From Planctomycetota bacterium (GTDB taxonomy: Bacteria > Planctomycetota > Phycisphaerae > UBA1845): 64,000 bases of DNA. The position numbers and the translations under genes are program-made. The stretch is taken from positions 1 through 64,000 of the forward strand of contig JAUWWQ010000010.1 in the NCBI GenBank assembly GCA_030616775.1, read 5' to 3'. Positions within the stretch are counted from its first letter, which is position 1, and each line of letters begins with the position of its first letter. This document shows positions 1 through 64,000 of this stretch, piece after piece. The notes beneath the pieces are model-generated. The model made no database searches, was not told the DNA's origin, and saw only the letters and a list, made by a program, of their open reading frames with translations.

Positions 1-759
1 ACCGCTACCTGCCTGGGTCCGTCGATGGTCCCGTGTGCGGCGTTGGGTGGCTGCCAAGCTCATCCTGTATCACGCTCGGCTGGCCCTCAGGAAGGTAGCG
101 GCATGATCCTTCGTGCGCATTCCTACAGCGGAGGTGGGCCACCCAGCCACAATCCTGCGACGATCGAGCAGGACGGGACCCGGTACACAGAAACGGGATT
201 CGCTCTAGCCAGGATTATTTGTCCTTGGGTCTATTTTACGACCTCCCTGCGAGGTAACCTACGGTTGCAGAACGGGTTGGCTCAAGACAAGGAGGTCGAT
301 CATGTTGGCACAGAGTGTAGCTCAAAACTGCTTCGATTTCTTCTGCCGTCTCCCCATCGTAGTGGAGCCGCAAAAGGTCCAGGTCAGCCGCGACACGGGA
401 ATTCTACCCATCTGCCAGTTCGACGACTAGTCCCAAAACAAGCGAACCGTCTCGTCGATCCTGTCGCCCGGCACATGAGCCCTTTCCGCCGCCCGCACGG
501 GTAGGGCGGGCATCCTGCCCGCCGGCAAGTGACGGAGCGTTCAGCCTGTAGCGTCCGCCCTGAGCCTGTCCCGATTCATCGGGATGGCGGACGTAGGGTT
601 CGGGGTTCAGGGTTCGTGGTTCAGGATTCGATGCGTGCCACTGTTGTCAAGCAGTGCCCTTCGCGGACCTTTCGAACTCGCACTGCCCAAGAGCAGTCGC
701 ACATCGTCAGTACCACCCGCCGGCACGAGTGGCTCACCTGAATACCTATTGCTTGGGCA
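1..759. other. No recognisable gene
   Basis: Open frames here read as low-complexity proline, arginine and serine-rich translations without any motif I know. The only structure I see is a perfect 8-base-arm palindrome at 505-523 (GGCGGGCA-TCC-TGCCCGCC), a type of GC-rich hairpin seen repeatedly in this window. The stretch lies downstream of the minus-strand PIN-like gene. Confidence 0.5.
505..523. repeat. GC-rich palindrome
   Basis: Perfect inverted repeat with 8-base arms and a 3-base loop. It has no following T-run, so a terminator role is not supported. It resembles the other small palindromes scattered through the intergenic regions. Confidence 0.6.
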
Positions 760-1299
760 TCACCGGTTCGGTCGAAGCTGCCGTGTCCTCTCGATTCTGG
801 CCCCTTTTTCCAACCAAGCGATGGGCCGCTCGTCGGTCTTATCGGGATTGACCCAGACGATTCGCCTAATTCTGCGAACACTGTTTGCCGCCTTGCGGAA
901 AGCCCGGAGCGCAGTGTCATCGAGTGCTGCGATAGCATAATCCGTTGCCACTGCGGCCTCGATTAATAACGTGTCCTTCGACAGGGTGTCCCGTTCCTTA
1001 TGACTCGATGCGGCGTTCGATATTTTTGCTCGCAGTTCATCATCTACCACAGAACCTGGAGGCCGGCACACCTTCTTCCTGGCTTCCATCGATACACGCC
1101 ACGTGCGAGCGAATGAGGACATATGTCGTGTCCATTGATTCCAAATTTCTGGTGTCATAACAACCCGATGGCAGATTGTGCGGACCGCCTTAAGGAAGTC
1201 TCGGCAGTTCTTTGACGTGGGAAAGGTGGCGCCTTCCGCCCCGGCTGCTCGCACGACGGATGCGTCTATCACCAAGCGTCTGGATGTCCTCTTACCCAT
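760..1299 (-). CDS. PIN-like nuclease domain protein, partner of the upstream ATPase
   Basis: A 179-residue protein that looks like a PIN-fold nuclease. It opens with a hydrophobic strand ending in an acidic residue (VIDAS, Asp12), has an acidic residue after a second strand (Glu51 in TPEIW), and carries Asp109 and Asp127/128 around a helix and last strand (KDTLLIEAA, AALDD). This order and spacing suits the metal-binding carboxylates of PIN domains, which cut RNA in VapC-type toxins and related proteins. I chose the ATG at 1299 because it follows the stop codon of the ATPase gene by one base (TGATATG) and because a longer frame would run back through the ATPase coding sequence. The tight spacing implies one transcript and translational coupling. 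The family assignment rests on motif reading only. Confidence 0.62.
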   Translation of the reverse strand: MGKRTSRRLVIDASVVRAAGAEGATFPTSKNCRDFLKAVRTICHRVVMTPEIWNQWTRHMSSFARTWRVSMEARKKVCRPPGSVVDDELRAKISNAASSHKERDTLSKDTLLIEAAVATDYAIAALDDTALRAFRKAANSVRRIRRIVWVNPDKTDERPIAWLEKGARIERTRQLRPNR

Positions 1300-1300
1300 A

Positions 1301-2701
1301 TCAGCGAGCCCCCCGCCTCGCCTCGGCGGCATCCAGGTAATCACTCTCAGCGGCGATGACAACATCCGCGAAGTCCTCAGGCCACTCTCCAAAGGCACCA
1401 GCATCGTCCACATCTGCACTGAATACATCAGTAATCCCGTCTTGGGGACGTCGTTTGAACCAATGAAGCTTGATGATCTCCGGTGAAATGAACCCCTTGG
1501 CGACGAGCGTTTGAATCGCCAGTAGCATCGTCGTACTGTGGGTTTCTGCTACCACCCGAACACCGCGCTTGGCTGCATCAGCCAAGACCTTGGCCAATGC
1601 TACTTGCGCCCGTGGGTGCAAGTGGATTTCAGGCTGTTCCAGATACACGAGTTGTCCGCGTTTGGCTGTTAGAAGGGCCACAAGCACCGGCAAGACCTGC
1701 GAGACTCCGAATCCAATGTCTGCGATGTTCACAAGGTCTCTTGCTCCGCCTTTGGCCTTGGCAACCGTCCGCCCGACGCGCAGTTCAGCGTGTGCATCAT
1801 CGGTTTGCTTTGCTTCAATCCTCCAAGTTAGTCCGAGCAGTTTCAGAGCCTCCTCCAGCTCTTTGATACGCTTGTCTTTGGCATTCTGCCAATGGTTGAT
1901 TACACTTGCTACGTACTTCTCGAACGTTCCGTGAAATGTTTGCCCGATGCGCGTGGTGGTGTATGAGCGTTCTGGATTGCCCCGAAGGCCGGGAACGTGA
2001 ATTACGTCACATACGTGTCGTTCGTAAAGGCCGCTAGGAGAAAGGGTTAGTGGTAAGTACGCCCCGGGTTTCCCGCGACCCAAGTACAATCTAACGCCAA
2101 GGCGAAGGAAGCATCGCTCGCGAAAAGCCCCCCATTGAGCCTTTCTTTTGCCAGCCTTTGTGAAAGATACACGTAGCTTGTCGAGCCCTTTCGGGATCAC
2201 GGAGAAGATTTCTTTATGCGACATGCCTGGCCGGAGGGTTATCGATCCATCCGCTGGTTTGGCTGATTTGTACGTCATCTCGCGAAGTTCGAATGGCTTT
2301 CCCGTCGACTTTCTGAAGAAAAGACCGAGGTCGCCTTCCTCAGTGCGCAGGGTGATTGAAAAAGCGTTGCCCGCAGGTTGTCCAGACGTCCTTGACAAAA
2401 GCTGATGTGCATCTGTGAAACGCACGTTTGGGCCAAGCAAAAGCAACGCTCCGGGATCATACGTCGCCTCGAGCGTTTGTTTGAGCAACAGGAGGGGCTG
2501 CATCGCGCTCGATTTTCCCGAGCTATTTGCGCCCGCGAGAATCGTGAGAGGACGAATCTCGATGTTGCTCTCCTTGGCGAGGGACTTGTAGCCGCGAACC
2601 GAAATGCCAGTAATCCCTTCGGCAGAGTCCTTATTTTTCGCCGTGGACTTCGATCCACGCGAGTTCCTACCTTTCTTGCTGGGTTTTCTCGGCAAAGGCA
2701 T
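1301..2701 (-). CDS. AAA/ABC-type ATPase, DUF3696-like (COG4938-like)
   Basis: A 466-residue SMC/ABC-class ATPase. Walker A is GANSSGKSS at residues 57-65, an ABC-signature-like DIGFGVSQVLP lies at 328-338, Walker B is LVYLEQPE at 351-358 and a switch histidine sits in AETHS at 385-389. A WP motif near residue 440 followed by a short acidic tail resembles the C-terminus of the DUF3696 group. The first 30 residues are basic and probably disordered. A GAGGAG ribosome site precedes the ATG at 2701. ATPases of this class power several two-gene phage-defence systems (for example Septu and PARIS); here the partner is a PIN-like protein one base downstream. A defence role is inference. Confidence 0.8.
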   Translation of the reverse strand: MPLPRKPSKKGRNSRGSKSTAKNKDSAEGITGISVRGYKSLAKESNIEIRPLTILAGANSSGKSSAMQPLLLLKQTLEATYDPGALLLLGPNVRFTDAHQLLSRTSGQPAGNAFSITLRTEEGDLGLFFRKSTGKPFELREMTYKSAKPADGSITLRPGMSHKEIFSVIPKGLDKLRVSFTKAGKRKAQWGAFRERCFLRLGVRLYLGRGKPGAYLPLTLSPSGLYERHVCDVIHVPGLRGNPERSYTTTRIGQTFHGTFEKYVASVINHWQNAKDKRIKELEEALKLLGLTWRIEAKQTDDAHAELRVGRTVAKAKGGARDLVNIADIGFGVSQVLPVLVALLTAKRGQLVYLEQPEIHLHPRAQVALAKVLADAAKRGVRVVAETHSTTMLLAIQTLVAKGFISPEIIKLHWFKRRPQDGITDVFSADVDDAGAFGEWPEDFADVVIAAESDYLDAAEARRGAR

Positions 2702-2897
2702 TTTCGCTCCTCTCTTACACTGCGTGACTGGTTCAGACTACGGGTTTTGCGAAGCCCTGTACGACCCAAGCGTTCCGAATCATGGCACTCTTCGCAATCA
2801 CGAGACCGTTTATGCAACATGCGACGCCGCCCCTGGACGAGCCATAGCGTCAGCCGGTAGGGTGCGTCCCGGACGCACGTTCCACTTCTGCGGGCGC

Positions 2898-3187
2898 TAC
2901 GCCCCGATCGTCGCACTCGCCGTTTCGCTCCACGGTCCCTTTTCGCTGGTCGTGATGACCCCGCGGAGCATGTAGCGGGCGGTCTTGCCGCCATCTTCGC
3001 CGGGGTAGTCTACCACCTACGGCGTGCGCGTGTCGACCGAGAGGAAGCTCAGCTCGCTCGGGCCGCTCGGGGGCAGGCCCCCGACCGCGAGGCCCCAATC
3101 GGCCAGGTGGCCGTTGACGTACGTGACGAAGTTGTTCTGCCAGGCGTGGAACTGGGCGTTGGGGCCCGGGATATCGTCGTTGGCCAT
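2898..3187 (-). pseudogene. Remnant of a planctomycete fibronectin-like protein gene with internal deletion
   Basis: An AGGAG site precedes ATG 3187, and the first 40 or so codons (beginning MANDDIPGPNAQFHAWQNNF) look like the conserved start of a planctomycete/Verrucomicrobia family of unknown function. After codon 55 the reading frame shifts, and in another frame the typical end of a fibronectin-type strand protein appears (DYPGEDGGKTARYML, then WSETASATIGA and a stop at 2898). The middle of the protein is missing, so the gene is a deletion remnant. I rely on remembered family resemblance, so the name is tentative, but the two-frame structure is visible directly. Confidence 0.55.
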
Positions 3188-3280
3188 AACAGCTTGCTCC
3201 TGTGCGAGTTGAGCGCCACAGCAGCGTCCGGTCCGCATTATCGCCGTGCCGAGTGGCCGGTGTCAACGAGTATCGGCCGT

Positions 3281-3340
3281 AAACGTCGAAACGTCAAAAC
3301 GTCGAAACGTCGAAACGTCGAAACATCGAAACGTCAAAAT
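3281..3340. repeat. Short tandem repeat, 9-base unit
   Basis: About six and a half copies of a 9-base unit AAACGTCGA, with a few substitutions (AAACGTCAA, AAACATCGA). It lies directly before the REP-like tandem array. Confidence 0.85.
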
Positions 3341-3342
3341 AG

Positions 3343-3796
3343 TGCGGGAAAGGGGGCAGGCACCTCGCGGGGGGGCGTTTCTCGGTGGCGTGACGGGCCA
3401 TGAGCTCGGAGCCGGTCCCCTTTCGGAATCGTTGTCGCGGAAGCATCAGGTTGAAAAAGGGTACAGGCCCCTCGCGGGGAGCGTTTCTCGGTGGCGTGAC
3501 GGGCCATGAGCTCGGAGCCAGTCCCCTTTCGGTTGAAAAAGGGTACAGGCACCTCGCGGGGGGTGTTTCTCGGTGGGGTGACGGGCCATGAGCTCGGAGC
3601 CGGTCCCCTTTCGGAATCGTTGTCGCGGAAGCATCAGGTGTTGGTTGAAAAAGGGTACAGGCACCTCGCCGGGGGCGTTTCTCGGTGGCGTGACGGGCCA
3701 TGAGCTCGGAGCCGTGAAAAAGGGTACAGGCACCTCGCGTGGGGGTGTTTCTCTGTGGCGTGACTGGCCATGAGCTCTGAGCCAGTCCCCTTTTTG
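3343..3796. repeat. Tandem array of five REP-like elements
   Basis: Five head-to-tail units of about 70-90 bases. Each begins with a form of GAAAAAGGGTACAGGCACCT, continues with GCGTTTCTCGGTGGCGTGAC and GGGCCATGAGCTCGGAGCC, and four of the five end with the near-complement AGTCCCCTTT(TT). Start and end of each unit pair, so each can fold into a long hairpin. Some units carry an extra TCGGAATCGTTGTCGCGGAAGC spacer. A related single copy lies near 23480, and a stub of a REP-associated transposase lies near 63053. Open frames across the array are repeat translations, not genes. Confidence 0.85.
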
Positions 3797-3838
3797 TCGG
3801 CCGAAAACAAAAAAAATGCCGAGATCGCCCCGATGGCC

Positions 3839-3866
3839 TTGACAGAAGTTCGGTATACCGTAGAAT
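3839..3866 (+). promoter_or_regulatory. Promoter with palindromic operator for the feo operon
   Basis: TTGACA at 3839-3844 and TAGAAT at 3861-3866 are separated by 16 bases, a near-consensus sigma70-type promoter. The spacer contains the perfect palindrome CGGTATACCG at 3851-3860. The first gene downstream is a DtxR-family metal regulator, so autoregulation through this palindrome is a natural inference. Confidence 0.7.
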
Positions 3867-3914
3867 ATTTGGAGGGGTGAACTTCTTGGGCGTTCGATAA
3901 CAGGAGCGGCCCCG

Positions 3915-4670
3915 ATGGCTACAACCATGAAGCTCAGCGCCAGCCTTGAGGATTACTTGGAGACCATCTTCCACCTGGTTGCGGAGGAGCAGGTCGCCAG
4001 GGCCCGAGATATCGCCAAGCGCCTTAAGGTCGGCCAATCCTCGGTGACTGGAGCCTTGCATGCCCTGGCCGAGAAGGGACTCGTCAACTACGCACCTTAC
4101 GAAGTGATCACGCTTACCCCCAAGGGGGAGACGGCCGCTCGGGAAGTGGTCCGGCGGCATGAGGTTCTGCGTGATTTTCTGGTGAAGGTGTTGTTGGTTG
4201 ACGAACGCGCCGCAGACAAGGCTGCCTGTGAGATGGAACACGCCATCCCCCCCCCCATCCTCGAGAGGCTCATTGAGTTCGTCGAGTTCGTGGAGGTTTG
4301 TCCACGCGGTGGAGCCAAGTGGATCAAGGGCTTCAGGTACCACTGCGAGCACGGCAACCTCGACAATTGCGAGCGCTGTATCGCCTCGTGTCTGGACGAT
4401 GTCACAAAGAAAAAGTCCGAAGCTGGGAGGAAAGCTGTGATGACCGTCGCTCTAGCGGAACTGAGCCCGGGTCAGAAGGCCAAAGTCGAGCGTATCAAGG
4501 GACGGGGCGAAATCAATAAACGCCTCGTTGACATGGGCCTCACCCCGGGATCGGTCATCGAGATGGGTCGGATCGCTCCCCTTGGTGATCCGATTGAGAT
4601 CAAGGTCAGGGGATATCACCTTTCACTTAGAAAGGAAGAAGCGGAGAAGGTTACGGTCGAGTTGCTTTGA
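3915..4670 (+). CDS. DtxR/MntR-family metal-dependent regulator with C-terminal FeoA domain
   Basis: A 251-residue regulator of the iron/manganese-sensing DtxR family. Residues 1-75 form the winged helix, and the dimer and metal region follows with His82-Glu83 and Cys105/Glu108/His109, in the pattern of the DtxR metal ligands. Residues 178-251 form an SH3-like FeoA domain (LVDMGLTPG). Between them lies a cysteine set C129, C144, C152, C155 and C159 that the basic family does not need and that could bind Zn or an Fe-S cluster. AGGAGCGG precedes the start. It heads the feo operon and probably represses it when iron is sufficient. Confidence 0.9.
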   Translation: MATTMKLSASLEDYLETIFHLVAEEQVARARDIAKRLKVGQSSVTGALHALAEKGLVNYAPYEVITLTPKGETAAREVVRRHEVLRDFLVKVLLVDERAADKAACEMEHAIPPPILERLIEFVEFVEVCPRGGAKWIKGFRYHCEHGNLDNCERCIASCLDDVTKKKSEAGRKAVMTVALAELSPGQKAKVERIKGRGEINKRLVDMGLTPGSVIEMGRIAPLGDPIEIKVRGYHLSLRKEEAEKVTVELL

Positions 4671-4720
4671 ATCAGGAGACGGGGACGTCGCGCGATTGGG
4701 TTTGCGACAGGAGAGACGGG

Positions 4721-4942
4721 ATGGTACCGCTTTCGCTGATCGATAGAGGCCGCAAGGCTCGCCTTCACACGGTATGCGCAGGACGGAGGCTTACTGCACG
4801 CCTCGCTTCCATGGGGCTGGTGCCGGGCGTGGAGATGGAAGTCGTCAACAGCAGCGCGAAAGGCCCCTTCATCGTGTCGGTGAAGGGGACCCGCCTGATC
4901 CTAGGCCGGGGCATGGTGAGCAAGATCCTGGTCATACCGTAA
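4721..4942 (+). CDS. feoA: Ferrous iron transport protein A
   Basis: A 73-residue SH3-like FeoA protein with the family motif LASMGLVPGVEMEV and GRGMVSKILV. I start it at ATG 4721, after an AGGAGAG site 7 bases away; an in-frame TTG that overlaps the stop of the regulator gene lacks such a site. FeoA acts in the cytoplasm with FeoB during Fe(II) uptake. It sits 50 bases after the regulator gene and 40 before feoB. Confidence 0.9.
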   Translation: MVPLSLIDRGRKARLHTVCAGRRLTARLASMGLVPGVEMEVVNSSAKGPFIVSVKGTRLILGRGMVSKILVIP

Positions 4943-4982
4943 CAAACGGATACGGCGTGTTTTTTTGCAGCGGAAGTTCGTG

Positions 4983-7175
4983 ATGGCAAACATTATGCGT
5001 GTTGCCGAACACCAGAACCAGCGGAAAACAGCCACCCGGTCGCGGCATATCGACGTGGCCCTGGCCGGCAATCCGAACTCAGGAAAAACCACCATCTTCA
5101 ACAACCTGACGGGCGCGCGGCAGCACGTGGGGAATTACCCGGGCGTGACCGTCGAGAAGAAGACCGGAACCTGCGAGCACCACGGCATCAAGATGAGCGT
5201 CGTCGATCTGCCCGGCACGTACAGCCTGACAGCGCATTCCGGGGAAGAGATGGTGGCCAGGGACTACATCATCAACGAGCGGCCGGATGTCGTTGTGGTC
5301 ATCCTCGATGCGTCAAACCTTGAACGGAATCTCTATCTCGCCACCCAGTTGATGGAGATGAATGTGCGCCTCGTGTTGGCCCTCAACATGAGCGACGTTG
5401 CCGCGGCACGCGGAATCAAGTTCGACCTCGGACTTCTGTCTCAACTACTCGGGGCGCCCGTGGTTCCCACTGTGGGCCACAGAAACGAGGGGACTAGCGA
5501 ACTCCTCCACGCCATCGTATCCGCGGCCACGAACGAGCAGCCTGAGCATGTGTCGGTCAGCTACGGGAAGGAGCTTGAAGACGAAATCGGAAGGATCTCC
5601 GACCTGATCACGACCAGCGGTACGCCGTTGGGGCAATACCCACCGCGGTGGTTGGCCATCAAGTTGTTGGAGAGTGACCAGGATGTACGGAAGAAGGTGG
5701 GCTCGGAGGAGATCCTCGGCGCTGTCGAGCAGACTGCCGAGCGCCTGGAGAAGCTGTTCGGCCATCCTCTGGAGGTAATCATCGCGGGTCAACGGTATGG
5801 ATTCATCAGCGGTGCTTGCACGGAAGCGGTTCGTTCCACGGTAGAAGCTCGTCATACGGCCTCCGACCAGATCGATGCAGTGGTCACGAATCGAGTTGGG
5901 GGCCTGCCGATCTTCTTCGGATTGATGTACCTGGTCTTCCACCTTACGTTCACACTCGGCGATCCCCCCATGGGCTGGCTCGAGAGCCTGTTTGGCTGGC
6001 TCGGTAAGGTGATCGACTCCTGGTGGTCTCCGGGTTCAGAAAGCGCCCTCAGGTCACTTCTTATCGATGGCGTCATCGGCGGCGTTGGAGGAGTGATCGT
6101 TTTCCTGCCAAATATACTGCTGTTATTCGTGGCGATCACCATTCTGGAAGACTCGGGCTACATGGCCAGAGCCGCGTTCATCATGGACCGGTTCATGCAC
6201 AAGATTGGGTTGCACGGAAAGAGCTTCATACCGATGTTGATCGGCTTCGGATGCTCCGTCCCGGCGATCATGGCCACGCGCACCATCGAGAATCGAAAAG
6301 ACCGACTGACGACGATGCTAGTTGTGCCGCTCATGAGTTGCGGAGCTCGCCTTCCGATCTACGCACTGATCATCCCAGCTTTCTTCCCACACTCCTGGCA
6401 CGGACCGATGCTATGGACGATCTACGTCATCGGCATCATCCTGGCGGTGTGCAGTGCGAAGCTGCTGAAGTTGACCCTCCTCAAAGGTCAGGCACCCCCT
6501 TTCGTCATGGAGTTGCCGCCCTATCGCCTGCCCACGCTTAAGGGCACGCTGATTCACACCTGGGAGCGGGCTTGGCTATATCTTAGGAAGGCCGGCACCA
6601 TCATTCTGGGCATATCGATCATTCTTTGGGCGCTGACCAACTATCCCAAGAAGACGGACTTTGGCCGAGTGTATTCTGCCGAGATTGCGGCGGCCGAGTC
6701 TGCATACGAATCGGATCCCGAGACTCTGGCAGCGAAGATGGACGAGATCGAACAAGCGATGCAGGCGGAGGAGTTGGCTTACACGATGGCCGGTCGTATC
6801 GGTCACGCGATCGAACCTCTTCTCAGACCGATGGGTTTTGACTGGAAGATTGGAACGGCCCTCATCGGAGCTTTCGCCGCCAAGGAAGTGTTCGTTGCGC
6901 AGATGGGCATTGTCTACGCGGTGGGCGAGGCTGATGAGGAATCCGATCCACTACGTGAGCGCCTGCACGAGAGCTATACGCCGCTGCAGGCCTTCTGCAT
7001 CATGCTGTTTTGTCTCGTGAGCGCTCCGTGTATGGCCACCGTCGCCGTCACCAAACGGGAAAGCGGCTCATGGAAATGGGCCCTGTTTCAGTTGGGAGGA
7101 CTAACCACGCTGGCCTACGTGTTGACGACCGTAGTCTATCAAGTGGGTAGTGTGTTCACGGCCGGCGCCGGCTAG
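4983..7175 (+). CDS. feoB: Ferrous iron transport protein B (GTPase permease)
   Basis: A 730-residue inner-membrane Fe(II) transporter. The N-terminal G domain shows G1 GNPNSGKTT (residues 29-37), G3 DLPGTYSL and a G4 NMSD. A GDI-like helical region follows, then the Gate/nucleoside-recognition membrane core with the FeoB hallmarks GFGCSVPAIMATR and a later GAFAAKEVFVAQMG. I prefer ATG 4983 over the in-frame TTG at 4965 because of the GCGGAAG site. Length and domain order are normal. Confidence 0.96.
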   Translation: MANIMRVAEHQNQRKTATRSRHIDVALAGNPNSGKTTIFNNLTGARQHVGNYPGVTVEKKTGTCEHHGIKMSVVDLPGTYSLTAHSGEEMVARDYIINERPDVVVVILDASNLERNLYLATQLMEMNVRLVLALNMSDVAAARGIKFDLGLLSQLLGAPVVPTVGHRNEGTSELLHAIVSAATNEQPEHVSVSYGKELEDEIGRISDLITTSGTPLGQYPPRWLAIKLLESDQDVRKKVGSEEILGAVEQTAERLEKLFGHPLEVIIAGQRYGFISGACTEAVRSTVEARHTASDQIDAVVTNRVGGLPIFFGLMYLVFHLTFTLGDPPMGWLESLFGWLGKVIDSWWSPGSESALRSLLIDGVIGGVGGVIVFLPNILLLFVAITILEDSGYMARAAFIMDRFMHKIGLHGKSFIPMLIGFGCSVPAIMATRTIENRKDRLTTMLVVPLMSCGARLPIYALIIPAFFPHSWHGPMLWTIYVIGIILAVCSAKLLKLTLLKGQAPPFVMELPPYRLPTLKGTLIHTWERAWLYLRKAGTIILGISIILWALTNYPKKTDFGRVYSAEIAAAESAYESDPETLAAKMDEIEQAMQAEELAYTMAGRIGHAIEPLLRPMGFDWKIGTALIGAFAAKEVFVAQMGIVYAVGEADEESDPLRERLHESYTPLQAFCIMLFCLVSAPCMATVAVTKRESGSWKWALFQLGGLTTLAYVLTTVVYQVGSVFTAGAG

Positions 7176-7181
7176 GAGGGA

Positions 7182-7373
7182 ATGACCTTGGTCGAGAACG
7201 TTGTCGTAGGGGCCATCGTGGGAATGGTATTGCTCCTGGCGGGCAGGTTTTTCTACCGGACGCTTACCGGCAAGTCCGACGGCTGCGGCTGTGGGAACGC
7301 CCGATGCGGGATGTCCGGTTCGTGTGCCCTGCCATGTGATGGCGCATCAGAAGATTCCAGGTTCGAGTCCTGA
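7182..7373 (+). CDS. FeoB-associated Cys-rich membrane protein
   Basis: A 63-residue protein with one membrane helix (about residues 4-25) and a C-terminal cysteine cluster (GCGCGNARCGMSGSC). Small proteins of this form occur right after feoB in many bacteria and are thought to help FeoB. The gene starts 6 bases after feoB with a GGAGGG site. Its last codons read through a T-arm-like sequence (see the rejected items). Confidence 0.85.
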   Translation: MTLVENVVVGAIVGMVLLLAGRFFYRTLTGKSDGCGCGNARCGMSGSCALPCDGASEDSRFES

Positions 7374-7487
7374 CGGCCCAGTTCATAAGCTCTTACTTGA
7401 CAAGCGCTTACGTCACGCAGCCCTCAGTAGGTAGGATGCCCCGAAACCCCGGTGCTACGCAGGCGCTACGGTATACGGCAAAATGCT

Positions 7488-7538
7488 GTTGACTTTTTGT
7501 AACCATGATGTTGACTCTTTGTCAACTTGTGGTATGTT
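7488..7538 (+). promoter_or_regulatory. Promoter with repeated operator-like motif before the NYN gene
   Basis: TTGACT at 7511-7516 and TATGTT at 7533-7538 are 16 bases apart. The -35 box lies in an inverted repeat TTGAC-TCTTT-GTCAA (7511-7525). A similar motif, TGTTGACTTTTTGTAAC, lies just upstream around 7486-7502. Two spaced copies over a promoter suggest a repressor site. Confidence 0.45.
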
Positions 7539-7552
7539 TTAGGTACGACTCC

Positions 7553-7598
7553 CCGGCGTAATGCCGGTTGGGCAGCCTATATGGCTGCCTGTTTTTTT
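7553..7598 (+). terminator. Leader hairpins with intrinsic terminator
   Basis: A first hairpin CCGGC-GTAAT-GCCGG (7553-7567) is followed at once by GGCAGCC-TATAT-GGCTGCC (7571-7589) and a run of seven T (7592-7598). This has the form of a rho-independent terminator and lies between a plausible promoter and the NYN gene, so it could act as an attenuator or end a small leader RNA. Confidence 0.7.
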
Positions 7599-7621
7599 GT
7601 GTCCGGGGTCTGGGAGGAGCG

Positions 7622-8248
7622 GTGCTCAGCCGAACGATCGTCTACATCGACGGCTTCAATCTCTACTACGGGGCTGTCAAGGATAGTTCCTAGAAATGGC
7701 TCAACATCCAGCGGTTTTTCACCCTTCTCAGGCCCGCCGACGACCTCCGCAGGATCTACTACTTCACCGCTCTGATTGACGGCCCGCATCGACCCAGCCA
7801 GGTTAGCTATCTGAAAGCCCTCGAAACGCTTCCACTCGTCACGGTTTTCCTCGGCAAATTCAAAACCAAACAGGTGCGATGTCGAGTCAGGGCATGCGAG
7901 TACCAGGGAGACCGCATCTTCAACATGCCGGAGGAAAAGCGAACAGATGTCAATATCGCCGTGCAGATGCTCCAGGATGCCCACGAGGACAATTGTGACC
8001 AATTCGTCGTGGTCAGCGGTGACTCCGACCTGGTCCCGGCCGTAAACCGGGTGAAGAACATCTGCCCCAGAAAGAGAGTATTTGTCTACGTGCCTGCGCG
8101 TGATCCCAAGCGAGGTGCTGCTGTCGAACTCCGCTCCGCGGCCGACAAGGACAAAAGCCTTCCGCTGAACATCCTGAAGTTCGCTCAATTCCCACGGCGA
8201 ATTCCTGATGGCGCCGGCAACTTCATCGAGAGGCCAAGTACATGGTAG
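7622..8248 (+). pseudogene. NYN-domain (PIN-like) RNase gene interrupted by a stop codon
   Basis: The frame begins GTG at 7622 after GGAGGAG and encodes the start of a NYN domain (IVYIDGFNLYYGAVK, with the acidic residue of the active site). At 7691-7693 it meets TAG where relatives usually have a tyrosine codon (before KWLNIQ). The same frame then stays open to 8248 and carries the rest of the domain, including RTDVNIAVQML and VVSGDSDLVPAV with its conserved acidic residues. One base change, or one sequencing error, would account for the break. NYN proteins are predicted RNases. Confidence 0.75.
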
Positions 8249-8627
8249 TTGGCATGCTGCTCGGTGTGAAACCGCGATCGCGCCCGCGCGGTGAAATGAG
8301 CAGGACGGTGTCGCACAATTGCGCATGGTCATATAGCAACGATCATGGATCAGGCTATGTGCCGGTGGGGAAAGGTCCTGGAGCAGGGAAGCGATGAAGA
8401 GGGTTGGGGGCGTCGGTTCTTCCCTGATCCCGGACGCTATTGAGTCGAATGAAATGCACCTCCTTCCGGGATAGGCCAATCGGTTGGAAGACGATGAACT
8501 CTCACGAAACAGGAACGAGGAGTTTCACGGGAAGGAGACTTACCTGCACCAAGCGAGTTTGCCACGTGACCACTGGAAAACGAGGCTGAGCGATGGGAGA
8601 TGCATCTGTAGCGAATGACTGTGAAGC
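8249..8627. other. Gap without recognised gene
   Basis: I see no motif-bearing frame, RNA gene or strong repeat here. It separates the converging NYN remnant and the minus-strand acyltransferase gene. Confidence 0.4.
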
Positions 8628-9374
8628 CTATGGTGCTCTGGCGGGGATGGGTGTTTCCAGCTCAGCAGGTTGGGCACGTCCGGGGACGCGCCACATGTGC
8701 ATGTCCGCCGCCTTTTGGACTTTCTTGATCTCCCTGGCAGGAACGCCGACCACCGTTGACATGGGGGCGACATCGTGGGTCACAACGGCCCCGGCACCGA
8801 CCACGGCCTCATAGCCGATGCGGACATTTTGAATGATCGTTGCACCAATACCGACGAACGCTCCGGACTCGACCGTCACCCGACCCGCAAGTCTGGCTCC
8901 CGGGCAAATGTGCGTCGCGGTGCCGATCAACGACTCATGATCGACTAAGCAGCCGGTGTTGAGAATCACGGAGTCGCCGATCTGACAATGGGCGCAAACC
9001 AGCGCACCGGCAGCGATAACGATGTTTCTACCCAAGATGACGTTGCGAGCCAAGTTGGCGGAGGGGTGAATAGCATTGATGAGCTCGAAGCCTACGGTCT
9101 CGACGTGATCGGCCAGGGCCCGGCGCGCACCGTTGTCTCCAACCGCGATGATCGTGTGTTGAGCGCCGAGTTGGTCACGGATGCGCGGAAGGTCGTCAGG
9201 CCGCCCGAGCACCTTAATGCCGTCCACTCGACGGCCGGTCATGTCCGGGTTCGAGTCGACGAACCCGACCACCTCGTGTTCACCGGCGTTGACAAGGATA
9301 TCGAGTACGACGCGCCCATGGCCCCCGCACCCGTTGATAACGCACGGTACTCGCTGCTGGCGCTTTGACAGCAT
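8628..9374 (-). CDS. NeuD/PglD-family sugar O-acyltransferase
   Basis: A 248-residue protein. The N-terminal part has the family start VINGCGGHGRVVLDIL, a Rossmann-like nucleotide-sugar binding region. From about residue 95 there are hexapeptide repeats of a left-handed beta-helix (ILGRNIVIAAG, GDSVILNTGCLVDHE, GAFVGIGATIIQNV, AVVGAGAVVTHDV) and the usual end VVGVPAREI. Such enzymes acetylate amino sugars for surface polysaccharides or glycoprotein glycans. About 30 extra residues follow the usual end. Start at ATG 9374; the longer in-frame extension has no protein-like character. Confidence 0.85.
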   Translation of the reverse strand: MLSKRQQRVPCVINGCGGHGRVVLDILVNAGEHEVVGFVDSNPDMTGRRVDGIKVLGRPDDLPRIRDQLGAQHTIIAVGDNGARRALADHVETVGFELINAIHPSANLARNVILGRNIVIAAGALVCAHCQIGDSVILNTGCLVDHESLIGTATHICPGARLAGRVTVESGAFVGIGATIIQNVRIGYEAVVGAGAVVTHDVAPMSTVVGVPAREIKKVQKAADMHMWRVPGRAQPAELETPIPARAP

Positions 9375-9708
9375 CTGTCCTGAGCCTTGTGAAACCGAGT
9401 TTTTTGGCGGCCTCGCGCGGTCCCAGCGCACATGCTCACCGCGAAATCTTATCGGACGACTGAGGCCTGGCCTGTACCAAAACTCAGACCGATTACACAG
9501 AAGATGGATCAGCCAAGCTCTTCTGACTGCTCGGGGCCATCCGGCAGGTCCGAGCGAATCCGGGCTCGCACGGCAAGCAGCCTCCGATTCTCCACAACCA
9601 CGGAGGACATTGTGAATGAAAGCAACCGGCAATGCCGATTTGACGCCTGGAAATGAGCGGCTTAAGCTCTAAAGTGCACGATCGGCCTGCCACAGGCAAT
9701 TTGGCCAC
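9375..9708. other. Divergent intergenic region
   Basis: This lies between the minus-strand acyltransferase and the plus-strand EpsI-like gene and should hold both promoters. I could not pick out boxes with confidence. Confidence 0.4.
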
Positions 9709-10533
9709 ATGCAGTCACAGACACAACGAGCAGCACAAAGACTTGCTTCAAGCACTGTGACCCCACCTTTTCTGGTGGCGTTCTTGATGCTTGCCGCCGC
9801 CGCGATACTTGCGGGTCCTGTGGCCAAGCGGCTGAATATCAAACATGCCAAGCTTCACCTACCCCTCAAGGCTCGCCTGGCCGCCCTGAACGAAAAGGCG
9901 ATTCTTCCGTACCGGATACGAGAGCGACACGTTCTCGAACCGACGGTAGTAGAGGCGCTTGGAACAGATGAATACTTAAGCTGGGCGCTCGAGGATACCA
10001 GTGTGCCGCCGAGTGATCCGCTACGGCACGCTCGCCTCTTCATCACCTACGACAGCGGCGGCCGAAATCTGGTCCCCCACAGACCGGATATATGTTATTT
10101 GGGGGCGGGCTACGAGCCGGCGCAGCCGCATGAGAACATCGAAATTGTGGTTCCTTCGCTGGCACCCGGCTCCAGGAAACTCCCGGTTCGGGTGTGCACG
10201 TTCGTACAGACATCGTTGCGTGATCGGGCCAAAGAGTCAGTACTCTACACGTTCCACTGCAATGGCAAGTTCGTAGCCAGTCGCACCGGTGTCCGGGTGC
10301 TGATCAACGACTTGACGAACACCTATGCCTATTTCAGTAAGGTCGAGTTAAGCTTTCCCAAGGCCACGCGGGCTCAATGCATCGAAGGGTCCAGGAAGCT
10401 TTTCGCTCGTGTATTGCCGGTGCTGCTTGCGGTGCATTGGCCCGACTTTCATGCCGCAGAAGAAGCGGCACGCCGGGGCGCGGCTGCGAATGATCAGCCG
10501 CTGCGGGAGAAGTCGGAGCCGGATCCCGGCTAG
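9709..10533 (+). CDS. Exosortase-associated EpsI-family protein
   Basis: A 274-residue protein with an N-terminal membrane helix (about residues 19-40). It matches the EpsI/DUF3485 family by VVEALGTDEYLSW, then LFITYDSGGRNLVPHRPDICYLGAGY, the HRPxxCYxGAG segment being the most recognisable. EpsI proteins accompany exosortases and act in export of extracellular polysaccharide and sorted proteins. It is followed 12 bases later by a very large TPR protein, probably in one operon. The exosortase itself is about 36 kb away. Confidence 0.75.
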   Translation: MQSQTQRAAQRLASSTVTPPFLVAFLMLAAAAILAGPVAKRLNIKHAKLHLPLKARLAALNEKAILPYRIRERHVLEPTVVEALGTDEYLSWALEDTSVPPSDPLRHARLFITYDSGGRNLVPHRPDICYLGAGYEPAQPHENIEIVVPSLAPGSRKLPVRVCTFVQTSLRDRAKESVLYTFHCNGKFVASRTGVRVLINDLTNTYAYFSKVELSFPKATRAQCIEGSRKLFARVLPVLLAVHWPDFHAAEEAARRGAAANDQPLREKSEPDPG

Positions 10534-10545
10534 GAGTAGGTCGCC

Positions 10546-13500
10546 ATGGCGAAGAAACAACTCAATAAGAACCTTGTTGTTTTCCTGACGCTGTCTGCGT
10601 TTTTGATGATGGTTATAGCGTCGGTGCTGATGCTCCGTCAGTTGCAGTCGCGCGATCCCGTCTACTACACGGAGCTCGCCAGGCGCTATGAGGGCGATGG
10701 GGACTGGGAGACGGCGGCGCTTTTCTACAGGGAGGCATGGGAACGAAGTGATGACGCGACTCATCTCGTTGCCCACGGTGAAATGTGGCTCAACGACGGC
10801 GAGGTCGGCAAGGCCCTGCAGAGCTGGCGTACGGCACTAATCAACCAGCCGGACCTGATCGAGGCCCATATTCGCCAACTCGAACTCTTGCTCGAACTGG
10901 CCCGGCTCTACGGAAGAATCGAGGACTGGGAGCTGGTGCAGGAAGCCGCTCAGACGCTGCTGGACACCGATGCCGAGAAGACGCCGGCCCAGGCGGCGCT
11001 GGCCCATAATGCCAACGGTCTGGCACTACTCAACTTGGTCAGGCGTGACGCAGGAAATGCCCGGCGTGGTGAGGCGGAGTTGGGCATCGCGGTTGAGCTG
11101 GCCAAGGACTCCGCCGATTACGCTCTTGATCTGGCGTCTTATTACATTCGCCAGAATCGCGCCGAAGAGGGTGAGCGGATCTATGGCGAACTGATCGAGC
11201 GACATACCTCCCCGGGCGCCGAGGCCGCCAGAGTCCGCCTGGCCTACGCCGGATACCTGGCATTTCAGCTACGGCTTGACGAGGCCGAGGCGTATTTCCA
11301 TCAAAGCCTCACCCTCGCGGAAGACGAACCGACCGTGTTACTCGACGCCAAGTTGGGGTATGCGGTCTTCTCATCGCAACAATGGGCCCGCGCCGCTCGA
11401 GACAACCCCGACGATGAAGCCACACAGGCGTTGTTTGAGGAAGCCGAAGCCGTCTTGAGAGAGTGTATACAAGCCGATCCCGAGGACTTCGATCCCTACT
11501 TGCACCTGGCGGTGTTGTACAAGTCCGCCCGCCGCCACAAGGATGTGATCGAGCTGTGCGAGAGTCGCCTGCAACGGGGCTTTTCGAGGAAGGGAACAGA
11601 AGGGCCTCGCAACAGGATCAATACCTTCAGTCTGATGATCCAGGCGTCGGAGGCATGCGTTGCCGAGGCTGTCGCAGTGCACCAGGCCGGCGATCAGAAC
11701 CGACGAGAAACCTACCTGACCAGGGCAGAGCAATACGTCGCGGATGCCCGGGGTGAGTTCCCCTCCCATCCTCGTGTTCACACGCAAGCGGGCCGCGTGA
11801 AGCTGGCGCGGGGACTGGACCGTGCGGCCCTCGAGGACTTTCGAGCTGCCGAAGAAGCCTATCGATCCTACGACGCCGTCAACTGGGAGAACAAGCTGAT
11901 CCTGGCACGGCTGCATCTCAAGCTCAACGAAGCCGGGGCAGCCAAGGCTGTGCTCGAAGAAGTCATCGACGCAGCAAGGCAAGAGCGCTCCCATGATGCC
12001 AACTTCTGGACACTTTACGCCCAAGTGTTGTTTCAAAACAACGAGTTCGATGGGGCCCTGGCGATCAGCGATCAGATACTGGTCGCTGATCCGGACAACA
12101 ACGGTGCTTTACGACTCAAGGCCGCCGTGTACGAACGAAAAGGTCGCCGGGAAGAGGCAGGTCGTCTTCTGGGGGACCGCGTGGTCCGGGCGATATTGAC
12201 GGCCCGGCAGCTTTCGCTCGAGGGCGAGGTCGAAGGGGCAATCGCGGTTTTGCGTGATGCCCTGGAGAAAGATCCTGCCGATCCGCGCCTGGTGGGCGCT
12301 GCCGTCCGTGAACTCTCCAGTGCTGAACGGATGGAAGAGGCCCGGGCAATCGTGGATGCAGCCCTGACGGTTGAACCGGACGACTTGCAGCTACAGAGGC
12401 TGTCGGTAGTGACGCGAGAGGACCTGTCGCCTGATGAACGTGATCGTGCGATGCTGGAGATCATCGAGACGGTGCAAGATCCCTACGAGCGCACGCTGGC
12501 TCTTGTGGGGTTCTATCTGCGTAAAAAGGATCTACCCAAGGCGCTGGAGCTTATAGACCAGGCCCTCGAACACCTCATTGCCAAAGACACAGCGGTGGCA
12601 CAAAGCGCCACCATAGCCCAACACCGGGCGCTGCTCAACGCGAAATTAAGCGTTGCGGCCGGAATGGATGACGCTGAGGCCCTGGAAGCCGCGCGCGAGG
12701 CCGCCGAACGATACAATGTGGACGGCGCGGGCGGTAAGTCCGTCCTCGGCCTGTATCACATGCACCGGAAGGAATACGGTCTTGCGGTCAACGCCTTCCG
12801 CCAGGCCGTCGCGGTACAGCCCACTGACGCCCGCTCCCTCACACATTTAGGACAGTCTCTGCAGATGCTCGGGAGGATCGAAGAAGCGAAGCGGGCGTAT
12901 CAGCGGGCCATCCAGGTCAACCCCAATGCAGGGGACGCCCACAAAGGCCTGGCTACGCTCGCCAAGGCACGAGGCGACACCGAGGCCTACGAACAGGCCC
13001 TGGTGACCTGCCAGCGCCTTATTCCCTACGATCCGTGGATTCAAGCCGAAATCCTCCTCCGACAGGAGCAAGCCGACCCACAGACCGCAATCGCGCGACG
13101 CGAGAAACTTCTGGAAGCAAACCCTGATGACATTCAGAACCTCCTCAGGCTGGCGACGCTGTGTGAGGCTGCCAATGATCCGGCGAAAGCCGATGACTAC
13201 TACGCCCGCCTTCTGGACCTCCGCCCCGACGACAAGGACTTGATGGTAGCTGTCAGCAGGTACTATCGCCGCACCGGCCGTATCGAGCGATCGCTTCAGC
13301 TGGTCACAAGATATGCCCAGTCGCGCTCCACAGTAGAGCAGAAGGCCAACGCTCACATCCTTATCGCCGCACATCATCTAAGCCAGGGTGATTTGGACGC
13401 GGTAGAAGACACGCTTCTTACAGCCACGGATATCGCTGAGACTTTAGAGGTAACCCAAAGCCTGGCTGAGTTCTATCTCCGCAGTGCCGACCGTCCCGAC

Positions 13501-15093
13501 AAGGCCCTGCCATGGCTGGACAAGGCCATCGCGCAGGCCCGCAGCGCCCAATCGCCCATACTGCCTCGAATCCTGGCAGCTCGGGCATCCTGCCTGCTGC
13601 ACAGGAAACTCAATGACATCCAGGCGGCACGACAAACCGTTGAGGAGCTTCTGGCCACATTCCCCGACCATGCGCCAGGGCTGCTTCTTAGCAGCGAGGT
13701 GCACGCCCGGACAGGAGAGATAGAGGAGGCGATCGACTCTCTGTCCGAATATCTGGCCCGAATGCCCAACGATCCCTACGCACTGTATCAGCGTGCGCTC
13801 CACCAAAGCGCCCGAGGGCGTGTCGGGGCGGCCGTCGAAGACTTGGAGACCATCAAACGCACCAATCCGCTGGCGCTCAATCTAGAGCCGAGGTTCCTGC
13901 TCGCCCGACTCCGCCAGTTGGCGGGACACGAGGATTTGTGGCTTCGTGAACTCGAGTCTCTGGCGCAAGACGCACCTGACTCCGCGAAGGCGCTCGAGGA
14001 GCTGGCAAGAGCCTACATCCAAGAAGAACGGTTCGCCGATGCGGAAAGGATCGTCACCGCTCAGATCAACAGCGCCGGCGAAAAACCCGACGCCCGCTGG
14101 TTCTACCTGCGCGGCCAAATCTCCCTAACGTTGGACGACCGCGCGGAGGCGCTGTCCGACTTTAGGCGTGGGGCCCAGATCAGCGGCTACATGGCCGAAG
14201 CCGTCACCAGAGTCCTGGACATGTACCTGCGGCTGGATAAACCCGCAGAGGGCGTCCAATACTATCAAACGCATGCACCAAGCGACCAGTTGACGCCGGC
14301 ACTGCTCTCACGATATGCACTCCTTTTGGCTAAAGCCGATCAAACGGCTGAGGCCATCCGGCAGTTTCGACGGGCTATGGACTTGGCCATGCTCGACTCA
14401 TCCGAGGTACGGCGAATCGTAACGGCCGACGTGCGCGCGGGTTTTCCCAACGATGAAGCCATCGCGCTGTTTGAAGGCAGTCAGACCGACCCTGCGATGG
14501 CACGGGCAAACGACCAGATTCTCGCCCAGCTCTACGTCATGGCCGAGCGATACGGCGACGCCACGGCCAAGATCGAGCGGCTGCTCGAATCCTCAACGGA
14601 CAACAGTGAGCGGGCTGACCTGCTGCACGAGCTGGGCGATCTCCACCAGGTGGCCGGCGACCCTGCTGGCGCCCGCCGGGCGTATGAAGAAGCCCTCAGA
14701 TACAACGATGACAATTGGATCACGTTGAACAACCTGGCCTACGTTCTGTCGGATGGACTTGGGGAGCACGAACTGGCCCGTCCCTACGCCGAACGAGCCG
14801 TTGCCATAGCCGATCGCTCGGCCACGCTCGATACTCTTGGCTGGATCTACGTCGGACTTGGCGAATACTCGCTTGCCGTCGCGGAGCTAAGCCGCGCCAT
14901 CCGGCTGGACCCCGGAGATCCCTTGACATACTACCACCTCGGTGAGGCCTATCGCCGGAACGGACAGTATGAGGAAGCTGCCAATATTCTCAAAAGCGGA
15001 CAAGATCTGGCTCGAAGCTCCGGTAGGACAGAGCTAGTCGCTCGATTTGACGCCTCCCTGCAGCAGGTTGAACGCTCCGAACGTACACCCTAA
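10546..15093 (+). CDS. Very large membrane-anchored TPR protein
   Basis: A 1515-residue protein with a single N-terminal membrane helix (residues 8-30) and then almost unbroken helical repeats of TPR type. Typical units are AYQRAIQVNPNAGDAHKGLA near residue 785 and YYHLGEAYRRNGQYEEAANIL at the C-terminus. It is likely an envelope scaffold facing the periplasm. Large TPR proteins are common parts of exosortase/EPS loci, and the EpsI-like gene directly before it supports such a role. No catalytic motif is seen. Confidence 0.8.
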   Translation: MAKKQLNKNLVVFLTLSAFLMMVIASVLMLRQLQSRDPVYYTELARRYEGDGDWETAALFYREAWERSDDATHLVAHGEMWLNDGEVGKALQSWRTALINQPDLIEAHIRQLELLLELARLYGRIEDWELVQEAAQTLLDTDAEKTPAQAALAHNANGLALLNLVRRDAGNARRGEAELGIAVELAKDSADYALDLASYYIRQNRAEEGERIYGELIERHTSPGAEAARVRLAYAGYLAFQLRLDEAEAYFHQSLTLAEDEPTVLLDAKLGYAVFSSQQWARAARDNPDDEATQALFEEAEAVLRECIQADPEDFDPYLHLAVLYKSARRHKDVIELCESRLQRGFSRKGTEGPRNRINTFSLMIQASEACVAEAVAVHQAGDQNRRETYLTRAEQYVADARGEFPSHPRVHTQAGRVKLARGLDRAALEDFRAAEEAYRSYDAVNWENKLILARLHLKLNEAGAAKAVLEEVIDAARQERSHDANFWTLYAQVLFQNNEFDGALAISDQILVADPDNNGALRLKAAVYERKGRREEAGRLLGDRVVRAILTARQLSLEGEVEGAIAVLRDALEKDPADPRLVGAAVRELSSAERMEEARAIVDAALTVEPDDLQLQRLSVVTREDLSPDERDRAMLEIIETVQDPYERTLALVGFYLRKKDLPKALELIDQALEHLIAKDTAVAQSATIAQHRALLNAKLSVAAGMDDAEALEAAREAAERYNVDGAGGKSVLGLYHMHRKEYGLAVNAFRQAVAVQPTDARSLTHLGQSLQMLGRIEEAKRAYQRAIQVNPNAGDAHKGLATLAKARGDTEAYEQALVTCQRLIPYDPWIQAEILLRQEQADPQTAIARREKLLEANPDDIQNLLRLATLCEAANDPAKADDYYARLLDLRPDDKDLMVAVSRYYRRTGRIERSLQLVTRYAQSRSTVEQKANAHILIAAHHLSQGDLDAVEDTLLTATDIAETLEVTQSLAEFYLRSADRPDKALPWLDKAIAQARSAQSPILPRILAARASCLLHRKLNDIQAARQTVEELLATFPDHAPGLLLSSEVHARTGEIEEAIDSLSEYLARMPNDPYALYQRALHQSARGRVGAAVEDLETIKRTNPLALNLEPRFLLARLRQLAGHEDLWLRELESLAQDAPDSAKALEELARAYIQEERFADAERIVTAQINSAGEKPDARWFYLRGQISLTLDDRAEALSDFRRGAQISGYMAEAVTRVLDMYLRLDKPAEGVQYYQTHAPSDQLTPALLSRYALLLAKADQTAEAIRQFRRAMDLAMLDSSEVRRIVTADVRAGFPNDEAIALFEGSQTDPAMARANDQILAQLYVMAERYGDATAKIERLLESSTDNSERADLLHELGDLHQVAGDPAGARRAYEEALRYNDDNWITLNNLAYVLSDGLGEHELARPYAERAVAIADRSATLDTLGWIYVGLGEYSLAVAELSRAIRLDPGDPLTYYHLGEAYRRNGQYEEAANILKSGQDLARSSGRTELVARFDASLQQVERSERTP

Positions 15094-15152
15094 CCCGGCA
15101 ATTTCGTGGACGGTCGGAATCGGCGTCGATTGGAATGCGATAGAATACATTT

Positions 15153-16415
15153 GTGATGTTGTGGATTGCACTGGCACTTCTGTTGGTTTGCTCGGGCATT
15201 GTCTCGGCGTCGGAGACGGCGCTGTTCGGCCTGAGCCGTCAGGCCTTATACCGTTTCCGCCGCACGCCGGGGCCGCTGCGCCGCCGCGTATACCTGCTAA
15301 TGCAGCAGCCGCGCCAGGTCTTGATGACCGTGTTGATGACCAACACGGCAATCAATGTGGCCATCTTCGCACTTTCGTTTTTCGCTCTCCGGCGTATTGG
15401 GGAGGCCTCCGCCGCCGTCGCCGCCGCCGGCAGTGTGATGGTGCCGCTTGCGGTCATCGTCTTCGGAGAAATGCTGCCCAAGGCCGTCGCCCTGTCAGGT
15501 CCGCAGCGGTTCGCGCCGCCGGCGGGCGGTCTGATCGGGATACTGCAAGTCATTCTAAGACCCATCCAGTGGATTCTCTCCCGGCTACTGGTTGAACCTA
15601 TCACACGGTTGCTCGCGCCGCGGTCACCGGTGACGGACACTGTCACCACGGAGGAGCTAAGGCTTCTGGTGGATCATTCAGCCCAGGAGGGCGTCATTGA
15701 TTCGGCGGAAAGCGAAATGCTGCAGGCCACCGTGGCACTGGGCGAGGTCAGTGTGCGCGAGGTGATGACGCCGCGTGTCGATATCCGCTCGATTCAAATC
15801 GATGGGGACCGGGCTGCGACTCTACGAACGATCCGGGAATCGGGTCGGCGCCGCCTGCCGGTATATGGTCGCGACCTGGACGACATCCGAGGCGTACTAT
15901 ACGCCCGCGACCTCTACCTCAACCCCGACACACCACTTAAAGGGCTTATCCGCCATGTCCGTTTCGTACCCGAGCAGTCCAACTTGATGCAGCTACTTCG
16001 CCATTTCAGAACAGAGAACATGCACCTGGCCGTTGTCGTGGATGAGTACGGCGGGACGGCCGGCCTGGTCACCACTGAAGACATCGTTGGATCGATCGTG
16101 GGCGAGCTTCCCGACGCAGAGACGCCGCGCCCGGCCATAACAACCGAGCGATTAGACGAGAATACCTACCGCCTGTCGGGCGACTTGAGCGCCCGTGTCT
16201 GGGCGGATCGCTTCGGCGCCGGCGAGATCGACCGTAATATCGATACGGTCGCGGGTCTGATTCTGGCAAGGCTCGGGCGGCTGCCCCGCACCGGCGACTC
16301 CATCCGCATCCGCAACCTGACGCTCACGGTAGAGACCATGCGACGACGGCGGATCGAGCGGGTCCTGCTCCGCCGCCACGCCGACGCGGCGGTCCAGGCG
16401 GAGGACCCGTCATGA
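15153..16415 (+). CDS. CNNM/CorC-type transporter with CBS pair (paralog 1)
   Basis: A 420-residue membrane protein of the hemolysin C/CorC family. The DUF21 membrane domain is at about residues 1-165 (SASETALFGLSR near the start, VFGEMLPKAVAL), the CBS pair at about 195-315 (VREVMTPRVDI, VVDEYGGTAGLVTTEDIVGSIVGE) and the CorC_HlyC domain at about 325-405. Family members transport or sense Mg2+ and related cations. GTG at 15153 is directly followed by an ATG at 15156, and either could be used. It overlaps the next paralog by 4 bases. Confidence 0.92.
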   Translation: MMLWIALALLLVCSGIVSASETALFGLSRQALYRFRRTPGPLRRRVYLLMQQPRQVLMTVLMTNTAINVAIFALSFFALRRIGEASAAVAAAGSVMVPLAVIVFGEMLPKAVALSGPQRFAPPAGGLIGILQVILRPIQWILSRLLVEPITRLLAPRSPVTDTVTTEELRLLVDHSAQEGVIDSAESEMLQATVALGEVSVREVMTPRVDIRSIQIDGDRAATLRTIRESGRRRLPVYGRDLDDIRGVLYARDLYLNPDTPLKGLIRHVRFVPEQSNLMQLLRHFRTENMHLAVVVDEYGGTAGLVTTEDIVGSIVGELPDAETPRPAITTERLDENTYRLSGDLSARVWADRFGAGEIDRNIDTVAGLILARLGRLPRTGDSIRIRNLTLTVETMRRRRIERVLLRRHADAAVQAEDPS

Positions 16416-17404
16416 GCTGGTGCATCGTGGGTGCGGTAATTGCAGTCGGGGTATTCATGTCGGCGTTCTTCTCCGGCGCAGAGACCGGGATGTATTGCGT
16501 AAATCGCTTGCGGTTGCGCCTGGCTGTCAAGCAGCGCGACGGACGGGCCCTTCACCTCGCAGGTGTACTCGGGGACCAGCAGGGGGCGCTCTCGGTGATG
16601 CTCATCGGCACGAACATGGCGAACTACGTCACTACTGCCGCCGTCGCCTACCTCTTTGCCGAGCTATGGCATTTCGACGAGACCGACGCCGAGCTTTATA
16701 CTGTCGTGCTGCTAACACCGATTATATTCGTGTTCGGTGAGGTGGTACCCAAAAACCTGTTTCAACTCCATGCTGACACGCTGCTGGCACGAGGAAGCCG
16801 ACTACTTGCCTTTTTCAACCGGCTGTTTCGATTGATCGGTCTGGTTTGGAGCCTCAAACGACTGGCCGGGGTCATCAACCGCCTCGCCGGTGTACCCACA
16901 CAGCACGGGCTTGGCTTTCCGCCGAAGCGGCGCGTGGCGATGCTGCTTCAAGAGGCCCTTGCAGACAACATGCTCGGGGAGGATCAAGCCGACCTGATCG
17001 ACCGGGTGTGCCGGCTTTCTGAAACGCTGTTGCATGCCGTTATGGTTCCGCGTAACCGGGTCACTGTCATCGGTGCGGATGTTGACCGACGGGGGCTGGT
17101 GCGCATGGCGCGCCGAACGGGGCATGCTCAACTGCCCGTCTACGAATCCAACCAGCGGCACATCATCGGGCTGATCAAGGTCGACCAGCTCCTGCAATCG
17201 GATGACTGGCAAACGGTCGGTGAGTGCCTGCAGCCACCACTGGTCCTGAGCCCCCACGAAACCGTGGGCAGCGCCATCACGCGATTGAAACGAGCCGGGC
17301 GAGGCATGGCCGTCGTTACGGACCATGGAGGCCAAATGCTGGGAATCGTGACGCTGAAAGACCTGCTTAAGGAGGTCGTAGGGGAACTTGCCGCCGGCGT
17401 TTGA
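16412..17404 (+). CDS. CNNM/CorC-type transporter with CBS pair (paralog 2)
   Basis: A 330-residue protein with the same DUF21 domain (FFSGAETGMYCVNRLRL, FVFGEVVPKNLF) and a CBS pair (HAVMVPRNRV, AVVTDHGGQMLGIVTLKDLLKEVVGE), but without the CorC_HlyC end of its neighbour. Its ATG overlaps the previous stop (ATGA), so the two are translationally coupled and may form a heteromeric transporter. Confidence 0.9.
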   Translation: MSWCIVGAVIAVGVFMSAFFSGAETGMYCVNRLRLRLAVKQRDGRALHLAGVLGDQQGALSVMLIGTNMANYVTTAAVAYLFAELWHFDETDAELYTVVLLTPIIFVFGEVVPKNLFQLHADTLLARGSRLLAFFNRLFRLIGLVWSLKRLAGVINRLAGVPTQHGLGFPPKRRVAMLLQEALADNMLGEDQADLIDRVCRLSETLLHAVMVPRNRVTVIGADVDRRGLVRMARRTGHAQLPVYESNQRHIIGLIKVDQLLQSDDWQTVGECLQPPLVLSPHETVGSAITRLKRAGRGMAVVTDHGGQMLGIVTLKDLLKEVVGELAAGV

Positions 17405-17454
17405 ATGAGACCTTGATGCCTCCTAGGATTAGATAAACGACTGCTTGGACGATC

Positions 17455-17586
17455 TAGTGCCGTGTTTCATGAAAACCGCGACTATCATCGCTGGACCGAG
17501 AATCCCTTCTCGGTCCTCTGGCAGTTGCCGAGACAGGATTCTCGGTCCAGCGTATAGTCGTATTACTCGAGAAACACGGGACTAGT
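17455..17586. repeat. Palindromic element, CCGTGTTTC family, full copy
   Basis: A 132-base element with near-perfect terminal inverted repeats (CTAGTgCCGTGTTTC and GAAACACGGgACTAG) and a nested core in which GCTGGACCGAGAATCC faces GGATTCTCGGTCCAGC. It is the clearest copy of a family also seen near 43327, 50506, 54986, 55114 and, in parts, near 28208 and 59391. It encodes no protein and resembles a MITE. Confidence 0.85.
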
Positions 17587-17587
17587 C

Positions 17588-17614
17588 ACGGCCGGCACAG
17601 GGGCCGGCCGCTAC
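17588..17614. repeat. GGCCGGC palindrome
   Basis: A short palindrome (GGCCGGCACAGGGGCCGGCC) followed by GCTAC. The same motif recurs near 49340, 53846, 59502 and 59560. Confidence 0.7.
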
Positions 17615-17635
17615 ACGATAAAAGAGAATGCTCTG

Positions 17636-19186
17636 GTGAATCTTCGGGGAAGGAATCTGTTGGCGACGCTCGGACCGAGCGTGGCCCTATTGGTGTGCCT
17701 TTTGCAGGCCGGTGCCACCCATGCGGAAGACCAGAGGCGGGAGACCCGCATCCGCGCGGGACACGGTCAGACGATCGTTGAGGTGCGGCCTGGACCAGCC
17801 AGAGCGGACGCGGTCGGCGCCGCGGCCGCCGTGTTCTATCCCTATCCTCGTCCGCGGTTAGCGGGCTTCTCCCCGCTCGTGGCAATCACCACAACGGACG
17901 AAGGGCATCCACTGGGCTATGATTTCGAGTTTGAGCACGATTTGCAGAGCTCATATGTCGGCCTGCCTCTTAACCCACTCGCTGACCCGAACTTCGTGAT
18001 CGGCTTTTTGGACAGCGGTGCTGACGTGAACCTGGCGGCGGGCAGTTTTGCGGATGCCCTTGGCCTGTTCGGCTCCAACCTGACCTCGAATTCGATTCCC
18101 ATCGGCGGCGTCGGCGGCGAGGTCGACGCGTACGTCAGTATGCCGGTCGGATTCTTTGCGGCGGGTCTTTCCGCCATCGAGGTGGACGGTACGCTGGACT
18201 ACAACGCTCTGGTTGGCCATTCCAACGTTTGCGGACTTGCCGCGCCGGCCATCGACTGCGGTACCGGCGAGGTCGTGACCGCGGTCATCGGCATGCCGTT
18301 TCTGGCCTTCTACAACTCGGTCATCAGCGTAGACACACCGCAAATAGTCAGCGTCGACGGGGTATTCTACACCGGACCGGACGTGCAGATTCAAGATCCA
18401 TTCGATCCGTTGCCCCCATTCTCGCGCAGCGTGTCCATCGAGTTCGGCGGGCTATCTCTGCTGGCAACCACGGCGAACTACTATGTGGATTTTGAGGACC
18501 TGCAGACCCCGATCATCCCCACGCTCTTGTCGCTAATGCCCGGCGCGATCCCAACAGGCGGGGCGTTTTTCACAACGATCCTCGTGCTCGAGGGCGAACC
18601 TCACCCCACCAATCCGGTGCAGCCGATGCGCGTCATCGTGGACACCGGTTCGCAGAGTTCGATCATGAGCACGGCCATCGCAGCCAATCTCAGCCTTCCA
18701 TACGAACCGGACTTTCTGGTCGACGTGTGCGGTGTTGGCGGGCTCGTCGAGGACGTCGAGGGCTATTACATAGACTATGTAAAGATCAACGCCCGAGGCG
18801 GTGCGCTGGAGTTCTCGCGGGCACCGTTCATCGTGTTTGACCTGCCTTCCCCGGAGGGAGGTCTACTCGACGGCATACTGGGCATGAACTTCTTCTGGAA
18901 CCGAAACGTCATCCTGGAGCCGTCGCTAAGCCTGAGCGGCTTTCTTCACCTGTCCGATCCGGTGCCGTTTTCTTACGGCGACTTCGACGCCGATTTGGAC
19001 GTGGACACCGAGGACGCAGCGACCTTTGTATCCTGCGTAACCGGGCCGGGCAGTGCAACGCTCAACCCCGAATGTGACCACATCGACGTCGATGAGGATG
19101 GCGATGTCGATCTGACCGACTTCTGGCTGTTCCAGTTGTGTTTCAGCAGCTCAGACTTCATGGCCAATCCCTATTGCGGCTATTGA
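17636..19186 (+). CDS. Secreted two-lobed retropepsin-like aspartic protease with dockerin-type end
   Basis: A 516-residue protein with a signal peptide (about residues 1-30). It has two aspartic protease motifs, DSG at 126-128 and DTGS at 336-339, each followed by a hydrophobic glycine motif (IGMPFLAF, and GILGMNFFW). This suggests two fused retropepsin-like lobes in one chain. The first motif lacks the usual threonine, though DSG is also used by active enzymes. The last 65 residues form a dockerin-like pair of calcium loops (DFDADLDVDTEDA, DVDEDGDVDLTDF). The start is GTG at 17636. It is probably exported; its substrate is unknown. Confidence 0.75.
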   Translation: MNLRGRNLLATLGPSVALLVCLLQAGATHAEDQRRETRIRAGHGQTIVEVRPGPARADAVGAAAAVFYPYPRPRLAGFSPLVAITTTDEGHPLGYDFEFEHDLQSSYVGLPLNPLADPNFVIGFLDSGADVNLAAGSFADALGLFGSNLTSNSIPIGGVGGEVDAYVSMPVGFFAAGLSAIEVDGTLDYNALVGHSNVCGLAAPAIDCGTGEVVTAVIGMPFLAFYNSVISVDTPQIVSVDGVFYTGPDVQIQDPFDPLPPFSRSVSIEFGGLSLLATTANYYVDFEDLQTPIIPTLLSLMPGAIPTGGAFFTTILVLEGEPHPTNPVQPMRVIVDTGSQSSIMSTAIAANLSLPYEPDFLVDVCGVGGLVEDVEGYYIDYVKINARGGALEFSRAPFIVFDLPSPEGGLLDGILGMNFFWNRNVILEPSLSLSGFLHLSDPVPFSYGDFDADLDVDTEDAATFVSCVTGPGSATLNPECDHIDVDEDGDVDLTDFWLFQLCFSSSDFMANPYCGY

Positions 19187-19364
19187 AAATGGCCGGACTT
19201 GACGTACGGGGCGCCTGGCCTACGTTGATGTAGTGGCCCGAATCACTGCCCTGATCTTCGCGAAGTATCTCCAGCCCGGGAACGGTGAACACGCGGATGG
19301 TGCTACCGTTGTCCGGGAGGCCAGCCATACATGGCCGACACACTCCGCACGGAAAAGGTGATAA

Positions 19365-20018
19365 ATGGACGACTTTGCCAAACTCAGTATCGACAGCTAT
19401 CTCGATCAAGTTGGCGACCGAACGCCGACGCCGGGTGGTGGCGGCGTGACCGGTATGGCTGGGGCGCTGGCTTGCGCCTTAGCCCGCATGGTGGTTGCTT
19501 TTTCGGTGCGCAAGAAAACCGAGCCGGCCGTCCGCGACCAGATGGAAACGACAGCCAGGCGTTTTCACCGCATGGATCAGCTCCTTCGGGCCTTGATCAC
19601 GCAAGATGCGACAGCCTATGCCGACATGACCGAGGCTGCAGCGAGCCGCAGGCTTCAGCCTGCGCGGACTTCCCCCGCCCACGCCGCCTACAACGGCGCC
19701 GTGCTCGCTGCCGCGACCGTGCCGATGGAGATGGCGGCGATTGCCTCCAACGCTCTTTCGACGATGGACGATTTCAAGACCGCGGCCAGTCACTATATGT
19801 TGAGTGATCTTGCAATCGCAGCCGTTCTGGCCGATGCGACTGCCCGGGCCGCCCGATACACCGTGGGGATCAACGCGCGCGAGCTGAGCGATGCCGCCAA
19901 ACGTGCGGAGCTGCTGGTGAACATCGACGATGTTGTTGAGCACTGTAAACGTCATCGCGAGTCAATCGAGGCGTTCGTCCACAACCATCTTGAGAGCGAC
20001 TCGGCGGAAAGCCGATAG
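19365..20018 (+). CDS. Cyclodeaminase/cyclohydrolase-family protein with palindromic insertion
   Basis: A 217-residue helical protein of the FTCD C-terminal/methenyl-THF cyclohydrolase family, recognised by TPTPGGGGVTGMAGALACALARMV near the start. Members act on one-carbon tetrahydrofolate derivatives. At 19644-19666 the gene contains the palindrome CCGCAGGCT-TC-AGCCTGCGCGG, a motif otherwise found in intergenic repeats here. It adds roughly a dozen residues (SRRLQPARTSPA) between two helices and keeps the frame open. GGTGATAA lies before the start. Confidence 0.8.
   Translation: MDDFAKLSIDSYLDQVGDRTPTPGGGGVTGMAGALACALARMVVAFSVRKKTEPAVRDQMETTARRFHRMDQLLRALITQDATAYADMTEAAASRRLQPARTSPAHAAYNGAVLAAATVPMEMAAIASNALSTMDDFKTAASHYMLSDLAIAAVLADATARAARYTVGINARELSDAAKRAELLVNIDDVVEHCKRHRESIEAFVHNHLESDSAESR
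19644..19666. repeat. In-frame GCAGGCT palindrome inside a gene
   Basis: The 8-base arms CGCAGGCT and AGCCTGCG flank TC. The same core occurs at 46480-46585 (four copies), 50640-50660 and, in diverged form, 21484-21508, all outside genes. Confidence 0.8.
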
Positions 20019-20023
20019 ATCAC

Positions 20024-20278
20024 TTGATGGAGGATCCGCCACCCTACCGCCTGGATGTCGACGGCCTTGAAGACCCAACGGGTTCGACTCGCCGACGCAG
20101 ATGCCTACATGGACGTCCGTGGGTCGGCATTCACTTCGACTGCTGCGGGGTCTACACGCGCATCTATCGCAACGCCGAGGGTACCGCCTATCAGGGCTGC
20201 TGCCCGTGCTGTCTGCGCAAGGTGAGGCTGCGCGTCGGGGCTGATGGGACTGACGCCCGGTTCTTTGCCGCTGAATAG
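20024..20278 (+). CDS. Small Cys-rich conserved hypothetical protein
   Basis: An 84-residue protein with FDCCGVYTRIYRN and AYQGCCPCCLRKVRLRVG. The cysteines form two clusters of a possible zinc ribbon. I recall similar short proteins in other planctomycetes but know no function. It starts 5 bases after the cyclodeaminase-family gene, so the two are probably cotranscribed. Confidence 0.6.
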   Translation: MMEDPPPYRLDVDGLEDPTGSTRRRRCLHGRPWVGIHFDCCGVYTRIYRNAEGTAYQGCCPCCLRKVRLRVGADGTDARFFAAE

Positions 20279-20306
20279 CGATTCCAAAATCGGCCCGCCT
20301 TTGCAA

Positions 20307-20336
20307 TTGGTGGACCGTTGGCCGCGCCGATATAAT
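20307..20336 (+). promoter_or_regulatory. Likely promoter of the exchanger gene
   Basis: A perfect TATAAT at 20331-20336 with TTGGTG 18 bases upstream (20307-20312). It lies 31 bases before the start codon of the Na/Ca exchanger gene. Confidence 0.5.
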
Positions 20337-20367
20337 CCCCACCTCATCGCGGCTACCACCGAACCCG

Positions 20368-21468
20368 ATGTCAAGGAAGGATGAGCCGGTTTTGCTAAGC
20401 AGACTGCTGTTTCCCATTGAGCTGCCGACCTGGGCACTTTTTGTCGAGTTGCTCCTCGTAGGGTTGGTGGTGATTTTCGCGGGGGCACGGTTCACGCGAT
20501 TGGCGGATACCATCGCCAAGCGACTCAACGTCGGTAGTGGCTGGATAGGCCTGATCCTGCTGGCAACGGTCACCAGTCTGCCCGAACTGGTCACCGGAGG
20601 GACTGCAACCGCCATCGGCAATATCGATCTGGCCATGGGGGGCATCCTGGGGAGCTGCTCGTTCAACATCACGATCATATTCCTGCTCAACGCTCTGTGG
20701 GGCGGTGGATCGGTCCTGCGGGGAGTCAGCACGTTACATGCACTGACCAGCTCCTTCGGACTGCTGCTGATCGGTCTTGCCCTGCTGGGCATCGTGCTTA
20801 TGGACAAGTTCGAGGCCAGGCCGAACGTTGCCCAGATCACAGAACTTGCCTGGGTGGCTCTGATCCTGATCACATATCTGGGATGCATCCGACTTACATA
20901 CCGGTATGAGCGCACCCAGAACAGCATTGACAATCCAGCAGCCCAGCGTAAGAGCCTCGGGACCGCATTGTCCGTCGAGGTAGCCGTAATGGCCCTGATC
21001 CTGGTGGCCGCCTCCTGGTGGCTCGCCCGGCTGGGCGACGTCCTCAGCACTCACGAGATTAAGATGATCGGCCGGCCACTCGGGGCGACGTTCGTGGGGG
21101 CTTGTTTTCTGGCCCTGGCCACCTCACTGCCCGAAATCGCCACCAGCATCGCAGCCGTCAGGCTCGGTAACCTGAATCTGGCCCTCGGGAACATCTTCGG
21201 CTCGAACATGTTTAACATCTTCGTGATCCCTATGCTCAAGATCGTTTCGCTATTGCGCGGTGATGCAGTGATGTTGGCCGGTCCTGCGTCGAACAGTACG
21301 CAAAACCTGATCGCTGGATTACTGGCCATTCTCCTGACCGCCATCGCCATCGGCGGGCTGGCGTACCAGAGCAAGCGCAAGCTGCTGGGCCGGTTCGGGC
21401 TTGATTCGATCCTTATCGCCCTGACATACGTCGGGGGGATGTTCCTGTTGTTGATGGAGGTGTCTTAA
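20368..21468 (+). CDS. Sodium/calcium exchanger-family antiporter
   Basis: A 366-residue membrane protein with about ten helices and the two inverted alpha-repeats that define the CaCA family: ATVTSLPELVTGGTATAIGN with GGILGSCSFN, and LATSLPEIATSIAAVRLGN with GNIFGSNMFN. The acidic residue in each repeat (SLPE) is the cation ligand. It exchanges Ca2+ or a similar ion against Na+ or H+ across the inner membrane. Length is typical. Confidence 0.92.
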   Translation: MSRKDEPVLLSRLLFPIELPTWALFVELLLVGLVVIFAGARFTRLADTIAKRLNVGSGWIGLILLATVTSLPELVTGGTATAIGNIDLAMGGILGSCSFNITIIFLLNALWGGGSVLRGVSTLHALTSSFGLLLIGLALLGIVLMDKFEARPNVAQITELAWVALILITYLGCIRLTYRYERTQNSIDNPAAQRKSLGTALSVEVAVMALILVAASWWLARLGDVLSTHEIKMIGRPLGATFVGACFLALATSLPEIATSIAAVRLGNLNLALGNIFGSNMFNIFVIPMLKIVSLLRGDAVMLAGPASNSTQNLIAGLLAILLTAIAIGGLAYQSKRKLLGRFGLDSILIALTYVGGMFLLLMEVS

Positions 21469-21483
21469 GGTACCGTTACCCTG

Positions 21484-21508
21484 AGCCGCGGGCTTTAGCC
21501 CACGCGGA
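21484..21508. repeat. Diverged GC-rich palindrome
   Basis: GCCGCGGGCT-TTAGCCCACGCGG, an imperfect relative of the GCAGGCT palindromes, in the gap before the ABC exporter gene. Confidence 0.6.
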
Positions 21509-21578
21509 TGTAAACGCGACCTGATACCCGCGCCTCGCTTGAATCATCCGCTGCAGACAGACACTCACCCGAGGGGAT

Positions 21579-23468
21579 ATGCCACTGCTGGAATCGTCAA
21601 AGAAACGCTACCGGGCATTCCGAAAGCCCGAACGCAACGGCGCCGATTCCCCAACCCCCGAAGCCGACAATTGGCGTGACCGTTGGCGGCAGCGCAAAGA
21701 CCACCTGCGCGAATATCGCCGGTGGCTCTGGCCCTACAAGGGACGGATCATTGTGGTCTTCCTACTCGCCCTGCTCGGCGCCGGTTTGTCCATGATCCTG
21801 CCCCTGGTGACCCGATACATCATCGATGACATCCTTCCGGCATCGACCCTGACCGTCGACCAGAGGCTGACGCGATTGACGACGGTCTGCGGTGCCATGG
21901 TGCTCCTGCTTCTTTTCACCCAGGTGATCGACACTTCGCGCAGCTTTCTGATGTCGCTGCTTAACGCCAAGGTGATTTTCCGGCTGCGACAGAGGCTCTT
22001 CGACCGTTTCCTGAGGCTCCCGCTCAATGAACTGGCCGAGCTGAAGTCCGGCGGGATCGTCTCACGCCTCTCGCAGGACACCGACAAGGTGACCGGCATG
22101 GTCCAGATGGCCCTGATCACGCCGGGCGTTGCAGCCATTCGCGTCCTCCTCACCGTCGCGGTGCTGATCTTCATAAGCTGGCAGATGGCCCTGATTGCCG
22201 GGGCGATGATCCCGCCGATAGTGTTAATCAACCTGCTATGGGTCAGAAAGGTCCGGCCGATCTACCGGGCGATGGCCCAGGAGCGTTCGGAGATCGACGG
22301 CCGGGTCACCGAGTCCTTCGGAGGCATCCGCGTGGTCCGGGCGTTTCGGCGCGAGCGAAAAGAGCTGCGCGACTATGCCGTCGCTCATCACACCATCATC
22401 CGCAAGAACCTGCTGGCCGAGAAGCTCCGGCTGGTGGTCAGCACCGGGTGGGGCTTGCTCATTCCCGCCACCAGCCTGGCCGTTGTGGGATTCGGCGGGT
22501 ACCTGGCGATCAAAGGGCAAGGCACGATCGGCGACATCGTGGCGTTTCAGATGTATGCCTTCATGCTGCTCCATCCGGTCTCGCAGATTGTCAATTCGTT
22601 GAGTGCCACGCAGCAGGCACTGGCAGCCATGGAACGCGTCTTTGACATCCTGGAGCGGCCGCAGGAGAAGCCCGACCGGCCCGGTGCCGTCGACGTACCC
22701 TCCCCGATCCGCGAGATTACCTTCCATGCGGTCAACTTCGAATACCGGGAGGGATTGCCCGTGCTGGCGGACGTGTCACTGAATGTGCCGGCCGGCAGCA
22801 CGGTCGCGCTGGTCGGGCCGAGCGGCGGCGGGAAGACCACGCTGGTTGACCTGGTCGCCCGATTTCACGACCCTACGAGCGGGGCCGTTCTGGTCAACGG
22901 GATCGACCTGCGGAACATCCGCCTGGCCGGCTACCGGCGGCAACTGGCCATCGTACCGCAGGAGGTGTTCCTGTTCGACGGAACTGTGGCCGAGAACATC
23001 ACCTACGGGCGGCGATCCGCCGATCGCCGGGACATAATCGACGCAGCCACGCGGGCCAACGCCCACGATTTCATCGAGGAACTGCCGGAAGGCTACGACA
23101 CACTGATCGGCGAGCGGGGTCTGAAGCTCTCCGGCGGCCAGCGACAACGCCTAAGCATTGCCCGGGCCATTCTGGCTGATCCCGAGATCCTCATCCTCGA
23201 CGAAGCCACCAGCAACCTGGACACCGAGAGCGAACTGCTCATCCAGGCCTCACTCGTCGACCTGCTGTCCTCGCGAACCACGTTCGTCATTGCCCACCGC
23301 CTAAGCACGATCATCCACGCCGACATCATCGTTGTGCTGCACGAGGGCCGCATCGAGCAGATCGGCCCTCACGCAGACCTGATGACCCATGAAGGCCTGT
23401 ACCGCGAAATGGTCGAACGCCAACAACGCCTCTTCCCCGAAACCGCCGAGGCCCTTCAGTGGGATTAA
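21579..23468 (+). CDS. ABC exporter, fused permease and ATPase (MsbA-like)
   Basis: A 629-residue half-transporter. Residues about 50-335 form six helices and the coupling loops. The nucleotide-binding domain follows, with Walker A GPSGGGKTT near 413-421, a Q-loop (IVPQEVFLFDGT), the signature LSGGQRQR at about 517-524, Walker B ILILDEATS, and the H-loop IAHRLST. It probably works as a homodimer flipping or exporting a lipid, peptide or drug. About 45 N-terminal residues before the first helix are charged and extra. Confidence 0.93.
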   Translation: MPLLESSKKRYRAFRKPERNGADSPTPEADNWRDRWRQRKDHLREYRRWLWPYKGRIIVVFLLALLGAGLSMILPLVTRYIIDDILPASTLTVDQRLTRLTTVCGAMVLLLLFTQVIDTSRSFLMSLLNAKVIFRLRQRLFDRFLRLPLNELAELKSGGIVSRLSQDTDKVTGMVQMALITPGVAAIRVLLTVAVLIFISWQMALIAGAMIPPIVLINLLWVRKVRPIYRAMAQERSEIDGRVTESFGGIRVVRAFRRERKELRDYAVAHHTIIRKNLLAEKLRLVVSTGWGLLIPATSLAVVGFGGYLAIKGQGTIGDIVAFQMYAFMLLHPVSQIVNSLSATQQALAAMERVFDILERPQEKPDRPGAVDVPSPIREITFHAVNFEYREGLPVLADVSLNVPAGSTVALVGPSGGGKTTLVDLVARFHDPTSGAVLVNGIDLRNIRLAGYRRQLAIVPQEVFLFDGTVAENITYGRRSADRRDIIDAATRANAHDFIEELPEGYDTLIGERGLKLSGGQRQRLSIARAILADPEILILDEATSNLDTESELLIQASLVDLLSSRTTFVIAHRLSTIIHADIIVVLHEGRIEQIGPHADLMTHEGLYREMVERQQRLFPETAEALQWD

Positions 23469-23479
23469 AGGCGGCACAG

Positions 23480-23563
23480 GTTGAAAAAGGGGACGGGCAC
23501 CTCGCGGGAAGCCGTTTTCGGCGTCGCAAGAGGGCTATTGCTCGGAGCCAGTCCCCTTTTTCT
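23480..23563. repeat. Solitary REP-like element
   Basis: Begins TTGAAAAAGGGGACGGGCACCTCGCGGG and ends GGAGCCAGTCCCCTTTTTC, matching the units of the tandem array at 3343-3796. The ends are complementary, so the whole can fold as one hairpin. Confidence 0.85.
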
Positions 23564-24331
23564 GGGACGCCTTGGCTTAAGTCGCGGGACCAAGGCGCGA
23601 TCGAGCATACCCCGGTTGCAGTGGCCTTGCTGCATTGGTCACACTCCTGCCCACGAAAGGGCTCCGGCAGGCGCTGTTGGTCAATGTACAGGCAGGATAA
23701 GGCAGGGCGCCTGCCGCGGCAAGGCCGGTCGGAGGCGCGGTCCCGAGCACGATGATCTGAGTGAATCCCTGCCGCGGCTCGGCAGGTTTCTCCGAAAAGT
23801 GGATACAATGCCGGCGACGGCCCGAACCCTGCGGACGGGTTCGATGCATTCTCAGCGCTCAGCCAGATCGAGAACAGCATGGGTAGATGTTTGATGGTGC
23901 GCTGGGAGAGCCGAGATCGTCAGATATGACGGAGACATGCGGAACCGTTTGGCTGTCGTTGCGGCCTTTGCCGATATGACCAGGGAGAAGGCAGGTGAGG
24001 CAAAAGTGTGATTTGTTGGCGTGTGTGACGGTGGTGCTCTCTGCCGCTTGCGGATTGCGGTTTTCGGATTGGGGATTGCGGATTCGGCTACTTCGACTGA
24101 CGGCTGACGGTTCATAGCTGATGGCTGACTGCTGAGCGCACCGGTGCCCCGTTCCTCGCTTTTGGCGAAGAGAGAAACAGGTGGGTCAATGACCCACCCT
24201 ACGGCTGGAAGCCGGCAAGCCGTTTTCACTGCAAGTCGTACAGTGGTCTCTTCGTGTTGCCCACGTTGCGGCACTTGGCGAGGTCTCGAGCCCTGATAGT
24301 CGCCGCTGTCACGCAACTTTCTTCGTGACGC

Positions 24332-24360
24332 TTGAGTTACGGACGTGATCGTGATATAGT
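24332..24360 (+). promoter_or_regulatory. Promoter of the metallopeptidase gene
   Basis: TTGAGT at 24332-24337 and TATAGT at 24355-24360 with a 17-base spacer. The leader to the start codon is about 90 bases. Confidence 0.6.
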
Positions 24361-24449
24361 AACCGGGCTGATTTATTCCTCCAAAAGCTTAGTTTCACGC
24401 CTGAGGTGGGGCTGGGACGGGATTCCCTAACGTAAGCAAGGAGTCTGGA

Positions 24450-26447
24450 ATGCACCTACGGGCCAGCGGCATGGGCCGCATCGGAACGGTAGCGAGCTTG
24501 GTTAGCTTGCTGCTATGGTTTTCTGTTTCGCCCGATTTGGCGGCAGCGCCAGTGCGGGAAGGTCGTGTGGTCCTCGAGTCGCCGCTGCAGGTGGCTGACA
24601 TTCAAGTAGACGAGCTTGTTACCCGTCTCGCGCTGGACAGGACCGCGTATCGCGACGTCAGGCCGGCAGATGATGTCGTGCTGACCAACTTTGCATTGGG
24701 CAGGGACCGGCGCGTGGACCTCGAACTCCACCGGGTCGAGGTGTTTGCGGACAACGCCCGCATCGTCCTTGGAACGCCCGATGGGGATGTCCCGCTTCCT
24801 AGACCTGACGTCACGCTCTTCAGCGGGCAGGTCGCGGATCAGCCGGGCTCGCTCGTCTTCCTGAGTCTCTCCCCGCACGGCAACCACGGGCTGATCCGGC
24901 TGGACGATGAGACGTTCATCGTGTCCAGCGGGAGGGAGTTGAACGAAGCGGACGCGGTTGTCTATGACCTGAATGCCCTGCCACCCGGCGCAATCAAGTG
25001 GCGCGACTGGACATGCAGCATCGACGAGCTACCGGCCCTCGAGAATGCCCGCATTCTTCCCGCCGGCGAGGATCAGCGAGCTTCAGGAAACGCGGCCGCA
25101 ACGTCCGTTCCCTGGCGCCGCGTGGAACTGGCCATCGAGACCGACTGGGAATTCACCGGTTGGCTTTTCGGGGGAAACACCGGGGCGTCGGGCGCTTACG
25201 CGGCCACCTTGATCGGGGCCATTTCCGAGATCTACGCCCGTGATATCAACGCTGAGCTGGCGATAACCTATCTGCGCCTTTGGCCGGACAGCAGCGACCC
25301 GTGGAATCGGGACAGCACCATCGACCAGCTCTACCAGTTTCAGGACTATTGGAACAGCCTGATGACCGACGTGGAGCGTCATGTGGTCCACTTCTTGTCC
25401 GGTCGTAGTTTGGGCGGGGGGGTGGCCTACCTTTCCGCGCTGTGTTCAGTGCGCGAATACGGGCTTTCTTCCGGTATTAACGGGTATTTCCCGTATCCGC
25501 TGCAAGACAACCATGCCCAGAACTGGGACGTGACGGTTGTTGCCCACGAACTTGGGCACAACTTCGGCGCCCCACACACCCATGCTATGATTCCGCGCAT
25601 CGACAATTGTGCAGGCGGTGACTGCAGCGTGACGCCGAACGGTACGCTTATGAGCTACTGTCACACGTGTCCCGGCGGGATGTGGAACATCCAACTGAGG
25701 TTCCACGACCGCATCGTCAACGAGCGGATCCTTCCCTACCTGGATTTCGGAGTCGACTGCGATCTATCCGGTGAACCTCCCAACTGCCCGGGCGCCGCGC
25801 GACCCTCGGCGGATGTACTCGGGGCCACCAACAGGCACCTGTCGATCGTGGGTGGGAATCCCAGTCAGCAGGTGGCGATTCGAGTTACGGTCACCAACCT
25901 TCCGCCACCGTACAATGTGTTAAACGGCCAGGCCATGTGGGTCGGTGAGCCGCGGCAGGTCAGTGAGAACTCGGGGCACATTGACCCCGATGATGCCCCG
26001 GGCTTCCCGGCGTTCTGGACTGCGACGCTGCAGTGTGACCCTTACTATACCGATTGGAGTACATACGGCACGGTCCAGGTATACGACGAGATCATTATTC
26101 CGGACGGCCTCTACTCGTTTCAGACGATCGATGCCATCTGTGATGCTGCGGTCGAAGTCAACTACTCATTGCCGTGGTGGTTCGCCACCAGCAAATGGGG
26201 CGACATGGTGAGGAATTGCGCGACCACGCCGTGTAGCCCGCCGGACGGTACCGTAGGCATCACCACTGACGTCACTGCGGCACTCGACAAGTTCAGGAAC
26301 TTGCCAGGTGCCCCGATCAAGGCCAGGTGCGATCTCGAACCGGTTGTCCCGGACCAGACGGTCAACATGACCGACGTAACGTCTGTCCTCGACGCCTTCC
26401 GCGGGTTCGGCTATCCGTTCGAGGTCCCCGAGGAGCCGTGTCCGTAA
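24450..26447 (+). CDS. Secreted M12-type zinc metallopeptidase with dockerin-like end
   Basis: A 665-residue protein with a signal peptide of about 32 residues. A propeptide-like region follows, then a catalytic domain with AHELGHNFGAPHTH at about residue 365, the HExxHxxGxxH zinc site of the metzincins (His366, Glu367, His370). A downstream MSYC may be the Met-turn. The last 65 residues form a dockerin-like tail with two short repeats (TTDVTAALDKF, NMTDVTSVLDAF) as in many planctomycete exoproteins. The start has an AAGGAG site. It probably acts outside the cell. Confidence 0.87.
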   Translation: MHLRASGMGRIGTVASLVSLLLWFSVSPDLAAAPVREGRVVLESPLQVADIQVDELVTRLALDRTAYRDVRPADDVVLTNFALGRDRRVDLELHRVEVFADNARIVLGTPDGDVPLPRPDVTLFSGQVADQPGSLVFLSLSPHGNHGLIRLDDETFIVSSGRELNEADAVVYDLNALPPGAIKWRDWTCSIDELPALENARILPAGEDQRASGNAAATSVPWRRVELAIETDWEFTGWLFGGNTGASGAYAATLIGAISEIYARDINAELAITYLRLWPDSSDPWNRDSTIDQLYQFQDYWNSLMTDVERHVVHFLSGRSLGGGVAYLSALCSVREYGLSSGINGYFPYPLQDNHAQNWDVTVVAHELGHNFGAPHTHAMIPRIDNCAGGDCSVTPNGTLMSYCHTCPGGMWNIQLRFHDRIVNERILPYLDFGVDCDLSGEPPNCPGAARPSADVLGATNRHLSIVGGNPSQQVAIRVTVTNLPPPYNVLNGQAMWVGEPRQVSENSGHIDPDDAPGFPAFWTATLQCDPYYTDWSTYGTVQVYDEIIIPDGLYSFQTIDAICDAAVEVNYSLPWWFATSKWGDMVRNCATTPCSPPDGTVGITTDVTAALDKFRNLPGAPIKARCDLEPVVPDQTVNMTDVTSVLDAFRGFGYPFEVPEEPCP

Positions 26448-26525
26448 TAGGAGGTGCTGGACTTCGGATTGCTCGCTGCGGGCTAGGCGGTTGCCGATTG
26501 GAGACATACGTTTCGCACTCGGCGC

Positions 26526-26554
26526 TTGACATGTGACGGTAAGGGCTCTAGACT
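26526..26554 (+). promoter_or_regulatory. Promoter of the rpmF-fab operon
   Basis: TTGACA at 26526-26531 and TAGACT at 26549-26554 with a 17-base spacer, a strong housekeeping promoter. It leaves a leader of about 135 bases to rpmF. Confidence 0.65.
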
Positions 26555-26695
26555 CCTGTTTTGAACCTGCGCGATGGTACGGCCGACTTCAGTCCCGCAG
26601 ACGGAAGGATGGATGTAACCGTCCGGGGCGGCAGGAGGACTTGAGGACTGATCCAAGGCCTGCCCATCGCTCTGTTTTGTGACGAAGGAACCAGA

Positions 26696-26881
26696 ATGGT
26701 CCCGGTTAAGAAGAAATCGAAGTGTCGTACGCGAACCCGCCGCTCGCATCACGCTCTCCGCCCTGTGACACTCAGCCCGTGCCCCAAGTGTGGCCAGGCC
26801 AAGCTGCCTCACACAGCATGCGGCGTCTGTGGATACGTCAGCGCGAAACTGGTGTTGCCGCTCGGCGAGAGCGAGGGCTGA
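26696..26881 (+). CDS. rpmF: 50S ribosomal protein L32
   Basis: A 61-residue basic protein with the L32 start VPVKKKSKCRTRTRRSHH and two CxxC-type pairs (CPKCGQ, CGVCGY) that bind zinc. Its stop codon overlaps the start of the plsX remnant (TGATG). The rpmF-plsX-fabH order is a standard bacterial arrangement. Confidence 0.95.
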   Translation: MVPVKKKSKCRTRTRRSHHALRPVTLSPCPKCGQAKLPHTACGVCGYVSAKLVLPLGESEG

Positions 26882-27154
26882 TGGAAATTCGGATCGCCGT
26901 AACGACTCCCTCGCCCGGCAGCTTGTTCGTTCTGCGCGACCTCGGTGCGAATGTCTAGGCATAGCCGCAGCATTTGTGCCATCAGGCGGACGCGTGAGCT
27001 GCCGCAGGCCGCTCTACTGATCAATCTCCTCGCCAACGTGGACGGACGCGGCGTGTTTGAGGATCGATTCAACGGCGCGCTGAATCGCCTTTGGCGCCGG
27101 CACGAACACAGCAAGTACGGTGGCGCGCGGCTGCTGGGCGTGCATGGCGTGTAG
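26881..27154 (+). pseudogene. plsX: Degenerate phosphate acyltransferase gene
   Basis: Only fragments of PlsX remain. The start MEIRIAV overlaps the rpmF stop codon as expected. A piece LRDLGANV then matches the DVGANV region and meets TAG at 26956. In the next frame LLANVDGRGVF recalls the NVEGRDVF block, joined directly to YGGARLLGVHGV, the typical C-terminal YGGAPLLGVNGV. Intact PlsX has over 300 residues, so several internal deletions have occurred. PlsX makes acyl-phosphate for phospholipid synthesis, so another acyltransferase route or another copy is expected elsewhere in the genome. Confidence 0.75.
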
Positions 27155-27188
27155 GTTTTCTTAGCCCACCGAACAGGACCGGATCTTA

Positions 27189-28181
27189 ATGACACCGCGG
27201 TTGCCGATTCGGTTTTGCGGGACGGGAATGTACGTCCCAAAGGAAGTCTTGACGAACCAGCATTTCGTCGACTATCTCGATACCAGCGATGAATGGATCG
27301 TCACGCGTACGGGCATTCGCGAGCGTCGCAAGGCCGCACCCGGCGAATACACCTCAACGATGGGTGTAAAGGCTGCCCAAAATGCCCTAGATGATGCCGG
27401 GCTGAGCGCAAGTGACATTGATTTGATCATCTGCACCACCGCGACCGGGGACTGTCCCTTCCCGGCAACGGCGGCGTTCATACAGGCCGCATTGGGGGCC
27501 GGGAACGTCCCTGCCTTTGACGTCGTTGCGGCCTGTGCGGGCTTTTTGCATGGGACGATTGCGGCCGCCGGGCTATTGAACTCGGGTTTATACGAGCGTG
27601 CCCTCGTCATTGGTGCCGAGACCTTGACACGCTATGTGGACGCGGAGGACCGCAGGATGGTGGTTCTGTTCGGTGACGGTGCGGGCGCCGCGGTCTTGAG
27701 CAGGTCTACCAATCCCGAGCAGGCGATTCTGTACTGCGACATGGGTTGCGACGGTACCCGGGCCAAACTCATCTGGCTTCCTGCGGGAGGCTCCCGCCTG
27801 CCGGCATCCCAGATGACAGTGGCGGAACGCTTGCACTACATGCACATGCGGGGCCGGGAGGTCTACAAATTCGCCGTCAACAAGATGCAGGAGCTTATTA
27901 CTAACGCTCTGGCGGCTACAGGTTTAACGCCGCAAGACCTGAAGCTGGTGATCCCACATCAGTCGAATCTGCGGATCATCGAGTCCGTACGGGAAAAGAT
28001 AGGACTGGATCGGGAGAAGATGGCCGTCAACATCGATCGCTACGGCAACACCTCGGCGGCATCGGTCATCATGAGTCTGGACGAGGCTCGTCGCGACGGC
28101 ACATTGCAGCCGGGTGATATCGTGCTGATGGTCGCAATCGGCTCCGGTCTTACGTGGAGCACTATGATCGTCCGGCTTTAG
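27189..28181 (+). CDS. fabH: 3-oxoacyl-ACP synthase III
   Basis: A 330-residue KAS III enzyme that condenses acetyl-CoA with malonyl-ACP to begin fatty acid synthesis. The catalytic triad is visible: Cys116 in VVAACAGFLHG, His257 in IPHQSNLR and Asn287 in RYGNTSAAS. The TRTGIRERR motif and the terminal GLTWSTMIVRL are typical. It follows the plsX remnant by 34 bases. Confidence 0.95.
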   Translation: MTPRLPIRFCGTGMYVPKEVLTNQHFVDYLDTSDEWIVTRTGIRERRKAAPGEYTSTMGVKAAQNALDDAGLSASDIDLIICTTATGDCPFPATAAFIQAALGAGNVPAFDVVAACAGFLHGTIAAAGLLNSGLYERALVIGAETLTRYVDAEDRRMVVLFGDGAGAAVLSRSTNPEQAILYCDMGCDGTRAKLIWLPAGGSRLPASQMTVAERLHYMHMRGREVYKFAVNKMQELITNALAATGLTPQDLKLVIPHQSNLRIIESVREKIGLDREKMAVNIDRYGNTSAASVIMSLDEARRDGTLQPGDIVLMVAIGSGLTWSTMIVRL

Positions 28182-28207
28182 GAGCAACCTAAGCAGTGAT
28201 AGAGTTC

Positions 28208-28311
28208 TTCCGGGCTGGACCGAGAATCCTTTCTCGGTCCTTCGTAAGACACGGGAAAGGATTCCCGTCGAGGATGGGTGCGAGAAGGGATTCTCGCACC
28301 AGCACGAAAGC
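28208..28311. repeat. Partial palindromic element between fabH and fabD
   Basis: It contains the hairpin GGACCGAGAA-TCCT-TTCTCGGTCC and a second hairpin TGCGAGAAGGGATTCTCGCA. It shares the GCTGGACCGAGAATCC core with the CCGTGTTTC family but lacks the outer ends. It interrupts the otherwise compact fab cluster. Confidence 0.7.
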
Positions 28312-28335
28312 CTCCGGCTGGGCAAAGACAAAGAC

Positions 28336-29292
28336 ATGAGTAGCTCAGCGGTCATTTTTCCAGGTCAAGGCTCGCAGTCAGTCGGCATGGGACGGGACGT
28401 TGCGGAGGCAAGCGAACGAGCCCGAGCGGTCTTCGACCGGGCCAACGATCTTCTGGGTTTCGACTTGGCGAGATTGTGCTTTGAAAGCCCGGCCGAGCAG
28501 CTTGAAAAGACCGACATCCAGCAACCGGCTATCTTCGTAGTGAGTGTCGCCATCTGGGAGGCGTTCATCGAAGCCGGTGGTCGGCGGGAGCAGTTCGCTT
28601 GGACCGGTGGCCTGAGCCTCGGCGAGTACACGGCCCTGCACGTCGCCGGTGCGTTAGACTTTGACGCGGCTTTGCGCCTCGTTCGGCGGCGAGGCCAGCT
28701 AATGCAGGAAGCCTCCGTTGCGAGCCCGAGTGGTATGGTCTCGCTCATTGGGGCCGACGAGGCCTCGGCACAGGCTCTGTGCGACCGGGCGCGCGGTGAC
28801 GGAGTGCTCGCACCGGCGAATTTCAACTGTCCGGGCCAGGTCGTGATTTCCGGCAGCAAAGCCGCATGTAACCGGGCGATGGAGTGCGCGTCCGAGTTCG
28901 AGTGCCGGGCGGTGGCGCTCACAGTGGCCGGCGCGTTTCACTCGCCGCTGATGGAACCAGCAGCAAACGGTCTGTGGTCGGTTCTCCAAGAAACCCGCTT
29001 CGCTGCACCGGCCATCGCGGTGATTGCAAATGTCGATGCCCAGAGGCATCGAGACGCGGCGGGGATACGGGAGTCGCTCAAACGGCAGGTCACCCAGCCG
29101 GTTCTCTGGCAGCGTTGCGTGGAACGCATGATCGCCGAGGGTGTGGACCAGTTTTTCGAGATGGGTCCGGGGCGCGTGCTGACCGGCCTGATTCGGAAGA
29201 TTAACCGCAAGATTCCCACGGTCAGCGTCAGCACCAAGGATGCGATCGCGGGGGCCACGGATAGGCTTGCAACAAGGAGCATAGAACGATGA
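28336..29292 (+). CDS. fabD: Malonyl-CoA:ACP transacylase
   Basis: A 318-residue acyltransferase with the N-terminal FPGQGSQ, the nucleophile motif [10 protein letters not shown] (a variant of GHSLGE), Arg in RRRGQLMQ, and the catalytic His in AGAFHSPLM. It loads malonate onto ACP. Its stop overlaps the start of fabG by 4 bases. Confidence 0.95.
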
Positions 29293-30029
29293 AAGACAAG
29301 GTGGTGCTTATCACCGGCGGGGCGCGCGGTATCGGACGCGCGATCTGTCTATGTTTCGCCCAGAAGGGGGCGAATGTGGTCACCTGCGACCTGGATGAGA
29401 CTGGTCTGGCGTCCCTGGCACATAAGGCCAAGGAGCGGGAGTGGTCCGGGTCGGTCGAGGTTCGCACGTTGAACGTCACGGATCGCCAGGCCATCGATCA
29501 GTTCGTCGAGACGCTTGGCGAAACCCGCGGGCGGATCGACATTCTGGTCAATAACGCGGGGATCACCCGTGACGGGCTTCTGATGGGCATGGAAGACGAG
29601 CAGTTCGACCAGGTGCTCACCACCAACCTGTACTCGGTTTTCTTCCTCAGCCGGGCCGTCAGCCGGATCATGATCCGGCAGCGCTATGGCAGAATAATCA
29701 ACATAGCAAGCGTGTCAGGGGTGATGGGCAATGCCGGCCAGAGCAACTATGCTGCCAGCAAGGCGGGCGTGATCGGGTTCACCAAGAGTCTGGCGAAGGA
29801 ATTGGCCAGACGCAAGATCACGTGCAACGCAGTGGCGCCCGGCTTCATCGCCACGGCCATGACCGATGTCCTGCCGGACAAGGTCAAAGAAGGCGCGAAG
29901 GGGCTCATTCCCCTGGGGCGTTTTGGGGAGCCGCAAGAGGTGGCCTCGGTGGTTGCGTTCCTGGCGAGTGACGCGGCCTCCTATATCACCGGGCAGGTTC
30001 TGGTGGTCGACGGGGGCATGCACATGTAG
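29289..30029 (+). CDS. fabG: 3-oxoacyl-ACP reductase
   Basis: A 246-residue short-chain dehydrogenase with the NADPH motif [12 protein letters not shown], the catalytic Ser-Tyr-Lys in [17 protein letters not shown], and the end [14 protein letters not shown]. It reduces beta-ketoacyl-ACP in each elongation cycle. The ATGA overlap couples it to fabD. Confidence 0.95.
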
Positions 30030-30221
30030 CGGGTCCGGCGGCACGCGGTGGCGCCTGGTAGCTCCCGCGGGGTAGAGGAATCGGGGCCCAACAGGCGGCA
30101 GAGGCGGAAGTCACAGCAACAAAACGGTTGCTATGCGGACCGCCGCGGACTACTATTCGCGGAAATCCAGGGCCAACAACAGGCGAGTGGTGGTGTTTTG
30201 GAAACTCAACTGGAGGAATGA

Positions 30222-30470
30222 GTGGTGCCTACGGTGGCTGAGATCGAAGAGAAGGTCATTCAGATTGTCAGCGAGCAGATGAGCGTTGATAAAGGAGAGG
30301 TCTCCCGTGACACCTCGTTCGTCAACGACTTGAACGCGGACTCCCTTGATACTGTGGAACTGGTCATGGAGCTCGAGGATGAGTTCGACATGACCATCCC
30401 CGACGAGGAAGCGGAAAAGCTCAAGACCGTCGGAGAGGCCGTCGATTACATCCAGAATCATCTAGAGTGA
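30222..30470 (+). CDS. acpP: Acyl carrier protein
   Basis: An 82-residue acidic protein with the phosphopantetheine site [10 protein letters not shown] at Ser41. GTG 30222 follows TGGAGGA. A 190-base gap separates it from fabG and may hold its own promoter, as is common for this abundant protein. Confidence 0.95.
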
Positions 30471-30492
30471 GTAGTCACACAGCGCGGCGACG

Positions 30493-31731
30493 ATGGCTGG
30501 ACGACGTGTAGTGGTCACGGGGATGGGGGCTGTTACGCCTTTCGGCGTTTCCGTCGATCTGTTTTGGGACAGCCTCGTAGAAGGGCGATCGGGGCTCTCT
30601 ACCGTTTCGCTGTTCGATACGCAGGGGTTCGACGTGCGCGTCGGCGGTGAGGTCCCCAACTTCAACCCAACAGAGTATCTGGATCCAAAGCTGGTCAAGC
30701 GTCTGGACCGGTTCACCCAGTTTGCGATGATTGCCTGTGACGAGGCGTTCAAAGCGTCCGGTCTGGATCTTGAACGCGTGGATCCACAGCGTATGGCGGT
30801 CATCTTCGGCTCCGGCATCGGCGGAATGAACGAATTGGAGCAGCAGTTTGCCCGCCTGACGAACAAAGGTCCCGGCAGAGTCTCAGCCTTCACAATCCCC
30901 AAGCTGATGGTCAACGCGGCCAGCGGCAATATCTCCATAGCATACGGCACGAAGGGCAGTAGCGTTGCTGTAAGCAGCGCGTGTGCCTCTGCAACCCATG
31001 CGATGGGCGAGGCTCTGGAGCACATCCGTCGTGGCAAGGCCGATATCGTGTTCACCGGTGGGTCGGAGGCGGCTTTGACGCCGCTCGCCCTCGCAGCCTT
31101 TGCCGCGATGAAGGCCTTAAGTACGCGCAACGACGCACCGCAACGTGCGAGCCGACCCTTCGATCGCGACCGCGACGGCTTCGTTCTCTCGGAAGGTGCC
31201 GGCGCGTTGATCTTCGAGGATTTCGATCACGCAAAACGCCGTGGGGCGCCGATTGTCGCGGAGGTAATCGGGTTTGCCTCTTCTTCCGACGCCGATCACC
31301 TCACGCAGCCCTCGGAGGATGGGAAGGGGGCGGCTGATGCGATGCGAAGAGCAGTGGCTGACGCCGGCATGCCCGCTGACGAAATCGACTACATCAACGC
31401 ACACGGAACGGGCACACCCCTCGGCGATGTAGCGGAAACCGTGGCCATCAAGGAAGTATTTGGACCGGCGGCCAAGAAACTGGTCGTGAGCAGCACCAAA
31501 AGCGCCATCGGGCACTCACTGGGAGCTAGTGGTGGTATTGAGCTCGTCGCAACCATCCGCGCACTTGTCCATTCAGTCGTCCCGCCCACTATCAACCTGG
31601 ACAATCCGGACGAGCAGTGCGATCTGGATTATTGCCCCAACACCGCTCGCGACCGAAAGATCGACGTTGCCATGAGCAGTTCCTTTGGATTCGGGGGCCA
31701 CAACGCCTGTATCGTGGTGCGGCGCCTATAG
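30493..31731 (+). CDS. fabF: 3-oxoacyl-ACP synthase II
   Basis: A 412-residue KAS II enzyme. The catalytic Cys164 is in SSACASATHAMG, with His residues in NAHGTGTPLGD and KSAIGHSLGASG, and the glycine-rich end FGFGGHNACIV. It extends acyl chains with malonyl-ACP. It lies 22 bases after acpP and closes the cluster. Confidence 0.96.
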   Translation: MAGRRVVVTGMGAVTPFGVSVDLFWDSLVEGRSGLSTVSLFDTQGFDVRVGGEVPNFNPTEYLDPKLVKRLDRFTQFAMIACDEAFKASGLDLERVDPQRMAVIFGSGIGGMNELEQQFARLTNKGPGRVSAFTIPKLMVNAASGNISIAYGTKGSSVAVSSACASATHAMGEALEHIRRGKADIVFTGGSEAALTPLALAAFAAMKALSTRNDAPQRASRPFDRDRDGFVLSEGAGALIFEDFDHAKRRGAPIVAEVIGFASSSDADHLTQPSEDGKGAADAMRRAVADAGMPADEIDYINAHGTGTPLGDVAETVAIKEVFGPAAKKLVVSSTKSAIGHSLGASGGIELVATIRALVHSVVPPTINLDNPDEQCDLDYCPNTARDRKIDVAMSSSFGFGGHNACIVVRRL

Positions 31732-31944
31732 TGCCGCCGGCCCCAGGCAGCGTCAGGCGGTAGGGCCCGGTGGGGCTCCGGAAACTCGTCCGCTACGCCG
31801 ATAAGCGACCTCCACTCGGTCACTGCTGATAGACAAAAGGTACCAGGGCGAGTTGTCGGGCATTCAAGCACGGGCTGACCATTCGTCGATATCCGATGCT
31901 AGAGAAGGGGTAGGTGCGCGCCGAGGACAGTGATTGGAGGTCGC

Positions 31945-32379
31945 ATGGCGATTCCACAGGCAAATGTCGATGCACTATCTACAGAGACACCAATCTCAGA
32001 ACCCGCTGCGCCCGGCGCTGCGGTAACCGGCGAGCAGGCGCCTTCCTCAACACAGGCTCGGCCCGCCTCCGCAAGCCAAGCCGGATCGCACGAGTCACAG
32101 ATTGAACGAATCCTTGGCATATCCGTCCCGGTCGCGGTCATGCTTGCAGAACGCGACATGCTAGTCGAATCAATTCTCCGAATCACGGTTGGGACAATCA
32201 TTGAGTTTGAGGTCCCGTTCGATTCGGAACTCATGCTACAGGTTGCCGACCGTACGATCGGACGCGGACTGGCAGTCAGAGTGGGCGAGAACTTCGGCCT
32301 TCGCGTCACCCACATCGGCACCCTCGAGGATCGAATCGACGCTATGGGCGGTCGGCAGGAGCCCTCACGACCCCATTAG
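31945..32379 (+). CDS. FliN/SpoA-domain flagellar switch-like protein
   Basis: A 144-residue protein. The first 55 residues are a Pro/Ala/Ser-rich linker. The rest is a SpoA domain (ILGISVPVAVMLAERDM, GTIIEFEVPFDSELML, GRGLAVRVGENFGLRVT), the fold of the FliN C-ring protein of the flagellar motor and of type III secretion homologs. Start at ATG 31945 after GGAGG. No other motility gene lies nearby. Its 3' end overlaps the converging CCA-transferase gene by 15 bases. Confidence 0.8.
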   Translation: MAIPQANVDALSTETPISEPAAPGAAVTGEQAPSSTQARPASASQAGSHESQIERILGISVPVAVMLAERDMLVESILRITVGTIIEFEVPFDSELMLQVADRTIGRGLAVRVGENFGLRVTHIGTLEDRIDAMGGRQEPSRPH

Positions 32380-33594
32380 CTTCCGGGCCATCGCCACAGC
32401 CTGCTTGTGGTCGGTGATATGCTCGTTTAGCTGGGCCCGATAAACCGCCTCCAGAATTTCCCCAATCCGACGACCGGGTGACATACCCATGTCGCAAAGA
32501 TCATCGCCGGTCACAAGCGGCGGGGGGATGACGCTCGCAGCCGGAATCGCTGCGGCGCGGTCTCGGACACGTTCATACGGATCGAGGTTGGTTCCGGTCC
32601 CGATCAACTCCCCGCGCAGCAGCTCAAGCAGGTCGGGCCAGGACTCTTCTGCCATAAGCAGTTTGAAATCGGCGAGTTCGAGTGAGCCCTCCTTGTGGAC
32701 CGCGGGCAACGAACGGACCATCCAGACCACCGCCTTGCTAAGACGGTTGCTCAATCGCAGAGTCCGACAGACACTACCCGCGTCATCCGGTGTGCGGCCG
32801 CACACCACAGCCGCCAATGCGAGCCTCGCCGAGACCGCCCGATTGGGTAGGGCGGCAAGGCGGTCGTGAGTAGCCATGTCCTCATCCCGCATCGGCGGCC
32901 ATGCGGGCGCAAGATGCCCGCGCAGCCCGGTTTCCAGGAGCAATGACCAACCCCGGGCGCGCGTCGGGTCCGTCAGGATCATCTCGAGTTCCATCCACAC
33001 CCGTTCTGCGCTGATGGACTCCAGGTGAGCTGCCAGGCGTTTGATCCCCTCAGCCGTGGCCGGCTCGATCTCAAAGCCGAACCGGGCGGCGAAACGCACC
33101 CCCCGCAGCATACGCAGGTGATCCTCAGCAAAACGCCGATGGGGATCGCCGATGGTTCTTATTATTCCCGCCTCGAGGTCCGACCGACCATCGACATAGT
33201 CAATCACGCGTTCATCGATCGGGTCGAAGAACAGACCGTTGATCGTGAAGTCCCGCCGCCGGGCATCCTCGATGTCCGTCCCGAACGTGACGGCGTCCGG
33301 GTGACGACCATCGGTATATGGACCGTCGGAGCGAAACGTCGCAACTTCGATGTCGTGACCGAATATGCGCACCAACATGACACCGAATTTTGCTCCAACC
33401 TGACGGGCACGCGGGAAAACCTCCTTCACACGGGTCGGCGTCGCATCGGTCACCACGTCATAGTCCTTCGGTTTACGGTTGAGCAACCGGTCGCGAACAC
33501 ACCCACCAGCCAGCAGCGCGACGTGGCCCTCGGCGCACAGCTTCCTTATGGCGTGCAGTGCAGCATCGAAAGCGTCGTGGGATTTAGCGTTCAT
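32365..33594 (-). CDS. CCA tRNA nucleotidyltransferase / poly(A) polymerase family protein
   Basis: A 409-residue class II nucleotidyltransferase. The N-terminal catalytic motif is GGCVRDRLLNRKPKDYDVVTDA (residues 30-51), with the metal ligands Asp44 and Asp46. RRRDFTINGLFFDP and RMLRGVRFAARFGFEIEP mark the neck and RNA-binding regions. These enzymes add or repair the tRNA 3' CCA, or add A tails; sequence alone does not decide. It overlaps rsmD by 4 bases, so the two are coupled. Confidence 0.88.
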   Translation of the reverse strand: MNAKSHDAFDAALHAIRKLCAEGHVALLAGGCVRDRLLNRKPKDYDVVTDATPTRVKEVFPRARQVGAKFGVMLVRIFGHDIEVATFRSDGPYTDGRHPDAVTFGTDIEDARRRDFTINGLFFDPIDERVIDYVDGRSDLEAGIIRTIGDPHRRFAEDHLRMLRGVRFAARFGFEIEPATAEGIKRLAAHLESISAERVWMELEMILTDPTRARGWSLLLETGLRGHLAPAWPPMRDEDMATHDRLAALPNRAVSARLALAAVVCGRTPDDAGSVCRTLRLSNRLSKAVVWMVRSLPAVHKEGSLELADFKLLMAEESWPDLLELLRGELIGTGTNLDPYERVRDRAAAIPAASVIPPPLVTGDDLCDMGMSPGRRIGEILEAVYRAQLNEHITDHKQAVAMARKLMGS

Positions 33595-34172
33595 CGTGTG
33601 AAGACAGTTATCGAGTTACTACCCAGCGTCCGCCGATCCACGACCCGCCACGGCTCGGTCGGCTCTATCTCGAAGCATACCTTGGCACTGTGATGCAGCA
33701 CGACCAGGGGTGTGTTGTCTTCAAGTTCGCCAAGACGTGCAAGATATCGCCTCACAGCCCCTTGGCCTGAGGTGTCTTCGGAGTCGCGGTAGGGGGGATC
33801 AAGGAAGATGAGCTCGAAAGGTCGCCTATCGGGATCTACAACAGCCCATCGCCACGCATCCCGAGTCACGATAGTGGCTGCACCCCCGACACGCAACGCG
33901 TCAAGGTTCTGCCGCAACGCAACGATCGCTTCGCGATCGCGCTCGAAGAAACAGCATGACGCCGCACCGCGTGACAAGGCCTCCAACCCCATCGACCCGC
34001 TTCCCGCGAACACGTCCGCAACACGCAGCGGGGGCAAGGCGCCGGGGCAACCGTAATGTGATCCGAGGGCGTTGAACACAGTCTCCTTAACACCATCGGG
34101 CATGGGCCTGGTGCTTGCTGTGCGCGGCCGGATCAAACGTCTCGAACGCCACTGGCCCGCGATTATTCTCAT
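33591..34172 (-). CDS. rsmD: 16S rRNA (guanine(966)-N2)-methyltransferase
   Basis: A 193-residue SAM-dependent methyltransferase. It starts with the family motif MRIIAGQWRSRRL, followed by RPMPDGVKETVFNAL, the SAM loop DVFAGSGSMGLEALSRGA and the target-amine motif LDPPY. It modifies G966 of 16S rRNA. It is the upstream gene of a two-gene unit with the CCA-transferase family gene. Confidence 0.93.
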   Translation of the reverse strand: MRIIAGQWRSRRLIRPRTASTRPMPDGVKETVFNALGSHYGCPGALPPLRVADVFAGSGSMGLEALSRGAASCCFFERDREAIVALRQNLDALRVGGAATIVTRDAWRWAVVDPDRRPFELIFLDPPYRDSEDTSGQGAVRRYLARLGELEDNTPLVVLHHSAKVCFEIEPTEPWRVVDRRTLGSNSITVFTR

Positions 34173-34203
34173 CAGAGCACGCAGCTAGCGATTGTCACAT
34201 GCG

Positions 34204-34233
34204 TTGACCGTGCGCGAATCCAGCCCGTATAAT
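34204..34233 (+). promoter_or_regulatory. Promoter of the YkgJ-like gene
   Basis: TTGACC at 34204-34209 and a perfect TATAAT at 34228-34233 with an 18-base spacer, in the divergent gap after rsmD. Confidence 0.6.
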
Positions 34234-34303
34234 CCACCGTCGCGCTTTGCTTGGCAAGGCGCAGTGTCGGTAAGTCGGGAAAAGCTGTCCGGCGGAGTAT
34301 CTT

Positions 34304-34720
34304 ATGGGATCGACTCTGTGCGAACATTGCACAGCCGTGTGCTGCCGTTACCTCGCCCTGCCCCTTGACGATCCAGCCAAGGCACGGGACTACGACGACA
34401 TGCGATGGTATCTAATGCATGAGGGTGTCACCGTGTTTGTTGAAGACGGGGACTGGTACATTCAGTATCAGGCCCGATGCAAGAACCTCGGTGCTGACAG
34501 CCTCTGTAGGATCTACGATATCAGACCCAAGACTTGTCGGGAGTACGGACCGGGCTCCTGCGACTACGCCGGCGGCAGCTACGGCTACGACCATTTGTTC
34601 ACCCATCCAAAGCAGATCGAGGAGTACTATCACCAGAAAACCGGCAAGAAACTTGACACTCTCACAGAGCCCGGCCCGCCTCGGCGACCCAGGCCGCCCA
34701 AGAAGAAAAAATCGGCATAA
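34304..34720 (+). CDS. YkgJ-family cysteine cluster protein
   Basis: A 138-residue protein with the CxxCxxxCC start (C6, C9, C13, C14) and a later CKNLGADSLCRIYDIRPKTCREY, the pattern of the UPF0153/YkgJ zinc- or iron-chelating family. The tail is Pro/Lys-rich. The function of this family is poorly known. The start codon of the next gene overlaps its stop (TAATG). Confidence 0.85.
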   Translation: MGSTLCEHCTAVCCRYLALPLDDPAKARDYDDMRWYLMHEGVTVFVEDGDWYIQYQARCKNLGADSLCRIYDIRPKTCREYGPGSCDYAGGSYGYDHLFTHPKQIEEYYHQKTGKKLDTLTEPGPPRRPRPPKKKKSA

Positions 34721-35493
34721 TGATCCCGGACACACGCCGACAGCTAAGACAAGCCCATCGTGTCATCTTGGCTGTCTCGCTAAGTGGGGTAGGGGGGTGC
34801 ATCTCGGGGTCGCTTGCATCGAACACCGACCGCCACCCACTCGGCTATCGTTGGTCGGACGCCGGCCGGCAGATGGTGCACGTCGGCGAGACCGTGGAAT
34901 TCGATTTTGTTCTACAGGACTTAATGCGGCGGTTCGTGCCGCCACTCGGGTTGGCCGACTACTGTGTCGCAACCATCGGCGGTGAACGCCTCGAGAGCGA
35001 GCCAAACGCAGCGGGCCATTTCCAGTTCGCTTATGCCTTCGATCAGGTGACACCGGGTGAGAAGATCGAAGTACGGACGATCGCGTACCAGCAGCGGGGC
35101 CATCGGGATTTCATGAGAATCCGCGAAAAGTGGGTTTACGCGGAAAGCCCCTTCAACCGTCCGGATCGGAAGGTAGCCGGTGACTCCATCCGGTTCACGG
35201 TGTACGAGGTGCCGATCGAACTGATGATCGTTCGGCCTCCCGATGACCTCGACCCGGAGTCCGGCGTACTGCGCATTCATCGTGCCGACGGATCGACCAC
35301 GTCGGTCTACCTCGACCGGCCTCACCGCCCCGGATTTACGATCACCGGCCCCGCACCGGACGGCTACTATCGCGTTAGCTATCGATCCAAGGGTAACGAG
35401 CTGAACCCTGTCGGAACAACCGACGTCGAATTCGAGATCTACGACACGGCAGGTTTCCCGCATTATGCATCCACGACGCTCGAAACGCCGTAG
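34720..35493 (+). CDS. Hypothetical exported beta-rich protein
   Basis: A 257-residue protein with a hydrophobic N-terminal segment ending in SGVGGC, a plausible lipoprotein signal with Cys27. The rest is rich in beta strands and I recognise no domain. It is coupled to the YkgJ-like gene by a TAATG overlap. Confidence 0.65.
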   Translation: MIPDTRRQLRQAHRVILAVSLSGVGGCISGSLASNTDRHPLGYRWSDAGRQMVHVGETVEFDFVLQDLMRRFVPPLGLADYCVATIGGERLESEPNAAGHFQFAYAFDQVTPGEKIEVRTIAYQQRGHRDFMRIREKWVYAESPFNRPDRKVAGDSIRFTVYEVPIELMIVRPPDDLDPESGVLRIHRADGSTTSVYLDRPHRPGFTITGPAPDGYYRVSYRSKGNELNPVGTTDVEFEIYDTAGFPHYASTTLETP

Positions 35494-35542
35494 GTAGGGG
35501 GGTGGGGCGGTCGAAGCGGACCCGGAAGGGAGTGAGCGTTGC

Positions 35543-36049
35543 ATGGCACGGCCTCACATTCATTACGAAGCCGCCTTTGAGGACTACATCCGGTCGCGCG
35601 GCTGGCCATACCTGCCGGTGGACGAGCACAAGAAGGCCATCTTTGCCGGGGCCCGAATCAAGTCCTTTGACTTTCTGGTCTACCGGCCGGGCAAGAAGCC
35701 CTGGCTGGTCGACGTTAAGGGTCGAAAGTTTCCCTACGACGGAAAAGGCAGCAAGAGATACTGGGAAAACTGGGTCACGCGCGAGGACCTGGAGGGCCTG
35801 CAGAAGTGGGAGGGTGTCTTCGGCCGGGATTTCGAGACCGGCCTGGTCTTTGTCTACTGGCTTGTCGGCCCGCCGGATCGCGAACCGAGCACCGATATCC
35901 ACGTTTTCAGGAACGAGTACTATGCCTTTCTGTGGATATCCGCCCTGGATTACGCCGCCCACGCCCGCCAACGCTCCCCGAAATGGGACACCGTCACCGT
36001 CCCCAGCCGAACCTTCCGCCGCCTGGTCAAACCTCTCCACGAAAGCTAA
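35543..36049 (+). CDS. HYExAFE-family protein (nuclease-fold candidate)
   Basis: A 168-residue protein starting with the family-defining HYEAAFE motif. Conserved pieces are KSFDFLVYR and WLVDVKGRKFPYD, where the acidic residues and the D-V-K-G pattern recall the D...(D/E)xK active site of restriction-like nucleases. That reading is inference; the family is uncharacterised as far as I know. It is the only complete copy here. Its last 48 codons recur at 38153 and 39653. Confidence 0.8.
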   Translation: MARPHIHYEAAFEDYIRSRGWPYLPVDEHKKAIFAGARIKSFDFLVYRPGKKPWLVDVKGRKFPYDGKGSKRYWENWVTREDLEGLQKWEGVFGRDFETGLVFVYWLVGPPDREPSTDIHVFRNEYYAFLWISALDYAAHARQRSPKWDTVTVPSRTFRRLVKPLHES

Positions 36050-36266
36050 GCAACGAATCGGGCCGGTGTTCCGTTGGAGGTGGTTGCCAAGCTTGTAGGG
36101 CGTCGGCATATCGACACCACGGTCAAGCACTACCGGTGGATCGGTGACGCAGACCTTCGAGCCGGTGTCGCCAAGCTGCGGAAGGCGTCGGCGGGGTAGC
36201 TCTTGTTCATCAAACCGTTGACGGCTGCCGACGCTTCGCAAGCACCACAGCACCGTCCCTCAAGCA
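35906..36266. repeat. Repeat copy A: HYExAFE 3' end, recombinase end, PEP-CTERM tail
   Basis: This segment covers the last codons of the intact HYExAFE gene, a tyrosine-recombinase end (36067-36199) and, on the minus strand, a short remnant of a PEP-CTERM tail (VVLAKRRQPSTV, stop at 36210). The same order occurs at 38153-38500. Confidence 0.8.
36067..36199 (+). pseudogene. Tyrosine recombinase C-terminal fragment (copy A)
   Basis: The frame reads EVVAKLVGRRHIDTTVKHYRW and continues to a TAG at 36197. This is the end of a phage-type integrase, with the box-II histidine region (here GRRH instead of GHxH) and the catalytic tyrosine in KHYR. No N-terminal part precedes it; it begins about 20 bases after the HYExAFE stop codon. 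Confidence 0.75.
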
Positions 36267-36425
36267 TGGCGGCGCTGCGCTTTGCGATGCCACCCGGCCG
36301 ACATTTCCCCAACGGCCTGTGCCCGAAGGCTCGACCGCCCTCGAAACCAGTTCAGCCTCCTCGACTCCACGGTTTTGGTGCGTCCGGGGCCAGATGCGAG
36401 GGGCATTCTGGCCCTTTGTAGCCGT

Positions 36426-37214
36426 TCAATCCGATGAGGCGGTTATTGTGTCGGCAAAGACGCCCGCGGCGATCTCATTGCCTTGCACGCTTAGGTGATT
36501 GCAGTCGCGGTAATTTGCGGGATCCGAGCGCAGCTCTTCACCGCTAACGGCCACGTCGACGAGTATCGCGTCCTGGCTGCTTACGGCCATCCGGATACGC
36601 TCGTTGAGTCGAAGGACATAGGCATTCGCGCGTTGAGCCTGCAGAGGAAGCATTACATCCACCGGAAGCGGCGGGCATTCCGACAGACTCTCGCGTACGA
36701 AGAAGTAGGTGGCAACGTAAGGTCGGACTTCGGCGCCGCGCAGAATCGCGATCGCGGATTCGATATTCGCCTGTATCTCAGCGAGCTGTTTCGCCAGGTC
36801 GTCGCCAAAGGGGTAGTCCAGATCGTCGGGCGAGAGCAGAAGGAGCGGGTCCCGATCCTGAATGAACTCGACGACGTCGTTACCGCCCTCCCAGTACAAC
36901 CACACTTCTGCGTTAGGAAACACGTCGGTTTCCAGGAGACCCCGCAGCCGCTCAAGACCATCCTTAGTGGTTTCGCCCCAGCGTCCTTCGTTGGCGAATG
37001 TCTCGGGCGGCTCGCCAAGTATCTCGCGTAGGATGTCGGGATAATCACGCGTCGTTGACCCTACCGTCGTCGAGTCGCCGAAGGCAACGTAATGGACCTT
37101 GGGATCCGGCCTCCGAATATCCCCGCATCCGTTCGAGAAGCCAAGTGCCGCAAGGACGACGCCCAAGAGTGGACTGCTGGAGAAGCAACGAGAATATGCA
37201 CCTTCGCGAAGCAT
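36426..37214 (-). CDS. SGNH/GDSL-family hydrolase, probable lipoprotein
   Basis: A 262-residue protein with a signal ending in GFSNGC (Cys30), so probably lipid-anchored. SGNH blocks are visible: FGDST (nucleophile Ser), EGGND (Asn), and DCNHLSVQG (Asp/His of the triad). Such enzymes are esterases or acyl hydrolases of lipids or polysaccharide acetyl groups. The gene is minus-strand, in a block between repeat copies A and B. Confidence 0.85.
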   Translation of the reverse strand: MLREGAYSRCFSSSPLLGVVLAALGFSNGCGDIRRPDPKVHYVAFGDSTTVGSTTRDYPDILREILGEPPETFANEGRWGETTKDGLERLRGLLETDVFPNAEVWLYWEGGNDVVEFIQDRDPLLLLSPDDLDYPFGDDLAKQLAEIQANIESAIAILRGAEVRPYVATYFFVRESLSECPPLPVDVMLPLQAQRANAYVLRLNERIRMAVSSQDAILVDVAVSGEELRSDPANYRDCNHLSVQGNEIAAGVFADTITASSD

Positions 37215-37300
37215 TGGGCTACGCAGGCAAAGCGCTCTTGGCGTATGCTCCAGCCTCCGGCTACCTTCACGCCCACGTGCTGACAGTGAGTTAGCTGGGG

Positions 37301-37498
37301 TCAGCGTGAGTTCTCCTCAGGTAGCTGCGCACGCGACTTGGCACATTTCTCTGCGTAGCCCTTGCCCGGCTCATCTGCATCCCGGGCGTCGTAGAGCTTG
37401 ATAATGCGCGTAAGCGCCACCGTGGTCTTGTGGGCGGAATTGCCGTGCACGGTCTTGAGCCTTTGGTCTGCGATATGCCACGGGATTAGCACACCCAC
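37301..37498 (-). pseudogene. Possible TPR-tail fragment
   Basis: A 65-codon frame reading HKTTVALTRIIKLYDARD and then GKGYAEKCAKSRAQL. This resembles the last TPR-like repeat of planctomycete Ser/Thr kinases and related proteins. There is no start region or ribosome site, so it is probably a leftover end of a larger gene. The assignment is weak. Confidence 0.35.
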
Positions 37499-37941
37499 CC
37501 GCGGCGCGCGAACCGTAAGCCTACGAGTGCAATCGGAAGTAGCACCATAGACGGTCCCACAGGTCCACAGAAGCCGCTCTGCAAACAGGCGTTGTCTTCC
37601 AGCTCAGCCATCAGGTCTCCGCACAGCTCGCTCCCGGGCTCAAGAGTCACCAACTCGTCACAGGACAACGCCGTGATACAGTTAGCGTATGCAGGCCAGG
37701 GGCATTCACTCGCTTCAGGCGTATCTGCACAGACCAGTGTCACCAGGGCATCGATTTGTTCCGGCCCCAGTTCCTCCGACTCACCGGTCTCTTCCATCCC
37801 GCAGTTGAACATATGCGTCATCGCGCGCTTGCACGCTGCTTCATTACTTTCGGGTGCAAGTGGACATCCAGCGAACAGGGGACACACAAGAATACATGCG
37901 ATCAGGATAGCTCGTTTCCCCATAGCATTCATAATGGGCAT
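37486..37941 (-). CDS. Small lipoprotein with C-terminal hydrophobic anchor
   Basis: A 151-residue protein starting at ATG 37941 after AAGGAGATCT. It has a lipoprotein signal (LVCPLFAGC), six or more cysteines in the middle region, acidic character and a C-terminal hydrophobic stretch followed by basic residues (MVLLPIALVGLRFARRG). That tail resembles protein-sorting anchors of the CTERM class but lacks a motif I can name. Its upstream region resembles that of the PEP-CTERM gene at 38463. Confidence 0.6.
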   Translation of the reverse strand: MPIMNAMGKRAILIACILVCPLFAGCPLAPESNEAACKRAMTHMFNCGMEETGESEELGPEQIDALVTLVCADTPEASECPWPAYANCITALSCDELVTLEPGSELCGDLMAELEDNACLQSGFCGPVGPSMVLLPIALVGLRFARRGWVC

Positions 37942-38097
37942 AGATCTCCTTGCATCAACACCGTCACCAATAGACCGGACCGACCCTTCTGACCTAAATC
38001 CTAACGTGGCACGTGCCATGATCTTTCTCCCGAAAGAAACGAACACCTAGACTAGACGTGGTCAGTATAGCACGAACGCGGCCCGCGGTGCCGGCTG

Positions 38098-38500
38098 ATT
38101 TCTGCCATTTTTCTGCCACAAACCGCGTTTTTGATAGCGCCAGGGCCGAACTCGTATTCAGGAACGAGTACTATGCCTTTCTGTGGATATCCGCCCTGGA
38201 TTACGCCGCACACGCCCGCCAACGCTCCCCGAAATGGGACACCGTCACCGTCCCCAACCGAACCTTCCGCCGCCTGGTCAGACCTCTCCACGAGAGTTAG
38301 GCAACGAATCGGGTCGGCTCCCGCTTGAGGTGGTCGCCAAGCTGGTAGGGCACGCCCACATTGACACCACGGTCAAGCACTACCGGTGGATCGGTGACGC
38401 TGATCTCCGGGCTGGCGTAGCCAAGCTGCGGAAGGCGTCGGCAGGGTAGCCGCACCTCGATGTTACGCGGTTGACGGCTGCCGACGTTTCGCAAGCAATA
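38098..38500. repeat. Repeat copy B: HYExAFE 3' end with recombinase fragment
   Basis: From 38153 to 38300 it repeats the last 48 codons of the HYExAFE gene, ending in the same PLHES stop. The recombinase end follows (to 38449), and then the 3' end of a PEP-CTERM gene on the other strand. About 55 bases before it (TTTTTGATAGCGCCAGGGCCG) are shared with copy C but not with copy A. Confidence 0.85.
38316..38449 (+). pseudogene. Tyrosine recombinase C-terminal fragment (copy B)
   Basis: Reads EVVAKLVGHAHIDTTVKHYRW and runs to the TAG at 38447. The GHAHI box with the catalytic His is intact here, as is the Tyr in KHYR. It is nearly identical to the fragment at 36067 and equally lacks the rest of the integrase. 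Confidence 0.78.
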
Positions 38501-39485
38501 TGGCACCAACAGCCAATAGACTCAACGTAGCGGGCTCAGGAACTTCGGCGACACGGAACCCGACACGGGCGTCCTCGCCCGACGGGTAGCTGCCGTACCG
38601 GAAATGGGCGTGCAGGCTGCCGGGGTAGTCGTAGTAGTGGAACGACCCGCCACGCAGCCCGCGATCCGAACCGTAAAGTATCGGTTCATTCCACTCCGAG
38701 ACATTCCCGCCCTGGTCGAATGTGCCGTAGGGGCTGTCGGAGTTCTCGTGAGCGCCACCCTCCGTGCGGTAGTACGGGCTCCCGATGGTGTATTCATTGT
38801 CGTAGAACGTCGCGTTGTTGCCCGGGTCGGTCGGCTCGACCAGATCGTTGCTCGGAGCACCGTCGCTGCTCGTCGGATAATCGTAGTAGTTGCCAGTCAC
38901 GCCGTCGTTGTAGTGATACGCCGCCTTGTACCACTCGTCCTCCGTGGGAATGGCCCAGGTGGCGTCGACGTCACGCGTGATGGGCAGAAGGTCCGTGTTG
39001 CTGGTCGCGCCGTCCAGGAAGTACGATCCGTCCTCGGTCGTGCTTAGCTCCTGCGACCCCGTCGGCTGGCCGTTGTGCAGCCAGTTGCAGAACCGCGCCG
39101 CGTCGCCCCAGGAGACGTAGTTCACCGGCCGGTCCGCCCAGTCCGGTGCCACGCTGTACGTGTAGCTGCCCGAGCTACCGCTACGCTGGATCTTGGAGGG
39201 CCAGTTGCTCGACCACATGATCGTGTTGTATAGCCCGTACGTATCGGTCGCCGCCACCGCGTTGAGGAACTCGGTGTACTGCCCGGCCGTCACCTCGTAT
39301 TTGCCGATGTTGTACACGTAGTCCACGCCGCCGAAACTGGGCACACCGCCGCTCGGGTACCGCGTGTCCCCAGGATTCCCCGGATTGCCGACGGTGACCG
39401 TTTCAATGACGACCCCTGCCCGCACGTTTATGCTCCAAGCGAAGATCCCGGCCAGCGTGACCAAAGCACTCGTGACACGAAACAT
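38463..39485 (-). CDS. SUMF1/FGE-like domain protein with PEP-CTERM anchor
   Basis: A 340-residue exported protein with a signal peptide (about residues 1-23). It has a formylglycine-generating-enzyme-like (SUMF1/EgtB/PvdO) domain marked by NIGKYEVTAGQYTEFLNAV, PVNYVSWGDAARFCNWL, IPTEDEWYKAAY, GNVSEWNE and RGGSFHY. The C-terminal sorting signal is VPEPATLSLLAVGAILLAKRR, a typical PEP-CTERM. In planctomycetes these SUMF1-PEP-CTERM proteins are multicopy and probably extracellular, and enzyme activity is unproven. The ATG at 39485 is followed by a normal signal. The gene lies between repeat copies B and C. Confidence 0.9.
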   Translation of the reverse strand: MFRVTSALVTLAGIFAWSINVRAGVVIETVTVGNPGNPGDTRYPSGGVPSFGGVDYVYNIGKYEVTAGQYTEFLNAVAATDTYGLYNTIMWSSNWPSKIQRSGSSGSYTYSVAPDWADRPVNYVSWGDAARFCNWLHNGQPTGSQELSTTEDGSYFLDGATSNTDLLPITRDVDATWAIPTEDEWYKAAYHYNDGVTGNYYDYPTSSDGAPSNDLVEPTDPGNNATFYDNEYTIGSPYYRTEGGAHENSDSPYGTFDQGGNVSEWNEPILYGSDRGLRGGSFHYYDYPGSLHAHFRYGSYPSGEDARVGFRVAEVPEPATLSLLAVGAILLAKRRQPSTA

Positions 39486-39599
39486 GACGAACCTCCGTCC
39501 GAAAGAGACGAACAGCGAGACACGATACGACCACTATAGCACAAAGGCGGCTGTTCTTCACAGCCCGCGAGGGCGAGGCATGCCCGTACTGCGGGCTGA

Positions 39600-39801
39600 A
39601 TCCTGCCACCGTTCTGCCACCAACCGCATTTTTGATAGCGCCAGGGCCGCTCTCGTATTCGGGAACGAATACTATGCCTTTCTGTGGATATCCGCCCTGG
39701 ATTACGCCGCCCACGCCCGCCAACGTTCCCCGAAATAGGACACCGTCACCGTCCCCAGCCGAACCTTCCGCCACCTGGTCAAACCTCTTCACGAGAGCTG
39801 A
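39600..39801. repeat. Repeat copy C: HYExAFE 3' end only
   Basis: From 39653 it repeats the end of the HYExAFE gene, with an in-frame TAG at 39736 and a final PLHES stop at 39799. The upstream 55 bases match copy B. No recombinase fragment follows; instead a composite repeat begins near 39855. Confidence 0.82.
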
Positions 39802-39854
39802 GCGAGAGCGGCCGGCTCCATGAGAGTGTTTGGCGGCTTCAGCGCCGCACCCTC

Positions 39855-40122
39855 ATGCAGCCTGAAAGGCTGATCGAGAGTAGCCGTGGGCAAGTCCGCC
39901 ACAGGCGGACGCCGCCCACGGTAACCCCAACACCCGTTCCATTCGACCCTACAGGGGTCGTATAAACGCCACGTTGCACGCGCCCCAAGAGAATAGACGA
40001 CCCTTTCAGGGTCGGGCGGCTTGGTAACACCCGGACCCGGTGGCGGCGCTATGCTTGCCACCGGCTACTTTCGGGCAGGCATTCAGCCTGCGATCCTGCC
40101 CGCCGTTTCTGTCACGGACCCC
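39855..40122. repeat. Composite multi-hairpin repeat, copy 1
   Basis: About 268 bases containing at least four hairpins: CAGCCTGAAAGGCTG, GTGGGCAAGTCCGCC...GGCGGACGCCGCCCAC, CGACCCTACAGGGGTCG and CGACCCTTTCAGGGTCG, and the AGGCATTCAGCCT hairpin. The whole unit recurs in reverse orientation at 46016-46279 with most bases conserved. Confidence 0.85.
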
Positions 40123-40207
40123 TGCGGAGACACCATGTGGACAAGCCCGTGGCACCACAATCCGTCGCTCGCGTGTCCTGTTGAAAGGAGTGGCGCAGAC
40201 TGACGGC

Positions 40208-42163
40208 TCAATCGACTTCGGTGGGAATGACTACATCGTTGTATTGCAGGAGTGTTCCCTTGGCCCGCTCCAGGTCGACGATGGCGATGTTGTATTCGAC
40301 CATGACGCTCAACATGGCACGCCGGATGTTGGCCAGCCGCTGTCGGGCGCCCAGTTCGTTGATGAGGGTGTTGTGGTCCTTGCGCTCGGCCCGGGCAACA
40401 ATCGACTCCACCTCGCGCTCACGAGCCTCGGCTGATTCGAAGGCCGGACCGATCTGGTCGTAGGAAGTCTGTAGCTGGCGCGCGGACAAGTTGACGTCAA
40501 CAATGATCTCCTCGAATCTCTGTCGAAGTTGGGCGACCGCCTGGGCGTGTTGGAGTTGGGCTCGGCGATGGGCGGCCCGCGGGCCGCGATTGCCCACCGG
40601 CACCTCGAATTCCACACCCACATAGTACTCAATGAACTTCCACCGGCTCACCTCGTCGAACGATTTGTCGGCATTCTTGGCAAGTCCGTCGAAGGTGGTG
40701 CGGAATGTCAGATCGAAACGCGGAAGCTCGGCGTTCTTGGCTCGGCCGACGCCTATCTTGGCCGTGGCAATACGGAGTTCCTGTTCCTTGATCTCTGTTC
40801 TGTTGTCCAGTGCGGTTTGCACCTCAGCCAGTTGGTCTATGACGATGTGCTGAAGCTGTGGGAAATCTTCCGGGATCAGCTCCACGCTGTCGGCAAGGTT
40901 GATGTCGGGATCGTTCATCAGGGCAATGAGCCGGTCTTCGGCGTCGAATACGTTGGCCCGCCGACCCACAAAATCGGCCCGGGACTGCTCCAGATCCGCT
41001 TTCGTCGCCGCGATCTGAACCGGGGTAATGTCAAAATCTCTCCTGGCGACGAGATACTCGTAAATCTCCTCGAAGTCCGCCAGCAGCCGGGGCGTGATGA
41101 CCACATCGCGCCGTGCCTGGACCAGCCGCCAGTACAGCTCCTCGACCTGGCGAAGGGTGTCACGGACCTGGCGTCGGAACGCGAGATCACTGATCCGGCG
41201 ATCGTTCTTCGCAACCAGGATCAAGGATCGGTTGAAGTCGATCCCGAAGTTGCGAAGGATCGGCTGACGCATCTCCAGAATGAACTTGCTGATGTACTCC
41301 GGGTTGATCTGCTGGAAGACGAACGCCTGTTTGGTCCGCTGCAGTTCGTACCGACCTCCAAGCTGCATGCCGGACGGCAGCAGCTTGCGGAGCCCGGTGC
41401 TCATCAGGAAGAAGTCAAGATCGGTCGACATAAGTTCAGAGCCCGTCGGGCGATCCACTTTGTTTTTGATCACGTTCGTGAAGAACACGGCATCAAAGGC
41501 AGCCTGGGCCTCCACCACACGCGTGGCTTCAATGGCCGGGTTGTAGCTGAGCGTCTGGATCAGGTAATTGTTGGCCAGCGTGCGGCGAATGGCCTCTTCC
41601 AGGGTGAGCTCAAGCCGCGCCGGACGGCGAATCGTCTCGATCCGCTGAAGGACACGCGGAAGGTATTTGATCCGCGAGTCGAGGTATCTGATCCGATCCC
41701 TGAGCTGGCCAATCCGATCATCCAGATCCTCGACATCCTCGATCTGCGGATCCACATTCTTGATCCGAGATTCGATCGCTCCGATTCGAGTCTGGTCGTC
41801 GTCCCGGCGGGCTTCTTCCAGCTCCCTGCGGGCTTCTTCGAGCTGTTCGAGGCGCGGGCGGGACTGTTCGAGTTCTCGGCGGGCCTGTTCAAGTTCGTCC
41901 TGGGCGTCCACCCAGAAGGCCTCCGGGTCCGGGACGTGCCCCGCCAACCGCTCCGGTGGAATGTATAGATCGGCGCTTGTGGCGCTGCCGGCCTCTTCGA
42001 AATCCTCCTCCTGTTGCTGGGTCGCAAGATAAGCTGTGCCGACCGAACTACCGCCCGAGTCAAAGACGGGAGACCCTGCGGACGATGACGCGCCGGTCAG
42101 AGAGACAGCCCCAATCACCAATAGTGAAGCAAGCGTCCGAGTGAGGTTGGTGTGTCGAGTCAT
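40208..42163 (-). CDS. TolC-family outer membrane protein with N-terminal coiled coil
   Basis: A 651-residue protein with a signal peptide. Residues about 80-180 form a long charged coiled coil rich in Glu and Arg (ELEQARRELEQSRPRLEQLEE), which standard TolC proteins lack. The rest is the TolC/OEP double repeat (LTLEEAIRRTLANN, RQPILRNFGID, PVGNRGPRAAHRRAQ). It should form the outer-membrane channel of an efflux or type I secretion system. I start at ATG 42163 rather than an in-frame TTG 11 codons upstream. No pump genes are adjacent. Confidence 0.85.
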   Translation of the reverse strand: MTRHTNLTRTLASLLVIGAVSLTGASSSAGSPVFDSGGSSVGTAYLATQQQEEDFEEAGSATSADLYIPPERLAGHVPDPEAFWVDAQDELEQARRELEQSRPRLEQLEEARRELEEARRDDDQTRIGAIESRIKNVDPQIEDVEDLDDRIGQLRDRIRYLDSRIKYLPRVLQRIETIRRPARLELTLEEAIRRTLANNYLIQTLSYNPAIEATRVVEAQAAFDAVFFTNVIKNKVDRPTGSELMSTDLDFFLMSTGLRKLLPSGMQLGGRYELQRTKQAFVFQQINPEYISKFILEMRQPILRNFGIDFNRSLILVAKNDRRISDLAFRRQVRDTLRQVEELYWRLVQARRDVVITPRLLADFEEIYEYLVARRDFDITPVQIAATKADLEQSRADFVGRRANVFDAEDRLIALMNDPDINLADSVELIPEDFPQLQHIVIDQLAEVQTALDNRTEIKEQELRIATAKIGVGRAKNAELPRFDLTFRTTFDGLAKNADKSFDEVSRWKFIEYYVGVEFEVPVGNRGPRAAHRRAQLQHAQAVAQLRQRFEEIIVDVNLSARQLQTSYDQIGPAFESAEAREREVESIVARAERKDHNTLINELGARQRLANIRRAMLSVMVEYNIAIVDLERAKGTLLQYNDVVIPTEVD

Positions 42164-42508
42164 GATCTGACCAGTCCCTGGTCGCGGGCGTGACAAACGT
42201 TAGAGACACAAACAGTTCTGCATGCCGGCTCGAAACGCCGAATCGCGGGGTCCGCGCCGCGCCACGAGACACCCCGCCGAACGACGAGGGCATGCTATCA
42301 GCAGCATCGCCCACGCGTCAATTCGACGGCTGCCGGTCTGCGACAAGTTCCGACGGCCCTCCGACCACACCCTCCGACTTGTCCCTCCAGGCTGCGCCGC
42401 CTGAACGGAAATGTGCAAGCGGGATCACATGCCCCGCAAACAGGTGGTGCTGTCTGGATCGTGTAGAGGTGCTCGTGTAAGCTGGGTGACGCTCCGAGGC
42501 TTGTCCCC
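42164..42508. other. Divergent intergenic region
   Basis: This lies between the TolC-like gene and the plus-strand membrane protease-like gene and should carry both promoters. I see no gene or strong repeat. Confidence 0.4.
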
Positions 42509-43273
42509 ATGCGAACTCTACTCAGACAGCCGTTCGACGACCTGGCATCCTGCCTTACCCGTCTTGCGGAGTCGCCCCGCCCTCTGCGAGCTATGTGCGT
42601 GGTCCTCGTGGCCCTTGTAGCCACGTGGTTTGTCTACGTTCCGGTGCACGAGCTGCTGCACGTGCTCGGTTGCGTCACCTGCGGAGGGACCGTGAGCGAG
42701 CTGGAAATCGCACCGCAGTACGGCGGCGCTTTGCTGGCACGCTGGTTCCCATTCGTCGTCTCCGGCGGAGATTACGCCGGTCGGCTGTCGGGTTTCGACA
42801 CCAAAGGGTCCGACTTGATATACCTGGCCACCGACTTCTCCCCCTTTCTTCTCTCCGTTCTTCTCGGCGTGCCGCTTCTACGGATGTGCGCCAAGCGACG
42901 GCGGCCGGTTCTGTTTGGGGTCGCGATCGTCGTGGGGCTGGCCCCGTTCTACAACCTCATCGGCGACTACTACGAAATGGGCTCGATTATCACCACCCGC
43001 GTAGCGACCCTGCTGGGCGGCGGTGCTGAGACTGTGGCCTATGTGGCCATTCGCTCCGATGACGTGTTCAAGCTGATCGGCACTTTCTGTATGCGACCCG
43101 GCGAGCTGAACCTCCATGGAGCAGCCGGGATTACCTTGGGCGCCGCGCTGATCCTGGCATCTATCGTCGTGGGAGTCGTCCTGGCGTTTTTGACCTATTC
43201 CCTTGGGGACGGCGTAGCGCGGATCTTCTACCGCTTACGCGGAGTGCCTGGGCGCCCTCCCCAGCGGAGCTAG
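42509..43273 (+). CDS. Membrane protein with HELLH zinc-protease-like motif
   Basis: A 254-residue polytopic membrane protein. The first helix (about residues 28-48) carries VPVHELLHVLGC, an HExxH motif at His47-Glu48-His51, as in site-2-protease-like (M50) and related membrane metallopeptidases. Three or four further helices follow. A third zinc ligand is not obvious, though Asp in DFSPF or IGDYYE could serve. Enzyme function is inference. Confidence 0.6.
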   Translation: MRTLLRQPFDDLASCLTRLAESPRPLRAMCVVLVALVATWFVYVPVHELLHVLGCVTCGGTVSELEIAPQYGGALLARWFPFVVSGGDYAGRLSGFDTKGSDLIYLATDFSPFLLSVLLGVPLLRMCAKRRRPVLFGVAIVVGLAPFYNLIGDYYEMGSIITTRVATLLGGGAETVAYVAIRSDDVFKLIGTFCMRPGELNLHGAAGITLGAALILASIVVGVVLAFLTYSLGDGVARIFYRLRGVPGRPPQRS

Positions 43274-43326
43274 GCGTACACTCCGGCTTACGTTATTACA
43301 CGTGTCGCTTTAATGTATGCGCCTAA

Positions 43327-43439
43327 ATACTGTATTTCATAAAAAACGCGACTATCTTCGCTGGACCGAGAATCCCTTATCGGTCCTCTGGCAGGTGCCG
43401 ACACAGCGTATAGTTGTATCACTTGTGAAACATGGTACT
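43327..43439. repeat. Palindromic element, CCGTGTTTC family, diverged copy
   Basis: Left end TACTGTATTTCAT and right end GTGAAACATGGTA, with the internal GCGACTATCTTCGCTGGACCGAGAATCC matching the copy at 17455. The right half of the inner palindrome is shortened. Confidence 0.75.
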
Positions 43440-43685
43440 GGACCAAACAATTCTAGACAGTCGGTTGCGTCGCCCAACCGAGTCTGCTATTATGCCGAGC
43501 CAGTTTGCCTCCCGAGCCTGCGGAGCGTTGTGCTCGGGCGGCAGGCATGTGGGAGTGTGAGGCAGCAGGGTATGGCTGGGAGGAAGCGGTTGAGGAGAGG
43601 CGCCACGTCGGCTGTTATCTGAGCACGACTGCTTCTTAAGCCAACTTACACCCATCGAGAGTGACAACTTAGCGCGGAGTGCCAC

Positions 43686-44390
43686 ATGGTGTCTCCCGTA
43701 AGCACACAACGGCTTTTCAGCCGCAGATGGGTCAGCGTCAAGACCGCGGCACTGGCGGTGTCGCTGGTTGGCAGCGCCTATTTGATGGCCATCGCCGTCG
43801 CCTCGCCCACATATCCCTGGCTGGGCTTGTTGACCCTTCTTCCTCTGTTTCTGGCGATTCGCGTGTGCCGGCCATCTGGTGCGGCCCTTGGCGGGGCGCT
43901 GTGGGGTTTTTCGCTATACGTGTTTTCTGTCACCGGTAGCGGCCAGTCGATTGACGCATCCGTCGGCTCCCTGGCCCTTTTGACTGCGGTTCCATCTATA
44001 TATGCGTATTTGAGCGCCTGTCTGACGCGCTGGATCGGGTTTAACCCGTTTGTTCTGGGCGTAAGCTGGATGGGGGTGGAACTCGCCTTCACGCCGCTCG
44101 GCCTGCACACCGGCCTGCTCGCCGGCACCCAAGGCGACGGTACGTTGATGCACTGGATCGGCGGCGCGTTGGGCTATGTGCTCGTCGCCTTCCTGGTCGC
44201 GTTTGTCAGCGCAGCGATAGTGTCGCTCCTGAGCCGCGCTTACGTTGGGGCTACGGCCCCACGGTACCTGGTCGGATCAGGCGATAGCGATTTCCGTCTG
44301 ATTCAGCAAACTTTCTCATGCTTTCCACTTTTCGCCATTCCTCCATCCCGACCTCGTGCACCTCCGATTCAGGTCGCTCTCGTTAGCTAA
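43686..44390 (+). CDS. Polytopic membrane protein resembling the Lnt membrane domain
   Basis: A 234-residue protein with about five helices. The start (PTYPWLGLLTLLPLFLAIRV, GALWGFSLYVFSVTGSG) resembles the N-terminal membrane half of apolipoprotein N-acyltransferase. The nitrilase-like catalytic half is missing, and the C-terminus is a Pro/Arg-rich soluble tail (LFAIPPSRPRAPP). It may be a distinct planctomycete family rather than a truncated lnt. A complete lnt lies at 51993. Confidence 0.5.
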   Translation: MVSPVSTQRLFSRRWVSVKTAALAVSLVGSAYLMAIAVASPTYPWLGLLTLLPLFLAIRVCRPSGAALGGALWGFSLYVFSVTGSGQSIDASVGSLALLTAVPSIYAYLSACLTRWIGFNPFVLGVSWMGVELAFTPLGLHTGLLAGTQGDGTLMHWIGGALGYVLVAFLVAFVSAAIVSLLSRAYVGATAPRYLVGSGDSDFRLIQQTFSCFPLFAIPPSRPRAPPIQVALVS

Positions 44391-44484
44391 TTCGTGGTGG
44401 GCGATCCCCACCCTTTATTATCACATAACTGTGATGTACCCAACGCGGGGCAGAGTTTGCCCATCAGGTTTTTGAGCGTAAAGG

Positions 44485-44507
44485 AAATAGGTGACTGTCG
44501 CCTATTT
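44485..44507. promoter_or_regulatory. Inverted repeat before the IPTL-CTERM gene
   Basis: AAATAGG-TGACTGTCG-CCTATTT, 7-base arms around a 9-base loop, 35 bases before the start codon. It could be an operator, a leader hairpin or a repeat relic; sequence alone does not decide. Confidence 0.45.
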
Positions 44508-44541
44508 TATGTCTTGATGTTTCTACTGTGGAGGTGATGAC

Positions 44542-45768
44542 ATGTACGCCACTAGAACAATTTTGGCTGTGGTGGCAATAGTAGGCGCCATACCTTTGCT
44601 TGTGAGCACTAGCAAAGCGGAGGCCATCAGTAATCCAAGTTTTGAAGAAGAGCACGACGGAACGATGCCAAACGGGCAGAGTACGGCTGGGAACCCCGAC
44701 TGGGGTATGCCTGACGACTGGGTGTGGCGAAAGGTCGGGTATATGAACGGACACGGCGTGCGTGGCGCCACAGCGTGGACGACCGACGGTGAATGGTGCT
44801 TAAATTCATTCGCCTCAACTGAAGGAGCGCACGAAGTCGGCGATTATCTGGAGTTCTACCAAACTGTCGACCTTACCGACATCACGGCAATATCATTCGA
44901 CGTGAAACTATACACTCACGATTATACCATTTCGTACTTCGCTGTCGATTCGGACAAGCTATGGACGGAGAGTACGCCTGGGGAATACCATGGTGTGACG
45001 GTAGACGTGAGTAGTTACTCGGGCTCACACGAGCTAGTACTGGGGGTTGAGGTTACAACGGCCTTTGGTAGTGGGGGCACCGCTGACGGACGGACGTGGT
45101 TTGATACTCTCGCAATAGACGTCACTTTCGGGAGCACGCCTATTATAGATGGTGTGATCTCACCCTCAGAGTACACGGATGCAAATTGGCTGGTGTTTTC
45201 GACGTCTGGCGGAGACTGCACCGTCTACTATAAGCATGACGGAACGACCCTATACGTAGCTTTCGACGTTCCAAACCTGGATGATGAGAGTGCCGTTCAA
45301 ATCTTTGTCGACCCTGATAATGACGGCGGCGATACCCCACGGATAAATGATTATCGGTTTACAATCTCCCGAAGATCGGGCGACAATGAGTATGGAGAGA
45401 ATGAGGGAAACAACACCGACTGGGGAGTTTGGGGGCCGCCGCCCCACAATTGGATCGGCGCGCACGAGGACCTTGTAAGCACTTGGAATGCAGAGTTTGC
45501 CATACCGTATGAGAAGCTGGGGATCACTCCAGGCGTGCCGGACACTATAGGAATAGCGTTCTATAACGCGTGGACGGCAACGGGTGACCATGCCTGGCCT
45601 GGCAACATGCACTATATGATGCCCTCGACATGGCGCACAGCCGTGTCATCAGACTTGTGGAGTCTACCGATCCCCGCTGTCTCCGAATGGGGTCTCGTTG
45701 TGATGCTGCTACTGGTGCTGGCGGCTGGGACGATTGTCATCAGGCGGCGTCGGGCCGCGGTTGCGTAA
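44542..45768 (+). CDS. Secreted protein with IPTL-CTERM-like sorting signal
   Basis: A 408-residue protein with a signal peptide (about residues 1-27), an N-terminal beta-rich domain (SNPSFEEEHDG..) and a second domain from about 205 (DGVISPSEYTDANWLVF, TLYVAFDVPNLDD) that resembles CBM9-like sugar-binding modules. The C-terminus is IPAVSEWGLVVMLLLVLAAG followed by RRRRA, a variant of the IPTLSEWG sorting signal recognised by exosortase H. An XrtH-like exosortase lies 830 bases downstream. A GGAGGTGATG site precedes the start. Its sequence looks less GC-rich than its neighbours. Confidence 0.82.
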   Translation: MYATRTILAVVAIVGAIPLLVSTSKAEAISNPSFEEEHDGTMPNGQSTAGNPDWGMPDDWVWRKVGYMNGHGVRGATAWTTDGEWCLNSFASTEGAHEVGDYLEFYQTVDLTDITAISFDVKLYTHDYTISYFAVDSDKLWTESTPGEYHGVTVDVSSYSGSHELVLGVEVTTAFGSGGTADGRTWFDTLAIDVTFGSTPIIDGVISPSEYTDANWLVFSTSGGDCTVYYKHDGTTLYVAFDVPNLDDESAVQIFVDPDNDGGDTPRINDYRFTISRRSGDNEYGENEGNNTDWGVWGPPPHNWIGAHEDLVSTWNAEFAIPYEKLGITPGVPDTIGIAFYNAWTATGDHAWPGNMHYMMPSTWRTAVSSDLWSLPIPAVSEWGLVVMLLLVLAAGTIVIRRRRAAVA

Positions 45769-45795
45769 CTGCTAGGAGTCGTGCGAAGTCGCGTA

Positions 45796-45914
45796 GCAGC
45801 CTGTTGAAAAATGTAGCGTCGCCCCTTGTGGGCGACGAAAAGCGCCTTATAGCGCCACCCACGAGGGGTGGCGCTACACTTGGGCGACGGGAAGCGACTT
45901 CTTCAACAGGCTGC
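45796..45914. repeat. MITE-like element with CAGCCTGTTGAA ends
   Basis: A 119-base element bounded by perfect 13-base inverted repeats (GCAGCCTGTTGAA / TTCAACAGGCTGC). Inside are two hairpins, GTCGCCCCTTGTGGGCGAC and AGCGCCACCCACGAGGGGTGGCGCT. It has no coding capacity. Confidence 0.85.
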
Positions 45915-46015
45915 CAGGCAAACGTGTGTGCTAACGGCGGAGTGAACGTCGAGTCGGCGGGTGGCCCGGCAGCCGGTAAGAGGCCCCCCTGAGTCCCCCC
46001 TTGGCAAGGGGGGAT

Positions 46016-46279
46016 GGGTCCGTGACAGAATCGGCGGGTGGGGTCGCAGGCTGAAGGCCTGCACCGTAATAGCCGGGGGCAAGCGCAGCGCCGCCCCCGG
46101 ATGGTGCCGCCACCGAACCGCCCAACCCTGAAAGGGTCGTCTATTCTCTGCGGCGTGTGCAACGGGACGTATATGCGACCCCTACAGGGTCGAATGGAAC
46201 GGGTGTTGGAGTAACCGTGGGCGGCGTCCGGCCTCGGCCGGACTTGCCCACGGCTACTATAGGTCAGCCTTTCAGGCTG
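46016..46279. repeat. Composite multi-hairpin repeat, copy 2 (inverted)
   Basis: A reverse-orientation copy of 39855-40122 with the same series of hairpins in mirrored order, including AACCCTGAAAGGGTCGTCTATTCTC and GTGGGCGGCGTCCGGCC. Differences are scattered, and several are paired so that stems persist. Confidence 0.85.
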
Positions 46280-46469
46280 TAACAGCGTACGGCGATGAAG
46301 CTGCCTAGACTGTCACGGTCCCACGGGGGATGTGGGGGCGGCTGGCGTGTTGGGGCTTGCGGTGGTAGTATCAGCGGCGGTGAGGTGCGATTTGTGCTGG
46401 TAACTCACAGGTCGCACGATGCTCGGAACGCGGAGGTCCGCGTCCCGGCGCGCCGGGAAAGCCTGCGGA

Positions 46470-46590
46470 TCGGGCATGGAGCGCCGCGCAGGCTAAAGCC
46501 TGCGGCTCGGAAATGGAACGCCGCGCAGGCTAGCGCCTGCGGCTCCGAAATGCTCGACACCGCGCAGGCTGAAGCCTGCGGCTCGGGTGT
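46470..46590. repeat. Four tandem GCAGGCT palindromes
   Basis: Four copies of a 27-31-base unit (CGCGCAGGCTGAAGCCTGCGGCTCGG and variants) in a row, directly before the exosortase start codon. Each is a small hairpin. Confidence 0.85.
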
Positions 46591-46599
46591 GAGACGCCG

Positions 46600-47259
46600 G
46601 TGAGTACGCGACGCAAGCGCAAAAAAAAGCAGGCATCGAAGCTCCCGTCCCGAGATTTGTCCGCACAGACCTCGGGGCGGGAGCTTGCTTATGATGCCGC
46701 CAGGCGGGAACCCGGGGCCTTTCGCCGATGGGTCCGGGCGAAGCGGCCGGTCTTGGGATTCGTCCTGCTGTTTGCAATCCTGATGGGCGTTTTCTACGCG
46801 ATCACATTCCTGCCGGTTATGAACATGAACGTGTTCCCCGCTTACATGCGTTTCAACGCCCAGGCCTCCGTCGTGATCCTGAACGTGTTCGGTGAGGGGG
46901 CCGACACCCACGGCACTATGGTCACCTCGCCCCGATTTTCGGTGGACATTCAACACGGCTGCGACGCGATCGAGCCCTCGGCGCTGTTTATCGCGGCTGT
47001 TCTGGCCTTCCCTGCGCCGATATACTCCAAGCTTCCGGGCCTGCTCCTGGGGACGGTCGCCCTTGGCCTGGTCAACCTGGCCCGAATCGTTACCCTTTTC
47101 TACACGGGCATCTATTACCCCAGGGCGTTCCAGGCGATGCACGTTGACGTGTGGCAGCCGGTGTTCATCCTCCTGGCGCTTGTCTTCTGGGTGATGTGGG
47201 CCTGGTGGGCTACGCGAAGCAGGACTTCACAGTCTGATGTTTCCGGCGAAACGGCTTAG
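46600..47259 (+). CDS. xrtH: Exosortase, XrtH-like
   Basis: A 219-residue integral membrane transpeptidase. After a charged start of about 50 residues come about five helices. The catalytic residues of the exosortase/archaeosortase family are present: Cys121 in GCDAIEP, Arg162 in NLARIVTLF and His181 in HVDVWQP. The presence of an IPTL-type substrate close by favours the XrtH class, which processes such C-terminal signals. Start is GTG 46600, right after the tandem palindromes. It overlaps the next gene by 23 bases. Confidence 0.88.
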   Translation: MSTRRKRKKKQASKLPSRDLSAQTSGRELAYDAARREPGAFRRWVRAKRPVLGFVLLFAILMGVFYAITFLPVMNMNVFPAYMRFNAQASVVILNVFGEGADTHGTMVTSPRFSVDIQHGCDAIEPSALFIAAVLAFPAPIYSKLPGLLLGTVALGLVNLARIVTLFYTGIYYPRAFQAMHVDVWQPVFILLALVFWVMWAWWATRSRTSQSDVSGETA

Positions 47260-47857
47260 CGGCTTTTTTCTGCGCTGCGTACTTTATTACGCGATTTTGG
47301 TCATACCCTGGCCGGGATTGATGGACGGGTATCGTACCTTCTTCCGGGCCGGTGGGAATCTGCTGTTCAAGTCGTTCGGTGACGGCGGTTCCGTCTCCTT
47401 CGAGCCGCTCTCGTCTCTCGACCACGCCCAGGACACCAGGTTGGTGCTCAGGAAGACCAAGCCCTTTTCGGTCAGCGGCGACATGGACATCAAGAGCGTC
47501 TACGTGGGGTACAGGCCGACGATCTTTCTTATTGCCCTGGTTCTGGCCGCCCCGGTGCCCTGGTCGCGTCGATTGTGGGCCCTGTTGTGGGGTCTAGTCC
47601 TGGTCAACGCATTTGTGGCATTTCGAGTCTGGCTCCAGCTTGTCAATGCCTACAGCGATCCCAACGCTCTGGCCCTTTATTCCCTTGGCCCGTTTTGGAA
47701 GGGCATGCTCAGGGCGGCGGTTCTGGTTCTGTTTCGTGCCCCGGCGGCCCATTATGTCGTTCCGATGTTCATCTGGATGCTGGTGACCTTCCGCCGTGGC
47801 GATCTGCAACGCATGTTCGCTCGCCAGAAAAGGACGGCGAACGCCAAGACGGCTTAA
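47237..47857 (+). CDS. Exosortase-associated membrane protein
   Basis: A 206-residue protein with a membrane helix at about residues 10-30, an extracytoplasmic stretch (about 35-95) and three further helices. I recognise no family. Overlap with the exosortase gene implies translational coupling, so a role in sorting or in anchoring is likely. Confidence 0.7.
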   Translation: MFPAKRLSGFFLRCVLYYAILVIPWPGLMDGYRTFFRAGGNLLFKSFGDGGSVSFEPLSSLDHAQDTRLVLRKTKPFSVSGDMDIKSVYVGYRPTIFLIALVLAAPVPWSRRLWALLWGLVLVNAFVAFRVWLQLVNAYSDPNALALYSLGPFWKGMLRAAVLVLFRAPAAHYVVPMFIWMLVTFRRGDLQRMFARQKRTANAKTA

Positions 47858-47890
47858 TCACACCGGGCGATTCCGTAGTATCCTGTCGGT

Positions 47891-48724
47891 ATGAGAACAG
47901 ACGAGACTGCCTCCACCTGCGCCAGGGTTGCTATTGCACCTGGTATCGAGAACAAGAGTGTTCGTGCTCGAGCGGCGGTACTGGCCGAAGAGCTGGGACT
48001 CCCTTTCATAGGCAGTGACCTGCCATCGGCGGAAACGCCCGAGCTTCTGCTGGTCGTTGGTGAGCGTCGTTTGGAGCTACGTGAGGCGGGGCGGGGTTCG
48101 ATGGGGCCGATCTTCGTCGATTTTGTCCGCGGCCCGGTGGGCTTCCGGCGACGGTCAGGCCAATCACGCCGCCAGCCGATTGGTCTGGCCGTCGGTCTAC
48201 CACGCGGACCGCTGACGGTGGTGGATGCGACTGCGGGCCTGGCACAGGATTCGTTTCTCCTGGCCAGCTTGGGGTGCACTGTTATCGCGGTGGAGCGTTC
48301 CCCGGTGCTTGGCGCATTGATTCGTGACGGGCTACGGCGTGCCAGAGCCGAGGGATCCCCGGAGGCCGTCGCCGTTGTTGGCCGGATCACGTTCATCGCC
48401 GCCGACGCCCGCAACGTCCTGGCGAGGATGACCGGTACGACCGCACCGGAAGTCGTCTATATTGATCCGATGTACCCGCCGAAGAAGAAAACTGCGCTGC
48501 CCAAGAAAGAGATGCGGATCTGTCGTCGGCTGGTGGGCGATGATCGGGACGCCGGTGAACTCCTGATGATAGCGCGCCAGGTCGCCACGCGGCGCGTTGT
48601 GGTAAAAAGGCATCCGTACGCGGCGCCGCTCGCACCCCGTCCGACAATCCAGTTTTCCGGGAAGAAAGTCCGCTATGACGTCTACCCTCCTGTTGGATAT
48701 CGCCTACCTCGACTACGATGTTAA
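47891..48724 (+). CDS. rsmJ: 16S rRNA (guanine(1516)-N2)-methyltransferase
   Basis: A 277-residue SAM-dependent methyltransferase. FVDFVRGPVGFRR and DATAGLAQDSFLLASLGC (SAM loop) precede the catalytic VYIDPMYPPKKKTALPKKEMR, which is typical of RsmJ/YhiQ. It modifies G1516 of 16S rRNA. It runs about 50 codons beyond the catalytic core and overlaps a flavin-reductase fragment at its 3' end. Confidence 0.87.
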   Translation: MRTDETASTCARVAIAPGIENKSVRARAAVLAEELGLPFIGSDLPSAETPELLLVVGERRLELREAGRGSMGPIFVDFVRGPVGFRRRSGQSRRQPIGLAVGLPRGPLTVVDATAGLAQDSFLLASLGCTVIAVERSPVLGALIRDGLRRARAEGSPEAVAVVGRITFIAADARNVLARMTGTTAPEVVYIDPMYPPKKKTALPKKEMRICRRLVGDDRDAGELLMIARQVATRRVVVKRHPYAAPLAPRPTIQFSGKKVRYDVYPPVGYRLPRLRC

Positions 48725-48839
48725 AGATGCGGTGTCCTCGGGTGATCACAATCTCTACGTGGGCCAGGTTGTCGCCGATGGCGTGGTCGAGCACCCCAAA
48801 CCTTACACGCATCTGCGCATGAACGGGCTGTCGTACTGA
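48675..48839 (+). pseudogene. Flavin-reductase-like C-terminal fragment
   Basis: The frame reads LDIAYLDYDVKDAVSSGDHN, then LYVGQVVADGVVEHPKPYTHLRMNGLSY and a stop. The HNLYVGQVV and PLTHL-like pieces match the end of flavin reductase (FMN-binding split-barrel) proteins. It lacks the first two thirds of the domain and overlaps the end of rsmJ, so it is a remnant left by deletion. Confidence 0.6.
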
Positions 48840-48867
48840 TGGAGCGCGGCGATGCCCGCAAGCCGCA

Positions 48868-49173
48868 TCAACTTTGTTTGAGCTTCTCCTCCACGCTGCG
48901 GACCTTATCCTCCATGGTTTGCTTCCGATCAGTGCGCGTACCCAGCTTGATCGTCGTCGATATGCGCGGCGCGCCCATCTCGTGGATGACCTCGTGGCAG
49001 CGTTTCACGGCGGCAAGGACCTTGTCCCAATCACCTTCGACGGTCGTACCGTAGGCGTGAAGACGGGGGTTGAGCCCCGCCTCGGTCAGGACCGGCTGGC
49101 ATGCGGCGACGTACCGCGAGACCGATACCCCCACTCCAATCGGCACCACACAGAGGTCCAGAATAACGTTCAT
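48868..49173 (-). CDS. MTH1187-family thiamine-binding protein
   Basis: A 101-residue ferredoxin-like protein: VILDLCVVPIGVGVSVSRYV, RLHAYGTTVEGDWDKVLAAVKRCHEVIHEMG and RISTTIKLGTRTD match the MTH1187/YkoF-like family that binds thiamine or related molecules. Start at ATG 49173 after AAAGGAGG. The gene has no obvious partner. Confidence 0.9.
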   Translation of the reverse strand: MNVILDLCVVPIGVGVSVSRYVAACQPVLTEAGLNPRLHAYGTTVEGDWDKVLAAVKRCHEVIHEMGAPRISTTIKLGTRTDRKQTMEDKVRSVEEKLKQS

Positions 49174-49337
49174 GATCGTGGCCTCCTTTGTATCGCACAT
49201 ATTATATGCAGCTTGGACCTGAAACACCTGTTATGATTGCGGCTGCCATAGTGCTATGCACGGAGGAGTGCGACGGTTCGCGCTCAGGACGTGTGTTGAC
49301 ATGGCTGGTTACGACAGGAGAGCCTTGCCACCCAGTT

Positions 49338-49362
49338 AGCGGCCGGCCCCTATGCCGGCCGC
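49338..49362. repeat. GGCCGGC palindrome
   Basis: AGCGGCCGGCCCCTATGCCGGCCGCGCG, related to the copies near 17588 and 53846. Confidence 0.7.
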
Positions 49363-49438
49363 GCGAAATCCTCCGACTACAAACGGCACTATGGCCTTTG
49401 TCGAGCTCATCCTGAAACGGGCACTCACACACTCGGCT

Positions 49439-50359
49439 CTACGAGGTGTGTGGTTCGATGTGCACGAGCACGTCGGCGACTTGGGGCCATCTTGCGATGA
49501 CCACACCCTTGACGGCGTGTGCGATCTCGTGGGCTTTGTTAACGGTCAGAGTTGGATCGACCTCCAGGTGCAAATCCACGTAGAGATTGGGCCCCATCTT
49601 CCGAACGAGCACCTTCTCGACTAACTTCGCCCCCTCCGCCTCCAGAGCAACCGTGGAGATGGAATCGATCAGCGTCGTGTCGGGCGTGGTATCCATCAGC
49701 TCATTGACCGCGGACCGGGCAAACTTGAGACCGTTAACCGCGATCACAAGGCAGGCGGCAAGAGCCGCGCAGTCGTCGGCAGCCGCGTAGCGCTCACCGC
49801 CAACCAGTGCGATCGTGATGCCACAGGCAGCCACCGCAGAGGTCAGCGCATCGCTGCGGTGATGCCAGGCATCCACGATGATTGCCGTGCTGCCGATCCG
49901 CCTGGCGATCCGCGATTCGTAGCGGTACATGGTCTCTTTGATGACGACAACGACTAAGAGTACGACAAGCGTATAGGCAGCCGGGATTTGATGCGGCGTC
50001 CGAATTCCCTCAGCGGACTGTATCGCGATGACAGCGGCTGCACCGATCAACATCGCCGCCACGGCCAGTGCAGCGAGTGGTTCAGCCTTGCCGTGTCCGT
50101 AAGGATGACTCTCGTCCGCCGGCTTCGACGCCATGACCAGCCCGCCCCACACGATGGCCGAGCTGAAGATATCACCGAGGGACTCGATGGCATCGGCGAT
50201 AAGTGCCTGCGAATGGCCGACGATACCGGTCACCAGCTTGACGATGGTCAGGCTCCCGTTAAGAGCCACGCTGATCGTCGACGCTCGCTGACCTTGTGCT
50301 AGGGGATCGTCCACGCACCCAATGTACCGGACGTCGACCAGTTTGGCACGGCCGGCCAC
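49439..50359 (-). CDS. Cation diffusion facilitator family transporter
   Basis: A 306-residue CDF protein with six helices and a C-terminal cytoplasmic domain. Metal-site motifs are seen: ADAIESLGD in helix 2, HPYGHGKAEPLA after it, and DAWHHRSDALTS in helix 5, which suggests Zn2+ or similar export. GTG 50359 starts the frame, and helix 1 begins near residue 30, so a start a few codons later is possible. Confidence 0.92.
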   Translation of the reverse strand: MAGRAKLVDVRYIGCVDDPLAQGQRASTISVALNGSLTIVKLVTGIVGHSQALIADAIESLGDIFSSAIVWGGLVMASKPADESHPYGHGKAEPLAALAVAAMLIGAAAVIAIQSAEGIRTPHQIPAAYTLVVLLVVVVIKETMYRYESRIARRIGSTAIIVDAWHHRSDALTSAVAACGITIALVGGERYAAADDCAALAACLVIAVNGLKFARSAVNELMDTTPDTTLIDSISTVALEAEGAKLVEKVLVRKMGPNLYVDLHLEVDPTLTVNKAHEIAHAVKGVVIARWPQVADVLVHIEPHTS

Positions 50360-50505
50360 CGGCGAAGGGGCGGGGTGGAGTGGTTGCGGAGCAGCGGGTT
50401 CGTCCGATCCCGTACACCTATCGTGCCTCCAGCGGTGCGTGCGTCCTTAATATCGACAGTGAAGGTTGAGCGACGGGGCCTGGTGGGCTACCTTTCGTAA
50501 CAGGA

Positions 50506-50695
50506 GTACCGTGTTTCATAAATAGTGCGACGATGATCCTGACTACGCTGTGCCGAGAATCCTTTCTCGGCACCTGCCAGAGGACCGAGAAGGGATTCTC
50601 GGTCCAGCGAGCAGACTGAAGCCCGCGCAGGTTGACGTCCGCGCAGGCTTCAAGCCTGCGGATCAGATAGTCGCGAGACTTGTGAAACACGGTAC
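50506..50695. repeat. Palindromic element, CCGTGTTTC family, long copy with inserted GCAGGCT palindrome
   Basis: A 190-base element from GTACCGTGTTTCAT to GTGAAACACGGTAC. The core has two ACCGAGAA-type hairpins and a GCAGGCTTCAAGCCTGC palindrome, so two repeat families are nested. Its right end abuts the possible start codon of moeA. Confidence 0.85.
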
Positions 50696-51946
50696 ATGAG
50701 TGACGATGTGTCGTTGGCTGAGTACCGTGGTGCCATGATCGACGTTGACGAAGCGTACAAGGTCCTTTTTGCAAATATCAAACCCCTTGGGACCGAGCAG
50801 GTCCCATTGGAGGCTGCCCTATATCGCACACTTGCTGCGCCGGTGCGCTGTGACGTGGACTTTCCGCCGTTTGACAAGTCCGCGATGGATGGCTACGCGA
50901 TCCGAGCCGCAGATGTTGCATCCGCACCGGTAACACTGAAGGTTGTGGGGCAGATTGCAGCCGGCAGCATCTCGGAGAAGGCCCTCACATCCGGCGGAGC
51001 CATGCAGATCAACACCGGCGCGCCGATGCCACCAGGGGCTGACGCGGTCGTTCGTGTCGAACTAACCAAGCTGACCGGGTCAGGTGAGGCGGTCTTGATC
51101 CGCGAGTCAGTCCCGCCGGGCAAGTTTATTACCCCGCGGGCAACGTACACATCGGCCGGGCAGACTGTGCTGGAGGCCGGCACCCGGATGACACCGCTTG
51201 CGATCGGCTCGGCGGCGACGGCAGGTGCCACCCGCGTAACAGTGTATCGCCGTCCGAAGGCGGCGATTCTGGCGACAGGAGACGAACTCGTCGAGATCGA
51301 TCGGAGGCCCGTCGGTGCCCAGATCCGCGATTCTAATCGACATCTGCTTGCGGCGTTGATCACGTCCGCGCATGCCGAGCCCGTAGCTCTAACCACGGCA
51401 CGCGACGATCGGGAGTCACTGCGCGAGCAGATCCTCGCGGGGTACAGATCGGATGTGCTATGCATCACCGGCGGGGTATCGATGGGCGCCTTCGACTTCG
51501 TACCTGAGGTTCTGGAGGCCTGTGGTGCCAGATTTCATATTCGCAAAATGGCGATCAAACCGGGGCGGCCCACGATCTTCGCAACATCTCCCACCGGGAC
51601 GCTGATCTTCGGGCTGCCGGGCAATCCAGCCAGCGCATTTGTGGGTTTTGAGCTGCTGGTCAGGCCGGCTCTTGGGGCGTTGGAGGGCCGCCCGGGTGCG
51701 GTGCCGCGAGGCGTGCGAGCGACGCTTCGTGGATCCGTCCAATCAACCACCAATCGTCGCGCCTATGTGCCGGCGCGGGCCTTCGTCGGTGACGATGGTG
51801 AGAGGGTGGTGGAGACGTTATCCTGGCATGGATCCGGGGATTCATTCGGCATGGCCGCGGCGAATGCCCTTATCGTCCAGCCGCCAGAGATGGACGCGGC
51901 GACGAGCGGGGCAGACGTTTCGATCCTCTTGCTTGACCGGACGTGA
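50696..51946 (+). CDS. moeA: Molybdopterin molybdotransferase
   Basis: A 416-residue MoeA/Gephyrin-type enzyme that inserts molybdate into molybdopterin. Motifs are FDKSAMDGYAI, NTGAPMPPGADAVV, the GDELV segment, DSNRHLLAALI, ITGGVSMG and FGLPGNPASAF, with the C-terminal domain IV after about residue 340. The ATG at 50696 lies just inside the boundary of the repeat element; homologs usually begin near the in-frame ATG at 50735, which may be the real start. Confidence 0.92.
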   Translation: MSDDVSLAEYRGAMIDVDEAYKVLFANIKPLGTEQVPLEAALYRTLAAPVRCDVDFPPFDKSAMDGYAIRAADVASAPVTLKVVGQIAAGSISEKALTSGGAMQINTGAPMPPGADAVVRVELTKLTGSGEAVLIRESVPPGKFITPRATYTSAGQTVLEAGTRMTPLAIGSAATAGATRVTVYRRPKAAILATGDELVEIDRRPVGAQIRDSNRHLLAALITSAHAEPVALTTARDDRESLREQILAGYRSDVLCITGGVSMGAFDFVPEVLEACGARFHIRKMAIKPGRPTIFATSPTGTLIFGLPGNPASAFVGFELLVRPALGALEGRPGAVPRGVRATLRGSVQSTTNRRAYVPARAFVGDDGERVVETLSWHGSGDSFGMAAANALIVQPPEMDAATSGADVSILLLDRT

Positions 51947-51992
51947 TGCTCACGGTCGAGCTCATACCGGTTATCCTTAGGGTAGGTACCCG

Positions 51993-53762
51993 TTGAATCG
52001 GCAGGCGCGTTTGACTGGAACTGAAAACCGCGACGAGCGATCTCGCTTCGCCGTCAAAGCCGGGCTTACCATCGAGACTCATCGGGCGATGGTGCTGCTA
52101 TCGCTGTCGTCACTTTTCCTGATGAGCCTGATCTTTGCCCCGATCGGGTTGTGGCCTTTATCGTTTGTGTGTCTTGTTCCGTGGCTGATCCTCGTCGGTG
52201 GAGCGAGTCGGGCGCCGCGGGTCTATTTCCATAGCTACATGCTTGGCCTGGCGTTTTTTCTGCTCAACATGCGTTGGCTATCTACGGCGACAGGTTTTGG
52301 GTATCTGGCACTTTCGGTCTACCTGGCCTGTTACTTTCCGCTGGTTGCGTGTCCGGTGCGGCACGTGGTTCGCCGTCGGCGGTGGCCGCTAGCGTTGGCC
52401 CTGCCACTTGTCTGGACCGGCAGCGAAATGTTGCGCGCCGTGGTGCTCTCGGGGTTTCCCTGGTTTTTCCTGTCTCACAGTCTCCATGGGGTGCTGACGC
52501 TCATTCAAGTGAGCGATCTGGTCGGTGCGTACGGTGTGAGCTTCATGGTAGCAGCTATCAACGGTGCGATTGCCGATGTGGTCTTCGCAACGATTGTGTC
52601 GCGCCGGGCGGAGCACTCGGGGTCTGGTGTGCGAGGCGTTCGGTTCAGCCTTATCTTTGCCGCGGCCCTGGTGATCTGTGTCGTGATCTACGGTCAGGTG
52701 CAGTTGCATCGCAACACAACGACCGATGGGCCCAAGATAGCTATCATTCAAGGCGATTACATCGACACAGTCTACCGCCAGCGAGTCAAAGACCATGACC
52801 GGGCAACCCCCGAGGAGAGGATGCACACCTATCTTTCGATGCTCCGGGCGAGCACCGCTGAGAAACCTGATCTGTATCTTCTGCCCGAGACGCCTTGGAT
52901 CATGTATCTCAATCCGGAGGTCCGGGATTTTATCCCGCTTGCTCGGGCCAGTTTTGCTGCGTTGCAGGAACATTCCTCTCGGAACAACGGCGTGGTGGTC
53001 ACGGGGAGTGCCACGCGAATCCCGACACCTTATGACCTTTTGACCGAGGAGCGGCGGTACAACTCAGCGACGGTGTTTCAGCCGGAGGGCTCCGAACCGC
53101 AGCGCTATGACAAAGTTCACCTGGTCTACTTCGGCGAGATCGTGCCGTTTCGCTTCGGCCGGCTCCGATTCCTCTACTTCTGGCTCAACTGGATCATGCC
53201 GTTCAGCGGCCCGGATGGGGACTTTGAGTACTCGTCGACCCCGGGGAGCGGGTTTCACCACTTCAGCTTCCAGGCCCCGTCGCAGGGCGGACAACGTTAT
53301 CGCTTCGGTATTCCCATCTGCTACGAAGACGTGATGCCATATATCAGCCGTGAGTTTGTCTGTGGGGGGTCGAATGAGAAACGGGTTGATTTCCTGTTGA
53401 ATATCAGCAACGACGGATGGTTCGGGCGTGGGATCCGGCAGTGGCGCCCCCAGCAGTGGCAGCATCTGGCCATCTGCGTGTTTCGAGCAGTCGAAAACCG
53501 CGTCGGGATCGCCCGGGCAGTCAACACCGGCATTAGCGGTTTTATTCAGCCCAACGGCCGGGTGCATGACCTGATTGCCGGGAATCCGTCGACGCCGTGG
53601 CCGGGGGAGTGCGGCATTGTGGCGGCCAACGTGGGAGTTGACTCGCGGTTTACCGTCTATTCACGCTACGGTGACTGGTTTGCGTGGGGTTGTGCCCTGA
53701 TGTGGCTTGTGCTGTTTATCGACTACTGGATCGTTCGGGCACGAACCCACAGCGACGAGTGA
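51993..53762 (+). CDS. lnt: Apolipoprotein N-acyltransferase
   Basis: A 589-residue inner-membrane enzyme that adds the third acyl chain to lipoproteins. Eight or so helices precede the nitrilase-like domain. The catalytic triad residues are visible as Glu in LPETPW, Lys in YDKVHLVYFGE and Cys in PICYEDVM. The start is TTG at 51993 or ATG 52089; residues 1-32 are charged and may not be translated. Many probable lipoproteins in this window would be its substrates. The HEAT gene follows 17 bases later. Confidence 0.92.
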   Translation: MNRQARLTGTENRDERSRFAVKAGLTIETHRAMVLLSLSSLFLMSLIFAPIGLWPLSFVCLVPWLILVGGASRAPRVYFHSYMLGLAFFLLNMRWLSTATGFGYLALSVYLACYFPLVACPVRHVVRRRRWPLALALPLVWTGSEMLRAVVLSGFPWFFLSHSLHGVLTLIQVSDLVGAYGVSFMVAAINGAIADVVFATIVSRRAEHSGSGVRGVRFSLIFAAALVICVVIYGQVQLHRNTTTDGPKIAIIQGDYIDTVYRQRVKDHDRATPEERMHTYLSMLRASTAEKPDLYLLPETPWIMYLNPEVRDFIPLARASFAALQEHSSRNNGVVVTGSATRIPTPYDLLTEERRYNSATVFQPEGSEPQRYDKVHLVYFGEIVPFRFGRLRFLYFWLNWIMPFSGPDGDFEYSSTPGSGFHHFSFQAPSQGGQRYRFGIPICYEDVMPYISREFVCGGSNEKRVDFLLNISNDGWFGRGIRQWRPQQWQHLAICVFRAVENRVGIARAVNTGISGFIQPNGRVHDLIAGNPSTPWPGECGIVAANVGVDSRFTVYSRYGDWFAWGCALMWLVLFIDYWIVRARTHSDE

Positions 53763-53779
53763 GGCGCTGAGATCCGTTC

Positions 53780-54925
53780 ATGGTACATGGTTTGAGCAAG
53801 CTGGTGCCGTTTTCAGCAGCGGAGTCGCGCGGCCCGTGGAGCGGCCGGCCCCTGTGCCGACCGTGGAGGGCTTCGCTGCGGAAAATCCTCCCACTGGAGA
53901 CGGTGCCAGTCGGACTCTTGCTATTGACGATTACGGCGGGTTGCGCCCAACCGCACAAGGCGGATAATGACCTCAATCGCATGACACTTAAGCGACGCGC
54001 GATGGAGTGTCTGACGGCGGCGATCCGGTACCAGGCCAACCCCGTGGTTCGCGTCGAGGCGGTGGAGGCTTTGGAATCGAGCGGATGCAACGAAGGACTG
54101 CCCTGGATCCGTGCCGCCCTTCTGGACGACCATCCTGCGGTTCGGTTTGCGGCATGCGTCGCCGTCGGCCGCTGCGTCGATCCGGTGGCCTTGGAAAGCG
54201 TGCGAAAATGTGTCGATGACCATGACGCCAGTGTCCAAGTTGCGGCACTCTTTGCCCTGCACCATCTCGGGCAGACCTGGCAGACGGGGCGGATCCCCAC
54301 GTATCTCCTGAATCACGATGATGTGACTGTTCGGCGCAACGCGGCGCTGATTCTCGGTTTGCTGGACGAACCCGGTGCGGTCAAGGTATTGGCCCGGGCC
54401 ATGCGGGATCGCGACGCCGGGGTGCGGCAGCATGCCCTCGAGGCCATGGCCCGGTTCGGCAACCGCGAGGCCAGGCAAGAGCTGGCGTTCATGACCAACG
54501 CGGGCATCGGTTCCGAGGAAGTCTTTGCGATAGGGGCGCTGGCCCAGACCGGGGACCCCGTGTACCTGGAGACATTTCGGTACAAGCTGGCCACGGCCAC
54601 GCACCTGGAGACGCGTCTTGCAGCGGCCCGCGGACTGGGACGTCTGGGGTCGGATGAGGGGTTCGAGACGGCGCTTAAAGCTCTTCGGACAAGAAAACCG
54701 CTGATTAACGATCCCAATGATCCCCCCGCGGGACAGATTCTGCGGGTCAGGCAAATGGCTGCCGCGGCGCTAGGCGTGATCGGGCGGTCCGAGGCGCTAC
54801 CGGCACTTGGGGAGTTGATGGAGGATCCGGCCGACCCGCGCGTCCAGGTATCGGCAGCCCGGGCGATTTTGGAGATTCTTGAGGCGGATCGCGAACGGGC
54901 CTTGCCGTTTGGGCCCGCCGAGTAA
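53780..54925 (+). CDS. HEAT-repeat lipoprotein
   Basis: A 381-residue protein. A lipoprotein signal (VGLLLLTITAGC, Cys at about residue 54) is followed by about eight HEAT/PBS-type helical repeats such as VRRNAALILGLLDEPGAVKVLARAMRD and VRQHALEAMARFG. Such repeats bind other proteins. The first 40 codons cover a GGCCGGC palindrome (SGRPLCRPWR), so the true start may be GTG 53903, just before the signal. The neighbouring lnt would lipidate it. Confidence 0.75.
   Translation: MVHGLSKLVPFSAAESRGPWSGRPLCRPWRASLRKILPLETVPVGLLLLTITAGCAQPHKADNDLNRMTLKRRAMECLTAAIRYQANPVVRVEAVEALESSGCNEGLPWIRAALLDDHPAVRFAACVAVGRCVDPVALESVRKCVDDHDASVQVAALFALHHLGQTWQTGRIPTYLLNHDDVTVRRNAALILGLLDEPGAVKVLARAMRDRDAGVRQHALEAMARFGNREARQELAFMTNAGIGSEEVFAIGALAQTGDPVYLETFRYKLATATHLETRLAAARGLGRLGSDEGFETALKALRTRKPLINDPNDPPAGQILRVRQMAAAALGVIGRSEALPALGELMEDPADPRVQVSAARAILEILEADRERALPFGPAE
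53846..53872. repeat. GGCCGGC palindrome inside the 5' end of the HEAT gene
   Basis: GCGGCCGGCCCCTGTGCCGACCG, a copy of the repeat seen near 17588 and 49338, here open as coding sequence. Confidence 0.7.
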
Positions 54926-54985
54926 TCCAGCAACGCCTTGCGGAGCCCTGTGGGACCGACATATCAGTCGGTCAGCAGGCCGGCT

Positions 54986-55111
54986 AGTACGGCGTTTCAT
55001 GAATAGTACGACGATGATCCTTCGCCGAGCCGCGGGCTTCAGCCCGCGCGGACGTCCGCGCAAGCTGAAGCATGCGGCTCAGATAGTCGCGAGATTTGCG
55101 AAACACGGTAC
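54986..55111. repeat. Palindromic element, CCGTGTTTC family, copy with GCGGGCTTCAGCCCGC core
   Basis: Ends AGTACGGCGTTTCAT and GCGAAACACGGTACT; the core is GAGCCGCGGGCTTCAGCCCGCGCGG with a second, diverged half. It uses the outer ends of the family with another palindrome as a core. Confidence 0.85.
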
Positions 55112-55113
55112 TG

Positions 55114-55247
55114 GACCGTGTTTCACAAGTAATACGACTATACGCTGTGCCGAGAGTCCTTACTGGGCACTGCCGGAGGACCGAGAAAGGATTCTCGGTC
55201 CAGCAATCTCCAGCGAGGATAGTCGCGTATTTTAAGAAATACGGTAC
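55114..55247. repeat. Palindromic element, CCGTGTTTC family, second copy before mreD
   Basis: Ends GACCGTGTTTCAC and GAAATACGGTAC with the TTCTCGGTCCAGC core, 2 bases from the previous copy, so the two lie head to tail. Confidence 0.8.
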
Positions 55248-55301
55248 AAGGAAACCTATTTCCTACGGCTTTGACAAGGGTTTTTAGGCAAACGGTACAC
55301 G

Positions 55302-55844
55302 ATGCAATGGCTTTCGTTCATTCTCTTGGCTGCCACTGCTCTGACGCTCCAGTCCGCGATCGCGCCGCGATTTGAACTCTTCGGTGTTCGTCCGGACTGG
55401 CTGTTGGTGATCGTGGTATTTTTTGCCATGCACGCGTCGCCGCGCGATGCCGCCATTGGGGCGTGGATTATCGGCGGGTGTGCGGATCTGATGACCATCG
55501 AGCGGCTGGGACTTATGGCCCTGACGTACACGCTTGTGGCCGTGGCGGTCACTTCGGTTCGGAACTACGTATTTCGTGACCAGGCGCTCACGCAGTTTCT
55601 TCTCACCTTGGTGGTGTCCGTGCTGGTTCGTTTGGCATGGACCGTCTATTCTCGCCTATTGCATGACCCTGGGGGGGCGCTTTTCGTTGATCTTGTGCTG
55701 GAGGTTGTGATAGCTTCCGTCTACACGGCCGTGTGGGCGCCGCTCTTACACAAAGGGCTGCTGCGTATGTCTCGGACATTTGGCCTGGCGCGACCGCGGT
55801 ACACTTATGCCGGGCAGCAGCGAATGGGAACCACCGGTGTTTGA
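55302..55844 (+). CDS. mreD: Rod shape-determining protein MreD
   Basis: A 180-residue membrane protein with five or six helices: LQSAIAPRFELFGVRPDWLLVIVVFFA near the start and GAWIIGGCADLMTIERLGLMAL are typical of MreD. It belongs to the elongasome with MreC, PBP2 and RodA. MreB and MreC genes do not precede it; two repeat elements do. Its end overlaps the start of mrdA by about 38 bases. Confidence 0.88.
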   Translation: MQWLSFILLAATALTLQSAIAPRFELFGVRPDWLLVIVVFFAMHASPRDAAIGAWIIGGCADLMTIERLGLMALTYTLVAVAVTSVRNYVFRDQALTQFLLTLVVSVLVRLAWTVYSRLLHDPGGALFVDLVLEVVIASVYTAVWAPLLHKGLLRMSRTFGLARPRYTYAGQQRMGTTGV

Positions 55845-58044
55845 ACGACGTCTAAAGGTGTTGCTCGGCCTGTTGGGCGTGGCGTTGCTTAGCATCGTCG
55901 GACGGCTGGGCCAACTCCAGATCGTCCAGGCGGAGTACTATCGCAAGCGGGCCGAACGGTCGCTGAGTTTGACACCAAGGCAGATTCCCTTTGTTCGGGG
56001 CAGCATTCTGGATCGCACCGGCGAGGTGCTTGTGCGTGACGAACCCTGCTGGGGTCTGGCGGTCGACTATAGTGTCATCGCTGCCGACGTAGGGGATCAA
56101 CCCGCCGCAATTAAACGCCACATCAAGCGTTGGAAACGCGCCCGTCGATACCCGGACGCGACTACCGACCAGGAGATCGAACAAGCATTTCGCGATGAGG
56201 TCGCGGCGATGTGGGCCGACATGGCGGAGTTTGCGGCCGGTCTGCGATCGGTTCCCGCGGAGGGACCTCGCCTACATGCCTGGGACATCTACGATCAGGT
56301 TGTGCGTATTCGCAGGGTGGTGGCCGACTACCGTGGCTTTGACACCCCGGTTGCCGAGGAAACGATTGCCCACGCGGTCGTCACCGATCTTACTTCCGAC
56401 GAACAAATATCTGCCCGGGAACGTTTCGCGCATTTCCCCTGGGTTCACGTAGAACCGGCCTCGACGCGCAAGTTTATGGAAGACGCGGAGTCGTTTGCAC
56501 ACCTGTTGGGACGGCTGGGCAGGGTCGACGCCAGGCACGTGGCCAATGACCCCAACGCCGACGACCCTTTCGCCAAGTATCGCGCCGATGAACGCGTGGG
56601 CATTACCGGCGTGGAGTACGCAGCCGAACAAATCCTGCGTGGACGGCGAGGGCAGGTTTCCCAGGACCGTCAAGGCAACCTGGTCGAGGAGGGGTTCATA
56701 GAGGCCGAGGACGGTAAGGATGTGACGCTGACCATTCACGCCGATCTTCAGCGCCGGCTTTACTGGATGTTGGGGCAGGCGGTCGAAGCGATTCCGGAGT
56801 CTTCCGGAGGTGTGATTGTCGTGCTCGACGTCATAAGTCGCGAAGTGCTCGCGCTGGTATCCTATCCCTCCTACGATCCAAACGGGTTTGATCAGCTTTA
56901 TCCGGCGCTTCGTGATGATACCGACCATTTGCCGCTCCGGTTTCGCGCCGTCTCCAACCACTATGCCCCCGGGTCGACGGTCAAGCCGCTAACCTGCCTG
57001 GCCGGACTCATGAACGGGACGATCACGCTCGATACGCGTCAGATATGTACAGGTTACCTGTTTGACGACGTGAGGGATCGGTGGCGATGCTGGAAGATAC
57101 ATGGAACGAATCAGCGAAAGGCCCACAGGTCCGTGAATGTAGTCGAGGCCCTCACCGGAAGCTGCAACGTTTTCATGTACCGACTCGGTGAAATGCTCGG
57201 TGCCGATGGGCTTTGCAGCGTGTTCGATATGGTGGGGATCGGAAGATACTCCGGGATCGGCTTGCGCGAGGAAACCAAGGGGATCAATCCCACACCGAGC
57301 TGGCTGATGGCGCACAAGAACATTCGGGCCACGCCGGGCACCGCGCGGCTCTTTGCCATCGGGCAGGGTGAGCTTTCGATGACACCTCTCCAAGTGGCTA
57401 ATCTGATGGCGACCTATGCTAACGGCCGATACCGCCACGTCACGCTGATTCGATCTGATACCCCGACGCCGGAATGGATCATTCCGGCCACACCTGAGCA
57501 ATGGGCGGCGATTCGCCGTGGCATTTACGGCGTCGTCAATGATCCCGAGGGAACAGCCTACCGGTATGCCCATTTCGAGCATGATCGCTGGGCGCTCTGC
57601 GGCAAGACTGGAAGTGCCACCGCCCACCCTTGGCCGACTTCGTATAAGATTCCCTACGTTGATCAGGATGGTGTCGAGCAGTTGGCCCTTGTGCGCACGG
57701 GCACCAGAGGCGCGGCTATTAAACGGTTCGTCGCCGGCCATCCCCAGGCAGTGTTCGACCCGGCCAAGGTTGAGGTTGCCTCCCGTTGGCCACGTCATCC
57801 ACCGCCGCCCGGCGAGGACTACTCGCACGCCTGGTTCGATGGGTATCTCCAGGCGCTGGATGTAGCAGGCCTGCCGGATTGGTCGCGTACACCGCGCCTG
57901 GCATTTGCGGTGTTAGTCGAGTATGGAGGTAGCGGAGGCCGAACGGCCGGGCCGCTTGCCAAGGCCGTCGTAGCTGAACTGTTGGACGTCTTCGGCCCCG
58001 CTTTGGATATCGACGCTTACACTGTCGGACAGGCACGCCGGTGA
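55807..58044 (+). CDS. mrdA: Penicillin-binding protein 2 (transpeptidase)
   Basis: A 745-residue class B PBP. One membrane helix (about residues 15-35) and the N-terminal dimer region (PRQIPFVRGSILDRTGEVLV) precede the transpeptidase domain. Active-site motifs are STVK (Ser390), SCN and KTG in GKTGSATA. The segment between about residues 85 and 300 is longer than in E. coli PBP2. Peptidoglycan synthesis is thus expected in this organism. The start at ATG 55807 lies inside mreD; a TTG 9 codons upstream is less likely. Confidence 0.94.
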   Translation: MPGSSEWEPPVFERRLKVLLGLLGVALLSIVGRLGQLQIVQAEYYRKRAERSLSLTPRQIPFVRGSILDRTGEVLVRDEPCWGLAVDYSVIAADVGDQPAAIKRHIKRWKRARRYPDATTDQEIEQAFRDEVAAMWADMAEFAAGLRSVPAEGPRLHAWDIYDQVVRIRRVVADYRGFDTPVAEETIAHAVVTDLTSDEQISARERFAHFPWVHVEPASTRKFMEDAESFAHLLGRLGRVDARHVANDPNADDPFAKYRADERVGITGVEYAAEQILRGRRGQVSQDRQGNLVEEGFIEAEDGKDVTLTIHADLQRRLYWMLGQAVEAIPESSGGVIVVLDVISREVLALVSYPSYDPNGFDQLYPALRDDTDHLPLRFRAVSNHYAPGSTVKPLTCLAGLMNGTITLDTRQICTGYLFDDVRDRWRCWKIHGTNQRKAHRSVNVVEALTGSCNVFMYRLGEMLGADGLCSVFDMVGIGRYSGIGLREETKGINPTPSWLMAHKNIRATPGTARLFAIGQGELSMTPLQVANLMATYANGRYRHVTLIRSDTPTPEWIIPATPEQWAAIRRGIYGVVNDPEGTAYRYAHFEHDRWALCGKTGSATAHPWPTSYKIPYVDQDGVEQLALVRTGTRGAAIKRFVAGHPQAVFDPAKVEVASRWPRHPPPPGEDYSHAWFDGYLQALDVAGLPDWSRTPRLAFAVLVEYGGSGGRTAGPLAKAVVAELLDVFGPALDIDAYTVGQARR

Positions 58045-59405
58045 AACGAGCAACGCTGGACCTGACGCAGCCCGGATGGATCATCCTGGGTGTGATCTCC
58101 GTGCTGGTGGCCATTGGGGTAGCCAGCATCTATGTGACAGATACGCATTACACTCGTGGTCACGACGGACCTTTCAATGCAGGCAAGCAGTGTGTGCGCG
58201 TACTGGTTAGCCTGGCGTTAGCGGCGGTCGTCGTGAGAATCGGATATCAGCGCATCGCACGCTATGCCTATGAGATCTTCTTCATAATCCTCGCGCTTTT
58301 GGTGCCGCTGTTGCTGGCCAGGCTCTTTCATAGCAGCTTCGGCGGCCTGACGGCACCGCGCAACGGCGTGTACCGATGGCTTCACCTGCCGGGCTTTCCG
58401 CTGCAACCTTCCGAACTGATGAAGGTTGCCTATGTGCTCGCGCTTGCATGGTATCTACGCTATGGGAAGAACTACCGAACGTTCAAGGGGCTTTTGCTTC
58501 CGGTGGCGATATCTATAGTGCCGCTGGGACTGATCCTGTTCGAACCGGACCTGGGGACGGCGCTGCTCTTGCTTCCGGTGCTGCTTTTCATGCTGTTTAT
58601 GGCGGGTGCCAAAATACGGCACTTGCTTATTATCATCATGATCGGCCTTGCCGGAGCGCCCGTTGCCTGGCGGCAGATCAAGGGATACCAGCGAGCCCGC
58701 GTAACCGCGGTGCTGCTGCAATCTGACCGGGTGCGCCAGGCGGTGATCGACGACCAGGAGACCTACGGTTTTCTGGCCAGTAAGCGACAAGCAATGGAAT
58801 GGGCGGCCAGCTCGGGCTATCAGCTCGTGCATTCAAAAAATGCCATCGGAAGCGGCGGTGCGTTTGGCGAGGGTTGGGGCGATGGCGTGTATGTGTGCAG
58901 TGCGTTGTTGCCTGACCGGCACAACGATTTCGTATTTTCCATCATCGGACATCAATGGGGGCTGGTTGGGTGCCTGCTGATCCTTGCCTGTTATCTGGTG
59001 ATAGTGCTGTCGGGCGTGCGGATCGCTGCGGCGACAGCGGACCCCTTCGGCCGGCTGCTTGCCGTGGGCATTGTCAGCTTGATCGCGACACAGGTCACCA
59101 TCAATGTTGGAATGACTGTAGGCTTGATGCCCATTACGGGGATGACACTTCCGTTTGTGTCTTACGGCGGCAGCAGTATGTTGACCAACTTTGTGGCGGT
59201 GGCACTTCTTATCAGCGTTTCGCGGAACCGGCCGTTCTTGCTGGCCACCAGACCCTTCGAGTTCGCCCGCAAGGAATCCAAGAAGCCGCACCTCGTGGAG
59301 TACGAGGGTGTTGGAAGCGGCATGGACTCGGACGGTCACAGTGCGACACCCGAAGCCGGCGGACCCCGTACGCAACGGAGTAGAGGTCAGTGTTGTGTTT
59401 CATAA
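58041..59405 (+). CDS. rodA: Rod shape-determining protein RodA
   Basis: A 454-residue SEDS-family glycosyltransferase with about ten helices, recognised by FEPDLGTALLLLPVLLFMLF, a central loop with the extended QLVHSKNAIGSGG motif, and ITGMTLPFVSYGGSSML. It polymerises glycan strands with PBP2. Start GTG 58041 overlaps the mrdA stop. The last 20 or so residues are non-conserved and the stop codon TAA comes from the CATAAA part of a repeat element. Confidence 0.94.
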   Translation: MKRATLDLTQPGWIILGVISVLVAIGVASIYVTDTHYTRGHDGPFNAGKQCVRVLVSLALAAVVVRIGYQRIARYAYEIFFIILALLVPLLLARLFHSSFGGLTAPRNGVYRWLHLPGFPLQPSELMKVAYVLALAWYLRYGKNYRTFKGLLLPVAISIVPLGLILFEPDLGTALLLLPVLLFMLFMAGAKIRHLLIIIMIGLAGAPVAWRQIKGYQRARVTAVLLQSDRVRQAVIDDQETYGFLASKRQAMEWAASSGYQLVHSKNAIGSGGAFGEGWGDGVYVCSALLPDRHNDFVFSIIGHQWGLVGCLLILACYLVIVLSGVRIAAATADPFGRLLAVGIVSLIATQVTINVGMTVGLMPITGMTLPFVSYGGSSMLTNFVAVALLISVSRNRPFLLATRPFEFARKESKKPHLVEYEGVGSGMDSDGHSATPEAGGPRTQRSRGQCCVS

Positions 59406-59450
59406 ATGGTGCAGCGACGATCCTGCCCCCAGCCGTGGGCTTTACAGCAT
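59391..59450. repeat. Left half of a CCGTGTTTC-family element at the rodA stop
   Basis: TGTTGTGTTTCATAAATGGTGCAGCGACGATCCTGCC resembles the left end of the copies at 50506 and 54986 (CGTTTCATGAATAGTACGACGATGATCC). No right end is found downstream. Confidence 0.65.
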
Positions 59451-60065
59451 TCTCGGTTTTCGTGTAGCGACCCCACAGACAGCCGCACATGAAGTTGTAG
59501 CGGCCGGCGCCCCTGCCGGCCGTAGTATCACGTAGTATCACAGAATCGTGGCAACTGGCTACGGCCGCTACGGGGGGCGGCCGCTACGTAAAAACGAAGC
59601 CTGCTGTAGCCCGCGCGGACGCCCCCGAAAGGACGCACAAAAATAATCCTGACAACCTTTGTTTTTCCCCACCTTTGTTTTTCCCTTTGTTTTTCCCAAG
59701 GGGACAAAGCTGCAACAGATTGCGGCGTAGCTAACCCAGCGGGATGTTCCCACTAAGACCGGCAAGTCACGGTGGTGGACACATCAGGCGGTAGCCAGGA
59801 TTCTCAAGCGGCCTGACCGCCCCTGACTGACACAGCCAAATCCACTGAATAGGGTCCTCGGCGGGACTAAGAGACCTTATGGTGCGCAAGCAGAATTCGC
59901 GTTCCGTCTGGAGTGTGGGCGATCGGTGTCGATGCCGGTGCGGTACCAGACCGATCAGGATGAGTCTTTTTTGTGGCCTGTTTATGGTGTGGACGTTACC
60001 TGGTGAGTTCGACAGCTTCCTTCCCGCGCTTCTTGGCTATGGCAGCGATGACCTGGGGGGTCTAC
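59406..60065. other. Repeat-rich gap after rodA
   Basis: It contains a GGCCGGC palindrome (59502-59522), the 81-base direct repeat copy (59532-59612) and a tandem TTTGTTTTTCCC run (59658-59700). I see no gene. Confidence 0.6.
59532..59612. repeat. 81-base direct repeat, left copy
   Basis: Matches 63170-63250 with 3 differences in 81 bases, in the same orientation. It contains an inverted repeat GGCCGC...GCGGCC near its middle. The two copies bound 3.6 kb of small unknown genes and a recombinase gene. Confidence 0.85.
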
Positions 60066-60641
60066 CTAGGGTGTCAGCCGCTCGATCATCGCTTTAGCCA
60101 ACCTCTGTCCCTCCGCGACCGCGTCTGAAAGTTCTTGTTGAGCCTGTTGTTCGGCTTCTGCGTCGCCCTGGGCCACAGCGTTATGCAGCCTGGTGACGCA
60201 GTCGAGCTTGGTTCGGTAGTTCGCTGTGATGGTCTCAAGGGTGCCCCTGATTCCGGCATCCTCGATGGCAAGGGTACGAGCGAGCATTTCAATATGCACT
60301 TCGCGAAGCTCTATGACGTGTTGGGACGCTTCCTTTACCCAACGATCGGCTGGAACGTTGGGGTCAAGGTAATCGCGCACGAGGGGAGTCGCTGCTCGAT
60401 TCCATCGCGCCGCGAAATCCTCGAAGTCTTTGATGGCGTCCGCGTCGGCAGACGAGGTTGATTGCCCATGAGCCTCGAGCGCAACACGAGCAGCATCCTG
60501 GCCAGTCTGTTTATTCTGCTGGTGCTCTAACTTGGAACCTGGTTGATTGCGTGAGCGCTCGGATTTCGACTCTGGCGGAGGGTCGCAGGCGACAATCATC
60601 AGAGTGAGTCCAGCGATACTCAAGAAATGACTATTCTTCAT
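60066..60641 (-). CDS. Hypothetical lipoprotein
   Basis: A 191-residue protein with a lipoprotein signal (LTLMIVAC, Cys at 19), a charged low-complexity linker (about residues 20-65) and a helical, Glu/Ala-rich remainder. I recognise no domain. It belongs to the island between the 81-base repeats. Confidence 0.65.
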   Translation of the reverse strand: MKNSHFLSIAGLTLMIVACDPPPESKSERSRNQPGSKLEHQQNKQTGQDAARVALEAHGQSTSSADADAIKDFEDFAARWNRAATPLVRDYLDPNVPADRWVKEASQHVIELREVHIEMLARTLAIEDAGIRGTLETITANYRTKLDCVTRLHNAVAQGDAEAEQQAQQELSDAVAEGQRLAKAMIERLTP

Positions 60642-60762
60642 GGCATTCCCTTTCTCTTTGACACATGCCCGTGCAGCCTAACAATGCTGTGGTACTCCCG
60701 CCAGCCCAACGCCCCATGATTCGCCGCAGGGACGCCACACGTCACCACTGTGCGATGCTGCA

Positions 60763-61155
60763 CTAAGTCTCGCCGTTATCGTCACCAAGTTCTTCTTTCA
60801 GCTTCTTAATCTCACTCCTACGGCGTAACGCATCCAACTCCGCTTTTTCACGCCGCGTTTCCTGCATTGCCTGGACGGTTTCGCTTCGACTAATACGAGA
60901 GTATACGAATCGACCGATGTTGAAGATGAAGTACCATCCAACCATGTTCAGGGCAACGTAGAAGAAAAGAATCTCGATAATCGTCTCCCCTGGATTATCG
61001 TATCCCCCGTCGAATTGCTCTCCCAATTCTTCGTCGATGCAGCCCTTGATGAACATCAGTACGCCAATCATGCCCAGCAGGCAGAGCATGACCTTCTCGC
61101 CAGCCTGAGACGTTGGCCACCAAAAGTTGAAGGGAGCGGGCTCCTGTTCTGACAT
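60763..61155 (-). CDS. Small membrane protein of unknown function
   Basis: A 130-residue protein with two membrane helices (about residues 21-39 and 60-80) and a charged coiled tail (EKAELDALRRRSEIKKLKEEL). No family is recognised. Another small gene lies 11 bases upstream on the same strand. Confidence 0.6.
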   Translation of the reverse strand: MSEQEPAPFNFWWPTSQAGEKVMLCLLGMIGVLMFIKGCIDEELGEQFDGGYDNPGETIIEILFFYVALNMVGWYFIFNIGRFVYSRISRSETVQAMQETRREKAELDALRRRSEIKKLKEELGDDNGET

Positions 61156-61166
61156 GGATTATGCTC

Positions 61167-61406
61167 CTATCGACCATCACGCTGTTCGTCCCAATCATGC
61201 TTTGCCAACGTAATCGCCTGCTCCAAATGCTTCATCCGTTTACACATATCCTTGACTTGTTCGCAGAGTCCCGCCGCTTCATCCTTCAAGGGTCCCGCTT
61301 CGATCTTCATCCACAGGCTGTCCAGCTTTAGATGCAACGCCTGCAATGCGTCCTTCATGTCCCCAGCATTTTCTATCGCCTTGTCAATCGGCTTGTCAAT
61401 CGGCAT
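61167..61406 (-). CDS. Small helical protein of unknown function
   Basis: A 79-residue protein starting at ATG 61406 after AAGGGAC. It reads as two amphipathic helices (ALQALHLKLDSLWMKIEAG, CEQVKDMCKRMKHLEQAITL) and could form a coiled coil. It probably forms an operon with the small membrane protein gene 11 bases downstream. Confidence 0.55.
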   Translation of the reverse strand: MPIDKPIDKAIENAGDMKDALQALHLKLDSLWMKIEAGPLKDEAAGLCEQVKDMCKRMKHLEQAITLAKHDWDEQRDGR

Positions 61407-61766
61407 AGTCCGTCCCTTCAAATCTACTTGCCCTCAAGACCTTGACCATTTGAATCACGCGATCAAGGTAGCAACGCAGCCGAGACACGCAAGCCCAGAA
61501 TCTCGCGGGGAAATTGAATTCTTTCACGGTCCCACGGAACCAGCACAAGAGCTTCCAAGCCGTCCTGCCTCTCGATAGACCAGCCAGCCGAAGAAGGCTC
61601 AGAAACCGCCTGAAAATGGCTCCTAGAGGCATCCTGAAGCAGCCCCACGAGCCAGCACGAAACGAGTCAATAAAATCTCAAGATTTCGGTGACATGACCC
61701 TTGCGCTGAACGGCATTCTCTGGCGCAATGAAGCTGGCGAATGGTCGCCAACAGGAGCCAGTAACC
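61407..61766. other. Gap before the recombinase gene
   Basis: It has a few open frames of up to 80 codons with no motif, start site or homology that I can see. It should contain the divergent promoters of the small unknown genes and of the recombinase gene. Confidence 0.4.
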
Positions 61767-62300
61767 ATGAAAACAATCTGTTATCTCAGAGTAAGCAGCC
61801 GCAAGCGAAACGGACGCTCTCGCCAGACCACCGAATCCCAGAAGCTCGCCCTTCGTCGTTACTGCCAACAGCAACAAGTCCTTGAAGCCTGTCGTCAAGG
61901 CAAGTACGGTCAGCTCATCGTCTGGAAGCTTGACAGGCTCGGACGCTCCACGCTGGAGACGATCAGGACGATTCAGGAACTCATGCAGTTCAAGATCAGG
62001 ATCGTGGTCACGACCCAAGGGCTGACGTTCGACGACTCGCCTTACTTGATCTTTCTGATACAGCTCTTCGCGGCTCTCGCGGAACTCGAATCCAACCACG
62101 CCAGCGAGAGGATCAGGGCAGGCTTAGCCGTCGCGACAGCGAAGGGAACGAGACTCGGACGCCCAATCGACCAACGCAAGCGAGCCAAGCTCCAGAAATG
62201 GGCTGACAAAGGCGTCCCGGTCAAAGAACAGGCGAAGCGACTCGGGGTATCCCTCGCGTCGGTCTACGCCATGCGCGGACGCATGGAGCTATCGGATTGA
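61767..62300 (+). CDS. Serine recombinase (resolvase/invertase family), internally shortened
   Basis: A 177-residue protein. The start ICYLRVSSRKR has the catalytic serine, and KLDRLGRS, then LAELESNHASERIRAGLAVA and the helix-turn-helix region (VPVKEQAKRLGVSLASVYAMRG) follow as in resolvases. Between YCQQQ and VLEACRQG the usual stretch with E/D..SG....RP.L is missing, about 20-25 residues, so the enzyme may be inactive or altered. An AGGAG site lies before ATG 61767; an upstream start at 61728 is unlikely. Confidence 0.8.
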   Translation: MKTICYLRVSSRKRNGRSRQTTESQKLALRRYCQQQQVLEACRQGKYGQLIVWKLDRLGRSTLETIRTIQELMQFKIRIVVTTQGLTFDDSPYLIFLIQLFAALAELESNHASERIRAGLAVATAKGTRLGRPIDQRKRAKLQKWADKGVPVKEQAKRLGVSLASVYAMRGRMELSD

Positions 62301-62342
62301 AACGCGAGGCAGACCGCCAAGTAGGTGTAACGTGGCCTACTC

Positions 62343-62894
62343 ATGGGTGATTTGACGCCGACTTGGCGCGGAGCCCTCTTTCTGGTATTCGTAGCTGTCA
62401 TGGGAATCGGTGAATCAATCAAGGTTGCCTTGGGGCTCGCAGTCAAAGTTCGTGACGCGAAGCTACAGGCTGACATACAGGCAGCTCTTATTTCCGCTCA
62501 GGGCGAAGCCCTTTCATTACAGCAACGGGTATCGGAGTTGCTGGAAGAGAACGATGCGCTGAAGGCAGAACTTCGCAAGAAGGTCGATACTCCCGCCGAG
62601 CGCAAGTCAATCAATGGCATCTGGTGGGGAGTTCTTCCGGGAGAAAAAGAGAGCATGCCGTTCTGCCCGAAATGTGCTCCTGACAAGTGGGCACCTCTTG
62701 AACGTGACTTCCGCTTCGCTAACGGTCGAGTTCGCGACGACGGAGAATTCACGTACTGTTGCGGAGCTTGCGGTTTCCTCTCGGTCAGGAACATCGAAGA
62801 CGAGAGGAGCAAGGGGGCATTGCTTGACCCGCCACCACCAGAGCCACGACAACCCTGCGATCCACAGTTCCCTCCAGAAACGCCGTGTGTATGA
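62343..62894 (+). CDS. Hypothetical protein with coiled coil and Cys-rich zinc-ribbon-like region
   Basis: A 183-residue protein. A hydrophobic N-terminus (about residues 10-28) is followed by a helical, Glu/Leu-rich coiled coil (about 38-80), then a domain with FCPKCAPDKW and YCCGACGFLSV, four cysteines in two CxxC-like pairs that could bind zinc, and a Pro-rich tail. It sits 42 bases after the recombinase gene. Confidence 0.6.
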   Translation: MGDLTPTWRGALFLVFVAVMGIGESIKVALGLAVKVRDAKLQADIQAALISAQGEALSLQQRVSELLEENDALKAELRKKVDTPAERKSINGIWWGVLPGEKESMPFCPKCAPDKWAPLERDFRFANGRVRDDGEFTYCCGACGFLSVRNIEDERSKGALLDPPPPEPRQPCDPQFPPETPCV

Positions 62895-63052
62895 GATGGG
62901 CAAACTTTATAGTGCCACACATCCGGCACCCGAGCCGCTAACATAATCATTTGTTTGAGTTGTCGTCGTGATCCTAGCTCACGTACGAGGGGTCAGAAAA
63001 GGTGTCAGGATGAATTTCTCGACATCGTGAGCAGACTCGGTAGACTTTGGGC

Positions 63053-63118
63053 ATGGGACGACCGCCACGCGTCACGGAGCCGGGGCTTGCCTATCACGTT
63101 TTGAATCGGCGGGTGATA
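63053..63118 (+). pseudogene. N-terminal stub of a REP-associated tyrosine transposase
   Basis: The frame MGRPPRVTEPGLAYHVLNRRV matches the start of Y1/RAYT transposases (RPPR...YHVLNR). Preceding it are GTCAGAAAAGGTGTCAGGATG, of the kind found next to such genes. After about 20 codons the similarity ends at the 81-base repeat, and the catalytic HUH and Tyr regions are absent. Confidence 0.7.
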
Positions 63119-63169
63119 CGCGGACACGATCGAAGAAGTTGTATCCATCATTCGAGACGTAACCGAGCA

Positions 63170-63250
63170 GTAGTATCACGGAATCGCGGCAACTGGCTAC
63201 GGCCGCCACGGGGGGCGGCCGCTACGTAAAAACGAAGCCTGCTGTAGCCC
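63170..63250. repeat. 81-base direct repeat, right copy
   Basis: Same sequence as 59532-59612 except three bases, same orientation. It directly follows the truncated transposase stub. Confidence 0.85.
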
Positions 63251-63364
63251 ACGGCTCTCTTAGGATTTTAGTGGCAATGCTCGTGAACCCCGGTACTAAC
63301 GCCGTTGATGCCTCATCCTGAGGCCCGAAGCGCAAACCCCGGACGGTTGCGCGGCACCGGGAGG

Positions 63365-64000
63365 TCACCCTCCCACAAAACCATACTCTCTCAGTTCCGG
63401 GGCGAGCATGCGATCGATCCGCGACTTGCACGAGGCCAGATGGCTCTCTGAAGCGAAATCGACGCCCCCGCTCGCCAGGGCTTGCTCAATCTGCTCGTTC
63501 AGCTTGCGCAGTGAGTTTTGAACCATAGCGTGTAAGTCGGGTGACACCGCCGTCCCGGGTTGTGTTCGCACAAGCGGCTCGACGACGTTGAGGTACTCGC
63601 GCTGCAGCGAACGCCGGATGCTGGAGATAAACGGCTGGGCATCACTCCACTGGCCGCTGCTTATTCTCTTTGGGTCGGCCAGGTCGGACCAACATGCCCC
63701 TTGGACGCGCTGCAAGTATTCCGCAATGGTGAACTTATCCTTGGAGGTCGTCTTCATCTCGGCGTCCTGGATACGGCGAAGCGTGTTGGGGAAGAGCCTG
63801 TCGAACAAGTTCCACCATTGCAGCACACTGATCAGGTCATGGATAGGGAAGTCCACCATGAAGTTGATCTGGACACCGGCATGCCACCAGCGCGGGGCGG
63901 CCAGGTGATTGAGCACCTCCGGAGAAACCGAGAAGAACTCATCGCTGTAGAGATTCTCCTCGATAAACGCCAGTGCCTTGCGCTGCAGCTCGGGGTCAAC
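63365..64000 (-). CDS. C-terminal part of a DUF5117-type zinc-dependent metalloprotease (runs off the window)
   Basis: The reading frame is open from the window end (beginning VDPELQRKALAFIEEN) to a stop at 63365. The segment EVLNHLAAPRW, IHDLISVLQWWNLFDRLFPNTLRRIQDAE and ISSIRRSLQREYLNVVEPLV resembles the C-terminal helical region of large zinc-dependent metalloproteases with DUF5117/DUF4953 domains. The catalytic HExxH would lie outside the window. Only about 211 codons are present. Confidence 0.65.
   Translation of the reverse strand, partial: VDPELQRKALAFIEENLYSDEFFSVSPEVLNHLAAPRWWHAGVQINFMVDFPIHDLISVLQWWNLFDRLFPNTLRRIQDAEMKTTSKDKFTIAEYLQRVQGACWSDLADPKRISSGQWSDAQPFISSIRRSLQREYLNVVEPLVRTQPGTAVSPDLHAMVQNSLRKLNEQIEQALASGGVDFASESHLASCKSRIDRMLAPELREYGFVGG

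Follow-up and report, generated by a model that had tools for sequence, protein, structure and literature searches.

A two-gene ATPase–PIN module with a hypervariable ATPase centre, a candidate accessory immune system

The locus and its two gene products

The stretch of 64,000 nucleotides analysed here (hereafter the window) belongs to a Planctomycetota genome and carries two adjoining genes at the start of its contig, namely an ATPase gene and, behind it on the same strand, a small gene. The features of the pair are as follows.

1301..2701, minus strand: ATPase gene, 466 aa, of the ABC/SMC-head type (AAA_21/AAA_15), based on the open reading frame, Pfam, an AF2 model and motifs
760..1299, minus strand: small gene, 179 aa, for a PIN-fold protein, based on the open reading frame, an AF2 model, PDB structure matches and acidic residues
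1982..2386, minus strand: ATPase codons 106–240, hypervariable central region and proposed recognition module, based on alignment to relatives
1297..1303, minus strand: TGATATG junction of the ATPase stop and the small-gene start, read from the sequence
2707..2711, minus strand: Shine–Dalgarno-like AGGAG before the ATPase ATG, read from the sequence

The ATPase reading frame is intact, with 5 nt between AGGAG and its ATG, and the small gene starts one base past the ATPase stop codon (TGA-T-ATG), so that the two-gene module described in an earlier sequence-only reading of this DNA is confirmed in position, strand and spacing. Judging from this junction, the two genes are likely to be translationally coupled. 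TGATATG/TGACATG or ATGA/GTGA-type overlaps are also found at the junctions of most relatives, where the two genes mostly overlap by 4 or 11 nt or lie 1–17 nt apart when start codons are assigned by rule. The repeat arrays said to lie beside the pair were located at 3281–3783, where an 8-bp tandem array (AAACGTCG) is accompanied by several copies of a GC-rich repeat of 70–112 bp. Further on are likely genes for a DtxR/MntR-type regulator, FeoA and FeoB (3915–7175, judged by eye) and an open reading frame at 7874–8248 with a resemblance, by eye, to NYN (PIN-like) domain proteins (VVSGDSDLVPAV). No defence genes were seen near the pair in the first 9 kb of the contig, and the first 12 kb of the window gave no Rfam match.

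The ATPase matches both AAA_21 and AAA_15 with scores above the Pfam cut-offs, and its AF2 model (pLDDT 84) matches the heads of SMC, Rad50 and PtuA with Z up to 21.7. Its sub-assignment to the OLD family is based on AAA_15/AAA_21 together with a weak match to PDB 6p74. DUF3696 (PF12476), suspected at the C-terminus, scored under the cut-off. The motif set, previously described as complete, comprises Walker A (GANSSGKS, G57–S64, with K63), a signature-like motif (GFGVSQ, 330–335), Walker B (LVYLEQPE) and the H-loop (H388), all kept across the subfamily (17 aligned relatives), but where Walker B would have its catalytic glutamate, the window has Gln356 and nearly all relatives have Gln (EQPE). 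In ABC ATPases, an E-to-Q exchange at this glutamate slows ATP hydrolysis and makes the dimer more stable in its ATP-bound form. By analogy, Gln356 might have the same two effects in the window ATPase.

At the sequence level the small protein has no significant match in Pfam, NCBIfam, PADLOC or PDB, with weak PIN-clan hints among matches at chance level. Structural comparison is more informative. An AF2 model built from 20 relatives (pLDDT 93, pTM 0.88) finds VapC21 as its best VIA-align match (Z 10.3 over 128 residues, 10% identity), and the top rows are PIN/VapC/NYN/HARP structures, including other VapCs, Nmd4, SMG6 and Nob1; matches obtained by Foldseek alone are weaker (best E 5.7e-3). On this model the small protein is a PIN-fold protein, as had been proposed. 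Among 35 sequences, D109 and D127 are found in 35/35 and D12 in 34/34 scored, which upholds three of the carboxylates pointed out earlier. The two others fare differently, D128 not being invariant and position 51, considered as the second acid, being acidic in 23/35 only; the conserved second acid is at position 55 (E in 32, Q in 3). All three Q55 members, the window included, have E51, and at least one of these two positions is acidic in every member, a suggestive pattern of compensation that is not significant (Fisher p 0.54). By sequence alignment the protein thus displays the four-acid PIN pattern (D, E/D, D, D), and it may act as a metal-dependent RNase effector. Purifying selection acts on both genes (dN/dS 0.06–0.47).

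Pairing, distribution and genomic neighbourhood

The association of the two genes was followed in 392 genomes of planctomycetes and 390 of cyanobacteria, where the subfamily ATPase and the small gene were found in the same 27 genomes. In the planctomycete set, a search with the small protein found six genomes besides its own, with the ATPase directly upstream in all six, and in a profile search the seven genomes with the subfamily ATPase (score >390 bits; next best 137) were the seven with a full small gene. One of these seven has an additional second small-gene match, which is weak (E 1.7e-4), and one further planctomycete genome has a C-terminal small-gene remnant with no ATPase beside it (L055, 1480–1821). 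In cyanobacteria, the ATPase occurs in 20/390 genomes and small-gene sequence adjoins it in 20/20, counting one ATPase split over two contigs, one small gene cut by a contig end and one deleted at its 5′ end; a 21st genome has a small-gene remnant alone. An independent scan of GTDB contigs found 15 of 15 copies paired, in Cyanobacteria, Myxococcota, Planctomycetota, Goldiibacteriota, Caldilineaceae and one Methanothrix MAG. In addition, ATPase and small-protein distances co-vary (Pearson 0.75, 0 of 5000 permutations). Since pairs of homologues keep this gene order in several phyla, under purifying selection, the pairing is far beyond chance; the linkage of small-gene homologues to the ATPase holds, save for the gene remnants and the one weak match.

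The distribution is patchy, with about 2% of the planctomycete and about 5% of the cyanobacterial genomes sampled having the pair, and it crosses phyla. No homologues were found in plasmids or viral contigs. The remnants indicate that the pair is dispensable, and either gene can be broken on its own: the PIN gene is disrupted next to an open ATPase frame in L090 (TGA) and L099 (5′ deletion), and the ATPase next to an open PIN gene in L015 (one MAG).

In Symplocastrum, Oscillatoria, Calothrix and Anabaena, the pair has a fixed place upstream of rpsB-tsf(-recG), and in other cyanobacterial groups it is found near trpS or leuS. In a set of 30 relatives of Oscillatoria PCC 10802, a glycosyltransferase gene is followed directly by rpsB in nine (empty site) and by the pair in three (filled), and longer loci of the same species place the pair between the glycosyltransferase gene and rpsB. 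In these relatives, the pair is therefore a clean insertion between the two genes. Many copies adjoin housekeeping genes of this kind (rpsB-tsf, trpS, leuS), not defence islands. Some copies do have defence genes beside them, namely type I RM HsdM and HsdS with a PDC-M28B-like gene directly upstream (L014), NsnA-like, HEPN and PtuA/AriA-like ATPase genes (L081), DarT and DarG of DarTG (L099) and a DUF262 protein (L087).

A separate observation concerns a 318-aa gene adjoining a PtuA/AriA-like ATPase gene in three cyanobacteria (L081, 5930–6883; L016, 3781–4734; L099, 7617–8573). Scanned in L081, it has no PADLOC or Pfam match, and with its ATPase neighbour it possibly makes up an unnamed two-gene system next to the ATPase–PIN pair.

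The hypervariable centre of the ATPase

Residues ~106–240 of the ATPase are hypervariable and diverge far more than the rest of the protein between close relatives. Typically, flanks and PIN gene are ~90–98% identical and the centre ~40–50%, with saturated synonymous change. Comparison of flanks with centre gives 95% versus 51% amino acid identity and dS of 0.15 versus 0.84 for L011/L012, 91% versus 39% and 0.34 versus 0.97 for L016/L081, 96% versus 40% and 0.26 versus 2.13 for L084/L088, 98% versus 39% and 0.39 versus 1.49 for L086/L089, and 85% versus 25% amino acid identity for L092/L096. For reference, background dS is 0.10 (rpsB) and 0.16 (recG) for L011/L012, 0.54 (trpS) for both L084/L088 and L086/L089, and 0.65 (leuS) for L016/L081. 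Fisher tests of synonymous sites in centre and flanks reach p values down to 9e-15, pairs from the same group not being independent of each other. The borders of the variable block are sharp at the DNA level. In L088/L089 the centre is instead the less diverged part (dS 0.12, against flanks at 0.33 and trpS at 0.65), which would follow from recent sharing of the block.

That synonymous sites, too, diverge more in the centre speaks for recombinational replacement and against rapid amino acid change as the sole cause, even if centre dS may be partly inflated by misalignment at 25–50% identity. The aligned sequences thus indicate that the ATPase centre undergoes block replacement by recombination in relatives, the pattern recurring in at least four independent groups of the window's clade. 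The window ATPase differs from its nearest relatives in the same direction (31–37% identity in the centre, ~67% in the flanks); no close relative of it was available, and the exchange is accordingly a feature seen in relatives and not in the window. The pattern extends to HEC-03, a candidate system of PADLOC, at the amino acid level, as L123/L128 are 97–100% identical in the first 60 residues and 10–30% in the centre. More broadly, among HEC-03B-type ATPases (L123, L124, L127, L128, L126 and L129), identity is mostly 70–100% in the flanks and 3–50% in the centre.

For the window's clade, no description of an exchangeable ATPase centre was found in the literature searched. The exchange can be likened to that of the target-recognition domains of type I restriction HsdS. 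It is an evenly balanced proposition that ATPase–PIN systems form a broad receptor class in which a central recognition cassette is exchanged by recombination between near-identical alleles, with the ATPase core and the PIN protein remaining fixed.

Known systems and the role of the pair

The sequence-only reading knew of no named system corresponding to the pair. This view has to be revised, since the combination of an ATPase with a PIN protein is of a known kind, represented by HEC-03 and by dyads of an OLD-ABC ATPase with a PIN endoRNase, described as a class from BREX islands (PMC12839542); what is apparently new is the clade of the window and its effector family. HEC-03 (HEC-03A + HEC-03B) resembles the pair in its overlapping genes, with the ATPase preceding a PIN-type protein, and its ATPase is related to that of the window (E 1.2e-36, to be compared with 1.6e-123 for a true member) and shares the variable centre. 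However, in the ATPase tree the window's clade is monophyletic and separate from the HEC-03B clade with a support of 100/100; the deep joins between clades are uncertain, the tool warning of long branches between deep groups. Furthermore, the HEC-03A model, which recovers its positive control (L125, 4e-75), does not match the window's small protein and is absent from the weak matches of 20 relatives, and profile comparisons linked the window's PIN family only weakly to HEC-03A and to a third PIN family, too weakly to establish common descent of the PIN partners. The BREX-island dyads likewise combine an OLD-type ABC ATPase with a PIN nuclease, there as a back-up effector, but no BREX gene was recognised near the window pair or the clade relatives examined (PMC12839542 for the dyads).

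Other systems share the ATPase side of the pair and differ in the partner. NsnB of Menshen (NsnA, NsnB, NsnC) is the best PADLOC match of the window ATPase (1.8e-54), but no third gene corresponding to NsnA (DUF262) or NsnC is directly attached to the pair in the window or in relatives, and the Menshen partner is a predicted OLD/TOPRIM nuclease (PMC10952713) instead of a PIN protein. PARIS (AriA + AriB) also joins an ABC ATPase to an adjoining small nuclease gene; its effector is of the TOPRIM/DUF4435 type, with no AriB match for the PIN-fold partner, and AriA is matched by the window ATPase less well than NsnB or HEC-03B. Septu PtuA–PtuB and the PtuAB of retrons Ec78/Ec83 have the same ATPase head class and an adjoining nuclease gene, but their partner is HNH and the window protein has no PtuB match; unlike in the retrons, no reverse transcriptase or retron RNA was seen at the pair.

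Within the ATPase superfamily, HEC-03A-type PIN genes lie downstream in other clades (L032 and the L122–L129 group), and yet another group resembles Menshen in having DUF262 upstream. Short genes behind more distant ATPases match Pfam PIN weakly (L040, L041, L046, L047) or are PIN-like by motif only (L036/L037, L039); none of them matches a PADLOC model, and these three sets possibly represent further ATPase–PIN families. In L032 (1–3750), a HEC-03-like ATPase–PIN pair adjoins a gene that looks, by eye, like a BREX P-loop ATPase.

The pair is probably a two-gene accessory immune module in which the ATPase would be a sensor holding a PIN RNase effector, for triggered abortive immunity in the manner of PARIS, the system whose mechanism is best understood and in which AriB stays bound by AriA until it is released by a phage protein (PMC11455837). 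In this scheme the ABC/OLD-like ATPase would sense, by means of its exchangeable centre (~residues 106–240), a phage product or a phage-caused state; the PIN RNase, produced in step with the ATPase, would be held inactive in a complex until the sensor is triggered, and would then cleave tRNA, rRNA or mRNA and thereby halt both growth and the production of phage. Complex formation, RNase activity, trigger and anti-phage outcome are all postulated here by reasoning from the genes and their relatives. The defence reading gains support from the patchiness of the pair, its clean insertion with an empty site, the exchangeable ATPase centre and the defence genes beside some copies. Points against it are the many housekeeping neighbours, the absence of copies from plasmids and viral contigs and the lack of a defence gene near the window pair. 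Antiviral activity has been reported for several HECs (PMC12988326, where HEC-06 is named and HEC-03 is not), and not all OLD-family ATPases defend, Cran1 acting in the cell cycle (PMC12796447).

The last example, together with the fixed position before rpsB-tsf(-recG) in several cyanobacteria and near trpS or leuS elsewhere, would suit a housekeeping enzyme pair in RNA processing or linked to the ribosome. This is the least probable of the roles considered, as only ~5% of cyanobacterial genomes have the pair, relatives carry the glycosyltransferase gene directly before rpsB, the remnants show that the pair is dispensable, and the ATPase centre is hypervariable. A stress-responsive toxin–antitoxin, in which the ATPase would be the antitoxin or regulator of a PIN toxin acting in starvation or in the maintenance of a plasmid or element, and not specifically against phages, is unlikely, even though the closest folds are VapBC-type PIN toxins, the two genes are tightly coupled and the PIN gene alone was lost in L090 and L099. 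The likeness to VapBC concerns the effector fold (VapC21, at an identity of only 10%); the partner is a 466-aa ATPase in place of a small DNA-binding antitoxin, and block exchange in its centre fits a recognition surface rather than a fixed antitoxin.

Finally, the same sensor–effector mechanics could be directed against plasmids or other mobile elements instead of phages. SMC/Rad50-type heads, found in the ATPase class of the pair, are also present in anti-plasmid systems (Wadjet, Lamassu). Nothing specific speaks against such a target, but the systems nearest in mechanism (PARIS, Septu, retron effectors) act against phages, and this variant is rated quite improbable. If the immune reading is true, ATPase–nuclease immune systems would gain a PIN effector family that is invisible to Pfam and PADLOC, and the blocks exchanged between ~95% identical alleles would offer a handle on what such systems sense.
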